NCBI GenBank assembly: GCA_019044685.2
Contig: JAGTXX020000003.1
Coordinates: 620,001-684,000, forward strand
Direction of reading: 5' to 3'
DNA length: 64,000 nt
Source of the DNA: Nannochloris sp. 'desiccata'
Lineage: Eukaryota; Chlorophyta; Trebouxiophyceae; Chlorellales; Chlorellaceae
Shown piece after piece: positions 1 through 64,000 of this stretch. The position numbers and the translations under genes were made by a program. The first letter of the stretch is position 1. Every line of letters begins with the position of its first letter. Under the pieces are notes generated by a model. It saw only the letters and a list, made by a program, of their open reading frames with translations. It searched no databases and had not been told where the DNA came from.

Positions 1-837
1 ATTATCTCTCCTTTTCTACCAGATTTTGAGACCCCCGCCACCGCCGCCGGTGAGCCGCTTTTCACTACTACTAGCACTATAGGATCGAAAGGGGCTGAAG
101 AAACAAGCGGAGCGACATCTTCAGCAGCGTATAAACCAGGTACAGGGGTTATAACCCGCCGTGGGGAGGCAGCAGCGGCATTAACAAGGATAGCAAGTGA
201 CGAACTTGACTCGCCAAACGGCAGCGGGAAGCTACCGGCTCTGACTTCATTCAAGGGAAATGAGGCTGTCATTGCTGATGGTGGCGATGACAACAATGAT
301 ACTAATGATACTAGTATAGATAGAAGTAAAGAGGAGAATGTCAGTGCCACCAGCGCTAAAGATGCAAAAGCAACAAGAAGATCAAGCGACCTCCTCCGTC
401 TCGGTTTCTTAATGGCAATTACCATGACTCTCCACAACGCTCCAGAGGGTTTTGCTGTTGCTTTTAGTTCCTTTACAGATTTTGGACCCATCATGGCGTT
501 TGCTATTGCAGTACACAATATTCCCGAGGGGTATATTATCTCATTACCGTTGTATTTATCCACTGGAAGTAGGTGGAAAGCACTGGGAATAGCAACGTTA
601 TCAGGATTATCGGAGCCAGCTGGCGCTTTTGCAGCTTTAATGCTGGGGAGATACTACCCTATAATGACCGAAGAACGTATTGATTATGTTCTTGCCTTTG
701 TAGGTGGGATTATGGCGGCTGTATCGTGTTTAGAATTGTGGCCCGAAGGAAGAAAGTGTAGACAAGATGAAAAATTAAAGTGGGGGATTATCGTTGGAGG
801 GGTTGTCATGGGGTGGACCTTGTGGATAGGAATCTAA
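1..837 (+). CDS. ZIP family metal (zinc) transporter, 3' part
   Basis: The reading frame is open from the first base of the window, so the 5' end lies outside; 278 residues are visible. The first ~135 residues are a low-complexity Ser/Thr/Asp-rich hydrophilic stretch that fits the long cytosolic loop of ZIP transporters. After it come hydrophobic helices carrying the two family signatures HNAPEG (about residue 144) and HNIPEG (about residue 173). These histidine and glutamate residues form the metal site in the ZupT/GufA/ZIP11-like branch. The protein should move zinc or a similar divalent cation into the cytosol. It ends with a predicted membrane helix shortly before the stop. No splice site is needed in the visible part. 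The branch assignment and the substrate are inferred from motifs only. Confidence 0.85.
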   Translation: MISPFLPDFETPATAAGEPLFTTTSTIGSKGAEETSGATSSAAYKPGTGVITRRGEAAAALTRIASDELDSPNGSGKLPALTSFKGNEAVIADGGDDNNDTNDTSIDRSKEENVSATSAKDAKATRRSSDLLRLGFLMAITMTLHNAPEGFAVAFSSFTDFGPIMAFAIAVHNIPEGYIISLPLYLSTGSRWKALGIATLSGLSEPAGAFAALMLGRYYPIMTEERIDYVLAFVGGIMAAVSCLELWPEGRKCRQDEKLKWGIIVGGVVMGWTLWIGI

Positions 838-1714
838 TTTTAAGACGAGTTTTTAGTGTCTATCCGTGTTTACATGTTGATGATTGTTCTGAGGGAGGAA
901 ATACTGTTTGTAAATTAGTGATTTGGTTTTGAAAATTGAATGAATGAAGCAATCGTTGTAGACGGGAGCTGCTTTGCGAAATTGTGAGGCACGGCGGGGG
1001 ATGCCATCAACCAGAACCTCTCCTTCAATTTTGCCGCCTGGGGTCGGGTTGCATGCTACAATATCAAGAAACTGCAAAAATAGCATAGCGTAACCGAAGT
1101 GAAGGGTCAAATCTGGAATTCATATAGAAAAGCAAATGAAAGCAATCAAAAGTGCCCGCACAGTGCTGCTGCCACGGGACGGTGTCCAGAGCCGCTCTTT
1201 TCCCTCGTAAAAAGCGAACTACGTATAGTAATATTTTCCTTTTCTTCTTACCGTACTGTTTCCGGCCCCAGATTGGCCTAATATTGGTAGCGTATAATGG
1301 CAGCCGGACCTGGCAACGACATAGCAACATTTCAGTTCTACTTGGCGCCGCCTGGGTGGGCAACCAACGCATCAGCTGGCCAAAGCTGCAGTCAGTTCCT
1401 CTAATTCGGTTTCATTGCCCCCCCATCTTCATATCCGAAACTTAAAGAAAAAAAAAGAGGCCTGCGTAATGAATGCGACTTAAAGATGGCCGCCACCACT
1501 GGTGTTGGCCCAGGGGATCGTTTTTCTCAGGTGGTGTCGACCCACCACTTTTGAGCTCCCGGATGTTGAGGATGGTCAAGTAAATATAGCACATTGTCCT
1601 CAATATTTTGCTTATCATTTTAGATTATTTCAGCCTTTCTATTGAATATCACAACGACATACCTTCATAAGAGGACTCGCGTTTACCCAGAATCAAAAAA
1701 TAAGCTTCATCACC
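838..1714. other. Intergenic region upstream of pyruvate kinase
   Basis: No convincing gene is seen; the open frames here are short and overlap on both strands. The stretch should hold the 3' end of the ZIP transcript and the promoter and 5' UTR of pyruvate kinase. A Kozak-like cacc precedes the ATG at 1715. Confidence 0.5.
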
Positions 1715-3707
1715 ATGGATAACAGTATGCAAGGCAAAGCGCTTCTCAGCGTAGGAGTGGATGCTATTCTTTCGCATCAGCCTCAACCTCTGAATAAGAC
1801 CAAGGCAAGTATTTAGAGAATGCGCGTCGCTGAAAAAATATTCTTCATGTCATCTGCTCCCAAGACAGGGTAGCGTTTCTGTTACGCCTGCAGGGCAGCA
1901 GAGCCGGAGTTTCGCATGTTTACATATTGATCTCCTTTTACAAGTCCGATTTCATTGGTTGTTTTGACCTTTTTAATAGTCATCACTGCCCATGCATTTA
2001 AGTTCAACAATTGTGCTGACCATGTTTATGCCTTTTTATTCCTTACAGGTCATCTGCACTCTCGGTCCTGCCAGTCGCACTGTAAGTATATCTCGAGCAG
2101 CCAGTATGGCTCAAAACATCAGTCTATTCCGTTTCTGTCACATATTGCCAGAAACCCTGACCTTGCTTGTTTACCGACTTTGCTCCACTAAATATTCAAC
2201 TCCCCACATTCTCCTTCTCACTCTATTTTATACTGCTCCCTTACTTTCTCTCTCTCTTTTCTACACCTTACAGATCCCTATTCTTTGCGATATGCTCCAA
2301 AACGGCATGAATGTCGCTCGTTTCAATTTCTCTCATGGCTCTCACGAGTACCATCAAGAGACTCTCAATAACTTACGTTCTGCTATGCGTGAAACCGGTA
2401 TAATGTGCGCAGTCATGCTTGATACAAAGGGACCTGAGATTCGTACCGGTTTTTTGGAAAATGAACAGCCTGTGATCCTTACACAAGGTGAAGATATCAC
2501 CATCACCACTGACTACGAGGCCAAGGGTAACAAGAATCTCATTGCTATGAGTTACAAAAAACTCGCACAAGATGTCAGACCTGGTTCCGTTATCCTCGTA
2601 GCTGATGGTTCCATCTCTTTGGAAGTCGTGTCTACCAACCCTGCTGCTGGAACTGTCGTGGCCAAGTGCCTCAACACTGCAAAACTTGGAGAGCGTAAAA
2701 ATGTCAACTTGCCTGGAGTCATTGTCGATTTACCTACTTTAACTGAGAAGGATATTGATGATCTCGTAAGCTGGGGTGTACCCAACGAAATAGATCTTAT
2801 TGCCGCTTCTTTTGTCCGCAAAGGCAGCGATTTGGATTACATTCGCTCCGTTCTAGGACCCAAAGGCCAATATATTAAGATTATTTCGAAAGTCGAGAAT
2901 CATGAAGGTGTATCTAATTTCGACGACATTTTGGCCAAATCTGATGCTATTATGGTTGCCCGTGGTGATTTAGGTATGGAAATTCCAACTGAAAAGATCT
3001 TTTTGGCTCAAAAATTGATGATTCAAAAATGCAACCTTGCTGGCAAACCTGTCGTTACAGCCACGCAAATGCTCGAGTCCATGACAAACAGCCCTCGCCC
3101 TACCCGTGCTGAAGCCACTGATGTTGCAAATGCTGTCCTTGATGGTACTGATTGCGTTATGCTTTCGGGTGAAACTGCAGCTGGTGCCTACCCAATTCAA
3201 GCTGTACAAGTGATGACTAAAATTTGCCGTGAAGCAGAAGCCTCTATCGACTACTATTCTCTTTTCAAGGCTATTATGAAGCGTACCCCTCTGCCTATGA
3301 CTCCATTGGAATCTTTGGCTTCCTCTGCTGTTCGTACTGCCCACAAGGTGCAAGCTTCTCTTATTGTGGTGCTTACACGCGGTGGAGCTACCGCTCGCTT
3401 GGTCGCCAAGTACCGTCCTACAGTCCCCATCCTTACTGTGGTTGTTCCCGTACTCACTACAGATAATCTCACGTGGCAATGCTCTTCTGAAGCACCTGCT
3501 CGTCAGTGCTTGACGTCTCGTGGGTTGGTGCCTATTTTGGCTGAGGGATCAGCTAGAGCTTCAGATTCTGACACCACTGATGAGATTTTATCGTCTGCTC
3601 TCCATCATGCGAAAGAAATGAAGTACTGCGCGGCTGGAGATACCGTAGTGGCATTGCATCGCATTGGTAATGCCTCTGTGATCAAGTTAGTGGATATTGC
3701 CAAGTAA
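1715..3707 (+). CDS. Pyruvate kinase, three exons
   Basis: Converts phosphoenolpyruvate and ADP to pyruvate and ATP, the last step of glycolysis. Proposed exons are 1715-1804, 2049-2081 and 2274-3707, giving 518 residues, normal for the family. Joining them restores the conserved block NKTK-VICTLGPASRT-IPIL followed by GMNVARFNFSHG. Further motifs are MLDTKGPEIRTG, ISKVENHEG, the signature VARGDLGMEIP and the helix ATQMLESM. There is no obvious long transit peptide (N-terminus MDNSMQGKALL), so a cytosolic form is likely. Intron 1 (1805-2048) starts with gcaagt rather than gt, apparently a GC-AG intron. The long frame that opens at 1992 reads through introns and its N-terminus is not real. Function is certain; the first exon is inferred from family alignment. 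Confidence 0.95.
1805..2048 (+). other. GC-AG intron 1 of pyruvate kinase
   Basis: The donor reads AAG then gcaagt, an otherwise perfect consensus with C at position +2. The acceptor is ttccttacag. Phase 0 is kept and the joined protein matches the pyruvate kinase N-terminal block exactly, so a normal GT donor nearby is not needed. Confidence 0.75.
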
Positions 3708-4179
3708 AATTGTCCAAAGAAGGTATTGATTTCGTTTTCTGATGTTAAATTAAGAAAATTTGAATGCAACAGCTATATTATAAATTGATTGATTTTTGTG
3801 TTTCCTTTCCTTTTTTGTTGTTCTTTTCCCTCTTTCCTTCTTTTTTCTTTCCTATATTTCTCTCTGGTGTTCTTTGCTTTGTCTTGCATACTGTGACGGC
3901 GCCGGCTCGCCTTCTCTCTTCCTCCTTAAATAATTAGATGATAAGCAAAGAGGGGTTCTTGGAGAAGGCGAGACGGTGGGCGCTGCCACAATGATGGTGC
4001 TAAAACTTTATATATATTCACTCATTTGCGTTCTTTGAAAGTGGGCATATAGCGTGTTTTGTCAATATACAGCCTAAATTTGCTGCTTTTCCTGTAAAAA
4101 CAATCGATACCTAAGTTTTGCTAGACTTAAAAGTTGTGATTGGCAGAGGCGGGTTTCTTCAATTTTTACACTTGTTTGT
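3708..4179. other. Convergent 3' regions
   Basis: Lies between the stop codons of pyruvate kinase (+) and prefoldin (-). It is pyrimidine-rich at 3790-3870 and has no supported gene. It should contain both polyadenylation regions. Confidence 0.4.
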
Positions 4180-4644
4180 TTATTTCTTTTTTCCAGCACC
4201 AAGAAGTTCATTCAATTCCTTTGCAAACCCTTCTTGAGCTGCAATTAACCCTTCTTTTGATGTCGCCGCTGCTTTCAGTTCTTTATCTGCCTTCTCTACG
4301 ACTTCTTGTAGGTGGGTCATCACTGCTGCTTTTGGCTCCAAAAAATATGCTTTACCTATTGAGCGGTAAGTGGCTATATTGTCAGGTAATTCATCTAAAT
4401 GGGAAGCCGTGAATGCAGCTCTACGGAGATTGACTTCGTTTGCCCTTTTCTGGGATTCAAGCTGCAATGAAAGAGCAGAACAATGTTGAGGTTTGTTAGT
4501 GGCCCACGGCGGGAATTGATCAAGCTATTTTTGAAGGAGACAAAAGAGGTGAAAACATACCTGCTTGAGCTTGGCGTTGTTGCTATCAAACTTGTTTTTG
4601 AGTTCGTAGATAGCTGCTTGCTTTTCCTCGTCTACTACTGCCAT
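4180..4644 (-). CDS. PFDN1: Prefoldin subunit 1 (beta-type), two exons
   Basis: Subunit of the hexameric prefoldin co-chaperone, which hands unfolded actin and tubulin to the CCT chaperonin in the cytosol. Exon 1 (4561-4644) encodes MAVVDEEKQAAIYELKNKF and onward; exon 2 (4180-4461) continues from LESQKRANEV. The total is 121 residues, the usual size. Two helices (coiled coil) flank a central segment in which TYRSIGKAYFL is the typical beta-hairpin block of subunit 1. Intron 4462-4560 has gtatgt and cattgcag ends and keeps phase 0. The C-terminus is Lys-rich (GAGKKK). Its start is 370 bp from the NDUFB2-like gene on the other strand. Subunit 1 fits better than the alpha-type subunits, though distant prefoldins look alike. 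Confidence 0.8.
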
Positions 4645-5014
4645 GGCTGTTTAAACTTTAACTCTTTCAAAGGAGCAACACTTCAGATTAAGATCACTTT
4701 TAAAGGCTTGCCGTTGTTGTCAGGACGGCCTCTTCGCTTGAGTAATGCACCAGCAGTGCCTATAAAATAATTATTGGTATTGAATGAAGAAGCTAGCTCG
4801 CTATAAACAGACTTAGCCAAGGTCAAGTGCTCCCAGCTGAAATGAGGAGAGGGCAGCAGGATATTTAGCACATCATTGTCGAAATCTCTATTATTCGATC
4901 ATTTTATTGTATTCCCTCACAAGCCAGATACTCTATCTGATTGCAGAAGAACGCAAAAGCTAGCCCTAGTATTTTATTTTTAATTGCAATTTCCATATAT
5001 TAGGTCTGCAAGCA
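4645..5014. promoter_or_regulatory. Divergent promoter region, prefoldin / NDUFB2-like
   Basis: A 370-bp gap between divergent start codons that should contain both promoters. No TATA box or defined site can be assigned. A 62-codon minus-strand frame (4683-4871) has no ATG start. Confidence 0.4.
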
Positions 5015-5775
5015 ATGTCAGCTATTTCCAGGGTAGCCAAAACCGCAGGGAAATATGCCTCTAGATCGTGGCAACAATTAGCAAAGGCAGAGACTCAGGG
5101 GACTAGTGTAGCAGTGCAACAATTCGTTAAACAATCTCGTAGTTATGCCTCAGGTATGTCTTTTGAAACCGCAATCTATGATGCAAGTCCATTAAATGTA
5201 TCTAGAACAAAGATATCTCAACGTATTTCTTACTTTTTTTTGCTTGTTCATTCGATGATAACTGCAGGAGGTGGCCATCATGATAGCGTGACCCATGCTG
5301 GCGTCACTATTCACAAGGCAGCAAAGTGGCATGTATACACTGGAGAAGCAATGGCAGGGCTCATGTGGTACGTTATTGTTTCTGGAAATAAGATCTGACA
5401 TAGAGTTTCTGGAATCATGCTCGGACGGATACAAAAATCTGCATCTGCGGCCATTGTCGCCTTCCCTTCTCCTAGTCTGGAACTTTAAGCTTACCCCTCT
5501 ATTTCTTCTAAATTCCCTTTCTTTCTTCAGGTTTTGGATTTTCTACCGCTTTTATAATGACTATGACACATTTCTAGTAAGTTTAAACTTGCATCGTTTA
5601 TCAGAAATTCTTTTAAAAAGAGCTTTTTATGCATTGCATTTTCGGTCCGCCTTTGGGTTTTCTGCCTTTTAACCTTCTTTTTCTTTCATCTCTATTGCAG
5701 TTTGGGCACGCACAGCACCACGAATTAGAAATTTACCGCCAAAAGAATAAGAAGAAGGACGATCACCACCATTAG
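5015..5775 (+). CDS. NADH dehydrogenase (complex I) NDUFB2-like subunit, four exons
   Basis: Accessory subunit of the membrane arm of mitochondrial complex I. Exons are 5015-5153, 5268-5367, 5531-5576 and 5701-5775; all junctions have GT-AG ends and keep phase, giving 119 residues. The first ~45 residues (MSAISRVAKTAGKYASRSW...) are basic, Ser/Ala-rich and without acidic runs, like a mitochondrial presequence. The core GGGHHDSVTHAGVTIHKAAK, then WHVYTGEAMAGLMWFWIFYR, matches the plant NDUFB2 pattern of a Gly/His-rich start, TIH, a WH...TG...MWFW membrane helix and a His-rich tail (ends DDHHH). The short 46-base third exon is split inside the membrane helix. Recognition rests on this pattern. 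Confidence 0.78.
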
Positions 5776-6281
5776 AACCCTTTATTTGTTAGAAAGTAAA
5801 GCAAAAGGTGGGACTCTGTAAAGGGCGGCAGCAGGAGCGGGGCAGATGATTTGTTCCATCTCTCAGTATCCTTCCTTTCTTGTCCCAATATTTACCTGTA
5901 AATTAATAATGTTGACTATTTAGGTAACCTAAAGCAGCTTAAAGTCGAAGTTATAGGTCCAGAAAACGAGCAGACAGAAGGGGCTTGAGTGGGCTTTAGC
6001 TGGGTCAATTCATCGAGGAGCTCGCATTAGCGGCTGCACTGATAAAGGTCTCCGACACGCCGACTCGGTCTCTTTCGCTCAGCAATCATAACAATTGCTT
6101 TGCACCATCTCGAATTTCACGTCTTAATCGTTGCGGGTAAGCCTGCTTTGCGTCAAGGCTCCTAATACTCGAGAAGTTTTCTCATAGAAATTACACCCAT
6201 TAAGCCAAGGAGTGCGGATCCCACACGCATTGCCCGTTTAATTTTGTAAATTTAATTGATTTGAGCTTGTGATACCTAGCC
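5776..6281. other. Intergenic region upstream of sigma factor
   Basis: About 500 bp without a supported gene. It should hold the 3' UTR of the NDUFB2-like gene and the promoter of the plastid sigma factor. Confidence 0.4.
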
Positions 6282-8239
6282 ATGAGCACTGCACTGATTG
6301 GTGCTGGCTCTAGCCTCCTGAGCATTCGCGTGAAGCCTAGGCCAGCAAGGGGCCATGTAAAGACGACGGCGGCGGCCAAACTGCCATATGGACAAGGTGA
6401 CAGTTCACCCCGAAAGATTTCTACGCAGACCCAAGCAACGAACCCTGCTGTCAGTGCCTCAGCAATGGTGCAGCCAGACTTGGTTATTGAGCGCCAGCAT
6501 TTGGAGAAGTTATACACTTTCGATGGCTCGTTGGAAGTTGATATTCAGCAAACTGAGAGTAGCACTGATCAGGCACTTCAGGACGTCGAGGCATTGCTCC
6601 AGGACCTTCAGGGGCTCGATGCCGAGTTGGAATCTGCATTAGAAGTAGTGAAGGAAGACTTTTCTGAGCTTACCGTAAGTTTGCTTATGTAGAGTTTCGC
6701 TGATTTCATATTGATAGCCTTATTGGTCATTTAGTGGGCCAATTCGCCTGATCATTGCAATTTTCCCAATTAAAGTCTCAATTATCTTCATACCTCACTT
6801 CTCACACATTGCTTTTTACTTTTTTATATATACAGGATGAAGACAAGGCCAAGCTCGTAGCTCAACGGGAGAAGCAAATGGCCAAGATGAAATCAAAATC
6901 CAGCCGTGTACGTAGCTCCAAACCTCAACGCGACTCTCGAGTCGTCCGTGCCGACAAGCCCGCACGGGAACCTAGAGCAAAACAAAGCCGCAAGGTCTCA
7001 AGCTCTGCTGCTTCAGCTGCCGTAGAAATTGGCACCGTAGATGGCAATTCCACCTCATCTAGTGGAACTGCCCGTGCTGAAAGCGGTGCTGGGGCTAGCA
7101 CAAGTCGCGGTGGTTTAACATCCCCTGCTAGCGGCCCGGATATGGTGGCCGAAGTAAGTGGCAGAGCAAGTGCCCGTGCTGCTTCTCGTAGCGCACGCCT
7201 TCACCGTCCAACTTCTGCACGTAGTCTTGCATCCAACATAGGCTCTACCACCCCGAAATTGGACTCTGCTGCTGAAGCTGAGCTCGCTCAACGAGACCCC
7301 GAAGCCTTTTTACGATCCATCACTCGGAATCAACTTTTATCCGCGGAACAGGAACGTCAACTAGCTATGCTCGTTCAAGATCGTGTAGAAATCGAAGGTA
7401 TTGCTAGGGAAACTGCCTTAAAAAATCAAAAGGCTCCAACTGATGCTGAATGGGCTGCTGCTGCTGGATTGACACCTGAGCAGTTGACCCGCAAGTTGTG
7501 GCTTGGTCAACAAGCCCGCGAACACATGATCGCCTGCAATATGCGTCTTGTAGTTTCTATTGCGAAGCGTTATGTTGGTCGTGGTATGGCTTTACAAGAT
7601 TTAGTTTCTGAAGGAGTTCAGGGTCTCAAGCGAGGTGTTGAGAAATTCGATCCCTCCAAGGGTTTCAAATTTTCTACCTATGCCCATTGGTGGATTCGTC
7701 AAGCTGTAACCCGCTCTATCTCGGACCAAGGGCGTGTTGTTCGTTTACCTGTCCATCTTCATGAAGCTCTGGCTCGCGTTAGAAAAGTTGAGGAAGAACT
7801 TGCCGAATCTCTTGGTAGGACCCCTACTGCGTACGAGGTAGCTGCTACGTCTGATATGTCGTATAGCAAATTAACAGCTTTGTATAAAGCCTTCCGTGCA
7901 CCTACGTCTTACGAAACTCCCAACCCTGCTGATGCTGATGATGAGCGTAATCACAGTGATGAGTATATCGAGGACACAGCTGGTGATGATCCCAGCGTTG
8001 ATGCTGCTCGTAGGATGCTTCAATTGGATTTGGAAAACGTGTTGAATACCTTTCCCCAAAGGGATGCGAATATTATCAGGATGAGGTATGGATTGACTGA
8101 TGTTAAAGAAAGTACGCTAGAAGAAGTTGGAAAGAAACACAATTTAACACGCGAGCGTATTCGTCAGCTCGAGGCAAAAATCTTAAAGAAGTTGAGGAGC
8201 CCGTCACGTGTACAGCACTTGGCACCTACTAAATACTAA
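6282..8239 (+). CDS. Plastid RNA polymerase sigma-70 factor, two exons
   Basis: Confers promoter recognition on the bacterial-type plastid RNA polymerase. Exon 1 (6282-6674) and exon 2 (6836-8239) join in phase 0 at gtaagt and tatatacag, giving 598 residues. The N-terminus ([22 protein letters not shown]) is a typical plastid transit peptide. It is followed by a long, low-complexity Ser/Ala/Arg-rich region. Region 1.2 ([20 protein letters not shown]) and region 2 ([40 protein letters not shown]) are clear, and so is region 4.2 ([20 protein letters not shown]). Regions 2.3-2.4 have the aromatic [12 protein letters not shown] needed for melting. It belongs to the primary-like (SigA-type) group and is probably the general plastid sigma factor. 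The plus-strand frame starting at 6755 reads through the intron. Confidence 0.93.
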
Positions 8240-8767
8240 GCCCTTTAAGATGGAAAACCTTTTCCTATTTTTCCCAGACGGCTGCTCTTTCTTTTCTGGC
8301 TGCTCTCTTCTCCGTATACACTTTAATAACTTCAGAAATACTTTATGTCTATCCTTCTTCTTTCGTCTTCCTTGATACTGTCTTATATATAATTCATCCT
8401 GCATTTTCATTTGCATAGTGTATATTTCTTTTTCTATTTGCATTGGCAAGATAGAAAAAAGAATAATAATAAATGCCTAGAAATTTTCGGTATAAAATTT
8501 TCTCGTTGCTAATTTCATTTCTTTTACTTAACTAAAAGGAAGGTGTTTGCCCTGATGATCTTATCGCATGCATTTTCCCTTTAAAGGCAGTGTGTGTTTG
8601 TAACATAATCACAATAGAGAAGAGAGAGAAAGCAATTGGCAAGCACTTGGTCATATCGTGTGGCGGCAAAGCGCTTTGAGAAAGAAAAGTGATAAATACT
8701 TTAAAGAATTGGAGATTGAATACATAAATTCCCTTTAAGATACAATCTGTATAGCTATTTTCTTATA
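8240..8767. other. Intergenic region, sigma factor / dehydroquinate synthase
   Basis: Same-strand gap of 528 bp, AT-rich, without a supported gene. It should contain the sigma factor terminator and the next promoter. Confidence 0.4.
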
Positions 8768-10072
8768 ATGGTGACTGGGTTGCGAATATTTCCTAGCAAT
8801 TCCACGCAATACCTTTTTAAAGCTCCAAAATCGCAGATCCAACGATTAAGAAGAAATTGCTGCATCATGGCATCCTCTTCTTCCAATAAAATAGTATGGA
8901 TCAAAACATCAAATAAAGAATGCCTCATTGCATCCCTCGAATGTGGCCTCAGTGATACAATCTTTATCGATGCCAATGATCCCGCTGCCACTTCCACTAT
9001 CCCTCTTTTTCGACAGCTTGGACGTATCAATACCATTACAGCTCACCCCAATGGCACTCTAGTTGAAGACTCTGGAGCCACAATAGGCCAAATCCACCGT
9101 CTTTCCAGCCCTGAGGACCTTGCCTCTCTACAATCAAGTTTGATCAAATCAACGTCTCCCTCCTCGGCCACTGCTGCCACGACGGGAGAGATTGTCGTTA
9201 TGGATGCATCGGATTGGCAAATTATTCCTGCAGAAAACTTAGTCGCTGCGTACCAATCTCTCCCCGTTACTTTACTCGCAGTATCAAAGAGTGCAGCTGA
9301 TAGCGAAGTTATGTTGGAAGCACTTGAAATCGGAACTGACGGGGTGGTCTTGGAAACTTCCAATCCTGAAGAGATTCGCGCCCTAGCTTCATATTTAGAC
9401 CAAAAATCAGCTGGAAAACAGGGAAAGTTAGTTTATCAAGTCGCGAAAGTTACCAAGGTGCGTCCTGTGGGGTCAGGAGAGCGTGCCTGTGTCGATTTAT
9501 GCAGCAACATGCTGCCCGGAGAAGGGATGCTGGTGGGCTCATTCGCTCGTGGTTTATTTATAATCCACAGTGAATGCGAAGAAAGTGGGTACATCAATTC
9601 AAGACCATTTAGAGTCAATGCTGGCCCTGTCCATGCATATTGTCAGCTTCCAGGTGATAAAACGGGTTACTTGGCTGAACTGAGAAGTGGGGATGAGGTT
9701 ATCGTCGTCGACGCAGCGGGAAAAACACAAAAAGAATTGATTGGGAGAGTGAAGGTAGAAAGACGACCGCTTGTTTTAGTTGAAGCAACGACTGAAGATG
9801 AGGTGATATATTCCATTTTGTTGCAAAATGCAGAGACTGTGAAGTTAATAGGTCCCAAGGGCAATAAAAATGGGGGAATTAACAATAACATAGGCAGCTG
9901 TGGCGGTATTAGAAATGATGCACGTGTTGGAATAGAAGAAAATGGTAAAGAGAAGGAATGGCGGACTATTTCTGTAGCAGAGATGGTTCCTGGAGACAAA
10001 GTCTACGTTCTCGTACAAAATGCAGCGCGGCATGCTGGGGTTAGTATAGAAGAAAGCATTACAGAGAAGTAA
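8768..10072 (+). CDS. 3-dehydroquinate synthase, class II type, probably plastid
   Basis: A 434-residue single-exon protein of the class II dehydroquinate synthase family, unrelated to the classical AroB fold. Characterised archaeal members make 3-dehydroquinate for aromatic amino acids from an aminodideoxy-heptulosonate; related proteins occur in cyanobacteria. Visible hallmarks are the start IVWIKTSNKE, the middle block VRPVGSGERACVDLCSNMLP, then GMLVGSFARGLFIIHSECEE, the stretch RPFRVNAGPVHAYCQLPGDK and the C-terminal VLVQNAARHAGVSIEESITE. The ~45 residues before the core (MVTGLRIFPSNSTQYLFKAP...) look like a transit peptide; the second ATG (MASSSSNK) would give a shorter form. Family membership is clear. 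The substrate in algae, and whether a classical enzyme also exists, cannot be seen here. Confidence 0.85.
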   Translation: MVTGLRIFPSNSTQYLFKAPKSQIQRLRRNCCIMASSSSNKIVWIKTSNKECLIASLECGLSDTIFIDANDPAATSTIPLFRQLGRINTITAHPNGTLVEDSGATIGQIHRLSSPEDLASLQSSLIKSTSPSSATAATTGEIVVMDASDWQIIPAENLVAAYQSLPVTLLAVSKSAADSEVMLEALEIGTDGVVLETSNPEEIRALASYLDQKSAGKQGKLVYQVAKVTKVRPVGSGERACVDLCSNMLPGEGMLVGSFARGLFIIHSECEESGYINSRPFRVNAGPVHAYCQLPGDKTGYLAELRSGDEVIVVDAAGKTQKELIGRVKVERRPLVLVEATTEDEVIYSILLQNAETVKLIGPKGNKNGGINNNIGSCGGIRNDARVGIEENGKEKEWRTISVAEMVPGDKVYVLVQNAARHAGVSIEESITEK

Positions 10073-10111
10073 ACTTTTTTTTTTTTTTAATTTTATCGCT
10101 GTTGTTGTTTT

Positions 10112-13100
10112 TCAAAGTGTTTTCACTGAAATCAACTCGAGGCATTTTTTATTCAATCTAATGTCACTTTCTAGAGCTTCTCTAGCATTCTTTTCTTCTT
10201 CTTTTTCTTCTTCCATCTCACTGCCTGTATCATTTCGTCTATCGCCAGGATCAAGTAAGAATACTTTTTCTTGCTCTTCAAGTAGCTCGGACAAAACTCT
10301 CCCAGCAGCCGTCAACCTATCAAAATCGAGTTCTTCCTCTTCCTTTCCATTCTTTCCTGCTGCTTTCTCCGCTATATACCTCACCATAGCTCCAAATCTA
10401 CTAAACCCTAACCCAGCGTTCATTTCTACATTCCTCTGAACCAACTTTTCGAATTCTGCAACGCCATTCAATTCCCGACAATCTTCTATCAAATTTTCAG
10501 CCCGTGTTCTTTCTTTCCGTAAATACCTCCAACTGGACATCACACTATGTGTTGATATCCAATTATGGTTGATACTTAAGCAATCATCTAAATTCAAAAC
10601 TGTGTGATACCACCCAGAAGGGATGAAAATTGCTTCACCGGGGTACCCAATTATTTCAAGAATGTGGTGTTGAGCTTGTTGCAACCCAGGAAAACGGGTA
10701 TTTATATCAGGAAAAGGAGTCGCTATTGTAGAATACTGTCTATTGGAGTTTTTTGCGGTATTTTTGGTTGTAGAATGTTCTCCAGTACGTGGGTTTTCTA
10801 AACAAATAGTACCATTGCTATCTCTCAAAACGACAACCCTTTCGTTCCGTCCCTCTTGAATATCAGAAGGGTAGAAATCATATGGATGACTCATTCCCGT
10901 AGTTTTATCTTGCACCAAATGGGCATATTCAGCAGGTAGTACCCTCCATAACTTTCTACCTGCGATATTAGCACTCCAGCTATGAGAGTGGAGGACGTCC
11001 GTGTGGAGAGGCGTTGAGGAACCTCGAGGGCCTAGATATACAAATCGATAATCAGAAGTGGAAGAAGAAGTTTTCCTTGTCCTTGTTGTTGTTGTTGTTG
11101 TTGTTGTTGTTGCAGGGGTGATGTTATCCTCTGTTTCGATGCCATTAAAGGCAGTTGTACAGGCCAGGTGGTCGTACCATTCATTCAGCCAGTCGTCAGA
11201 AAAGTACGTTGGAATTTGATAATAGCGAAAATCTTTAGAATCCTCTTTTTCTTCATGTTTGCTACCTAACGAAGCATCTTTGACAAAATGCCAGTCTTTA
11301 AGATACCATACATGCTCTACTTCAAGCTTTTCTTGATCAACTTTCTTCTCAAGGTCATTATCACCATCTCGATTGCCCGTCCTGTGATGCTCCCTCCACC
11401 AATGACAGTACTCAGCTACACTCATTTCTTTGCATGGTCCTTCTCCGCGATGTCTAAAAGCAGTATCTGTAGCTACCACACTTGATCCACCAAATTTTCT
11501 TTCTAAATTTTCAATATCTATACTTCCAGTACTAGAATCAAAAAAGTCTTTTGTGACTAGCCATTTTGTAGCGATACCAGAGAAAATGACGGGTGTATTC
11601 GTTGCAAGGTAATTCTCCTCAAAGTATTTATACATCAACTTATCAGCTTGTACTTTGTTAGTGCTGTTAGATGTTCGTGTGTGAGGAACAAGAACGTCAA
11701 CGCCTCCCCTCCTCGGCAAGGTATAAAATGGACATGCTGACGGTAGTACTGGCTCTGTTGGTGTTTTTTTAGATGCCTCTTGAGACTGTACTTCTAAAGC
11801 ATTTCTACTACTACTGCTATTCGAATATGAGTCTAGAGAATCAATTAAAACTCGAATCACAGCAGCTGCGTTGGCTTTTTCACTCCACTTTCTCACCGCC
11901 GCCGCTGCAGTCTCACCAACTTTTTTTAATTTTTCTCTATTTTGAATTATTTTTTCAACGGTGTCTGCCAAATTTTCAATAGAATCTTCCATATCTGTCA
12001 CAAAGATCTCTTCCCTTTCTTCACTAAGTAAATCAGTGGCGCCAATGTGACCCTTTCCTGCTACCAGAGAGGGTGCCATTTGGCTGGCTGCTTCACAGCA
12101 TGTCATTCCAAAAGCGTCATATAGTGGTGGGTGGACATTTAATACTGTTTGAAAGTAAATTTGAGCCATTTCGATGGGTCCAAGAAAATGTTCAATGACT
12201 TGACAGCATGGGACGTATGTTTTTATTTGTTCCCGAAGTTCTAAAACATATTTCTCTGTTGGCGTGAGACTAGTGGTCGAGGTTGTTTTTAATGGTTCTT
12301 GCTGCTGCTCCTGGTCAGGAGAGTAGGCACCTACACTGCTACTCGTCACTTTCCATCCTGCCCCAGCTAGTAATGGGATTATTCCATTTTTATTGAAAAA
12401 ATTTCTCTTCTCTAACTCACAAATTAAATTAATAAAACGGTGCGGCTCTTTTTCGGAAGAGGCCCTCACGCAGCACAGAAGGTATTTTCTTTCTTGTGTG
12501 ATGTGCGGAAGAGGTATGGCTGCGAGATCAGCTCGTAGCGCTGGTAAAATCACATGCAGAGGCGGCGGCAGGTGGTCAGAAATGTAATAATTTTTTTCAA
12601 CAAAATTCTGATCACTTGCACTGAGCACAGTTGAACAGATGCCGTGGAGCAAAGAATCCCCTTCCAATTTCTTCATTATTTGAAAGTCTGTATCATTAGG
12701 TGAGAGACTCCGTAGGTAGACTCGGTAGTTGCTACACACATACGGCGGAATGTTGATTTTCAAAGGGAAAGAAGAGGAAGCAGATTTCTGGTAATAAAAA
12801 TCTGCTACGAGCGCTTCATGAACATTTAAATATGCTTGATAAGAGTGCCAGTCAACGCCTAGCACAACATCTGCCTCGAAATTGACGACAGCGTTGACTA
12901 TCGAAGGTGCCCCGCAGCCTAGAGCGTACTCTTTCCAGCTGCAACCGACGTCTAGACGGTTCCAAACAGGAAGAGGGACAGAGAAGAGGCTGGCATCCGT
13001 GTCTGCAGTGGGGGGAGACAGTGCAGCTGGTCGTCCACAGATAACTAAAACTTCATGGCCTAATCCTCGCAATGCACGTACTTGGGATATAGCATAGATA

Positions 13101-13156
13101 CCATTTCCACTAAACGTGCCGATGGAGAACTCGATGCTCAGAAATAGTATTCGCAT
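10112..13156 (-). CDS. Two-domain protein: GT4-like glycosyltransferase + JmjC (JMJD4-like) dioxygenase
   Basis: A single-exon frame of 1014 residues with two unrelated enzyme domains. Residues ~1-440 resemble a GT-B family 4 glycosyltransferase: start MRILFLSIEFSIGTFSGNGI, HEVLVICGRP, and the donor-site-like YDAFGMTCCEAASQMAPSLV near residue 350. Residues ~480-900 are a JmjC domain of the JMJD4/JMJD6 type. It has the iron ligands HTD (about residue 719) in STPLHTDVLHSHSW and the distal histidine (about 849) in IPSGWYHTVLN; GRKLWRVLPAE lies between them. The middle holds a Thr repeat from a (GTT)n tract near 11090-11115. The C-terminus is a charged helix. JMJD4 hydroxylates a lysine of eRF1; whether this protein does so is unknown. 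No stop or splice signal separates the halves, so a true fusion is likely. Confidence 0.8.
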   Translation of the reverse strand: MRILFLSIEFSIGTFSGNGIYAISQVRALRGLGHEVLVICGRPAALSPPTADTDASLFSVPLPVWNRLDVGCSWKEYALGCGAPSIVNAVVNFEADVVLGVDWHSYQAYLNVHEALVADFYYQKSASSSFPLKINIPPYVCSNYRVYLRSLSPNDTDFQIMKKLEGDSLLHGICSTVLSASDQNFVEKNYYISDHLPPPLHVILPALRADLAAIPLPHITQERKYLLCCVRASSEKEPHRFINLICELEKRNFFNKNGIIPLLAGAGWKVTSSSVGAYSPDQEQQQEPLKTTSTTSLTPTEKYVLELREQIKTYVPCCQVIEHFLGPIEMAQIYFQTVLNVHPPLYDAFGMTCCEAASQMAPSLVAGKGHIGATDLLSEEREEIFVTDMEDSIENLADTVEKIIQNREKLKKVGETAAAAVRKWSEKANAAAVIRVLIDSLDSYSNSSSSRNALEVQSQEASKKTPTEPVLPSACPFYTLPRRGGVDVLVPHTRTSNSTNKVQADKLMYKYFEENYLATNTPVIFSGIATKWLVTKDFFDSSTGSIDIENLERKFGGSSVVATDTAFRHRGEGPCKEMSVAEYCHWWREHHRTGNRDGDNDLEKKVDQEKLEVEHVWYLKDWHFVKDASLGSKHEEKEDSKDFRYYQIPTYFSDDWLNEWYDHLACTTAFNGIETEDNITPATTTTTTTTTRTRKTSSSTSDYRFVYLGPRGSSTPLHTDVLHSHSWSANIAGRKLWRVLPAEYAHLVQDKTTGMSHPYDFYPSDIQEGRNERVVVLRDSNGTICLENPRTGEHSTTKNTAKNSNRQYSTIATPFPDINTRFPGLQQAQHHILEIIGYPGEAIFIPSGWYHTVLNLDDCLSINHNWISTHSVMSSWRYLRKERTRAENLIEDCRELNGVAEFEKLVQRNVEMNAGLGFSRFGAMVRYIAEKAAGKNGKEEEELDFDRLTAAGRVLSELLEEQEKVFLLDPGDRRNDTGSEMEEEKEEEKNAREALESDIRLNKKCLELISVKTL

Positions 13157-13590
13157 GATTTAAAAATAATCGAAGATCAATTTAAGACTCAAAAGTTTAG
13201 TAACATTGTCAATAATGTGCTATATCAGCAGTAATCATACGAATAGGTTTGAAATATAATGAGAATTATAAATGAGAGCTACTTCACGCTATGCCAGTCT
13301 CTTTTGTCCCTCCCCAATGATTCTGCCGCCGCCACTGCTCTCTCTTTCAATTTTCTTAGCTCTGTAGTTACCTTTGTCAAATTATAGAGTTACAAAGCGA
13401 AAGGGAAAATTTTTGCTAAATATCATGATTATCATGTTAATTAAAATAAACTCCAGCGTTTTTGAAGCATAAATATATATACCTAATTATTTATATAACG
13501 GTTTCTCGCGGTTGGAAATTTTTTCTTTAAGTCGCTCTCTTTTCTGCTTTTCGACGAAGCAGCTTCATCGATATTTCATTTTTCATTTAT
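13157..13590. other. Intergenic region
   Basis: A 434-bp AT-rich gap between two minus-strand genes. It should contain the promoter of the GT-JmjC gene and the 3' end of the receptor-like kinase gene. No other feature is seen. Confidence 0.4.
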
Positions 13591-16500
13591 CTATTTCTTA
13601 TTTTTTCCACTACCAAACCTGGACCCTAATCGTGACGCCCACCCTGAGTTTACTAGATCATCTACATTCGCTAAACTACCAGTCATAGCTGCAGTAGATG
13701 CATAATCAGAACTTCGTGGAGACATTGCAATCTCAATACTATCTTCTTGCTCTAGCCCCGAGACCGACACTTGAGGAGACGGGGCTTCATCTGAGAGAGG
13801 ACTAGCAAGAACACCAGCACCAGCATGACGACCACCAGCACCCGTCTCTACAGAACCTACTCCATAAACTCCTCCTGAACCTTTCATATCAGCACCAGTA
13901 AGAGCCACATCATCACTAGAAACAGGAGGAACTGAAATATTCAGACCGCTATCTGATTGTTGAGTTAACGCTGAGGATGACGGTTCCATTAGAACACCAC
14001 TTCCAGTACTGCTTGCAGCAAGTAATGCACCACCATTACCAGCAGCAGCAGCACCCACCATTTCTTCATTTATACTACTCGATGCCAGTCTTAACGTATG
14101 CCCTCTGACCCCTTTTCCAGTTCGGGCGCTCAACATATCTCGCAGCTCAGCGATGATTTCTTGGAATGTCGGTCTGTCTTCCGGATTATGTGCCCAGCAT
14201 TTCCTCATTAATGCTACATATTGATCCAGCTCCTCGAACTGCATTGTGTCTGGTCCAGGTAACGCAGACCGGTCTGGTACTTCGAGACGACCGCCCTCGG
14301 TAACGACCGTCACCACTTGCCAAGGATTTGTTATGCCCCAGGGTAAGTCCCAGGTGAGCATTTCCCACATAACGATAGCAAAGGAATAGACATCAGAAGC
14401 AAAGGTGGCGTTATTTCCAGTTAAAATTTCAGGTGCAAGCCATCTGGGATTGGTCGCTGCCATCGATGACATCACCGACCCTTCGTCCATCAGCTTACTT
14501 AAATTAAAATCAGAGACTTTGACCCTCCAATGTTTATCTACAAGTAAATTAGGGCTCTTTAAATCACGGTGAATGATGGGAGGAGCACGGGCGTGTAAGT
14601 ACAACATGCCTTTTGCTGCATCTAAAGACATGTTGAGTCGTTTTGTCCAGTCCAGCATGCCCGCTTTTGCAGGAGAAGATTTTCCTCCTCTCAGGACATC
14701 TGTTAGAGACCCCCTGCTACAGTACTCTGTAACGATACAGGGAGGACCTAAGCACACCCCAAGGAAGCCTACGACATTAGGATGCCGTAATGACGCCATA
14801 AGGGAGCTTTCTTTGGCCAATCCGTCCATAAGTGGACTGCTCATACTCATTGACGCCTCTGCTTCTTCATCGTCGATAGGCACCGGTCCAGTCAGCATCT
14901 TTACAGCGACGGGGGTCTCATTCCACCAGGCGAAATATACACGCCCAAAAGAACCCTCTCCAATTTGTTTATCTATTTTAAGGTCTTGGAAATTCATAGT
15001 CCACATCTTGACGTCCATAGGGAGACCGCTCCCGCGAGATTCTGATCGACGGTGTTGTGGGGTAGAAAGCGCACCGGCAGCAACCATGGCATTAAGCTCT
15101 GCTTCTGAGACACCTGGGTGACGCTGTGCCCATTCAAGAAGAGGGTCATAGCCACTGCTGTGAGCAGGGGTACCCAGGGCAGAACCGTTGCTGTTGGTGC
15201 GCCCAAGGGTGGCAATGGTGGTAGCGCCAGCAGCGCCAGCTGCAGGTATGGATGCGCTCTGAGGACCGCCTCCAATACCGCCATTGGACGTAGACATCCA
15301 TTTACCATCGCTATTGTAATACCCAGCTTCCATACCATCCAGATTTGAATCGCCGTGGCTGTCACTATCAATTCTTCTGGGTTTACGGAAGCACCAAAAT
15401 AATAAAGCTGCTATAATGATTAAACCAACTCCACCACCGACAGCAATAGCAATGATAACACCGGTACTCATTGAAGATTTGGATGCTGCAGGTGGGGGAG
15501 GGGCAAGTGCTGGCTGAGGAGGAGGGGGGGGAGGTGTGACGACCACGGGTGGTGGTGGCGGTGGCGGCGGGAATGCGGCGGGAGGTGGGGTAGGTCCACA
15601 TGGAATTAAAGGAGCTGTAATAGCCACAATCTCGCCATCCACATCTTGTGCCCAGAGAGGTCCATCTTGAGGAGTGTCTCCACAAATACGTGCTGTTGTC
15701 TTTTGTGGCATAATAACTACAGTCTTACCAGCAGGCACTACCGTTGACCATGAAGCGGGAATCGAGTCGTTGATTAGATTATTTTGAATAGTCAGAACGT
15801 TCATCGCTCCAAAAGACCATGATGACGGGAATGCTTGGAGATTGTTATTGTCAATGTAAAAATCGCGTAATCTTTTGCACCCACTCGTACCAAGGCCTGT
15901 TGGACCTCCGGACAGCGAGTTAAATCTCAAACTGAAGAAAAGCAATTCCGGCAAGACATCACCCCCATTGTAAGCATCAGGTATGACGCCAGTAAGCTTA
16001 TTTCCCTCGAGATCTACATACTGTAACGTAGCAAGAGCAGGATCTGTCAATGCATCGGATAGAGTGCCGGCCATGCCTAAATTTGTTAAACTCATGTTTC
16101 GGACCAAACCAGCATTGTCACAGCCAATGCCATCAAACACGCCGCACGGGGTAGGACCAGGAACCCAACTAGATAACGCGCTAATAGAATTAGCATTCGT
16201 AATTTTGGATTTGAATGCTAAAAGAGCTTCTGCGCGGGGATCATTTGGGGGAGGTGGGGAAGGAACAGGGATTGGGATCGGTGCCGGGATTGGGCTGGGT
16301 GGTGGATCTGGTGATGGTGGCTCTGTTGATGGAGGATCCGGTGATGGTGGATCTGGATCAGGCGGATCTGGTGATGGAGGATCTGGATCAGGTGGAGGAG
16401 CTGGATCGGGGGAAGGTGGATCCGGGTCTGGTGATGGGCCTGGATTTGGAGAAGGGCTATCTGCAGGATCAGGGCCATCACCACCGCCACCATCACCTCC

Positions 16501-16614
16501 GTCAGGAGCTGGGGAGATGAGTTGCCTTTCATTCGAAGGTGATGCAAACTCCTGTGCCCTCGCTGCTGTTGCGAGCAGTAAGATAGCGAGAAAAAGGTGC
16601 TTGGGAAGCTTCAT
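13591..16614 (-). CDS. LRR receptor-like protein kinase (TKL group)
   Basis: A membrane receptor kinase of 1007 residues in one exon. I chose the ATG at 16614 because it begins a clean signal peptide (MKLPKHLFLAILLLATAARA); an in-frame ATG at 16671 would put 19 residues before it. Order (counted from 16671): Pro/Asp/Ser-rich extensin-like segment to ~140; LRR N-cap and 4-5 leucine-rich repeats (~145-305, with DLEGNKLTGVIPDAY); Pro-rich stretch; membrane helix ~400-428; kinase ~565-850. Kinase motifs are GEGSFGRVYFAW, VAVKML, HRDLKSPNLLVD, KVSDFNLSKL and the APE-like LAPEIL. The magnesium-binding DFG is DFN here. The C-terminal ~170 residues are low-complexity Ser/Gly-rich. It probably senses an extracellular signal or cell-wall component; the ligand is unknown. 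Confidence 0.88.
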   Translation of the reverse strand: MKLPKHLFLAILLLATAARAQEFASPSNERQLISPAPDGGDGGGGDGPDPADSPSPNPGPSPDPDPPSPDPAPPPDPDPPSPDPPDPDPPSPDPPSTEPPSPDPPPSPIPAPIPIPVPSPPPPNDPRAEALLAFKSKITNANSISALSSWVPGPTPCGVFDGIGCDNAGLVRNMSLTNLGMAGTLSDALTDPALATLQYVDLEGNKLTGVIPDAYNGGDVLPELLFFSLRFNSLSGGPTGLGTSGCKRLRDFYIDNNNLQAFPSSWSFGAMNVLTIQNNLINDSIPASWSTVVPAGKTVVIMPQKTTARICGDTPQDGPLWAQDVDGEIVAITAPLIPCGPTPPPAAFPPPPPPPPVVVTPPPPPPQPALAPPPPAASKSSMSTGVIIAIAVGGGVGLIIIAALLFWCFRKPRRIDSDSHGDSNLDGMEAGYYNSDGKWMSTSNGGIGGGPQSASIPAAGAAGATTIATLGRTNSNGSALGTPAHSSGYDPLLEWAQRHPGVSEAELNAMVAAGALSTPQHRRSESRGSGLPMDVKMWTMNFQDLKIDKQIGEGSFGRVYFAWWNETPVAVKMLTGPVPIDDEEAEASMSMSSPLMDGLAKESSLMASLRHPNVVGFLGVCLGPPCIVTEYCSRGSLTDVLRGGKSSPAKAGMLDWTKRLNMSLDAAKGMLYLHARAPPIIHRDLKSPNLLVDKHWRVKVSDFNLSKLMDEGSVMSSMAATNPRWLAPEILTGNNATFASDVYSFAIVMWEMLTWDLPWGITNPWQVVTVVTEGGRLEVPDRSALPGPDTMQFEELDQYVALMRKCWAHNPEDRPTFQEIIAELRDMLSARTGKGVRGHTLRLASSSINEEMVGAAAAGNGGALLAASSTGSGVLMEPSSSALTQQSDSGLNISVPPVSSDDVALTGADMKGSGGVYGVGSVETGAGGRHAGAGVLASPLSDEAPSPQVSVSGLEQEDSIEIAMSPRSSDYASTAAMTGSLANVDDLVNSGWASRLGSRFGSGKNKK

Positions 16615-17201
16615 TTTGATAGGTGGAGCTAAGCGCGAGCACACATTTGGTTGAGAAAAGTGAAGGAGCATCCACGAGCAGAGGCAATGACAGTCTGGGA
16701 CATGAAATCAGGAGGAATATAGTTATCAGATACAATCATTAGTATTTATCGACAACTGTGGTGCATAAAGAGCTGCCAAAAGAGTTGCAAATGCTTCAAA
16801 CAGCGTGTGTGAATTACAAATTACCAAGTTTTGGGAGAGAAAGAAGCATCGCTACTATCTGGAATTTATTCACGCAACGTGGTCTTACCAGTGATATGTC
16901 AAATATCCAATCTTTCTCTGATTTTATGCGAAAGCTAAATTAAATTTTAAATTCACAGCTTAGGTCTGTAGCGCAGCGTATAGGAACGCAGGTCCGCGAT
17001 TGCCGCACCTATTACCAATCTTTGAAATTCTATACAATTAAATATCTGCCAAAGGCGATGAAACAAGCGTAACCTTGAGAACACGCTTTGCTTTTCTTCA
17101 GCTACTCAAAAATAAACCACGACAGCTAGCAACAGGCGACATAAAAATTGTCATTTGAAATTATAAAACCAAGTTGACAATCCTGAAATCAAGAGGAAAC
17201 A
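16615..17201. other. Divergent promoter region, receptor kinase / SPC25
   Basis: Gap between divergent starts. Short frames on both strands are not supported. A GC-rich patch at ~16960-17010 looks faintly tRNA-like but lacks a T-loop consensus. Confidence 0.4.
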
Positions 17202-18087
17202 ATGGTGACTGCAAGGATAGACCTGCAAGGTCTCACTGAAGAGTTGAATCAATTCAAGGATGGGTTTGATGCCTGGGCACAGCAATCAGTGGCATTTGCA
17301 GAAGCTGAAAAAGATAAGCATCTTAGACATTTGCGAGATTTACAAAGTAAGACTGGGTAGTGGCGTTTCTGCGTGTTCAGTTCCTCAACTACCATTATTT
17401 TTCCTACTTTCTGAACAAACTAACATTCTATGTTTTCTCATCTTGCAGCCAATATTCGCAACCTTCATCATCAGCAACAGGAGCTTCAGAAACGAGCATT
17501 GGAAGTCCAGCAACGTACGTTTATATATGAAGCCATTTTTGCATACAAATAGTTCATCTTCTCTCCCCCGCTCAAAACGTTTCTCTTTCCTTATTCTCTA
17601 TATAGGCTTACACGACGAGAAAGAACAAGTCGCCGACCTCGAAGCCGAACTCTCCAAAGTCCAAGCAGAGCAAAACGCCCTCCCTGCCCTCCTCCAAGAA
17701 GTTCAAGCAGCTCTAGACGCCGAAGCCCGCTCAGCAGAGGCCGATGCCTCAGATTTTGCGGCCAGAGAAGCATCACAACAAAAGACCGTTTCAGGCGTCA
17801 GAACTGCCCTTCAAATGTACCAACAAAGACTAGGTTTATCTTTTGAGCACAATTCTCTTCAAGGGACTGTTGATATGGTGTTTACAATGATTGATAGTGC
17901 GCAGCCACAGAGGGAGTTTAAATTGGGCGTAGCCGTCCTGTCAGATGATCGGTATGGAGTGCGATCCTGCGATCCCCCGTTGCCCAATATTCAAGAGTTA
18001 GTAGACGAGTTGAACGCGACAAATAGCTTTGCAAATTTTGTTAGGGCAGCGAGGGAGGCGTTCCAAGCTACTGTAGTAACCAAGTAG
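17202..18087 (+). CDS. SPC25: Kinetochore protein SPC25, three exons
   Basis: Subunit of the NDC80 kinetochore complex, which couples chromosomes to spindle microtubules. Exons are 17202-17346, 17449-17514 and 17606-18087; all junctions are GT-AG (gtaaga, gtacgt; tcttgcag, tatatag) and keep phase, giving 230 residues. The first ~150 residues are a long coiled coil (EKEQVADLEAELSKVQAEQN). The C-terminal ~80 residues are the globular RWD-type SPC25 domain: YQQRLGLSFEH, a DxxxPQREFKLGVAVL-like strand, YGVRSCDPPLPNIQELVDEL and NSFANFVRAAREAF. These match the fungal/animal/plant SPC25 pattern in order and spacing. The long frame starting at 17260 runs through introns. Small exons in the coil make this gene easy to mis-annotate. 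Confidence 0.87.
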
Positions 18088-18360
18088 GATGACATTTAAA
18101 AGAAAAAGGGACGACAACGACTACCAATAAGACTAATGACTTTTATTTAATCATCGACCATTTACAGCCTTGTTGTATTCCCCTCCCTTTAATTAGTAGA
18201 TGTAACATGATGTATAATATAACTGGTCAAAGAGAGAAATAGTAATCGTAAGCTCCATACTAATCAATAGTATTTCAAGATCAAATTTTCGAAATCAAGC
18301 ACTGCTGCGACGGTGGATTACAATTTGTTCTTTTCATTCATCTTCTGTTTATTTAATTTC

Positions 18361-19230
18361 TTATGAGTCTTTCTTACGAATGCCTCCTAGGCTTGCGTAC
18401 TTCTTCCACGACTCTAACGAATAGCCCCCACTCTCTGCTGTTTTACTGGTGCTGCTAGTCGAAGTACCGCCAGCAACACCCCCAGCCCTACCTTCTGGAT
18501 CATCTTCGGCACTCGGCGCTTCCACAAGCTCTGCACTACTGCCTGTAGAATTAGAAGGACTATTACGACGAATAGAGGCATCTTCTGCTTCGATAATATC
18601 CTCTGTTTGACGCTGTTCTGTTGTTGGAGGGACATTCAATTCAGAGTCCACGGTCAATGAATCAAAATGGCGCTGAATAGCTTCTAACTTTCTATGAAGC
18701 ACCCTTTTACGTCGTGCATTGCGCTGTGTCATCAGAGCCCAGCCAGCAGCCGTGGAACCTGTAAAATGGAAGAGGATAAAGGCACCGCCAAGGACCCAAA
18801 CACCGCCAATAAGAGGAGCAGCTGCTTTCGGTGTGAATATTAACTTGAGGATTTTATGAAGTGTGCCGACACCCAATACTGTAACGCCAGCAACGCCAAG
18901 CTGCAATAACAAAGGGGATGGTGGGTGGGGTGGGGTTTGTTAATTTCGATAAGAGTTATTTTAAGTCAGTTAGAAAAGCGGGGCATTCGTTTTTCTGTTG
19001 AAGGGTTGTAGAGGTTAGTTCAAGTAGCGAACAGTTCTAAATCAATGAAAATCCAGAAATTTGGATTTACCTACCTCTTTGGCAGTCTGTTCCTCCAGAA
19101 ATTCCGTTTCGATCGAGTTCACCTCTTCTAAAACGCCAGATTCACGCCATTCCTGTTCTAGCAGCGCCACCTCTTGCTTCAGCGCTTTGTATGCTTGTTC
19201 CAGTTCTTCAAAACTCTTGAATTCCTGCAT
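18361..19230 (-). CDS. Coiled-coil membrane protein of unknown function, two exons
   Basis: Not recognised. Exon 1 (19075-19230) encodes MQEFKSFEELEQAYKALKQE and onward, an acidic coiled coil. Exon 2 (18361-18900) follows after a gtaggt...attgcag intron in phase 0; the total is 231 residues. Two hydrophobic segments follow the junction (LGVAGVTVLGVGTLHKIL and APLIGGVWVLGGAFILFHF), so a helical hairpin in a membrane is likely. A basic helix (QRNARRKRVLHRKLEAIQRH) and a Ser/Thr-rich, probably disordered tail of ~90 residues come next. A 6-base upstream exon (ATGGGG at 19322-19327 with gtaaga) could replace the first two codons by MG; I cannot decide from sequence. The target membrane is unknown. 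Confidence 0.6.
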
Positions 19231-19710
19231 GTACTTTAATATTCAGTTTCAAGAGCTGAGATCACAATTTGCAAACCCTCTAGATTCAAATATTCAAACA
19301 GCTGAAAGGAAGTCCTCTTACCCCCATTGCTGAGACTTTTTAGAATTGAAATTTACTAGAATTAATTTTAAAGTGCCTGCTAGCAAAGGTCACCGAAACC
19401 AGACTGCTACTGGCACTTCAACAGCAGCTCGTCAGCGCCTTCCTCTCCACGAACAAAACTTAAATTATATTCCTTACATCATACGGTACGAAATAAACTA
19501 GTGCAAGTACAAATGGGCACTTGTATGCTTGTAATTGGCTTATTAAAAAGTCTTGAAAAAATCTGAAGCAATTTCTTTTAAGATAGGAGGTGGTCAAAAA
19601 AATATCCTTGGGGCCGTCAACGTCTTGCCGTCAGTCAGTTTGGATAAGGTCAAATTCTATTATGTCCTTACTTATTTAGTCACTTATTTACTAGACTAGG
19701 TAGGAATTTT
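19231..19710. other. Intergenic region
   Basis: 480 bp between two minus-strand genes with no supported coding frame. It should contain the promoter of the coiled-coil membrane protein and the 3' UTR of the glycosyltransferase. Confidence 0.4.
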
Positions 19711-21142
19711 TTATCTTGCATCCACTAGATCATCCCATTTAGTTTTTACTTCTTCTTCCTCTTGATTTCCGCTATTAAGCATGCCTGCTAATCGAGTTTG
19801 AGAATCACCTTTGACAGTATTTCTAACCCGCGATTCTACATTCAGCCTTTCCTCAAACTCTTCCCAGGCAAGACCCATATATGCAGTATTAATACCATCT
19901 GGAGTGTCTTCAGATACACCGACTTTTGACGCTAATTCGCAATGCATCCCTGTAGTGTCCACTTGCAACAGAGTTCTTAATCGCCTCCATGCAACCACTA
20001 CAGAAGACCAGTGGGGTACTAAAGGCTCGCAGTTGGGTAGCTCAACATCTACATCACAATTTCCACGGTATCTCTGCAATTGTTCTTGTGTTTGATCAAC
20101 CAAACCGGAATGAAATTGGAAATGGTGGACGTAGACGGGCCCGCCTCGTTTGGGTGGATGGACTCTATAAGGCCAAAAGAACTTCTCCCCACGTACTCCT
20201 CTTGGGCTACCAATATACTTGTATCTATTTTCATACGAAGAATACGGCGTCAGGTTGAATAAATCAAGCTGAGTGTCTCCCAAGTCAAGGCCACCACGAG
20301 GACACAACCTGTCAGGCTTGCAGGGACTAAAATAAGATTTTGCCGCATCAGGGGAGATAACTCGTCTTCTGCTTCTTCCCGTACGGAGGTAATTTTTAAA
20401 CGCGATGACCTTTTGACGGGTAACAGGAGATCTTCCAGTTGTACTACTGCTCGCGTTTTTGCTATGAGGAACACATCTTAGCGGGAATTGGTCAAACAGT
20501 GATGGAGTGAAATTATTTATATTTACTGGGGTAATTTCAGCTAATTCTCCACTTGCAGCAACTCTATCGACAATTTGGCCCATAAAATAAGTCACCGAAG
20601 TTTCTTGACTCTCATTTGCCAAATAATTACTGAGGTCACGTGTCGGCCATTCTTGTAGTTCATCGACATCGGCTACAACCACCCAATCGAGAGGCTCATA
20701 CACAAAGTCTCTAAGCATGGTTAATTCATGCTGCAAATGTCTATCAGGAGTGTATTCTCCTTCCCATAATTTGCATTCTACTGCATAACCTTGGCAAATA
20801 CCGAGAAGGCGTTCAAGGCCGTCACGGGGGAACTTGCCAGGGGTGTGGTGGACTAGAATAAGGAATCTGCGGTAGGTAATACCGAGCTGATGGTAGTAGT
20901 TGATGAAATGGGGGAGTAGAAGGTCACCACTATGGTCTGCGGAGACAAAAGTGTACACCCATGCTCTGCAATTAAAATGGACCAGAGGAATACAAGATTT
21001 AGTAATATAAAATTCTGGATTTTACGAAATTGAAGCTATTTAGTCCCGTCGATATGCAATGGACTAACCTGGAATGAACTAATGACACGCTAGCAAGGCA
21101 TACGAGTACTGTCAATATCAAAGATTTCAATCTTAAAATCAT
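19711..21142 (-). CDS. Secretory-pathway glycosyltransferase (GT92/GT2-like), two exons
   Basis: Exon 1 (21069-21142) encodes a hydrophobic leader MILRLKSLILTVLVCLASVS ending LVHS-R, a signal peptide or signal anchor. Exon 2 (19711-20965) continues AWVYTFVSADHSGDLLLPHF; the junction keeps phase and gives 442 residues. The fold looks like a GT-A glycosyltransferase of the GT92/DUF23 or related GT2 type: an INYYHQLGI strand-helix start, a diverged core, and VVVADVDELQEWP, in which DVDE is the metal-binding DxD-like motif. Later comes PKRGGPVYVHHFQFHSGLVD, a likely His-containing C-terminal part of the site. It probably acts in the ER/Golgi on glycoproteins or cell-wall glycans. Family choice is tentative. 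Confidence 0.72.
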
Positions 21143-21876
21143 TTGGAGCAACTGTCTTTTTACCCGAAATTCGACGTTACAAAGATACTGGTAACCAAGA
21201 TTTTAAGCCCATTGCATCATGCACACGAGATGCATGGTCTTCAAGCTAGAAATTCTCGCGTTAGCCTCAGAGGAGCATAAGATGCTAAGATTTAAATCTT
21301 TAAAGCAAGTTATCTTCGAATGCTTTTATCTCTTGACTTAACAACTGGCTCTCACATGATACAAGGATATGGTGTTAGAAATATACAAGTTCAAACTCCT
21401 TTTGCTAGTGACCATTGAATCTCGAACTTTTGCCCTATATACCCTGCTGGGAGAGGGTGGGAGCAGGCAACCAAAACAAAGTTAGAAGAAATATATATCC
21501 CAGAAATATAGTTCTCCCACGGATATAGTGAGGACTCCAACTCCAAGGAGGCCTGATATTTGATTTCAAAGCGATTCCTTGATTCTGATCAGATCTTCAC
21601 AGTCTGCTTCCTGACATTATGACAGCTCTAATCTTTATATGTGTTTCCAATATCAAATCCACATTTGATATCGACATGTAACGGCCGCCATCGTCATTTT
21701 TCACTGTTAAAGCAGCTTTGGGGATCCAGCCGCCAGCCATGATCAGCGTCGCCAGCCAAAAAATGGCAGTAGCTCCCTCAAAAGGGCAGGCATCGCACAA
21801 GCAAGCTGGGGCAACAGATGTAGAGAAGTAAAGGTAGGTGAAGTTGCTCCAGAGGTCATCAGCGCTTCTCCACCCA
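21143..21876. other. Intergenic region, edge of the accessory island
   Basis: Contains the glycosyltransferase promoter and the 3' flank of the left recombinase gene. A 116-codon minus frame at 21597-21947 overlaps the recombinase end in another frame and is not supported. I could not find a terminal repeat marking the island edge. Confidence 0.4.
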
Positions 21877-24043
21877 CTAGGCTCCAGCCCGTTCAGCCTC
21901 AGCCCATTGCACCGCCGGCCAGCCCGTTGTCGCCTGCCAGTGAACATCCAGCAGGTTCTTTAGGTCCAGCTTGGTTACTTTTGACCGTCCTTTGATAGTA
22001 CTCTTCAGCTTCTGCATGTCAGTTGTGTTGACAACGCCCTGCAGCGCCTCAATGAACGTGGAAATGCTGATGCCTGCTCTCCCGCCGAGTGACTTCTCCT
22101 TGGCGTCGAGCTTCTCCAAGACCCCCTGCAGAGCTTGAATACCACTCTGCAGGTCGCCCTTCTCCTCAGAAAGCCTCGCAATCACCCTCACCACCGCTTC
22201 GAGCCTGCCCTTCTGCATTGTGAGGCCATGGGGTTGCTTGGTGTCGGAGCTCTCAACGATGTTGTTGATGATTGGTCTCTCCTGCTCCCACAGGTTCCAG
22301 AGGTCAACGCAGGTCTTGCAGTCGCGGAATGCAATCGAGTGGCTGGCGTAGACCTTGGTGGAGGCCTTGGGAACCTCCACAGCGACTCTGGGCGGAGCAT
22401 CATGGGCATCTTCTTCTCTATTTTCAATTTTTTCAATTGCCCGACGCTCCTTGTCCAACACCTTCTCAGCAAACTTTTTGTACTCGGCAGTCTGCATGAT
22501 GCCATTGATTTCTTTTAGATGAGCTAGCGTATAACGGTCTCCGTACCGGTGGTATTTCAAGGGGAGGTTCTGCCAGCATACCATCCCCAAATACAACAAC
22601 ACCTGTAAGAAAGTCTCGGCGCCTATTTCCTTCTCGTGGCATTTCAACCCTTGATGCTGCTCCAAGAGTATCTGCAGCGCTTTTCTCACTCCTGGCATGA
22701 CTGCATCGACCCATGAATCAGGCACCTGCACCTCTGCGCGCCCCAAATAGTGTTTGAATGACCCCTTGAACCCGGCAAGGGCTAAATGAGCACCCAGGTG
22801 CTGGCAGCGCCGACGACTGGCTTTTTGCTAAGTACGAGTTGGCACAGGTACCGCTGCCTGATTTCCACTCACCGAGCCGTTCTACGATGTCGACAGAGGT
22901 GTGAGCACCTGACCGAATGGCGGCGGTGTTGCGCATGAGGTGCATCAAGCGGTTTACTGTATTTCGCAGCCCGGCCTTGCTGAGTTGGTTGCTGAAGAGC
23001 GCCGTCAGTCCATCAGCAGATACACTGTTATCTTGATGGAACAGAGGCATCGTGCGCCATTCTTCTCTTCTATGCAACACCAAGTCCCCAAAGTCAACGT
23101 CTCTGCCTGGAGTCAAGGCATCGTAGATCAGAAGGTCGGCTAACCAGCCTTGAGCGTCGAGGTGGGCATGTTTATGGAGGCCGCATGCAGCACCGCGAAA
23201 CTCGCCATACTTGTTCGTCTTTGTGTTCCCATCTTTTTTAACATTTAGTAAGCAATGCTGAACTGGGTTTGTGTCTTGGGTCGTGGTGAACATTGCTTTG
23301 TACTTCATCGTGCAAAGGTCGCTGCAGCGGGAAGCGCTGCTGAAGCCGAAGCTGATGAACGCTGCAGTAAGCCATCGGGAGCGGCTGTCGCCTCCAACCC
23401 TCATGCAACTATCAATAACCTGTTCGTACTCATGGGGTTTTAGCGTCGTTGTCTCCTCGGTTCCCAGCAAGGAATTGGCCTCCGGGGCGAACTTTCTCTT
23501 TGCCGTCACCCTCCCAGCGGTCTCCAGAGCTCCTCTAAACCACGCATCATCCTTCAGGCTACCAGGCCTCGGTATGCCCAGCTGGCACTCTCTTAGTTTT
23601 ATCATCGCATTTTGGAAAGAACTCATGCTTCCTTTTAAGTTGTCGCCCTTCAGTAGGCTGTCCACAACAATCTGGGCGGCGTCGGCAACTTTGCTCACAG
23701 GGTGGGCGAGGCATGAAAGAGGCTGGCTCTCGTACTCTGGACGTGTGTTCAGCTCAGCTATCGCTGCGTGAAAGTGATTCCAATAGGTCTGGTAGCTCTT
23801 TCTGGTATTTTTTTCAAGCTTTCCAAATTTGTCATAGACCCGAACCGCCTGGGCGCGCTTCTTCTCGCCGCCACAGCGCTGTAGGTCGTCTTCGGAGATG
23901 GGCTTGGCACCTAGCCCGGTGTATTCCAAGAGGATGATTGGATCGTAGCTTGCGAGATACTCCTCTACATCAGCAAGGGGCCACAGACGTGAGAGACACT
24001 CGATGGCGTTGGTAGGCATTTGGATCATGATTTTCACTTGCAT
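21877..24043 (-). pseudogene. Tyrosine recombinase (Crypton-like), interrupted by a frameshift
   Basis: Two overlapping frames make one gene. Part 1 (24043-22718, 441 residues) carries the recombinase catalytic pattern: an arginine in SSASRCSDLCTMKYK (near 23320), HxxR as HLMRNTAAIRS (near 22940), a Trp in ERLGEWKSGSG and the tyrosine in CANSYLAKS (near 22832). Part 2, up to 22746, continues in the frame shifted by one base. That frame is open upstream to about 22800 and reads FKHYLGRAEVQVPDSWVDAV, so a one-base change near 22800-22815 explains the break. The last ~200 residues (TCVDLWNLWEQERP) may be a GCR1_C-like DNA-binding domain, as in Cryptons. Such enzymes cut and rejoin DNA through a covalent tyrosine link. 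GC content looks higher than in neighbouring host genes. It is transcribed away from the palindrome. A programmed shift or sequence error is possible. Confidence 0.72.
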
Positions 24044-25520
24044 TCTATAGCTGCTAGCTCCTTATATGACTTTTTTCGTATAGAATAGAATAGAGTATCT
24101 GTATTGTGTAATTATTTAAAGGATTTCGCAGGCTTGTTATGCTTTGTAGAGGGCAAAAATCTTTAAATACATTTTCCCGGGAATCCTGCTCCCGCCTTTG
24201 TCCTCCTCCAGCGTGCTGGGTATCGGCGATAACGAATTCTGTCGAAAGCGGCGCTATCCATCGACACTCGTATAATATACTCTGCAGTGGCAACCACCAT
24301 GGGAGCTGGTGTACCCTTGTGACACGGCTAATCTTTAACTGCCTTTGCCAGCTGTAGCCTCCCCGTCAACGGCGGCCTCCAGCCCCAAACCACCTCAAGA
24401 AGTGCCGGCGACAGAGTGCCGGCGACGATGAAACAATCGATGGCTAATTGATTGATAACTACTGTGGATTAATTAATTGCGCTTGGGCGGCGCACTGGAA
24501 GTTGTTATTTTGGCCCGCTGCTGGTTCCGGGATCCCGGAGCTTGCCAAGCTGTTTTACGAGATTGCCGGCGACTTTAATTCTTCAAAACTTTCTGTGTTT
24601 TTACGCTTTACAACGTTGAGCTTTATGGAAACATTGTTTATCACCGTCTTACATGTTAATCACTATTTAAAAACATGTTTTTATCAAGACCTTGAAAAAT
24701 GCGCCGAAAAAATACTTTCTTCAAGATTTTTTTGACTTGAAAAAACAAATTATTTGGCCACAAGAGGGACTTGGATTTAGGTATATTCTAGATTGATGAC
24801 AATCAGCATAGCTGGAAAAAAAATCAAGTATAAAAAATATATTTTTAATACTCGAAATCACAAAAAAGGCAAAAGTTGTCCCTCCACTGCAGTACTAAGA
24901 CCTTACTATTTGGGCGACTTTGATGCCCTTACGGTCGATGTTTCAGAGCTCATTTTGGGCTATCAGTTTCTATATTAGGTCATCCATGTGGTTTCCTTTA
25001 ACATAGCGTCTCATTTGTGGCTCTGTTAACTACTCTAGCGCTGTGGGGCTTTGAGAGGACGATGCGGCCAAACTTTTTATAGAAAGGTTAAACGTTGGTT
25101 GAATCTTATGTAAAAATGGTAGTGGTGGTTAAAGACATGGGTGGGGAACGTTGAACGCCGGCTGCGGGCCACTGCATCATCATGAAGCACCGCCGACGAC
25201 GGTTGAGGCCTGGCCAGCTCTCCTTCCCCTTAAAGCAAGCCCTTCCATCACCCTTGCCATTTGGTAGTGGGTTGGTTGAATTCTGAGCTCCGCTGCCCCA
25301 AATGACCCCGAAATAGATAGAGGATAAGAAGGTACCTCTGGGATCCCGGTGTGGACTCAAACTGTTCTCTAACCATAACGTGTTTGGGGCAGTTTGGGTC
25401 CATTGAATTTGGAAATAGAAATCTTTGACCCCCAAAGTGTACTCTAACGTATAGTGTCTGGGACAGTTTGGGTCTCACCACAGTCAAGTTATAACGAGAA
25501 AGCTATTTGACCCCGAAAAC
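24044..25520. other. Non-coding stretch between left recombinase and palindrome
   Basis: About 1.5 kb with no supported gene. It holds a 12-base direct repeat (agtgccggcgac, near 24400-24425) and a diverged tandem pair around 25379-25401 and 25454-25477 sharing the core cagtttgggtc. The palindrome begins abruptly at 25521. Short frames here are not convincing. Confidence 0.5.
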
Positions 25521-26509
25521 AGTAGGAAGGGCTTGAGAAGGTTCTTCAACTAAAACAAAGAGGTCTGGCTGGGATTCTGTTGCTGTGGGCAAGACCCCGG
25601 GCTGGGATTCAAAATCAGCGGTGGCTCCTGCAGGCTCCATGTTGCCTAGGAAGAAACGCTACTATGTCTCGAAATAAACACCAATTAGATTAAAGATGTG
25701 AAACGGAACCTAGGCTGATGAATACACTCCATGCATAGGACGTGTGGCAGCTCCTTCAAGGTAGGAAGCTGCTGCAGTACCGGCGAAGGAAGGAGCAAGG
25801 ATATTGCACCAGCTTACAAACTAACAGATAAAGACAGTGCAGCTATCTATCTCAAGTGATTGTGTTACATACAGACGATATAGATACCATATGAAGATAT
25901 AGAGGCGATAGATGTTGGGTATCTGCCCTGAATGTGCAATTAAAGAGTTTGGCGGTGGCTGGCGGTGAAGGCGGTGGAAATTCGTTCCTCACAAAACTGA
26001 GATAGAAAGGCAGTATAGCTGCGTCTCAGCAAGGCAGCTCACTGCATGTGGGTGATGGAGCAGTAGATGAAAGCGTAGTGCTGATTGCCGGAGGTTTCTC
26101 CACCAACTGGTGCTATTAGACAGCTTGGCAGCCACCGGGGGGCTGGCTGGCGGTGGGAGCGGTGGTGGGAACCAGTGGGATTTGCCCAAGGCAGCAGCGA
26201 CTCGGTCAAGAGGAGAACGAGCGCAGCTGGATATTCAACGAGCTGATGTCGATGATTTGATATCGTGGGTGCTGCCACTCAGGGGTGCAGACGCAGCGAG
26301 TGATCAGGAATCGCCTGAGCGATCATCAACTTTATGATCAGCGCAGCATTGGTGGCGAGCAGACTGCTGCAGCCTCTCACAGATATTTGGTATTCGTTTC
26401 TCTTTGCAAGAATTGCTCAGAACGGCGTTTAAAGCCTTCTCCCAGCCTTTCTCCCAGTCTTCTCCCCGGGAGTGGGGCCCAGCCTCACTTATTCATCTCC
26501 CACGCAAAA
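25521..26509 (-). mobile_element. Truncated mirror copy of the recombinase element
   Basis: The outer 989 bp of the left palindrome arm mirror the start of the element at 28314-31231. They include one terminal repeat (26436-26509), the non-coding 5' part and the first 40 codons of recombinase exon 1 (25640 down to 25521). The copy stops in mid-exon; the frame then ends within a few codons of unrelated DNA. It cannot encode a recombinase but its terminal repeat is intact. Confidence 0.8.
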
Positions 26510-26648
26510 AACCAAAAGAAATTATTAGAAGCCCTGCAGGCAATTCAAGCATATTATTTTTTTCCTAGTCTTTTTTAAAGAAAAATACTCTAAGTGTTTA
26601 GGGACTGCTGGCTAAGGCTGTTTCCGCTTTTACTCGTAATTTTCCTCG

Positions 26649-27483
26649 ATGCAACGCCCAAGCCGTGGGCCGTTTGCTCTCTTAGGGACCGCAGCGGCAT
26701 TAGGAGTAGGAGTCAGAGCGATCAAAAAAGTAAGTGCATCATCTTTGCCGTTTTTGTTGGCAACAGATTAGAACTTATCTGAATTGTTTGTTGTTTTCAT
26801 CTTGGATCAGCTCACTAATTAATTTACTGTTCTCTTGTGCTTGCGCATCTTGTAGGCTCGTCCATTCCAAGCATATAATGCCCTAAACCCCCTGAATTCT
26901 ATGGTTTTACCGGCCAGCTTGGCTTCATTCGAACTTGCTGCGGAATCCACCTACTCCAACTGCCCTAATTGCAAACCCCAATTTTGGGACAACTTGCCCA
27001 TCAAAGAATTAGTTATCTGCGGCATCTTTTTTGTAGGAGTGGTTCTAAGTGGACAAGCTGCCGTGGCTGCCGTAAGTGCCTTCATTTTCAAAAAAGTGCT
27101 TTTCTGGCGGGAGTCCCAGGTCTCTATTTATCTTCTTTTCCTCGTTTTCTAAAATATGACTTCACCTTTCTTTCCTTCTGTAGAACATCGGGTACGCTAG
27201 AATCATTGGTTTCACTTTCGCAGTGGGATCAGCTACTTTTACCGCTGCAAGCAAGCTCTTTGGGATTGAAAAAGAAACCACAATTTTAGGCCTAAAAATA
27301 GATCAAGAAACCGCAATGTTAGGCCTAAAAATAGATCACCTAGAGACGAGGCAAGCAGAATTCAAGGTCGATGTCAACCAGGTGAAGGTCGATCTCAACC
27401 AGGTGAAGGTCGATCTCAACCAGGTGAAAGTCGACCTTCACCTGGTTGACATCGACCTTGAATTCTGCTTGCCTCGTCTCTAG
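26649..27483 (+). CDS. Membrane/coiled-coil protein spanning the palindrome centre, plus copy
   Basis: Not recognised. Exons 26649-26729, 26856-27071 and 27184-27483 join in phase 0 at gtaagt/ttgtag and gtaagt/tctgtag, giving 198 residues. The N-terminus MQRPSRGPFALLGTAAALGV is basic and small-residue-rich, possibly an organelle-targeting sequence. A CPNCKP motif and a hydrophobic segment (LVICGIFFVGVVLSGQAAVA) follow, then a second hydrophobic stretch (IGFTFAVGSATFTAASKLFG). Next come near-repeats LGLKIDQETAM / LGLKIDHLET and 7-residue repeats of the type VDLNQVK. The last ~18 residues (ending LEFCLPRL) are read from the antisense of the gene's own KVDVNQ region, past the palindrome centre. 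The original gene was therefore probably longer or ended differently. Confidence 0.65.
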
Positions 27484-28174
27484 GTGATCTATTTTTAGGC
27501 CTAACATTGCGGTTTCTTGATCTATTTTTAGGCCTAAAATTGTGGTTTCTTTTTCAATCCCAAAGAGCTTGCTTGCAGCGGTAAAAGTAGCTGATCCCAC
27601 TGCGAAAGTGAAACCAATGATTCTAGCGTACCCGATGTTCTACAGAAGGAAAGAAAGGTGAAGTCATATTTTAGAAAACGAGGAAAAGAAGATAAATAGA
27701 GACCTGGGACTCCCGCCAGAAAAGCACTTTTTTGAAAATGAAGGCACTTACGGCAGCCACGGCAGCTTGTCCACTTAGAACCACTCCTACAAAAAAGATG
27801 CCGCAGATAACTAATTCTTTGATGGGCAAGTTGTCCCAAAATTGGGGTTTGCAATTAGGGCAGTTGGAGTAGGTGGATTCCGCAGCAAGTTCGAATGAAG
27901 CCAAGCTGGCCGGTAAAACCATAGAATTCAGGGGGTTTAGGGCATTATATGCTTGGAATGGACGAGCCTACAAGATGCGCAAGCACAAGAGAACAGTAAA
28001 TTAATTAGTGAGCTGATCCAAGATGAAAACAACAAACAATTCAGATAAGTTCTAATCTGTTGCCAACAAAAACGGCAAAGATGATGCACTTACTTTTTTG
28101 ATCGCTCTGACTCCTACTCCTAATGCCGCTGCGGTCCCTAAGAGAGCAAACGGCCCACGGCTTGGGCGTTGCAT
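27340..28174 (-). CDS. Membrane/coiled-coil protein, mirror copy on the minus strand
   Basis: Exact mirror of the plus copy: exons 28094-28174, 27752-27967 and 27340-27639. The proteins differ only in the central repeat, where the spacer read from this side gives FHLVEIDLHLVEIDL in place of the VDLNQVK run. The two genes converge and their coding ends overlap by 144 bp (27340-27483). The mobile element begins only 140 bp upstream of this start codon, so insertion was in or near the promoter. Convergent transcription would give mRNAs with complementary 3' parts. Which copy, if any, is expressed is unknown. Confidence 0.6.
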
Positions 28175-28313
28175 CGAGGAAAATTACGAGTAAAAGCGGA
28201 AACAGCCTTAGCCAGCAGTCCCTAAACACTTAGAGTATTTTTCTTTAAAAAAGACTAGGAAAAAAATAATATGCTTGAATTGCCTGCAGGGCTTCTAATA
28301 ATTTCTTTTGGTT

Positions 28314-28387
28314 TTTTGCGTGGGAGATGAATAAGTGAGGCTGGGCCCCACTCTCGGGGAGAAGACTGGGAGAAAGGCTGGGAGAAG
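28314..28387 (+). repeat. Left terminal inverted repeat of the element
   Basis: Pairs with 31164-31231 in inverse orientation; a third copy lies at 26436-26509 in the left palindrome arm, in direct orientation to the right end. It contains a local GC palindrome (ccccactctcgggg) absent from the right end. Confidence 0.75.
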
Positions 28388-29182
28388 GCTTTAAACGCCG
28401 TTCTGAGCAATTCTTGCAAAGAGAAATGAATACCAAATATCTGTGAGAGGCTGCAGCAGTCTGCTCGCCACCAATGCTGCGCTGATCATAAAGTTGATGA
28501 TCGCTCAGGCGATTCCTGATCACTCGCTGCGTCTGCACCCCTGAGTGGCAGCACCCACGATATCAAATCATCGACATCAGCTCGTTGAATATCCAGCTGC
28601 GCTCGTTCTCCTCTTGACCGAGTCGCTGCTGCCTTGGGCAAATCCCACTGGTTCCCACCACCGCTCCCACCGCCAGCCAGCCCCCCGGTGGCTGCCAAGC
28701 TGTCTAATAGCACCAGTTGGTGGAGAAACCTCCGGCAATCAGCACTACGCTTTCATCTACTGCTCCATCACCCACATGCAGTGAGCTGCCTTGCTGAGAC
28801 GCAGCTATACTGCCTTTCTATCTCAGTTTTGTGAGGAACGAATTTCCACCGCCTTCACCGCCAGCCACCGCCAAACTCTTTAATTGCACATTCAGGGCAG
28901 ATACCCAACATCTATCGCCTCTATATCTTCATATGGTATCTATATCGTCTGTATGTAACACAATCACTTGAGATAGATAGCTGCACTGTCTTTATCTGTT
29001 AGTTTGTAAGCTGGTGCAATATCCTTGCTCCTTCCTTCGCCGGTACTGCAGCAGCTTCCTACCTTGAAGGAGCTGCCACACGTCCTATGCATGGAGTGTA
29101 TTCATCAGCCTAGGTTCCGTTTCACATCTTTAATCTAATTGGTGTTTATTTCGAGACATAGTAGCGTTTCTTCCTAGGCAAC

Positions 29183-31205
29183 ATGGAGCCTGCAGGAGCC
29201 ACCGCTGATTTTGAATCCCAGCCCGGGGTCTTGCCCACAGCAACAGAATCCCAGCCAGACCTCTTTGTTTTAGTTGAAGAACCTTCTCAAGCCCTTCCTA
29301 CTTCTAATGAACCCAGTAGGTTTAGATTGTCTTTTATCGATGTTTTTTTGCTACTTTTTAGCTGACCTTGTTGGTGTTGCTGCAGGGACGGTGAGACCTC
29401 GCCGGGGTGATCAAACACCTGCTAAATTCGATGAATTCACCGTTATCAAGCCTACGAGAGGACGCCCTACAAAAAAGCGTGTTGCAGAGGTCCAGCCTAC
29501 GCAGCAGCAGCAACAGGAGCAGGTGGAGCACGACGACCTTTCTGCTGCACTCGCCATCCCCGGCCTGCCAGCTCTTCCTGACCTCGGTGCTGCTGTCCGT
29601 GAGTTCATGCTGGGCGATGGACCAAAGTTGAGCGCAGAAGACATCAAGCGCCTCTCAGACCAAGCTGTGCTCGACCTGTTGGCCAAAATTCCCGCTGCCT
29701 TCCTTGTCAATCTGGACGCCGACCCCCAGCAGCTGGTCAACGCCAATTTACTAGATATTGGGGTATATTTGCAGTACAAAGACCTCACGCTGCCTCTGCA
29801 CCGGTATATTGTAGACAGGGTGTGCGCAGAGTGGTTTGGAAAGCTCCGATTCGCAACCAAAACCAACTATTTTACTGCAATCAACAGAGTCACCGGGGCT
29901 GACCAGCCCCTTGCGACGACAGCCCTCGTGCTGCCCTACGATGCTATTGCTACATCAATTGACAGGATTATCCAATCTGGAGTTGATGCTGGTGCTGTGA
30001 AGCACCCCGCTGGCACATTAAGTGTCTTCCAGTCTGCTCTCACCCGCCTTGTAGCCATCCAGCTAGGGGTCCCGGGGGAGCAACGCCCAGTCGCCGATGC
30101 AACCAAAAAGTTCAAAAATGACACCCTCCTTGCCATTGAGAACAAATCCGCCATTGGAGGAAGTGCGTGGAAGCTGCTGGTGGAGAAGTGGAGGGGCTAT
30201 GCCCACCCAAACAAGCGCGTAGCAGCAGTTCAAAAAATTGCGCAGGCAAAGCTCATCACCGTCGCCGAAATCAAACAAGTCCAAGCAGTTGCCTTGATGA
30301 GCCCCTTGAGAGAGCTGGATGCCATCCTGCTCTCCATAGCTGGCCTGAGCTTTCTGATGTCGAGGGGGAATCGCAGTGAAATTTTGCCTCACCTCAAGTT
30401 CTTTGGAATGAAGCTCACGGTGCACCAAAAACACGACGGCACTACCCGCCGCCTGCTTGGGGTTTCACTCGATGCCCAGCTCAAGCACGATAGTGGCTCG
30501 ATGCTGAGAGACCTTGGCATGCTGCAGCACAAAGACCCACTCCTTGATACACATGGCCACCTCGCTTTCGTAGATTTGAGCTATAACTATCTCTTCGGTT
30601 GGGCTCATGGCCGGGACATCTTGGCTCACATTGCGTGCATGCTGTACGGCACTGTCGCTGCTGCACATGCTGTTGGGGCCTACCGTGCGTCAGAACCCGC
30701 ACTTGCAGCTGAATCAAACCCTCTTGGGTGGTTGGAGTACGGTTTTCTAGCCAAAGGCAAGGCGACAGAAGCGAAAGTGGGTCAAATTACGAGCAACTTA
30801 AGAACCTTGCTCAAGGAAGCTGAGTTGCGCAAGGTCGTTGTTGGGCATCTTGGTCGCAATACCCTCTGTACCACCTTGCTTTCTGAAGATGTATCATCGT
30901 ACCAGACAGCGACGTTGATGGGGTGGAGCCTTCAGGACCAGATGCAACGTTCTTACGCCTCCAAAACCTCCATTGCTGCTTTGCCTGCGCTGGAAGCTGC
31001 TGCTGGTTTTGCTCAAGGAGAGGCCTACAACGTGCCTCGGTCCACAGTAGACCCAGCGCAGCTGTGCCCGAATGTCTACAAGCTCTTTGTGCCCGACTGG
31101 ATGGTGAGGCTTCGGGAGCAGGTGGCAGCAGGCGTAGCCCAGCACGGCGTTGAGTATGTCAGTTCCCAGCCCTCTCCCAGCCTTTCTCCCAGCCTCGCTT
31201 ATTGA
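29183..31205 (+). CDS. Tyrosine recombinase of the palindrome-associated element, two exons
   Basis: Exon 1 (29183-29315) lies almost wholly in the right palindrome arm; exon 2 (29386-31205) follows after a 70-bp intron (gtaggt...ttgctgcag) in phase 1. The protein has 650 residues. The frame opening at 29274 reads through the intron. The N-terminal ~110 residues are disordered, with a Gln/Glu stretch and a basic patch (RGRPTKKR). The middle is helical, as in core-binding domains. Catalytic residues are the Arg in SRGNRSEILPHL (near 30360-30385), HxxR as GHLGRNTLCTT (near 30845), a Trp in LMGWSLQDQ and the Tyr in QRSYASK (near 30950). After the tyrosine, ALPALEAAAGF and LFVPDWMVRL parallel the left recombinase, but the long C-terminal domain there is missing. 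The frame is intact, so the enzyme may be active. Confidence 0.8.
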
Positions 31206-31231
31206 ATAAGTTATTCATCTCCCACGCAAAA
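31164..31231 (-). repeat. Right terminal inverted repeat of the element
   Basis: Ends in ctcccacgcaaaa. It contains the recombinase stop codon and the codons for the SPSLSPSLAY tail. It differs from the left repeat by an ~11-bp internal ttattgaataag-type insertion. Confidence 0.75.
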
Positions 31232-31375
31232 TAATGAGATCTGCCGGAGGGGCAAGTAAATATTCCAACACCCAGCTGGGACCCTTTCAAAAACTTCATT
31301 TAAAGTTTTTCCGTCATTCCCTCCTGCTTCAAGATATATCAGTCATATTACAGGTATTGCTCCATATACACCTAC

Positions 31376-33391
31376 CTAGCTTTTTCGAATAAAGAAACGA
31401 GAGATATTGCTTTGACCGCCTTTCCCTCCTCCTTTGTTACCACCTTTGCCCCCACCGCCGCCATTGCTCCCTCTATTCTTTCCATCTTCCAGGGCTTTAA
31501 GCATCGTCGCCTCTTTCAATAACCTTCTTTGCTCAGCAATGTCAACAATTCGTAGCAGTTCTTCAGGCAAAACGACAGCTTCTTCTTCTTCTTCTTCTTC
31601 TTCTTTTTCTTTTCCTTTCTCTTCACCAGGAGCAGCAGAAACAGGAATGGTGACGCAACTTTTCTTCTGACCGTCTTCTTTTTTCTCTTTTGCAATTTTA
31701 GGGTATGGAAGCAGACAATCTTCACCTCCTTTAGGGACAGCACCATCTCTAGCAGCAGTACTAGGTTCTAGGGGTCTTTTACTACCATTATTAGGGCCAT
31801 CATGATTGCCCTTCTCCCCCTCATCGCGACCACCGCTACTAGGCTTTTCCCTCGCAACTAAGAAATTTGTGATTGCCGATTTTCCCTGCACAGGCAATTC
31901 TGCAAAATCTCCAGCAGAGATACCCAGTCTCACACACGGCAAGCCTTCTCCCGCACATCGCATTTTAAATATCTCCCATGCTGTGCGTGAAATGGTTTCT
32001 ACACAAGGAACTCCATTTCCAGAAAATTTTGGCATTGCCGCTTGCCTAGTCCGATCTTGATTCGGTGCATTACCACCTCGGAAATGAACAGAAAGCGTCC
32101 GTGCACGACGTCGAAATGTATCTTCATCACTGGCCATCCGCGGCGCCAGTTCAGCAGCTAGAATAGCAATCCATCGTTGAATCGAGGCAGTGTCAGAAGT
32201 AGGGTTGAACGACTTTGCCGCCAGCATACTTCTTGGTTTTTCCTTCTCTTCTACCGGGTCATTATTCCATCCATGCACTGCATCTACAATCCATCTCGCT
32301 TTCTCAGCTCCAAATAATTTGATAAGCGACTCTAAAGGCACCGCAGCAACCGCACCAGCCGTGGTGCACCCGAACTGTTCTTCGAGCTTCTGGCCCAGTT
32401 TCCCACCAAAATTTTTAACTTTTTTTAAAGGAAGATCTTTCATTAAATCGTCTACTGCACGCGGGGGGATCACAGTCTGTAGATTCGGTTTGTGTAAAGC
32501 AGATCCTATTTTAGCAAGCAGCTTATTTGTCGCAATCCCCGCAGAGGAGGTGTATCCTAATTTTTCTAATATAGCGCCACGTAAGCGGCATGCTATGCCT
32601 GCTCCGCATGCTAGGCGTACATCAAATTCACTACCGGGGTTTAATGGGCCAGATGGGACGATACTGCCCCAAGAAAACGCATCAGAAGGGGATGCTTCTA
32701 GATTTTTATTGTTATCACTGTTGTGGTTCGTGAATTTGTTGTCATCAACGCCACCACCTTCAAATTTGTGATAATTATATTTGCCTTGAAGTTCACTATC
32801 CACCATAGCAGTGACATCTATATAAACTTCATCAATACTCGCCTTTTCAATCACTGACGTCGGTGCTAATTTATGCAGAATTTTCAAAATTTCAGAATTT
32901 GCTCTTCGGTACCGCTCGAGGCAAGCTTTTTGGGTCAGACGGTCAACACGGTCAATGGCAGTTGTACTACCTCCTGCACCAATACTATTATCATCAGCAG
33001 CAGTATCCCTAGGAGGCTCCTCAGAAGCAGCACCACCCCCGCCTAGTGTTTCGACGTGGACACAAACTAGATCAGGGCATTTTATTTTAGCTTCCCCTAC
33101 ACGCATATGCCGGGTTATTCCTTTGGCACGAGCAGCATAATTGACGGCTATGAGACCTTCCCATTGCTGGACAGCGACTGGGACGTCGCGCGGAATGCCT
33201 AGCCGCACTTGCTCTACCTGAAAAAAAAAGCGGGGCGGGTGGGTGGTAGTGGGGGTCGGCAAATAGAAACGGGTTTCTGCTTGGCAGGTTTATACGAAGC
33301 AGAGAAGAAAACTTGCCTGAGCGTAGAAACAATCTAAATCTATGTGGAGGATGACCCGGGTATCTCCTTGTGGAGCTTGTTCCGGTCGCAT
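31376..33391 (-). CDS. POLH: DNA polymerase eta (Y-family translesion polymerase), two exons
   Basis: Copies past UV lesions in the nucleus. Exon 1 (33317-33391) encodes MRPEQAPQGDTRVILHIDLD and CFYAQ; exon 2 (31376-33217) continues VEQVRLGIPRDVPVAVQQWE, giving 638 residues. The first metal site is DLDCFYA; the second is SIDEVYID near residue 147. Finger residues (VNYAARAKGITRHMR), the helix-hairpin-helix thumb (GIATNKLLAKIGSALHKPNL) and the little-finger domain (KSFNPT...) are present. The C-terminus ends in QSNISRFF, a textbook PCNA-binding PIP box. The usual ubiquitin-binding zinc finger is not evident. A Glu-rich tract before the end comes from a (TTC)n repeat near 31580-31610. The intron donor is gcaagt, a second GC-AG intron (33218-33316). 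Confidence 0.92.
33218..33316 (-). other. GC-AG intron of DNA polymerase eta
   Basis: Donor CAG then gcaagt; acceptor tttttttcag. Phase 0 is kept and the joined DLDCFYAQVEQVR block is universally conserved in this family, so the junction is firmly placed. Confidence 0.8.
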
Positions 33392-33641
33392 TTTTAAATT
33401 CTCTCTCACAATTCGACGATCCAAGTAATTTTGACAATCTTACAAAATTAGCCGGATGAATATCTTTACAACATTGGCAGGTGCATCTCTCAATACTTTC
33501 AAGATTATAACAAGAAAAGAATTGTCAAAAAATGCTAGAATTAAGAGCTTAATCTATTCAGCTCAACTTCCCGCTTGCTGCCTGCCTCTCTGCAGCCTGA
33601 TAAAACAACTCAAAGAAACCCCTTGCTCTCCCCCACCCTTT

Positions 33642-34421
<780 letters not shown>

Positions 34422-34576
34422 TTAAATCAGGAAAAAGCACTTCCAAAGATTCAGTAGTATTACATATATTTATGTAATGCTACAATGGAAAGAATATTAT
34501 ACAAAACACTATTTTTGCCTACTGGTCAACACAATCTCTTTTTGAGGAAAGAATGGCGCCAATGTTGAGAACTTCC

Positions 34577-35517
34577 TCACTTGTACTCGTAGACTCCTCT
34601 CCCTGTCTTCTTTCCCAGCCATCCAGCATCCACATGCTGACTCAACAACGGACACGGTCTATACTTATCATCCCCTAAATGTTCATGCAGCACCCTCATA
34701 ATACTCAAGCACGTGTCGAGGCCTATAAAATCCGCCAACGTTAGAGGACCCATCTTTTGATTCGTCCCTAATTTCATTCCCAGATCGATGTCCTCTGCTG
34801 TCGCAACACCTTCCATAAGTACATAAAATGCTTCATTGATCTGAGGCATGAGCAACCGGTTGACAATAAAACCAGGACGATCATTTGAAACGCAAGTTTC
34901 TTTGCCTAGTTTTGCCGCCAAGTCGAGGGTTGCATGAAAAGTTTTTTCACTTGTTGCCATGCCTCTGATGAGCTCTATAAGCGTCATGAGGGGTACAGGG
35001 TTCATAAAATGCATGCCAATTATTTTATCAGGTCGAGAAGTTGCTGATGCGAGTCTCGTGATGGAAATAGAGCTTGTGTTGGTAGCGATCAAGGTATGCA
35101 CAGGGGAGAGACGATCGATCGTTGTTAAAATTGAAGCTTTTAGAGCTTCGTTTTCCGGAACGGCTTCTATAACAAAGTCTGAGTGGGAAACAACCTCAAT
35201 CTCAGTAGTGACTTGTAGCCTATCCATTATAGTGCTAGGGTCATCCGAAAGCTTTCCCTTTACGGCAAGTTTATTTAATGAATCTTTAATTACGTTGACG
35301 GCTTTTTGACATGAAGCAAGATTAGTGTCGACAAGAGCGACCTTAATGCCGGATGAAGCTATGGCCTGAGCTATACCTCCTATATAGTCAAAATGCATTT
35401 GAAGAGGTAGTCAGAAGCATCACTTATTAACTCCACGGACGATTGCAATTAATTAAACTTACCACCCATTTGTCCGGCACCTATCACAGCCAAGCTCTTC
35501 AAAGCATTGGTCGCCAT
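34577..35517 (-). CDS. 3-hydroxyacyl-CoA (3-hydroxybutyryl-CoA) dehydrogenase, two exons
   Basis: Oxidises short-chain (3S)-hydroxyacyl-CoA with NAD(P). Exon 1 (35463-35517) encodes MATNALKSLAVIGAGQMG; exon 2 (34577-35379) continues GIAQAIASSGIKVALVD. The junction (gtaagt...actatatag) restores the Rossmann motif GAGQMGGGIAQA; total 285 residues, typical of bacterial PaaH/Hbd. Other motifs are FVIEAVPENEALKASI, TNTSSISITRLA, the catalytic region RPDKIIGMHFMNPVPLMTLI, NDRPGFIVNRLLMPQINEA and MKLGTNQKMGPLTLADFIGL. The C-terminus GRGVYEYK has no PTS1, and no transit peptide is obvious, so the compartment is unclear. No fused enoyl-CoA hydratase is present. Confidence 0.9.
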
Positions 35518-36120
35518 AGTACCGTTGTTGTCTCTATTTTTGAGATATTTTCAATGCTAAATAGGGCAACTTTGGGCATTGGCGAGAATATTATTTTTAA
35601 TTATTGGTCTCTTTACCAAATCGATAGCGCTTACGTGGCATTTTCAAAATGATTCTGAAGTTCGTTGTCTGAGATTGAACATAGCCAGTGCTGGAAGCAA
35701 GCGCTGCTCTAGATGATGGGTACGCCAGGAATTGAAAAAAGGGTTTCCCCGCTTTCCAGATAGAATACATTTGGTGTATACTTAAAAAGAACGTAGTGAG
35801 TAGGATGCATCGCAAAGTGACGAGTACTTTTTTTACAACAGAAATGCAATAGATATATACAAAAACAATGCATAATGGGACAACTTTAGCACTACTTAAA
35901 TAGCAGCAGAGCTACTAATATACATACAGGAGCACAAAAGTGTTAGAGATGCAAAACTGGGCCTGCGGCGCCGCCTTTATTCTGGCCAGCTGGGCGCTGC
36001 ATTACTTCTTCTAAAAAATCTAGATCTTCTATTTATCATTATTATTATTTAGACTATGTATAATATACAAAAGGAGAAAAATACCCTCAGAATACCTTCC
36101 GAAGAACACTGTTAAGAGAA
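35518..36120. other. Intergenic region
   Basis: About 600 bp with no supported gene, between two minus-strand genes. It contains the dehydrogenase promoter and an AT-rich 3' region with ttattattatta near 36040. Confidence 0.4.
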
Positions 36121-37582
36121 CTACCAGGGTGCATCTTCTAGTACCATTAAAGGCAGATATCTATTCGCAGCGTCTTCTCGAGCGGGACAGGCCCCACCAA
36201 CTATCCTCAACAACTCGACCCGATCAACACCCCTACCAACGCCAAACGCATGTAAAGCGACGTTTCCTTGCTCGTCTACAAGCCTAGCAGTTATTTCTTT
36301 CGCTTCGTGTGATTGGAATGAGTCAATTCGGCCATCAGTAAGCAGCGCAATTACTTTCTTAAGCTCACTCGTAGAGCGGGGGGGAGCTCTAGTGCTGTTT
36401 TCAGGGTCTTCGTTGCTGTGGCTGGTGGAAAGGTTTTTAAACAGCTGTCCAGCTTTTTGAATTGCTGCTGCGATGTTGGTCCCACCATTTATACGTACCA
36501 TACTCTCCACAGCAGTGAAAAATGGACTTTCTTCCTCCTCCTCCGCCTTCTCACCCTCAGCACCCTTGTTCTGAAAATTTATTTTACCTTCACATCCCCT
36601 GCCATTCCCAGTTTCAAGAACGACACCACTGATCTGGGTTGGCGGCAATTCCACCCTCACTTCATTACTGAACTGAATAACTCCTAAATGGATATGTTGA
36701 TGAGGTTGTTTAGTTGACTTGATTAGAGTAGCAGCAGTCAGCATGAAAGAGGTCATGGAATTAAAGTCCTCCTCAGTGACACTGCCGCTGCCGTCGACGA
36801 GAAAAATAATGCAAGTTTCTTCTTTGTGATTTTGATTTTGTTGTTGTTGGGGGGCCACAGGAGAGAGAAGAAGTGGGTTAGTACCATCTACAGTTGTGGT
36901 TGTATCTTGCTTGCGAATTTTGGTATGACAGGAGCTTAGATACATTTGCTCAACTGCAGAAAGAAGGGAAGAGATGAAGGGGTTATTTCCAAAAAATCCA
37001 AAAAGAAAGACGGTGAAATTTGAAATGTTCCCTACTTACTAGCAGCCTGAATTTCAAAAGGGGAGGGCTTCTCCCAAGGCATAACCTCGGCCTGGGCCAG
37101 AAAACGAGAACGAAAGAGCTTTTTCCAGGATGTTGCCAGCTCGGCAGCTCGATGTTGTGCAGGTGACGCTGGAACGCCGATGCAATAAGCTTGTTGAAAA
37201 AGAGAACGCCAGTGATCTGAGCATCCCTGGAAAGTAGATTAATTAATAAAAATAAAGTTTAAAACGTCTATTACACGTTTATGGAATTTGTACGTAGGCT
37301 TCTTACCTCTACTAAATTTTGCCAGCGTCGGTTCAAAAGCGCAAGAGAACAAAGGTCAGAAGTTGAATCCAACCTTGTCACTATTTGCACCAACACCTCG
37401 TCTGGCACGTTCAAGAAGAGGTCTGGAGTCCTAATATCAGCACTTTTAGCACCCCGTTGTTTGTTTTGAGGTGTGCTAGGGTTAACCCCATCTTGAGATT
37501 GTAATGTCAAATGCGAGGTATAATCTGTGTCGAAGCTCTTGGGAGCCTCCAAGGGCTTTGAAATTTGGGATCTTAAGTTCAT
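36121..37582 (-). CDS. F-box protein with a C-terminal von Willebrand factor A domain, three exons
   Basis: Exons are 37307-37582, 37040-37226 and 36121-36953; junctions (gtaaga/ttccag, gtaagta/tctgcag) keep phase and give 431 residues. I start at the ATG at 37582 (MNLRSQISKPLEA); an in-frame ATG at 37678 would add 32 residues. An F-box-like motif, LFLNVPDEVLVQIVTRLDST plus LALLNRRWQNLVE, ends exon 1. The W-rich link WRSLFQQAYCIG and WKKLFRSRF extends it, as in plant F-box proteins. The vWA domain has the metal site DGSGSVTEEDF, GGTNIAAAIQKAG and the LLTDGRIDSF strand. It may bring a metal-dependent ligand to an SCF ubiquitin ligase. That role is inferred from domains only. Confidence 0.72.
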
Positions 37583-37877
37583 TTCGAAGCGGGTGTGGGT
37601 GACAGAATGCTTGCCAAGGCCTCCGAAATGCCAAAGATAAAGGGTTAAAATACAATTGCTCCAACAGCAGCTTCCCATCGTTTTTTTGCGCCCAGGGCAT
37701 CGGGATGAACTGGGGGACCGAAGCGGTGTCAACTAGAAATATTTCCAAAGATTGATAAGTAGGTTCATATTCTAGCGTTTTTGATAGTATTGAGTGTGTG
37801 CGTGTAGAAAATATCTGCTAGGGAGCGGCTTGGCAGGTTGCTCTTTTGCCGCTTGGCGGCAACCGTTTAATTTATTA

Positions 37878-39327
37878 ATTAATTACATAACTTGTAATTC
37901 AGCTTATTATTGCATAGCTAATCCTTGAAATTGAATTCTTAACAAAAATACCACTGCTACTGTATACCACCACACAAAATTTCCTCCCAGAATCAAACCA
38001 AAAAAGACACCTGCCATATAACAAAAAAAACCTCTTCGACGTCTTTTCAACAAAACAAATGATTATTACTCGGTATCCAATCCATTAGCAATCTCCTCAG
38101 GACAAGGCATCCCCAACCCAGTATTATAAAAATTGAACCCATGCGCAAATCGCACACCCACAGGCACCATTCCACACAACTTTGGGTTATTATGGCCAAG
38201 AAAAGAGATCATTTGATGCTTTGCTAAAGGATACAAATCACCTTCGAAATCGTTATTGTCGATCCCTAATTGCGACAACTGTTGTCGAGTATTGGACAAG
38301 GACTGAGGGATTCTTCCAGTCATTTTATTCATACCTAATCTGAGCCAGTTCATATTTTTCATGTTGCCATACGCTTCAGGAATAGGGCCAGTAATCTGAT
38401 TGACGTCAACTTTGAATTGTTGGAGAGATTGCACGTCAGCAATGGCGGCGGGGATCTCTCCGGAGAGTTGGTTATAAGAAAGATCAATTTCTCTTAATTG
38501 AGGGAAGCATTCAGCAAAACCAGTAGGAATCTCACCGGTCAACCGACCACCATCGAGGTCAAATTCACGGAGACTCTTGAAACCACAGAGCTCTTGTAAC
38601 GGAACGGCGCCTTCAAGACCATAATCAGTTATATGGACGTTAGTTACAACACCAATTCCGGGGACTGCATCTTTTGTATATGTAACAGGAGGTCCTCTGC
38701 ATGCCATGTGCTCCCAGTTACCCCAGACTTCCTGCCCACAGGGATCACAGGAGCCGCCAAAGGAGTTGTCTGGGCGAGTAGGGCAGGTCCAGGAAGACAA
38801 GGCACGAGTCCAACTCTGGCCAGGGCGAGCAAGCATGGCATCACGGAACTCGACCAACATATCATCTGTAAAGAAGAAGAAAAGCGTAAAAGAGAATGGA
38901 AAAAAATGAAAAACCGGATTTCAAGTAGGGGCTGCAGTCGGTTCTCAGCCCAGCCCGACTCGACTGAGAAAAGGGGAGAGCCACTAGCCTAGATTCCTTT
39001 TTCGGCCACTTACATTGATCAGGGTCAGTGCCAGCCAGAGTTTGCTGCGCAGACAGGGCTAATAAGAGGCTTGTAGCGACGAAAATCGCTTGAAACTTCA
39101 TAGTATTCGCTGTCTATTTCTGGCGAACTTTGAAGGTTATAAATCTGTTTCTCTGCTTCTATTGCTCTCTAAAGACGTCCCGACGACGTATAATAACCTT
39201 GGTATATATTATATGCTATGAAATTGGAGGTAGAGTGGGAATTTCTCCATCAAGGTGCCACGCGGTGCTACTTTTGAGTTTTCGGTGATTTTCTCGGTTT
39301 TCATCGGAAGCCACAAAACTGGAGCGA
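37878..39327. repeat. Tandem duplication, copy 1
   Basis: Direct repeat with 39988-41665, covering an LRR gene plus flanking DNA on both sides (start ttacataacttgtaattcag; end in a gtttcatcggaagcc block). The coding part is nearly identical; flanks have small indels. Confidence 0.8.
38066..39101 (-). CDS. Secreted leucine-rich-repeat protein, two exons
   Basis: Exon 1 (39014-39101) is a signal peptide, MKFQAIFVATSLLLALSAQQ then TLAGTDPDQ. Exon 2 (38066-38865) joins after gtaagt...tttacag in phase 1; total 295 residues. The mature protein has an N-cap with paired cysteines (SWTCPTRPDNSFGGSCDPCG, then WEHMACRG), then 5-6 plant-type LRRs (LREFDLDGGRLTGEIPTGFA, LREIDLSYNQLSGEIPAAIA, and so on) and a Cys-containing C-cap (NNPKLCGMVPVGVRF). 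It has no membrane helix or kinase, so it is likely secreted, possibly a cell-wall protein or inhibitor-like binder (compare plant PGIP-type repeats). It is followed by a frameshifted tandem copy. Ligand unknown. Confidence 0.82.
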
Positions 39328-39987
39328 GGCGGTAAAAATAGCTGCTATCACTAGTGCAAGGGTCTCTACAAGGAGTATTATGTACTCTAACTTTTACATC
39401 GCTTAGCATTTTGCCTGTTTTAGGAATATGAGAAGCAGTAGATATTATCACTGCTATAAAGAGCGCAGTAGGGTCCTATCTACTTGCTGGCGGTGGATCT
39501 GTCGCAGGCATAGAGACTGTGTCGGGCTCTTCTGCGGCACCAAAGACAAGTTTATATCGTTTTCTCAAATACCGCAGCTGCTAACGGAGGATATTTAAAG
39601 CCTAATTTCCGATATTCTTTCCAGACCGCGGATTTATTCTCTCGTACCATCCCAACCAGTTCTAAGGACATTAAATGCTTGTCGGTTCGCTTCCGGAATT
39701 CCGAGCCCGCTGGAGACGCCTCATTTCCACATTATATTTATAAAGCATCTCTTTACCTTGGTTATTACGAGCTATTGCAGCATATTATAATACCTTTCTG
39801 AGCCCTGGGGCGTTCTGTGCCTAGAAGACGAGCTAAGAGTGAGGCGACAGGAGCTCCAGTTGCTACGTATACGAGCTTCTCTTCGCGTGTTGCTATAAAG
39901 TAACTACCAGAGAGTCCCTGGTATCTATAAGGAGCAACTGACTGTCAATTGACGCAGCAGGCTGCGTAGTTTGCGTGGAATATTCTT
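39328..39987. other. Spacer between the two LRR copies
   Basis: 660 bp with no supported gene, between the repeat units. It contains the promoter of copy 1. Confidence 0.4.
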
Positions 39988-41665
39988 ATTTACATAAATT
40001 GCAGTTCAGGTTTATTATCGCCTCGCTAATCCTCGAAATTCAATTCTTGAAATTTAATTCTTTAACAAACATACCACTGTTACTGTACAGTAGAGGAACT
40101 TTTGTGACACGTGTACACCGCCACAAACGTTCCTTAAATATCAAACAAAAGACACCTGCCATATACCCCCCACCCCCCCAAAGAAAAACTCTCCTCCGAC
40201 GTCTTTTCAAAGAAAACGATTTTTACTCGGTATCCAATCCATTAGCAATCTCCTCAGGACAAGGCATCCCCAACCCAGTATTATAAAAAATGAACCCATG
40301 CGCAAATCGCACACCCACAGGCACCATTCCACACAACTTTGGGTTATTATGGCCAAGAAAAGAGATCATTTGATGCTTTGCTAAAGGATACAAATCACCT
40401 TCGAAATCGTTATTGTCGATCCCTAATTGCGACAACTGTTGTCGAGTATTGGACAAGGACTGAGGGATTCTTCCAGTCATTTTATTCATACCTAATCTGA
40501 CCCAATTCATACTTTCCAAGTCGCCAAAGGATTCAGGAATAGGGCCAGTGAGGTCGTTAAAATCTACTTTGAATTGTCGGAGAGGCCATTGCCGACGTGC
40601 AATGGCGGCGGGGATCTCACCGGAGAGTTGGTTATAAGAAAGATCGAGTTCTCTTAATTGAGGGAAGCATTCAGCAAAACCAGTAGGAATCTCACCGGTC
40701 AACCGACCACCATCGAGGTCAAATTCACGGAGACTCTTGAAACCACACAGCTCTTGTAAAGGAACGGCACCCTCAATACCTTGATCAGTTATATGGACGT
40801 TAGTTACAACACCAATTCCGGGACTTCATCTTTTGTATATGTAACAGGAGGCCCTCTGCATGCCATGTGCTCCCAGTTACCCCAGACTTCCTGCCCACAG
40901 GGGTCACAGGAGCCGCCAAAGGAGTTGTCTGGGCGAGTAGGGCAGGTCCAGGAAGGGAAAGCACGAGTCCAACCCTGTTGACCAGGGCGAGCAAGCATGA
41001 CATCACGGAACTCGACCAACATCGCATCTGTAAAGAACAAGAATAGCGTAAAAGAGGATGGGAAATATTGAAGAACCGGATTTCAAGTAGGGGCTGCAGT
41101 CGGTTCTCAGCCCAGCCCGACTCGACTGAGAAAAGGGGAGAGCCACTAGCCTAGATTCCTTTTTCGGTCACTTACATTGATCCGGATCAGTGCGAGCCAG
41201 AGTTTGTTGCGCAGACAGGGCTAATAAGAGGCTTGTAGCGACGAAAATCGCTTGAAACTTCATAGTATTCGCTGTCTATTTCTGGCCAACTTTGAAGGTT
41301 ATATAAATCTGTTTCTCTGCTTCTATTGCTCTTTAAAGACGTGTCGACGACTTATAATAATCTTGGTATATATTATATGCTTTCAAAATGGAGGTAGATT
41401 GGGACTTTTTCTCATCAACGCGGTTCAAAACCGGGTTCTTGCAACACAGGACCTCCAAGTTGGCTTACGGAGCCCAACAGGAGCTGGCCCTTTCTTCCTA
41501 TTTTCTATATATTCTCCTATCCTTGACTGTCTGTACATCTTTTATATATCTAAAATAGCCTTGTAACACCTGCTCAGCCTAACCCAGCAGCACAGGGTCA
41601 ACAATTCTACTTTTGAGTTTTCGGTTTTTTTTTGGTTTTCATCGGAAGCCCCAAAGCTGGAGCGA
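39988..41665. repeat. Tandem duplication, copy 2
   Basis: Second unit of the LRR gene duplication. Near 41418-41607 it carries an ~190-bp stretch where copy 1 has about 17 bp, so one copy gained or lost DNA after duplication. Confidence 0.75.
40223..41263 (-). pseudogene. Frameshifted second copy of the LRR gene
   Basis: Exon 1 (41176-41263) keeps a signal peptide nearly identical to copy 1. Exon 2 (40223-41027) begins normally (AMLVEFRDVMLARPGQQGWT), but one G is missing near 40820: copy 1 reads ccgggg where this copy reads ccggg. The frame therefore ends early, after DEVPELVL. Downstream the LRR frame is open again from 40702 to the old stop and is still highly similar, with changes clustered in the third and fourth repeats (RRQWPLRQFKVDFNDLTGPI against copy 1). 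The break is recent or is a sequence error, because the rest of the frame is intact. Confidence 0.8.
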
Positions 41666-41776
41666 AATTTCAAATGAACAAGTGTAAGAAAAGAAATACA
41701 AACGTATAGAACAACTACGAAATAATGCAATAATAGTTTTCTAGAGTATTAATCTATATACTGACTAGTCAATCAT

Positions 41777-44434
41777 TTATTTCTTAGAAAACATGCGGCC
41801 AAATGGACTTGGCTTGTCTCCTGCACCGGTGCTGCTAGGGGCTTCAATATCACCACCAAATCTGCTAGGAGTGGTGCTTGATGCAGGAGCAGCAGCATCA
41901 ACAGAAAACTGGCTTCTCAAAGATCTCGTAGAGTTCAACGGAGAAATCCCCTGCCCGCCTTCGACTGTCCATGCGAAGCTTGAGCTTCGTGGAGCAGCGC
42001 TCGGGGGTGGTGTAGCTGTGGCTCCTACTCCAACCGCAGCAGTCGCAGCAGCGGTAGCACCAGCAGTCGAGTTGTTCTTTCTAATGGCCGAGCTAGTCTT
42101 ATTCAGCCCTAAAGCAGCACGCATACTATCTAATCTACTTGGTTTCGGGGTTGTTCCTCCCGCAGATTTTGCATTCATCGAAGGAGAAGCTTCAATTCCC
42201 AGTTGTTTGCTGGAAAGTTTCGCCTCTGCTGCCATGGTGGCTGCACGACGCATAGACCGTTGCTGTTCCAGGTCGTATGCGGTCATAGCGACAAACCCAG
42301 CGTCGTGAGCAGAGTTCTGACTGCGAGTTCTATTGGTGCTGACCCCATTGGCGTACACTGTGCCAGTGGCCTCAGACTCCAGCTTGACACGCTCATTTTC
42401 GACTGTAGATTAGAAGAAAAAGAAAAAGTCAGTAATTTATTAAGATTTGGAACTCATTCATGCATTGATTTTAATTAATTTATAGTAGAGAAGAAGAAGG
42501 TGCTGGTCTAAAATTAAGGAAAAAGAATAATCATCTAAACCCAATCACAACCAACCGCTAATATGACTGAATAATTAATACTTACCAAGTTCTCTTTCAG
42601 TCTTCCACCGCTGTGTCAATGCTGCCTTTTCGGCCTTGGTACTCTTACGACGGTTGGACGCTACCAAGATACCAGCAATAGCAACAAGCACAACACCGCC
42701 TACCACACCACCTACGATGGCGCCTATGGTGGCAGCACTCATACCCGATGATTCAGCAGCTGGTTCTGCTGCATACGATGCAGCACCGAATAAATCTCCA
42801 TCCAATTTCTTTGTTAAATCAATCTGACCTTCAGTAGCTTGGCCATAATATCTTAATTCAACCCCCGTTGCAGGGACGCCAGCAGAGTTAAGATATTTTA
42901 GAAAGTCACCAGTACCGTCACCAGTAGCTAAATTTAACGCCGCTCCAATGGCTCTGAACTTGGAATCACTCAAGGGCTGCATGGAAAAGTACCAAATTCC
43001 GTCAGCGTCGGCAGGAAGAGGCACGCCCGGGGGAGCGGGTGGCGTGCTGAAAACAATTTCAGGGGAAGGTGGCGGAGGTGCCAATTCTGGTGGAGAGATG
43101 AACTCTGGTGGAGAGATGAACTCTTCTGGAGGGATGAAATCTTCTGGAGATTCTCCATAATTACCAATAGGGGGAGAAGAAAATGTACTATCACTATCAT
43201 CCCCGTCATCATCACCGGTACCAGCAGCATAGGGGTCGAGGGAAGGAAACTCGTAGGTTGTATCCGGAGAGGGAGAGTTGCCATAGTCTTCACCAGAGGG
43301 AGAAAAGTAGTCGTTACCATAGTCGGTTGTTGAAGGTGAAGATGTGCTGCCATCATAATCGCTGCCATTATAATCACTGCCGTCACTTGAATAATCCCCG
43401 GTATCACTAGATCCGTAATCTTCAGACCCTGGCATAGGGCTGTATAAGTACTGCCCAGTGCCACTGTCTTGTAAAAGATGGCGGCGATGAGTATTAACTT
43501 TTCTTTTTTGAGCAGCAGCAGCAGAAGAAAGACGGCGAGAAAAAGACGCTGAGCGGAGGAGACGACGGACTGGAGCGGGAACGACCGGTACCGCAGCAGG
43601 ATCTACAGGGACTATTGCTGCTGTAGGATCTACAGGAACTGGTGTCGCAGCAGCAGCAGGGTCTACTGAAGGTGCTACAACAACAGCAGCAGCAGCTGGC
43701 GCAGCCGGGGGCGCACCATCCTTTACCTGCGGGTATCCGTTCGGTGCAGCAGGGTATTGGGCAGGCTCAGATGGAATGGACGGAGCATCTCCTTTATATT
43801 GAAACGGAATCCCAGTCACGTTGTTGAAAGCATAAATAAAACCTAGAATGTAATCGTTCGACAGCGGAGTGGTGAACCCAGTAGTGCCTGTAACACGCAG
43901 CACAGCATAGGTGTTGGTTTCATTAGGTTCAGGGATTTGAACATAATTCGGATCAACAGCAATGACCAACTCTGAACTTGTAGGAGGCTTAAAGGTCTTT
44001 GGGTCCAAGACGCCGGCTGTGGGGGGCGAAGCATCTGTGTCGGTGGTATCACTATCGCTGCCAGCATCTGGGGCAACGTCTCCAGTTCCACTGCCCGGAG
44101 TACGCTTAAAATTACAATTGCAGCATGTTCCTTGTCCAAGATTACTGGGGTAGACACTAATTTTGATGGTTCCTTCGTTATTGGCACGCTCGAGCTTGCC
44201 ATTGCAACGGTCATTGCAGGCAGTGCCATCAGGAACAAGCACGTGGTACTGATTTCTACATCCAGAAACAGCAGGATCCATGGTATTACCACCGTCAGGT
44301 TTAAATGTAGGATCTACAGCTCCTTCAGCTGTATCAGTGGTGGTGGGAGGGATTGGGCCCTCAGTGGTGACTTGTGCCGCGACGAGGGATGCAAAGAGCA
44401 TCAATGCCAAGACGGCACACTTCATTGCAGCCAA
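41777..44434 (-). CDS. Proline-rich type I membrane protein of unknown function, two exons
   Basis: Exon 1 (42586-44434) and exon 2 (41777-42402) join in phase 1 (gtaagt/tctacag) to 824 residues. The signal peptide is MAAMKCAVLALMLFASLVAA. A Cys-containing domain (CRNQYHVLVPDGTACNDRCN, GTCCNCNF; six cysteines) follows, then a folded-looking segment with PEPNETNTYAVLRVTGTTGF. Next come Ala/Pro-rich and Ser/Asp/Gly/Tyr-rich disordered stretches and SPPPP-type motifs, a second small domain (WYFSMQPLSDSKFRAIGAAL), a membrane helix (IGAIVGGVVGGVVLVAIAGI) and a ~230-residue cytosolic tail rich in Ser/Thr/Ala. It resembles an algal surface glycoprotein. No catalytic motif is seen. Confidence 0.72.
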
Positions 44435-45387
44435 ATAGACAACTAAAAAAATTATGCGAACAGTTCTACGTAAGCCTTTGATGCTTGAGAAGTAAAAAAA
44501 TAGAAGCTTTAATACGAGAGCAGCAACTAACCTGAAATTGAATCGACAACTGCAAAGGCTTTATGCAGCAAAATGCAGTACCCACACCTTCAAGCTATAG
44601 CCGTATACTGTAAAAAACAATTCCAATAGATTTGTCTTCAACTGATGCGTTTTATTTGGTTGTAAATGCTACAAATCTTGAGTGACAGCAGAGTAAATTC
44701 TCTATTTATCGCTCGACTTTTCCATACACAGGACGATCTGTACTATGAGGAATCCTAGGCATACAGTAATTTTATAAAATGTGGTTCCAAACCACCAAAT
44801 TCTCTAACAAATCGTTCTCTCACGCGTTGGAGCAACTTGAAATTGCGCCTATGAAATGAAATTGCGATAATTTTTGATTGAAGGGCCGGGCCGGGCTGTG
44901 GGGTCACTGATGTTGTTCACTTTTATAATAATTTTCAAGGCAAATCACATCCTTCTCTCCACGACATACACCCCAATCTCATCTAAAACGCTGTGCTAGG
45001 AGCTCAGTCGCCTTAAACTCCACCAGCTGGCGCTGTCACCGCTACCACCCCAACCAGGCAGACCCTCCAAGATATTATAATAAGTAATGAAAAAATTACA
45101 AGCTTTAGTAATCGGATATCCCATTTTAAAAAATATAACAGAGAGGTATTTAAAAAATAAAAATAAATAAACAGCAGAAAGAAAGTAAATTATTGACAGT
45201 GTACCTGAGACAATGGTCCCGCCGTGGTAAAATAATGGGTTACGCCGTCACTCGAGCAAATACTGCTGATATATCAGAAGCAGGATCCTTTAATTTTCTA
45301 GTTCAAATTGTCTAAATGCAAGAAATAGACGCTGTGGTAGCTATTAGAGTCAGCTATCTACGTATTGTGAAAATCTCATGAACTTTC
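44435..45387. other. Intergenic region
   Basis: About 950 bp with no supported gene. It holds the promoter of the proline-rich membrane protein and the 3' region of the protease gene; it is AT-rich around 45060-45200. Confidence 0.4.
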
Positions 45388-47045
45388 TTAGTAAGTACAG
45401 CTGGCATTTGGGTAGATACATGCCCTGCCAGTTTCAAAGGCATATCTGGATCGAAACGAAGCAGGCAACAGTGTTTTAAATCTAGTAGAATACGCACCAA
45501 ATCTGAATGCTTTATTTATATTCCTTTTAGCTTTTGATCTGTCGCTGTTTATAGCAATTTTTGCGTTGATTCTGATCCTGCCACCGGGAATTTTTTTGCA
45601 TTTAGAGGCGGTAATGCAGTAGACACGAGCTCCACTAACTTGAGCAGCGGCAGTGGCTGCTGCCTTGGTGGCCTGGGTAGTACATGCAGGGGCTTTGCAA
45701 GTTATCTGTACGATTTCCCCACGGTTCAATGCACAGACAGCAGGGGGGGGATTAGGGGAGGGCTGAGGGGAGAATACGGGTGAAGGAGACGGAGACGGAG
45801 GTGGAGGTGATGGACTGGGAGGTGGAGGTGATGGACTGAGAGGCGGAGGTGATGGAGACGGAGGAGGTGGACTAGGAGGAGGGGGAGAAGAAACAGGCAC
45901 CGGGCTCGGCGAGGGAACCTCTGGAACAGGGGTGGGTATAGGAGTAGGAGTTGGAGTAGGATCAAAGATAGGGGTAGGGGTTGGAGTTGGGATGGGTGTA
46001 GGAACGGGGGTGGGAACAGGTGTAGGAACAGGGACAGGGATTGGCGACGGCGGTGGTGGCGATGGGGGTGGTGGACTCGCCACTAGTGTGCCAAGTGCGA
46101 CGATAGGGTCAATAAATGATTTGACTACGGCAATAGAAGTAGACGCACCCCAAGCATCGGTTCCGCAACCAATAGGGCCATACGATACAACACTGACCTG
46201 GGTAGTAGTACCAGGCATCATCTGAGGCCCACCACTGTCACCTTGGCAAGCAGAGGTGTACCCACCACCCGTCTGCGAAATACCAAGTTCACAAAGAATG
46301 GTGCAAGGAGATTGAGGGCAAACTGGGCATGGGGAAGTACCATGAGTACCGATTTTCAAGGTGGTATAATATAAAAAGCGGTTGCTATCAGTGGATTCAG
46401 TACGGCCCCACCCAATGCTTGTGACCGACGTGTCGGCAGACGGGGCGGTAGAAGCCAAGGTGACTGCTGGGTAAGGGGTAGGGGTTTTCAGCCTTAAAAC
46501 CGCGACATCGTAAATTGAAGTCACAACACCAGGTTGGTATTGGGCAGGAACGTAGCCTTCAGCAACCTCAATTCTTTCATCAAAGTTCAATAAACTTGAT
46601 ATGTCGGTGCCACCCAACAATATAAGGTTGGGAGGGGAATACACATTATTTTGATCATACATACAATGCGCTGCAGTGAGGATATAGTAAGGGGAGAGAA
46701 CGGTGCCTCCACAGGCGGTGAACGCACTGGTGCCAGAAACCCAAGCTAGCCTCGCCATAAACGGATACTGGGACTTAGACGTTGCAAGCTGACCGTACGC
46801 AATTCTACCAGAAGGCTGCAGAATGCTTTTTGCATTTTTATTAGTAATGCTCAAAGGGATTTCCAAGCGAGAGGCTGCAGCATAAGTGAAGGTAAAAGCG
46901 ATTAATTTCAAAAAAACAATCTGATCTTGAATGATCCTTGCTATTATCATGAAAGACAATATACTACCCAACTCTTACCTGATCCTAGAGAAGGAGCAAC
47001 TACAAGTGCAAACCACAAGAACGATGCCACTTTCATTCCTTTCAT
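45388..47045 (-). CDS. Secreted trypsin-like serine protease with proline-rich stalk and Cys/Lys-rich tail, two exons
   Basis: Exon 1 (46979-47045) encodes the signal peptide MKGMKVASFLWFALVVAPSL; exon 2 (45388-46874) joins after gtaaga...atgctgcag in phase 1; total 517 residues. The S1 protease domain (~50-300) has IAYGQLATSKSQYPFMARLA (IAYG at the activation site in place of IVGG), the histidine in TAAHC, the aspartate in YDVAVL and the serine in GDSGGP, in normal order. A Cys-rich insert (CPVCPQSPCTILC) precedes the serine. Then come ~100 residues of Pro/Ser/Thr repeats (P-x-P-T and SPPPPS), likely hydroxyproline-rich. The ~115-residue tail begins CALNRGEIVQITCKAPACTT and is Lys/Arg-rich. 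It may process wall proteins. Confidence 0.85.
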
Positions 47046-48322
47046 TGCTATCTTCCTGTTGGTCAGAATTGTTCCAAAATTTTTGGTCTGTCAAGCCTCG
47101 GCTGTCGACCCAAGCGCGTAGCCTTCTATAAAGAGTTCAAATAGAAATCCTATTCAAAACACAAGCCACAATGTTAATGGGTTGAGAAAAAGCACTTCAC
47201 AATGGGGATGCCGTGCCACGAAGTAGTGTTAATTAATTGAAACAATTCAACTAGAATTAAATAATAAAGAATAGGGTGTAATGCAGACAAGATGATGGTG
47301 AACTACCGTAAGTTCACTGAACTTATCAGCGCCGGCTTTCCTTGAACACGCTCTTTAATAAGTGGCGGGCAACTCAACTTCTATAGAACTGGGAAGCTCG
47401 CTTAACCTAATATTCAGTACACCACCGTAAAGGTGACCTTTTTGTGGTTAAGGGCAGTTAATTCACTTACCCTCAGTAAGAACTTGGGCAGCATACATAA
47501 ATGCTGTTTTCTGCAAGATCTAGATATTTAATTGCCTTTAACAGTTCATCGGATCATCCGGGAGCTCCCACGCCTTAAATTCCGTTAGCTTGAAGCTAAG
47601 CTTGGTGCTGCCCTTGCTGCCACCTCCCCGTCCTCACTGCCAAACATACTTGAATATTTATTTACTTACTTTTTTTAGAAATCAATACCAGGGATATCCC
47701 AAATCAAAACCCAATATTGCGGTGTTCATATAAGAAAATTGGGAAAGGAAAAAAAATTTGCAGTTCTACCTCTGGTAGACACGACCTCCACTAATTTGAG
47801 CAGCGGCAGCGGCTGCTGCCTTGGTGGCGGCTGTCCCGCAGCTTAGGGCCTTGAAAGTAACTCGAATAATTTCTCCCTTCTCGACATTTTGGTTCAAATC
47901 ACACGCAGATATAATTATAGCTATAATCGTATTCAATAACCAAGTTGGCCTGGCTCACGTAGGCTGCCGACTCCAGCTCGTGCTATATTTAGAAGTTCTA
48001 TTACTAGTTCTACTTAAACCAAAACCACCGGTACTGAGTTCCTAGAAGCAAATTTGTGCTCGCCTGCCCATAAATGTGTCCATCACTGTATTGATGGCAA
48101 AAAGGCAGTTCACCAATGAATTGTATATAGAATACAACGTAAACATAGAAGGACCTGGCAAACTTAATAGCAGCGCGGAGTTCGTTTGAATCGCTGCAAC
48201 CGACGTTATCGTTCGTATTATGGGAGATTTGGGTGGATTACTAGGATTATATTATTATTAGGTGAAATAACTCGGATATATACACCTGCTTTCAACCACC
48301 TTCCTACATAGCTCCATTTATG
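47046..48322. other. Intergenic region
   Basis: About 1.28 kb. Apart from the protease-tail fragment at 47770-47910 I see no gene. It contains the protease promoter and the 3' region of the methyltransferase. Confidence 0.45.
47770..47910 (-). pseudogene. Stray fragment of the protease C-terminal tail
   Basis: The minus strand reads CDLNQNVEKGEIIRVTFKAL then SCGTAATKAAAAAAQISGGR VY, which aligns with the protease tail CALNRGEIVQITCKAPACTT...TKAAATAAAQVSGARVYC. DNA identity is also high (shared ttgagcagcggcag and gctgctgccttggtgg). The frame stops soon after VYQR, and no protease domain or signal peptide is attached. It is a relic of a duplicated gene, or an exon of an unrecognised gene. Confidence 0.6.
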
Positions 48323-50112
48323 TTATATCAATCTATAGAGCAACACGCTATTCTCTGCAAGATGTATACCTCCAATTGCCGTCAGTAGCTCTGTCGGAAG
48401 TTCACAGGCTTCGCGTTTAAATCCAACTTGTGCTGCCATGTCTCCGACATCCTCGCCTTTGCCATCTTCCAATGATAAAGTTTCTCTTGGCCCTATCAGC
48501 AGCAGAAACCCTCTCTGTCCTTTCGGCAGCACCTTTGATGCCGAGGATAGTACTTCCTGTACTATAAGTAACGAATCTTGGCTCTCTATGCAAGCTAAAA
48601 CACCATGTATTGGCCCTTGGAAAGCAGCTGCTGCCCAATTTTCCCCACCGTCACCGTCAATGCTTCCTTCCTCAACTGATGATGGTGGTGGTTCGATCGC
48701 TACTCGCAGTTTTTCATAAGAGAATTGCCACCCATGTCTTATTGCATTTTCACGGAATATTTCTATCGCATCTCCGCGCTTATCTACTGCCAAAGCACGT
48801 CGACACCATCGCAATGCGGCAAAGAGTGGTTGCCCTGCAAAACCACCACTACTGCCGCCGCAACGGACTTGAACGACGTTTATATCATGAAATAGATCTG
48901 GCCAACGTAGTACTACTTCCGCCAACACCTTTGAAGCACACCAGCTATTTTGCTGTGAATTATAACTTTCCAAATGCATGGTCATCCTGTCGCCCAACTC
49001 CACAACTTCTATGCTACTTTTCTCTTCTTCTCCCATTTTTTCTTCACCTTCTTTATCTTCTCGAACTACAGTAGTAGATTCACTTAGTCCATCTTTTGAG
49101 CTCTTTCTAAAAGGACTCCAAGAAGGTGTAGGTGTCTCTCCTCCATTGTCAACATTGTCCCTAACCCTCATCCTGTTGTCGTCGTTTCTTGCTTCTTCTT
49201 CTTCTTCTTCTTCTTCTTCTTCTTCTTCTTCTTCTTCTTCTTCTTCTTCTTGTTCAGGTAAAGTAAACACTCCATGTAGAAATTTCCTCCCCATTGTAAC
49301 CCCTGTACTTCTATTCACTTTCACCATATCTTTCACTTCAAGGCTATCACAATGAAATCCCTGCTGCTTAAATAGTTCCAAGACAAAATTCTCGGTAAAA
49401 TAATAAGCACGGGTGCCGTCCCCTCGCATGTAAAATCCTTCTCCTATACGTTGCTGCTTGTACTCAAGCTGAAGACGTTCTTGTGCAAGGTCTCCAGCAG
49501 CATAGTCTCTAAATAGAATCTGCCCTCCTCCTCTAGGATTACCAGAACCAGTTCCAATACCACGATTGCGACATCTCCGTAGAGTTTGCTTGACATTTGC
49601 CACAGCTGCAGGCATAGCTTCTGGTGAAATAGCAGATAGTACAAAGATCATTGTACACGCGTCCACAATGGCACGTGGCACGTTGTTAAGCATATCATCT
49701 TTAATTAAATCAGCAACAAAGGCGGTGACTCTATTGGAAGATTTGTATAGAGGGTGCTGGTGAACTATATTAATAGCTGTAGCTGCGAAATCACATGCAT
49801 AGACATGAGCAGTCGGGTTTATCTCTAATAAAGGGAATATTGTGTTGCCTACGCCACAGCCGACTTCTAAAATGGAACTGGCAGTGAGCAAGGCGGGGAA
49901 TTCAGCTGAGAACCAGTGGCGATCGTTAAAAAAACGATCGGCATGGAATTTGTAAAATTTGTCCCAATAGAAGCCAGCATTGGCCTCGAGGTTGGCTGGT
50001 AAATTCAGGGAGAAATGTGGGTTAGTTTTTCAAAATTTGAAGATGCAGATGCATGCAGAATGAGCTTACCAACTTTGAGATCAGGGAGCTGAACTTCTTT
50101 AAATGCATTCAT
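48323..50112 (-). CDS. tRNA m3C methyltransferase-like (METTL2/6/8, TRM140 type) with C-terminal second domain, two exons
   Basis: Exon 1 (50070-50112) encodes MNAFKEVQLPDLKV; exon 2 (48323-49995) continues ANLEANAGFYWDKFYKFHAD. The total is 571 residues. The family hallmark FYWDKFYKFHADRFFNDRHW is followed by the SAM motif ILEVGCGVGNTIFPLLEINP. Further conserved blocks are DACTMIFVLSAISPEAMPAA, ILFRDYAAGDLAQERL and RGDGTRAYYFTENFVLELF. These enzymes methylate C32 of tRNAs to 3-methylcytidine. After ~residue 260 comes a poly-Glu tract from a (TTC)n repeat, then ~300 residues (LAEVVLRWPDLFHDINVVQV..., GFLLLIGPRETLSL) that resemble a second, degenerate methyltransferase fold. Plant homologues also have such an extension. 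Confidence 0.85.
49196..49252. repeat. (TTC)n microsatellite inside the methyltransferase gene
   Basis: About 19 consecutive ttc triplets encode an uninterrupted run of glutamates on the minus strand. Such tracts vary in length between strains. Confidence 0.9.
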
Positions 50113-50279
50113 AGTTTTATTTTTAGTATAAATAAAGCCTCATTGACCCAAACATGATAGAAATAATAAAGATAATGACCTCAAAAGTTTTGTTCTGTGC
50201 CTTTTTGAACATATTTTGAGTCTTTATAGTCTCTCAAATCAGTAATTTCTGGCACATTGTTTTTAAAAACTTTCCGAAA
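50113..50279. promoter_or_regulatory. Short divergent promoter, methyltransferase / WD40
   Basis: Only 167 bp separate the two start codons, so the two 5' UTRs and promoters must overlap or be shared. Confidence 0.5.
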
Positions 50280-51500
50280 ATGATAACAGATATCATACCG
50301 TCGCATCACACAGATTCGGTTCTATGTTGTGCTGTTCATTCCACTCGTAATCTGCTAATCTCAGGGGACGAAGACGGCTGTCTCTGTTTTACAGATCTGA
50401 CAACCCGTTCTCCTTTAGGGCGACTACGTGATGGAGATGGAGATGCCGCCATTCCATCAGTATCTTACAACCCCACAGATGAACATTCTGCATTTGCCGC
50501 GGTCGGCACTTCAATCCTCCGCCTTGATCTCCGAAAGAGCCTTGGAGAAGAAGCGATTGTGGATACATTTAGAATAAATACCGACGAAATAAATAGTATA
50601 GATGTAGATACGACGGGATCCTGGATTGCAGCAGGAGATGACTCAGGAGAGATTCAAATTATCTCATTGAAAACTTCGACTGCCGCCACCACACCATCAA
50701 AAACTCCTCCCCCTGCTCATAGAACTTTACGGCGTGGCCACACCAACATCTGTAACGCAGTGAGTTTCCGCCCTTCACGTCCTAATGAAATTCTCTCTGG
50801 GGGTCTAGATTCTAGAATGGTTCGATGGGATTTCACTAAGCTACGGCAACTGTCTGCATTTAATATGACAAGCAGCGCGGGTGGCGGGATTGGCGGTGAT
50901 GGCAACAATGATAGTGGTGGACAGTTTTGTAACCCTCCAATGATTAATTCCTTAGCTGTTTGCCATGAAGATGGAATAGATTTTCCATCATTGGTAGCTG
51001 TAGCTCGTGGAGATGGCTGTGTTGCGCTTTACAATGGGGATGCCAAGGCAACGACAACTGGGAATTTAAATTACAGCGGCAGGAGCAGTCGAGGCAGCGG
51101 TAGGGCTTCTCATAGTAAGAATAACAAAGCAAGTACAAAGCAATCTAGTGGTGCGAATGGTGCTTCTGGTAGTCGAGGTATTGAAGATGCACAGGGAGCC
51201 CAAGTAACGCCTAGTTCCGCTCTATGTTGGGCAGCAGGACCGCACCAAGGTGGCCACACGGCAGCTGTGAATTGTGTTTCATTTTTAAGAGATACTGCTG
51301 GCAAAAAGTTGATATCTGTGGGAAATGATAGGAAAGTTTGTATTTGGGATTGGCAGAATGCGGCAGAGCCTGTGGATGAAATAGTGCATCGTGCAAAGAT
51401 CAACTGGGTGTGTAGCGGGAGGGGTGTTGGAGCGGGTGAGATCGATGCGGTGCTGGCCGATGTAGCTGGAAAGCTTCTTGCTGTAACTTTCAAAGAATGA
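50280..51500 (+). CDS. WD40-repeat protein (WDR53-like)
   Basis: A single-exon protein of 406 residues forming a predicted beta-propeller. Repeats can be picked out at HTDSVLCCAVHSTRNLLISG, INSIDVDTTGSWIAAGDDSG, GHTNICNAVSFRPSRPNEIL plus SGGLDSRMVRWDF, and GHTAAVNCVSFLRDTAGKKL plus ISVGNDRKVCIWDW. It has no enzymatic domain. Composition and length resemble WDR53, a likely substrate receptor of CUL4-DDB1 ubiquitin ligases, but WD40 proteins are hard to tell apart. A Ser/Gly-rich insert lies near residues 265-310. It shares a short divergent promoter with the tRNA methyltransferase. Confidence 0.75.
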   Translation: MITDIIPSHHTDSVLCCAVHSTRNLLISGDEDGCLCFTDLTTRSPLGRLRDGDGDAAIPSVSYNPTDEHSAFAAVGTSILRLDLRKSLGEEAIVDTFRINTDEINSIDVDTTGSWIAAGDDSGEIQIISLKTSTAATTPSKTPPPAHRTLRRGHTNICNAVSFRPSRPNEILSGGLDSRMVRWDFTKLRQLSAFNMTSSAGGGIGGDGNNDSGGQFCNPPMINSLAVCHEDGIDFPSLVAVARGDGCVALYNGDAKATTTGNLNYSGRSSRGSGRASHSKNNKASTKQSSGANGASGSRGIEDAQGAQVTPSSALCWAAGPHQGGHTAAVNCVSFLRDTAGKKLISVGNDRKVCIWDWQNAAEPVDEIVHRAKINWVCSGRGVGAGEIDAVLADVAGKLLAVTFKE

Positions 51501-51876
51501 ATTTATTTTTGGTTTGTGTCTGTGTTGAATAAAAGAACTAGAAAGTTTTTGTAACGGACCGGCAGCAGGTGTGGCTGTTGGCGAACTCGCACTTACGAGA
51601 CATGCCGTGATGGGGACTCCGGGAGTCCGGGAGATGGTTTGACAGCAAAAGATTCCTTTGAAAATGTTCTGTATGTGGTAGTTAGTTTATTTGTTCGTTT
51701 CGTTTAATTTTTTTGATACATTTTTGTAGGTATACATGCTCGACGTAACCAGCTTGAGTTTGGTATCAAACTTGAGGCAGTTTGACAGTCGATTGTTACC
51801 GCATGCATCTTTGCCATCACATTTTTGAAAGGCAATCCATCTCCAAGTCGGCGGTTAAACTCGCTGGACAGGTGCC
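51501..51876. other. Intergenic region
   Basis: 376 bp, same-strand gap between the WD40 and chromate-transporter genes. No gene or site is recognised. Confidence 0.4.
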
Positions 51877-53442
51877 ATGACGGAAGCAAAGAAAGGGGAC
51901 ATTACGTCTCTCAAAATTCCTTCCACAGGAAATCATAATCTAGATGTTGAGGCTCCTACTGATCCTAGCAAATCCTCATCCAGCGTTGACGTCCCACAAA
52001 ATGGCCAGCAACCCCCATTAGACCCCACTGCAAGCGCCGCCCTCGATGATGATAGCCTTCCTGTTGACACTCCAATAGTGCTTGAAGCCACCTGGAAAGA
52101 GTTAATTCGATATTGGTTTGTGCTGGGATGGACAGCATTCGGTGGCCCTGCTGCTCATGTTGCCATGTTTCAAAAACTCTTCGTCGACAAGCTCAGATGG
52201 TGTACTTATTTGGTTTTTACAGAGCTGCTTATGTTGGGACAATGTATTCCTGGACCTACATCCACTCAAATGGGTTTTGCCCTCGGTGTGTTAAAAAAAG
52301 GCCTTTCAGGTGGTCTCGTATCTGGCATTCTTTTCCAAGGACCAGGTTTACTCATTCTGGCTATTCTAGGCTGGGCCGCTGCCCGTGTTCTTGACCGAGA
52401 CATTGAATGGCTTAACGGCGTCGTCGCTGGGCTTGCAGCGGCAGGTATTGCGTTGGTAGCTTCTGCCTCTGTCGCTTTGACGAGAAATATTTGCAAAACA
52501 AGATTACTGCAAGTGTTAGCTACTGCTGCTGCTGTTATTGCCTACTACTACCCCAAACCATGGACTTTCCCTGCTTGTATCATTGCTGGTGGTATTATTA
52601 CTATCTTAGTCATGCGTAAGAACATAATTAATGTTTCAGACGCCTCTGTGGGTGTGGACCGCCTAGGTTTCAATAAGCTCGGTGGTGGCGCTCTTATTTT
52701 ACTCTGGGTAGCAGTCTTGGTAGCGACTATTGTCACAACCGCTCAAACTGAATATTTAGACCAAAGAGAACTCCATTGGTTCTCTGCCTTTTACAGAACT
52801 GGCTCTGTTATCTTTGGCGGAGGTCAAGTCGTCTTACCAATGTTGTATAATGACGTTGTCGCTGCAGATTGCTTAGATCAAGCGAGAAGATGCTGCCCTG
52901 TAGAGTTAAATGTAGATATGGCTACAAATACGACTATGTTCGAGATCTGTGATGGCGCAGGAGCCGAGTCAAATCCTGGGTGCAAATGTTCATGGATGAG
53001 CGGGAATCAATTTTATGCTGGATTAGCTATTTCTCAAGCAATGCCGGGGCCTTTATTCAACTTTGCAGCGTATTTAGGCGCTGTCATCGCCCAGAATGCT
53101 GGTGTTTTTGCTATTGCGGGTATTGCTATTTGCTGGATTGCTCTTTTCTCCCCTGGAATTTTATTAATTTTTGCGATTTTACCGTTTTGGGGATCTTTTA
53201 GAAAATGGCAATTGTATCGCAGAGCTTTGCCTGGTTTAAATTCAACTGCTGTTGGGTTGATTATCGCTTCCGTGTTTCAGTTATCACTTAATGCATATAT
53301 TTCGAGCCCTTTTCCCAAGACTTCCATTTGCATCGGGATCATTGCCTTTGCTGCAACAGATGTGTTGAAGATACCTGCCCCGTTGGTGGTGCTTGGGGGC
53401 GCTGTGCTGGGTGTGCTTGGCTGGGGAGCAGATATGGTTTGA
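51877..53442 (+). CDS. Chromate transporter (CHR) family membrane protein
   Basis: A single-exon 521-residue protein of the long-chain CHR family, built of two homologous membrane halves (~65-245 and ~285-520). The first half has the signature FGGPAAHVAMFQKLFVDKLR, then LLMLGQCIPGPTSTQMGFAL; the second repeats FGGGQVVLPMLYNDVV and YAGLAISQAMPGPLFNFAAY. GP-STQ and PGPLFNFA are the paired Gly-Pro motifs. Bacterial ChrA exports chromate; algal members may carry sulfate or related oxyanions. The first ~65 residues are soluble and Ser/Asp-rich. A loop in the second half has several cysteines (DCLDQARRCCPVEL, CKCSW) not typical of bacterial proteins, perhaps on the non-cytosolic side. Confidence 0.9.
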   Translation: MTEAKKGDITSLKIPSTGNHNLDVEAPTDPSKSSSSVDVPQNGQQPPLDPTASAALDDDSLPVDTPIVLEATWKELIRYWFVLGWTAFGGPAAHVAMFQKLFVDKLRWCTYLVFTELLMLGQCIPGPTSTQMGFALGVLKKGLSGGLVSGILFQGPGLLILAILGWAAARVLDRDIEWLNGVVAGLAAAGIALVASASVALTRNICKTRLLQVLATAAAVIAYYYPKPWTFPACIIAGGIITILVMRKNIINVSDASVGVDRLGFNKLGGGALILLWVAVLVATIVTTAQTEYLDQRELHWFSAFYRTGSVIFGGGQVVLPMLYNDVVAADCLDQARRCCPVELNVDMATNTTMFEICDGAGAESNPGCKCSWMSGNQFYAGLAISQAMPGPLFNFAAYLGAVIAQNAGVFAIAGIAICWIALFSPGILLIFAILPFWGSFRKWQLYRRALPGLNSTAVGLIIASVFQLSLNAYISSPFPKTSICIGIIAFAATDVLKIPAPLVVLGGAVLGVLGWGADMV

Positions 53443-53603
53443 ATTTATGTGGAATATTTTGTACAGAGTTAAAATTTACTGTTCTATAATTTTATATCAA
53501 ACAGATACTATGATTGTTATTGAATTTGAATAATTTCCCCCTTGTAAATACACAATGCGTTGCTGAGAAAATGAATAGGGAGAGAGGGAGCGAAGGTTTT
53601 ATG

Positions 53604-54014
53604 CTACCACCATGGTTTTCGCGGGCCCAGGTCTGTATTTCTATGATCTTTTATTAGCGGAGGCGTCCATTTAGAGATACCAAGCTGTTTTACTCGTTCT
53701 AGGACAGCCTCTTGCTCTGCTTTTTCGAAATAATTCAGCAAGCGGGGCGTTAATTTGCCCTTGGCTACGATCCTCTGTATTTATAGGAATAGAGTGATTA
53801 AGTATTAACTACTAATAGAACTGTTGAATTGACTTAAACACGTCTATTAGAAATATTAACCTACATCAAAGAGAGCTATTGCGAGCTCCTCGGGGAGCGC
53901 TCCGACTGACGGCATGTCAAGGTAGTTTGGATTGGACGCGAGGCATTCTAACGAGAGGGAGACTAAAGCAGGGATTTCTTGAGTTTGTTGTCGAGGACTA
54001 GAGCGGTTAGCCAT
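53604..54014 (-). CDS. Small conserved-looking protein, two exons
   Basis: Too short for simple frame finding. Exon 1 (53865-54014) encodes 50 residues from MANRSSPRQQTQEIPALVSL to EELAIALFD; exon 2 (53604-53774) adds 56 from RIVAKGKLTPRLLNYFEKAE to the end GPRKPWW. The junction (gtaggt...aatacag) keeps phase 0. The central region LPEELAIALFDRIVAKGKLT-PRLLNYF looks like the helix-turn unit found near F-box/RNI-type and some plant proteins, but I do not recognise the family. No signal peptide or membrane helix is seen. It lies head-to-head with the HIG1 gene, 297 bp apart. Coding support comes from clean codon-level sense on both sides of a good intron. Confidence 0.55.
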
Positions 54015-54311
54015 GCAGACTAAGGCCGCTAGACTGCAATTATTGTCTGATCCAGATCACTCAAATCATTCACGTTATTCTGATATAGAATGAATGGTGG
54101 CAGCTATGGGCTCTGTCCTATGGATGCAATGATTATTACAAATTCGGAATTTAAGGATGAAAGCGTTGGTTTTCGTAGTGAACCAGAGAAAAGTCGAGAA
54201 AATATGGCGCTCGGAAAGATTAAATATTTGAACCTTCTTCACCACTCCCTTTGTAACATGCCCTCATTGCTAGATTTAAGCCATTGTTTCGATTGTGTAA
54301 ACTCTTATAAA

Positions 54312-54785
54312 ATGCAGGCAGAGAACAGAGGCACAGAGTTTCAATGGGATCCTCCCAAAAGACGGTCTCCATTTGTAGCCATGGGTAAGCAATTTACACA
54401 TAGTAACACCAAAATACGCTTCAAAAGCTCAACTAAATAATTTAACTAACGTTTCGTCATGTCTATATGCAGGCGCGTTGACGACTGCGGCTGTATTGAT
54501 GGGTGGCTTAGTAGCATTCAAAAAAGGAAATAAAGCTTTGTCACAAACTATGATGCGAGCGCGTATCATCGCACAAGGTGGTACAGTTGCCATCATGCTT
54601 GCTACATCAGGTACGGAACCAGGCTTTCAAGATAGCCTTCGTTTGGTGATATTTTTCTCAGGTTGGCAACCAACGCCAACCCACCTTCGCCATGCTGTCT
54701 GCCTCCTGACCAGCCTCTAAATTTCTTTTCTTATCTCTTTACAGGCTTCATGGCTGCGCAAACTGTCACAGCAGAGAGTAAATAA
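54312..54785 (+). CDS. HIG1-domain mitochondrial protein (RCF1-like), three exons
   Basis: A small inner-membrane protein that associates with respiratory complexes III and IV. Exons 54312-54384, 54473-54610 and 54745-54785 join in phase (gtaagc, gtacgg; tatgcag, tttacag) to 83 residues. The HIG1 pattern is RRSPFVAMGALTTAAVLMGG, LVAFKKGNKALSQTMMRARI, IAQGGTVAIMLATSGFMAAQ: two membrane helices separated by a basic loop with the MMRARIIAQG block typical of the family. I chose the ATG at 54312. The frame is open further upstream (ATG at 54090 and 54121), so a longer N-terminus of unclear nature cannot be excluded. Confidence 0.8.
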
Positions 54786-54953
54786 ACACGGCGCAGCTCC
54801 CAATTGAATCAATTCTTTTACACCTGTACCTTCCTTCCTGTATTCTATCTTTTTAATTTTAATGCATTCGTTTTTACTCGCTAAACTAAGTTTAAAACTT
54901 TCCTCTCTCCTCTCTTGAAAGTCCTCTCCTTCTATTTGATTAGTTCCTTTAGT

Positions 54954-56890
54954 TTAAGTTAATTGACGCACCCTTTCAACATCCTTCTCAGCCATTTGCC
55001 TATCTTTCCGGGTTCTAAATAGAAGCAAAAAAAAAATGAATAAAGGTCAGATATCAGTAAGAGAGATTTCTAGGGAAAATAAATTGTTGACGATGCTGCA
55101 TACCTCGCTTAAGAACGGAAGAACTAGACAAAATAATTCAACAGTAACACAGATAAAAGTTTGAATGGTTCCTAACTTACGGGGGTGCTGGTTTAGCCTT
55201 CACGACCGGTGGAGGTTTTGCAGGTGCCAGCCCTTGTTTTTCATTTCGTTCACCGTTGCCTCTGTCGGCCTTTGCATAATTTTTAGCATTCTTTCTTTTC
55301 GCAAAATCAATACCAATAGACGCATCTTTTGTCGGCCTCCACACACCCATTTCCTTCAGCGCCTTATCATCTTCTCCAGCTTTAGAAAACCACAATTCAC
55401 TTAAGCCACCAGCACCATTACCTCCACCTCCATGATAATCCTTCGCATTACCTGCAGTGGTATCGGATGCTTTCTGATAGTCAGCAAACCAGTAACTAGT
55501 ATTTGTATTATTCATTTCTCCATTAGAGGCACTTGCACTGCCAGTATTTTCATATTCTCCTGGTCTGGAAAGGCCTTGAATTTTTTTTCCAGTTGCTCGG
55601 GTCTGCCGACGAGCCTTTTCTTGTGGGGTTTCAACATACGCTGCAGAGGCAGCAGTAGCTTCAGGTTGCTGCCCCATACACAATGCAACTTCAGTTTTGA
55701 TTCTGCGCTGACGGGAAATGTACCACTGGGGTTGAGTAGTACAGTTCCCAGAGGCCGCAGGAGAGGCAGTAAGAGCTGAAGAAGAACAAGAAGAAGAGGC
55801 TTCAATATTGTCGTACATACGAGTAAGTACATCTTGATACGCCACCATCCCTGAACTCGACGCAGCTTCTAATGCTTTTGATACCTCTTGAACCAAGGTC
55901 TTTGAAATCTCGAGACCACTTTTTTGCACAGCTGTTTCAAACTCTTTAGGTTCCAAGAAACCAGAGTTATGCTTGTCAATTTTTCTAAACTGGATTTCTA
56001 AAGCGGAAGCTACGCTGCTTTGTGAGGTCTTTGTTTTGAGATTGGTAGACACCGCAGCCAAGAAAGTGCTCTGAGCTTGGTCCCGAGCTCGGGTTACATC
56101 ACTGCCGTGCTTTCTTAACGAGTCAAAATACTCCTTTTTACTGCGATTGTTGAGAAAAAATAGGTTGTAATAGAAATTAAATACTTCTAGATATGTATAT
56201 TCCAATATCTAAAAATCTAGTTGTCAAGTAAGTTCGTATGTACAGAAATGCAAGACGAATTGAGCATAGAATATCTTACTGGTGAGCTCCAGTCGCTGCC
56301 TTGCCAAGACCATCTTTTACCCCAGCAACCAAATTCCCTTGTTCCTTTCTAGCGCTAGGTTGTTTAACTTTTGTGGCAATGTCTGAGACATCCATCCTCA
56401 TATCGTTATGAGGTTTCGAAGATGAATCAGGGTGAGCATGGTGCTGCTGGGTACCGCCGGATTCTCTTGGCTGGCTTCCTTCAATATCAGAAGTTTTCAG
56501 CGCGTTATCTGGCTTTATCAAATTTCTTGGTACCCTGACTTTACTACCTGGAATATCGCTGACATCAAGGGTATTTCTAATGAACTTTTGAGCCTCCACC
56601 TCTGGGGCTGGAGGTAAAGGCGGCAAGTTGTATTCAGGAGCTAGGGGGTTACGAGGCTGCGATGGAGCGCGGAATCGCGACCTTCCTTCTGTAGTTCGAT
56701 TTTGATTGTTTAGATCTGAAGAAGGATCAGGGTGAGGACGGGCTCTCTCGGCGGTGAAGCGTTTTGGCTGAGCGCCATCGATGTCTTTATTGTTCAATGC
56801 TCCGTGAGAAATTTTTGAGATTCGCTCTCCGCCGCAGTCGAATTGGATGTTACATCCATATTTATCACTATATTCGGCTTTTTGACGCAT
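54954..56890 (-). CDS. EF-hand protein with repeated DIxG(A/S) motifs, three exons
   Basis: Exon 1 (56280-56890) and exon 2 (55181-56140) join in phase 2 at gtaaga...aatcgcag. Exon 2 looks as if it ends in a stop at 55177-55179, but those bases are part of a perfect donor gtaagt. Splicing to exon 3 (54954-55014, acceptor cttctatttag) adds TRKDRQMAEKDVERVRQLT and gives 543 residues. The first third has three degenerate repeats: NNKDIDGAQPKRF, DVSDIPGSKVRVP and KTSDIEGSQPRES. Residues ~245-295 form a likely EF-hand pair (FRKIDKHNSGFLEPKEFETA is one loop). The rest is Asn/Gly/Ser/Lys-rich. Such DIxG repeats with EF-hands suggest a calcium-regulated cytoskeletal or ciliary-type protein; this is only a guess. 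Confidence 0.65.
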
Positions 56891-57129
56891 TTTCTATAGA
56901 TATTAAGTAAGGTTTTAAACGTTCAAAACTTCTTCGACGTGTAAAAAAGAACGCTTAGTGATATAGAGTAATTTAGTATAGTTTCCCAAAGTTGTCACAC
57001 AGATTAGGTAAATAACGAAGTGGAGTAATCTTTCAATAACAAGAAAATGTAGGAACTCAATGAAATTTGAGGAATCTATCGCCAGTCAAACTTTGACCGC
57101 TGCTGTCGGCGCCTCGAGATACCATAAAC
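56891..57129. other. Intergenic region upstream of the EF-hand gene
   Basis: No feature is recognised; it should contain the EF-hand gene promoter. Confidence 0.35.
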
Positions 57130-57520
57130 AAATCTACGTTATTAAACATTTTGCAGAGGTAATGCAAGGATCTGTACCTTCATTTCCGAGAATGGTTCCA
57201 TTCGTGCGTACACCAGCCTGGTGAATATCAGCTGCGATTTGAAGTGCGTCAGCTTCCACAACGCTAGCAATTGTCACAGCAGTTGTCACATGCGCCACAT
57301 TGTCAACTCAAGTACAGACCAGCCCCTTCATCAAGGACAATGCTTGTTTTGACAATGTTGGTGATGCCAAGCTTGGCCGCGACGTGGGAGGGGGTTTCCA
57401 AATGGTATCAAGGTCGTCATGGGAATATACTAGATGAGAGGCTCCATGTCCTTCCACAAGACAACAAACCTCATCCTGATCGTAAGATTCTACTGCAGCG
57501 TGCAGAGCGGTTGCCATCTC
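57130..57520 (-). pseudogene. Ankyrin-repeat gene relic
   Basis: The minus strand shows ankyrin pieces in different frames: ATALHAAVESYDQDEVCCLV in one, then ETPSHVAAKLGITNIVKTSI plus VLDEGAGLYLS in another, and ADALQIAADIHQAGVRTNGT further on. HAAVE and HVAAKLGITNIVK match the ankyrin consensus. Stops and frame changes between them indicate decay; no start or full repeat array is present. Alternative: short exons of a real gene, which I could not join. Confidence 0.45.
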
Positions 57521-57540
57521 ATGTTATCATCTGCAAAACA

Positions 57541-58793
57541 AAATACAAGGAGATGAATTGTCAGGTTGGTTGGAGGCATGAGTAAATTTAGAAATGCAAA
57601 ATAGACACACAATTAAACAACAGCTAGCGCCGTTGCCGCCCCAACCCAAACCCTAGATACTTTACGCAACAGTATGGCCCAGGGAGGCACCTATTTAAGC
57701 CTCCTCAAGATGGAAGAGTCGCGCGCCTTGTGAAAGGGTGGGGCGGGCTGGGGGTTGGAAAAAAATGCCGGTGGCAAAAATGAGACAGACCTACCATATT
57801 AAGATTTAGTTCTACAAGGGTAGTCCGAACTGTGATTTGGTTATTATTCATTCATTTCATGCATCTGTATAAAACAACAAAGGAGCAGTAGGTAGGTTAG
57901 CTTAAGACGCACAAAACGAAAGAGAACCAGAAAGCCGATGGAAAAATTTGATATTTCTTTTGAGGATATGTATGGAAACATTCTTCTGCCACTATCAAAA
58001 TTGCGTCAAGCACAGAATAGGTTTAGGTTCCTTATGGTTTCCCGCACAAGTTAGTACCTCAATCGTGGGCGTCAGAAGCACGCTGAGGGCTGGAACGGCG
58101 GGCTACTCGTTATTGGAGTAGACAAATAAAAATAAAGAAGGTTTGCAAGGGGAAATGGGGGAAGCAAGATGGCATCATACAATAAGCGGAAAATAAATTC
58201 ACACCGTCATGAGGATCCGTTCGCATAGTTCAAATCATTCGCCGTCTTGCAAAGTTTTCGAAAAAGTGATGGAGCATGCATGCAAACCATACAGTTGGCT
58301 CTAATAAAAGCGCTTATATGAAAAAATTGCATATACAATACGAATGTAATGATGAATCATAATTGAAACATGATGCATCCTCCATTAAGGTAGCAAAAAA
58401 CTAAACATCAACGCGAATACATGTTTTGAACAAATGTTGCAAGTCTCACCTTTACAACTACCATAAGGCGCTGGGCTTAGGGGCCATAACGTCATATTAG
58501 AGATTCCAAAGAATAAACATTTAGCATGAAAAATCGAAGCTAAGAGCGTGAGACAGCCTAGAAAAACTGTGACCCAGGTGTTGTTGCCAGTTTTGTGAGG
58601 GATGAAAAGGCAGATACCGGCATCCTCCAACCACATATCTGGTGATTTAAACATAGTTTAGAAATCAATATTAGCATGATCAATAGCTTTTAGAGCTCCC
58701 AAAATATAGAACTGCTTTCCTATCCAAGAGGGATCACAAAATAAAATTCAAATTGCTTGATCAAAACGAATAATAGCACTGCAAAATTACCTA
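57541..58793. other. Intergenic region
   Basis: About 1.25 kb without a supported gene. An 89-codon minus-strand frame (58385-58654) has no recognisable domain or partner exon. The last part is the VTE2 promoter. Confidence 0.45.
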
Positions 58794-60005
58794 ATGAATG
58801 CCCTTCGTGGTTATACATCTGCGACTTGCCCGATGGTACCAACAAGAGGAGTCCCTAGGCTGAAGACTCGCTGTCCAGCTTCAAATTTGATCATCTCCGT
58901 GCAGGCTCTTTCATTTTCTTCCCCAGCAATGAAGCCCCATCTGCACACAGCAAATATAGCGACTGTACACCCCTTTGGAGATGCAATGAGAAATAAAGCG
59001 TTCCAATATACCGTTTTGGCTAGAGCTTCCGCTGAAAGCTTACAGCAACCCGAAGACCTCCCGCTCACAAGCACAAGCACTAGTAGTGGTGGAGATAGCT
59101 CTGCAATCCATCGTTTAGCATCTCTATATCGTTTCACTCGCCCTCATACAATGCTCGGCACTTTCATCAGTGTAGTATCCGTTTCTCTCCTTGCCATCGG
59201 TGCTCAAGGCATCACCCCCGCTGCCACAACCGCCCTAGGCCAAGCACTGGTCTCTGCTCTCTTAATGAACATCAGCATTGTAGGCGTTAACCAAATTTAC
59301 GACATTGAAATTGACAGAATTAATAAACCGTACCTCCCGCTAGCAGCTGGAGATTTTTCCGTCTCATTAGCAACAGCAGTGGTGTGGCTCACAGGTGCAG
59401 CCTCCTTGGCTGTAGGCCTTGCAACTGGCTCTCCGCCTTTATTAGCCACCTTATCAGGCAGTCTGTTACTAGGAATTGCGTATTCGACTGATCTACCGTT
59501 TCTACGATGGAAAAAGTACCCAGTGGCGGCAGCAGCGTGTATCCTAGCAGTCCGAGCGGTGCTTGTTCAAATAGGATTTTTTTGCCACATGCAGCACTCG
59601 TTAGGAGCAGCAGAACTGGTACTTACACGTCCTGTTATCTTTGCTACTGGATTCATGCTCATGTTTAGTATTGTGATTGCGTTATTTAAAGATTTACCAG
59701 ATATCGCCGGGGACGAAAAAGCGGGGGTACAAACTTTAAGTGTCCGTTTAGGTGAAGAACGTGTCTTTTGGCTGTGTATTGCCCTGTTAGAGGTCGCCTA
59801 CATTGGTGCAGCTGGTGTGTCGTTGTTTTCTGAGAGTTTATGGAGAAGGGTCGCGGGTGTAGTGGCCCATGGAGTTGTTGGCGGACTGATTTGGTGGCGG
59901 GCAAAAAGAACAAATTTAAAAGAGAGTAAGAGTATCTATGCGTGTTATATGGATGTCTGGAAAGCGTTTTACGCAGAATATCTCCTCTTGCCGTTGTTGA
60001 TTTAG
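58794..60005 (+). CDS. VTE2: Homogentisate phytyltransferase (tocopherol synthesis)
   Basis: A UbiA-type membrane prenyltransferase that joins homogentisate to phytyl diphosphate, the committed step to vitamin E in plastids. It is a single exon of 403 residues. The first ~100 residues are a plastid transit peptide region. The first Asp-rich motif is NQIYDIEIDRINKPYLPLAA (about residue 165) and the second KDLPDIAGDEKAG (about 299). The start LYRFTRPHTMLGTFISVVSV and the end CYMDVWKAFYAEYLLLPLL match plant HPT closely; solanesyltransferase (HST) fits less well because HST has FLPVASGD-like residues at the first motif. About nine membrane helices are expected. It is convergent with the PAM71/GDT1-like gene. 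Confidence 0.9.
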   Translation: MNALRGYTSATCPMVPTRGVPRLKTRCPASNLIISVQALSFSSPAMKPHLHTANIATVHPFGDAMRNKAFQYTVLARASAESLQQPEDLPLTSTSTSSGGDSSAIHRLASLYRFTRPHTMLGTFISVVSVSLLAIGAQGITPAATTALGQALVSALLMNISIVGVNQIYDIEIDRINKPYLPLAAGDFSVSLATAVVWLTGAASLAVGLATGSPPLLATLSGSLLLGIAYSTDLPFLRWKKYPVAAAACILAVRAVLVQIGFFCHMQHSLGAAELVLTRPVIFATGFMLMFSIVIALFKDLPDIAGDEKAGVQTLSVRLGEERVFWLCIALLEVAYIGAAGVSLFSESLWRRVAGVVAHGVVGGLIWWRAKRTNLKESKSIYACYMDVWKAFYAEYLLLPLLI

Positions 60006-60249
60006 AATTTTAAGTACTTGTTGTTGGTTTTCGCAATGAAATAAATTGAAAATTAAAATGAATAATTTTGAAATTTATACGACGCTGAAAATGTTTTACC
60101 AGGTTTTCTTTTTGTAATTATAAAGCTTTTTTTTCTTTGATACATCACTCTATAAATACAAGATATCAAGCTCTCAAAATTTACCCTAACTAATTGAAAA
60201 CATCCAATTTCTTATAAAATTTACTTAAAAAATTAAAATAAAAAAATTT

Positions 60250-61281
60250 CTACACCGGAGCAACTCCAGCAAAAATGTCATAAATAGTCGCTGCAGCAAA
60301 AACCAAGAAAAGTGATCCACCTACATACTGCACTGTCTTTTCATCCATATAATTACCTAAAAACGAGCCACCCAACACTGCAATCACAGTAGCTACACCA
60401 TGTCCTGCAACAGCACCAAGCACAACTCCAAGCGGGTCACTCGCCGCAGCTAGCGCAATAGTCGCTAAAAATGACTTATCCCCCCATTCCGCTGCAAAAA
60501 CAAGTGCAAATGTCGTTGCTACCATCCCTAAAGCTGCTCCTGCACCACCCAATCCTTCTACAACCTCTTTGGCTTCCTCTCTCTCTTCAGCGGCGGTGTC
60601 ATCAGCAGTGGCCGCACTACGAAGGGTCTGAATTCCAAAGAACACGAGCAATGCTACAGCCAAAACATCATCCAATGGGAATCCTAAGTTGGGCAAAAAC
60701 TCGTCAATCTCGTGAAGTACTCGTCCAAGTCCTACAGAGATCACAGTCATCACCGCCAAGGCGCCAAACGTGCCTGTGAAGACTAAGCCCCGGGGTTGCT
60801 GAAGTGCTAAAAGAACGGCAATAAAAAATGTCTTATCCCCAATTTCGGAGAAGAAAATTAACAAAAAGGCAGAAACGAAACCTTCACGGAGAGGGCTATC
60901 TCCCACAAGACCAGGGAAGAATGCAGCAGGGGAAGCAAGAAGTTCTGTGACGGCATTGGCACCGAGGGGTGTAAGAAGGGCTAAGGCGATGGCTCCAACA
61001 GCACCAAATGCTGCATTTTGAAGGGCAGACGAAACATTATTTGTAGATATTGTTGAAGAAAGAAGACTGCTTTTTGGTTTATCTGTGGTAGAGAACTGCC
61101 CCATTGATCTGGTGGCGACATTCAAGTTGAGTTGAGAAACAGCCTCATCATGTTGATCAGTTCCGTAGGCAGCTTGCGGTGTATAAATCCTCTTAGATCG
61201 TCTAAAGCTGCATTGATGTGATCTTGTTGAGCAAAATGCGCGTGGGAACTTTAAACTGGACCCAACCTGCTGCATTTTCAC
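60250..61281 (-). CDS. PAM71/GDT1-type (UPF0016) cation transporter, plastid
   Basis: Single exon, 343 residues. The family moves Mn2+ and Ca2+; plastid members (PAM71, CMT1) supply manganese for photosystem II. Two copies of the signature are present, FFSEIGDKTFFIAVLLALQQ (about residue 146) and FAAEWGDKSFLATIALAAAS (about 264). They lie in the two halves of a duplicated membrane domain and carry the acidic and lysine residues of the transport site. The first ~85 residues, Ser/Arg/Gln-rich, look like a transit peptide. Plastid targeting fits but is inferred. Starts 270 bp from the PSRP-3 gene on the other strand. Confidence 0.9.
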   Translation of the reverse strand: MKMQQVGSSLKFPRAFCSTRSHQCSFRRSKRIYTPQAAYGTDQHDEAVSQLNLNVATRSMGQFSTTDKPKSSLLSSTISTNNVSSALQNAAFGAVGAIALALLTPLGANAVTELLASPAAFFPGLVGDSPLREGFVSAFLLIFFSEIGDKTFFIAVLLALQQPRGLVFTGTFGALAVMTVISVGLGRVLHEIDEFLPNLGFPLDDVLAVALLVFFGIQTLRSAATADDTAAEEREEAKEVVEGLGGAGAALGMVATTFALVFAAEWGDKSFLATIALAAASDPLGVVLGAVAGHGVATVIAVLGGSFLGNYMDEKTVQYVGGSLFLVFAAATIYDIFAGVAPV

Positions 61282-61551
61282 TTAAATTGTGCCAAAAAAT
61301 AAGAGAATTGCCGTCTTTAATGCAATGGGTTGTATTGATATCGACCCCGATGATCAAATTCAATCAGAAATAGCGCTGACTAGTCTTAGATGGAAGATTA
61401 AAAATAACAAACACAGTTTTGCCTCGGTTTCCACCAACCTCAGCCAGAGGCTTTTCTCGGAGTTTATAGGCACGCCTTGTTGAGTTGGAATAGCTTATTA
61501 TACTTTGATTGGACTAGTATCAGATTCTTTATAGACTGAAACTCGGATACT
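61282..61551. promoter_or_regulatory. Divergent promoter region, PAM71/GDT1 and PSRP-3
   Basis: 270 bp between two genes for plastid proteins, probably a shared promoter region. No specific motif is assigned. Confidence 0.45.
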
Positions 61552-62344
61552 ATGGCTTCTGTTCTCATCGCTCAGCCAGCCGTCAGGCCTGCTCAGGTAA
61601 ACATGAGGAAGCGATAAAGAGCTACCATGCTCATAATTTCAAAGATTGGAAGACAATATATTTTTGTATGCATCAATCGATTAAATGCGTGTTATTTTAT
61701 GAAATTTAATTGCAGATTGCTCGTGGCTCCATGCCTCGCATGCCCCAGGTTGCTGCCCGCACTGCTGTGTCTGCCTTAAACTTCCACAGGAAAATTGAAA
61801 TCCGGGCCGCTTCTGCCGAGGTAACGTTTCAATCACCATTATTTCTCACACTGGACATTTTTTTCCTCTCCACATCGTCTCTCCGCTTTCTCGAACACAA
61901 TAGTTAGCTAGCTTTCCCCTCCATTTTTCTCACTATATATCTTCTCCCTTATCTTTATAGGCTGAGGAAGCTGAGGTAGAAAATGCCCCTGGCTCTACCG
62001 CTGCCCGTCTTGCTGCTCTTGAAGCTGCTGAAAACGTAACTGCCGAGGAAGCTCACTATGCCCTCAACTTTCTCTGGCTTGATAAGAACATTGCCGTTTC
62101 AGTTGACCAAGTTTTCGGCCGTGGCCACCGCAGCCCTGTGACTGAATACTTCTTCTGGCCCAGGAAAGATGCTTGGGAAGAGCTCAAGGCTTCTCTTGAG
62201 GGTAAATCATGGATTGGTGAGCGTGAGAAGGTATTGTTGCTCAATCGCTGCACCGAGGTAATCAACTACTGGCAAGATGAGAACAAACACTCTGCAACTG
62301 AAGCTAGCCAGAAATTCCCTGATTGCAAGTTCCAGGGATGCTAA
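61552..62344 (+). CDS. PSRP3: Plastid ribosomal protein PSRP-3 (cS23, Ycf65), three exons
   Basis: A small-subunit protein of plastid ribosomes, related to cyanobacterial Ycf65. Exons 61552-61596, 61716-61820 and 61961-62344 join in phase 0 (gtaaac, gtaacg; attgcag, tttatag) to 177 residues. The first 50 residues (MASVLIAQPAVRPAQ then IARGSMPRMPQVAARTAVSA) are a transit peptide spread over two exons. The conserved core is ALNFLWLDKNIAVSVDQVFG, SPVTEYFFWPRKDAWEELKA and SWIGEREKVLLLNRCTEVIN, ending YWQDENKHSATEA. The acidic stretch AEEAEVENAPGS links the two. Identification is firm. Confidence 0.93.
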
Positions 62345-62884
62345 ATTAGTTTTTTGTAGTATCTATTCTTTCCATCATGATTATTATATCACCAGCCATG
62401 CTATGTAAATAGAAATTTTCCCTCGCTACACTAAAACAATGGAACCTTGTACGAAATTTGTGTAAAGGAAAGTTTTGCTGTTTGTTATCTATACGAGTTT
62501 GTGACTAGGTTATTACAATTCCTTGCTAAAAGGTGCTTTGGAGATGGTGTAGATAGGAAACAGCGAAGATATCCAGTAAAGACAGGGGGAAAAGCTTATG
62601 ATGTGTTTTCCACAAGGTTTGGCATTCTTTAAGTTCTGGCAGAGGACTCGCCCTTCTTCTCATAAAGTGTTTTAAATAGAATCTTCCAACTTGTCTATAC
62701 TAATCTTCAAACTTCGTTTGTAGAAGCTAGCTTCCTGCAGAATAGAAAACGCGGAGAGGGAAAGAGGAGAAGGCAGTGAGCGTCTCTTCCTGAAAACAGC
62801 CAGAGGTACTCAGTCGAGAAAGCTTATCGAACATATCTTCAATATAATAAAATCATATTCTGTGCACGAAATTTTTAATGTTGC
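62345..62884. other. Intergenic region
   Basis: 540 bp between convergent genes. No gene is supported; short frames overlap with no pattern. Confidence 0.4.
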
Positions 62885-63502
62885 CTACATTGCTTCAGTT
62901 ATAAGTTTATTGCAGTCCTTCTTGAAAAGAGCTCGCTGCTCTCTTTGAGAATTCTCCACCTCGCAAACAGACTGGCGCAGCGCCTCCACCTGCGAGGTAA
63001 GTTCACCAATAGCCATCTCTTTGGTTGCCACATCCTGACGGAGGTTATTGCTTTCTGCATTGATGTCAAGGAGCTTCTTTTGGGAGGTATCAAGTGCGTC
63101 TTTGGCAGAAAGGTAGGCTTTGTGCATTTGCTGATATTCCTGCAAGAAGGGGGAAGCGAGCAAAGGCAAGTAGAGAAAGCTTGAGGTGATGAAGAAGCAA
63201 TTATAGACAGCGTAAAGACCAGAAGTACCTCTTTGGCTTCTTTATTAGCTTGCTTCAGCTTCAGGTGCTCGGTTTCTGAAGGGAAAAGGAATATAAGAGA
63301 AAGCGGGTCAGCAAAAGCGGGCGAGCCGAGCTTTGCCAGAAACAGTTTTCTAAAGATGGCTCTCGTGCTTACCAAGTCCCTTTACGGAATTGTGATATTG
63401 AGAGAGAAGGAAATCAAACTGCCCTGCAGGGTTAGCTTGGGGAGCGCTGGCTTGCTGCTGGCCAGCTCTTCTGTTGAAAAAATTAGCGAGGAAGCCTGAC
63501 AT
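62885..63502 (-). CDS. Small coiled-coil protein of unknown function, three exons
   Basis: Exons 63373-63502, 63229-63275 and 62885-63139 join in phase (gtaagc/cttcag, gtactt/ttgcag) to 143 residues. The first ~43 residues (MSGFLANFFNRRAGQQQASA...) are Gln/Ala-rich with an N-terminal amphipathic stretch. From residue ~44 (ETEHLKLKQANKEAKE) to the end a continuous coiled coil runs, with heptads such as LTSQVEALRQSVCEVENSQR. It has no signal peptide or membrane helix. It may be a scaffold or tether; I do not recognise the family. The splice pattern with good sites on every side supports it as a gene. Confidence 0.6.
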
Positions 63503-63907
63503 GGTGCGTGACCAGGAAAAACGGTTTACGCGCAAACAGGGAACCCTACGGCAGTTTATATGCTGTATACAATCTTAGGAAAGCAGTTTATAATTTTAAA
63601 ATTATATTTTTCTGCGCAATTGAAGTGGGGAGCAAAGTTTTGTGCATCTTGACTTTCTTGTTGCCAACTTCCCCCCAAAGTCAACGCTTATTTTCTTCTC
63701 ATTAGATCAAAGAATCTGCAAAGTACAGCATATTTCTTTTTAAGAGCTAGATTAAATTCATAATTTGGCGCATACCTGTTCCTGCGCTTGCTGCTGCGTA
63801 GACATCAATGCCATCTCATTTTGCAGCTGCACATCGCCAACTTTTAAAAGCACAGCAATCTCTTCTGCAAGCTGCCGGCTCTATTATCAATAAGCTTATA
63901 TTTAAAA

Positions 63908-64000
63908 TGAGTAAGTCAGAAGACGCCCGCTTTTCTGAAGAGGAACTTGAAGAAGAGCTTCCCTTTGTTCAGGAAATTTTAGAGCCGCTCGCTTCAGGAG
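63908..64000 (+). CDS. Start of a gene cut by the window end
   Basis: An ATG at 63908 opens the acidic frame MSKSEDARFSEEELEEELPF and continues (VQEILEPLASG) to the last base. The same frame is open upstream to an ATG at 63812. On the opposite strand a coiled-coil-like frame (QLAEEIAVLLKVGDVQLQNE, 63775-63885) with a gtatgc donor competes for part of this DNA. The acidic frame looks more natural as a protein start. No family can be assigned. Confidence 0.4.

Follow-up and report, generated by a model that had tools for sequence, protein, structure and literature searches.

A near-perfect palindrome joins a small transposon cargo gene to its own antisense in the green alga Nannochloris sp. 'desiccata'

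Inverted duplications around short spacers have been described as fold-back inversions in yeast and human DNA. For yeast, the accessible part of the published account describes hairpin stems down to 4 bp, a median loop of 36 nt in MRE11/SAE2-proficient cells and secondary rearrangements in all cases (PMC7467729). For human junctions, the part of the account available reports 2-8 bp of inverted microhomology at 13 and fold-back spacers of 766-70,466 bp (PMC3907307). The palindrome described here, from Nannochloris sp. 'desiccata', lies in the window, that is, the whole 64,000-nucleotide stretch of DNA that was analysed. As far as those parts of the two sources go, it resembles both kinds of inversion in its short unique spacer, in the repeats or putative microhomology at its axis and in a further join on its outer side (PMC7467729, PMC3907307), and its 38-nt loop is close to the yeast large-loop median (PMC7467729). 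The reported human spacers, the shortest of them hundreds of bases and the longest tens of kilobases, far exceed its 38 bp, which counts against a fold-back origin (PMC3907307). Unlike the yeast and human cases, the window palindrome and a second one, at C2, have arms of 1.9 and 3.0 kb in transposon DNA of a natural algal genome, and the window palindrome apparently predates a split between alleles, with its arms kept alike.

Near-identical inverted arms that carry genes, with gene conversion proposed, are also found in sex-chromosome palindromes, which differ, in the part of that work consulted, in that the window palindrome has its axis within the gene, which it cuts, and in that the mirrored sequence is transposon cargo (PMC3403216). 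Inverted repeats inside coding sequence occur likewise in nematomorph mitochondria; the palindromes in the accessible part of that report reach at most 284 bp and leave protein function intact, whereas the window has 1.9-kb arms and has lost a C-terminal tail (PMC6649704). In Foldback and Galileo transposons, as in the C2 element, long inverted repeats make up most of the element. Unlike these, the window arms end inside exon 1 of a gene termed recB and not at element termini, and the gene of the family is recombinase-like, not a transposase; the C2 arms, unlike those in the window, do extend to the common terminus of the family.

The features to which we refer are the following.

21425..24061, reverse strand: recA, a second recombinase-like gene, in two pieces in different frames; terminus common to other copies at about 21436-21456
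25521..27392, forward strand: left arm, 1,872 bp, two mismatches against the right arm
25521..25640, reverse strand: truncated copy of exon 1 of recB, outermost in the left arm and covering the first 40 residues
26649..27483, forward strand: left mirror gene, exons 26649-26729, 26856-27071 and 27184-27483 (including stop); 198 aa, antisense-coded C-terminus
27340..28174, reverse strand: right mirror gene, exons 28174-28094, 27967-27752 and 27639-27340; antisense-coded C-terminus
27364..27434, forward strand: 21-bp tandem repeat, 3.4 copies, encoding KVDLNQV heptads and holding the self-complementary motif TCGA
27393..27430, no strand: asymmetric spacer (loop), 38 bp, built from 21-bp units of the left gene copy in sense orientation
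27431..29302, reverse strand: right arm, 1,872 bp
28314..31231, forward strand: recB unit, bounded by two identical inverted ends of 21 bp (28314-28334 and 31211-31231)
29183..31205, forward strand: recB, tyrosine-recombinase-like, 650 aa in our own splice, exon 1 starting within the right arm and exon 2 outside it

The near-perfect palindrome in the assembled window was confirmed, and a whole-genome search returned both arms. The earlier note had described 1,872-bp arms around a 38-bp spacer, and this is what we found, with two mismatched pairs (26396/28427 and 26469/28354) and with unpaired flanks on both sides; the remaining 8 mispairs of 25521-29302 all fall within the spacer. Pairing is perfect over the 923 bp of each arm that lie nearest the spacer and is gone beyond 25521/29302, 14 of 20 pairs being mismatched over 25501-25520. 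Folding of the DNA at 27340-27484 gave z = -21.8, with none of 200 shuffles equally good, and a chance origin is excluded. At 28427 the right arm carries the base seen in other copies of the family, and at 28354 the alignment is undecided. An Rfam search gave no matches.

The note had also claimed a three-exon gene with a C-terminus encoded by its own antisense, and convergent copies with 144 bp of shared coding sequence. Splicing and database proteins bear out the first of these claims: the three-exon model is backed by two database proteins, and P0012 (198 aa) is 100% identical to the spliced left copy. The second holds at 27340-27483. One database model of the window contig, P0016, gives a mirror copy a shorter reading of 125 aa. 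The 21-bp unit is read as KVDLNQV in sense and as HLVEIDL in antisense; the heptad repeat is thus open on either strand, and a frame that crosses the mirror is not closed there. The heptad gene had no Pfam match above cut-off.

The mirrored gene is a small membrane-protein gene, carried as cargo in a tyrosine-recombinase-like transposon gene cluster. The outer half of the arms consists of a repeated region and exon 1 of recB, and it matches 45 further genomic places; the mirroring of a host gene alone was therefore rejected, recombinase-like genes flanking the palindrome as well. The first 21-bp end of the recB unit has a mirrored copy at 26489-26509. Cryptons are a class of tyrosine-recombinase transposons not known to have terminal inverted repeats. 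The window family resembles them in its tyrosine-recombinase-like protein, in an HxxR...Y motif recognised by eye and in a weak NDC10_II match of the C2 copy (E 0.049, below cut-off), and differs from them in the identical 21-bp inverted ends of the recB unit, with no match above the curated cut-off. In Pfam, recB matched Phage_integrase at E 0.042, below cut-off; of 7 members of the family 3 matched this domain, at E 0.037 at best and again below cut-off, and matches of recA were also below cut-off; the recB alignment had no matches in PDB, and PHROGs gave nothing useful for assignment to a known family. Comparison of recA with the recB family gave an hhalign E of 0.00026 but a probability of 42, and a BLASTP match of 26% over 281 columns (E 4.7e-09). 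A truncation of recA at 24074 was considered and dropped, since the homology of other copies also stops there or earlier. The cargo at C8 matched Pfam ATPase_2 at E 4.5e-07 and 30.4 bits, below the cut-off of 33.2.

Unmirrored relatives of the cargo gene, at C14, C7 and C16 (proteins P0013, P0015 and P0017 represent such relatives), finish in a hydrophobic C-terminal tail, which is absent from both mirror copies in the window, where antisense heptads take its place. Protein P0014 of another assembly, KSW81, ends in ESRPSPG, as the palindrome junction predicts, with one extra 21-bp unit; the C14 sequence would continue reading in the frame where P0014 stops. This junction-matching end argues against an assembly artefact, and for an origin that predates the split from the KSW81 allele. 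An unmirrored allele of the window locus was not found among the other assemblies, which were reached as proteins and not as DNA. Among the titles listed in the literature searches made on this point, none concerned the window palindrome.

A second palindrome of the family, C2:558740-564763, has 2,993-bp arms with 2 mismatches and, again, a 38-bp spacer. Its cargo gene is cut, relatives on C4, C8 and C10 continuing past the cut, and both of its sides end at the common terminus of the family plus about 13 bp. A protein search with this cargo gene found 11 relatives, and Nannochloris sp. 'desiccata' was not named for any of them. These two are the near-perfect palindromes among the listed family places, the remainder of which have no high-identity mirror. 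The second mirror suggests that elements of the family may be prone to mirroring themselves.

Elsewhere in the genome, C15 holds a putative giant near-identical inverted duplication with a 4-nt spacer, which may be a misassembly; its axis, near C15:629590, is gene-like, with no match to the fetched loci of the window transposon family. C17 has an inverted copy of 1.5 kb, identical in sequence, that may also be a misassembly. The earlier note had put forward that transcripts could form long dsRNA, a possible source of small RNAs; on this point, the genome was seen to encode a Piwi domain, at C11:123501-124418.

Our preferred reading, to which we give a probability of roughly 0.6, is fold-back primed by microhomology in the 21-bp repeats, followed by an outer join and then by arm-to-arm conversion. 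A DNA end would have broken inside the repeats of the small cargo gene. Its 3' end, at the TCGA of one unit, would have annealed to the same motif in a unit further upstream; the 38 nt looped out between them would be today's spacer, and DNA synthesis primed in this way would have run back along the arm. The new copy would then have been joined to other DNA at its outer edge (25520/25521 or 29302/29303). The gene, cut ahead of its hydrophobic tail, would have become a pair of convergent genes, each running into the antisense of the other, and later gene conversion between the arms would have kept them alike.

We infer these steps because the spacer of sense units sits between two TCGA motifs, with antisense starting directly after, because the unmirrored relatives at C14, C7 and C16 continue into the hydrophobic tail, because the C2 palindrome repeats the 38-bp spacer, the two mismatches and the cut cargo gene, and because KSW81 P0014 ends as the junction predicts. 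The accessible parts of the yeast and human accounts supply precedents for short stems and microhomology (PMC7467729, PMC3907307). An inverted duplication around a short single-copy spacer is present in the window and likewise at C2, and a second rearrangement is present at the outer end, homology stopping within recB exon 1 with unrelated sequence to the left. TCGA is found in the repeat units of both the window locus and C14, which are mirrored and unmirrored copies of the family and not the ancestral allele. Against plain TCGA priming, the unit next to the junction reads AAAGTCGA and not AAGGTCGA, one base differing. The clues to the template arm also conflict: the spacer runs on from the left gene, whereas intact recB continues from the right arm, so that a second exchange would be needed, which counts against fold-back. 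A further point against it is that, no unmirrored allele of the locus having been found, axis microhomology and template arm would be read from the present sequence and not observed. The short-homology fold-back through repeated units proposed in the earlier note is supported as a plausible route but falls short of proof.

The same note had taken near identity to mean recent origin or gene conversion, and our results agree, conversion being somewhat likelier. The arms differ at 2 of 1,872 bp, compared with 7 residue differences in 605 for recB between assemblies (P 0.025-0.005 with minimum rates assumed, in a test that sets coding protein changes against mostly non-coding arms). In the mirrored gene itself 1 of 128 residues differs between assemblies, which counts against the conversion argument. 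Because the junction is already present in another assembly, conversion is favoured somewhat over very recent origin, and a very young palindrome is disfavoured by the junction-predicted C-terminus of P0014.

Alternatively, two oppositely oriented insertions of the element may have lost the interval between them through recombination of the inverted 21-bp units, conversion evening out the arms with no fold-back synthesis, an origin that we regard as rather unlikely. It would account for arm identity up to an exact homology edge and for a whole recB on one side facing a cut copy on the other side, and close family copies in opposite orientation do exist, as a 75% inverted pair on C7 (L007 6053-6395 / 7504-7848) and in the mixed orientations on C8 and C10. 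However, it does not predict a 38-bp spacer and a cargo-gene axis in both palindromes, and the remaining close inverted pairs that we observed show divergence where the palindromes show near-identity. Less probable still is that the family makes palindromic dimers while moving, for example through a hairpin-ended intermediate, and then inserts them. The common terminus plus about 13 bp on both sides of the C2 palindrome, and equal spacers in two palindromes of one family, would fit such dimers, but the window palindrome stops inside recB exon 1 and not at a terminus, and near-perfect palindromes number 2 among the listed places; the C15 mirror, without a match to the fetched loci, leaves a family-specific fold-back unsupported. 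An assembly artefact of fold-back reads or joined haplotypes, for which the possible misassemblies on C15 and C17 of the same assembly might speak, is very improbable, given that the palindrome is local, with differing flanks, two arm differences and an asymmetric spacer, and that the KSW81 protein has the junction with a different number of units.

In a bolder version, to which we would give little credence, self-mirroring would be part of the life cycle of the family: an excised, hairpin-ended element would be copied into a palindromic dimer, bounded on either side by the same terminus, and then reinserted, so that mirrored cargo genes with antisense tails would arise repeatedly and may feed dsRNA silencing. 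The locus and its C2 counterpart provide two sequence-resolved palindromes of one transposon family in a compact green alga. Their arms are near-identical, and their loops, both of 38 nt, are close to the yeast large-loop median (PMC7467729), so that existing strains could be used to test how small palindromes arise, how old they are and how they are homogenised. The two also indicate that an inverted duplication can make a new protein end, through a heptad repeat that is open in antisense.

The near-perfect palindrome described in the earlier note was confirmed in the window (C3:620001-684000 of a genome of 21.55 Mb in 18 contigs), where two arms of 1,872 bp, with 2 mismatches between them, flank a 38-bp spacer. 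The innermost 923 bp of the arms were free of mismatches, and homology was lost abruptly beyond both outer edges.

Features of the window (plain coordinates) and of other contigs of the assembly (C numbers)
25521-27392: left arm, 1,872 bp
27431-29302: right arm, 1,872 bp
29183-31205: recB, recombinase-like gene starting within the right arm, intact beyond it
28314-28334 and 31211-31231: inverted ends of the recB unit, 21 bp each, identical
C14:441948-442631: heptad gene relative, one match
C7:482793-483473: heptad gene relative, one match
C16:258758-259431: heptad gene relative, one match
C2:558740-564763: second palindrome, 6,024 bp, between ABC-transporter-like and carrier-like genes (labels by eye)

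Each arm carries a three-exon gene, the heptad gene, in which a 21-bp unit codes for KVDLNQV in sense and HLVEIDL in antisense. Both mirror copies pass into the antisense and end ...DIDLEFCLPRL, which bears out the earlier claim that each C-terminus is read from the opposite strand of the same gene. In the DNA of the C14, C7 and C16 relatives the heptads are followed by a hydrophobic tail (in C14, ...LRFYVIGLGVILSTLILLKG), into which the database proteins P0013, P0015 and P0017 likewise run.

Every 21-bp unit includes the self-complementary TCGA, which allows a 3' end to fold back on a unit upstream of it. The palindrome probably arose when a 3' end within the repeats folded back and paired with the TCGA of such a unit. 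The spacer consists of sense units and ends beside TCGA, where the antisense starts, and its continuity with the left copy of the heptad gene makes the left arm the apparent template. At odds with this polarity, only the right side continues into intact recB, while on the left a copy of its first 40 residues is cut at 25521; the two could be reconciled by a further exchange, involving a different recB copy, or by conversion at a later stage. At one base next to the axis the sequence departs from a plain TCGA-primed product (AAAGTCGA). In PMC7467729, stems of 4 bp can suffice for yeast fold-backs, all of which had second rearrangements, and the median loop with working MRE11 and SAE2 is 36 nt, close to our 38-bp spacer. 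In contrast, the human cases in PMC3907307 have spacers of 766-70,466 bp, with 2-8 bp of microhomology at 13 junctions.

An assembly artefact was considered for the window palindrome; other mirrors in this assembly, on C15 and C17, are suspicious. On C15, the sequence at 450000-451500 recurs near-identically in inverted orientation at 807748-809246, mirrored even at 180 kb from an axis near 629590, where 116 bp of perfect inner arms flank a 4-nt spacer, GCTG (within C15:625000-634900). This giant inverted duplication could represent joined haplotypes, a misassembly or a true isochromosome-like structure. The 1.5 kb of C17:200000-201500 recur, identical and inverted, at C17:458938-460438, and a copy of 99% lies at C9:1285235. 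No inverted repeat was present in the 9.9 kb surrounding the C17 midpoint. The window palindrome is local and asymmetric, with differences between its arms. A second assembly, KSW81, encodes a frame-shifted copy of the heptad gene with one extra unit (P0014, KSW81_002096), which stops at ...ESRPSPG, as the palindrome junction dictates; in the same frame, translation of the unmirrored C14 copy would continue. This is protein evidence over a short stretch. One KSW81 contig of 1,067,241 bp carries both P0014 and the recB relative P0001 (KSW81_002094).

The surroundings are repetitive, all whole-genome match counts being lower bounds. At least 50 places matched one part or another of the right arm (40 of 79 first-look candidates scored); among the matches listed, 2 were the arms, 3 the heptad gene relatives and 45 fell in the outer half. 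With up to 2 mismatches allowed, the 17-bp core of the recB-unit end gave at least 36 matches, whereas its reversed control gave 7. By motifs read by eye recB appears recombinase-like; Pfam Phage_integrase matched it below cut-off, and the recombinase and Crypton labels are based on such motifs and weak matches. Nine of 11 protein matches to recB bear the name Nannochloris sp. 'desiccata'; the database protein P0016, a shorter reading of a mirror copy of the heptad gene, is named NADE_008657. In PMC12636532 a table has N. desiccata UTEX 2526 at 21.6 Mb and 45.0% GC, and a diploid assembly is mentioned in the text. To the left of the palindrome, recA is 26% identical to recB along part of its length and split over two frames, with a C2 relative in one frame; the terminus at its far end recurs at no fewer than 12 places at up to 2 mismatches (control 0). 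Between recA and the left arm, 24630-25105 is another dispersed repeat, with copies of 78-80% on C12 and C10 and 74% on C8. The repeated region of the arms also adjoins ATPase_2-like genes on C8 (at least 33 matches to that gene) and the C2 cargo gene, which gave a total of at least 14 matches, with the better of them on C2, C8, C4, C10 and C11. C8:385500-392500 contains ATPase_2-like genes in tandem units, each about 2.47 kb long and 91% alike, that end beside a recB copy. At C14:283489-284069, a spacer of about 265 bp lies between two pieces, on opposite strands and some 158 bp long, of the ATPase-like cargo gene; by coordinates alone, this is possibly an older, smaller fold-back. Elsewhere in the window, a direct repeat of about 1.4 kb (37879-39253 and 39986-41418, 88% identical) contains genes that by eye are leucine-rich-repeat-like. 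As to the earlier note's suggestion that transcripts could form long dsRNA, C11:123501-124418 gave two Piwi domain matches, both above cut-off.

In the C2 palindrome, both arms contain a recombinase-like gene that is broken, together with the repeated region and a cargo gene interrupted by the axis, and the C4, C8 and C10 relatives of this cargo gene read on. Both outer ends reach the common terminus plus about 13 bp; the printed flanks showed no target-site duplication. Outside a 38-bp spacer (561733-561770) its arms differ at 2 of 2,993 sites.

A comparison of the two assemblies shows 7 differences in 605 residues of recB and 1 in the first 128 residues of the heptad gene, while the window arms differ from each other at 2 of 1,872 sites. 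At an assumed minimum rate of 7-9 changes per 1,815 bp, two or fewer arm differences have a P of 0.025-0.005. The comparison suggests, short of proof, that arm-to-arm gene conversion keeps the arms alike.
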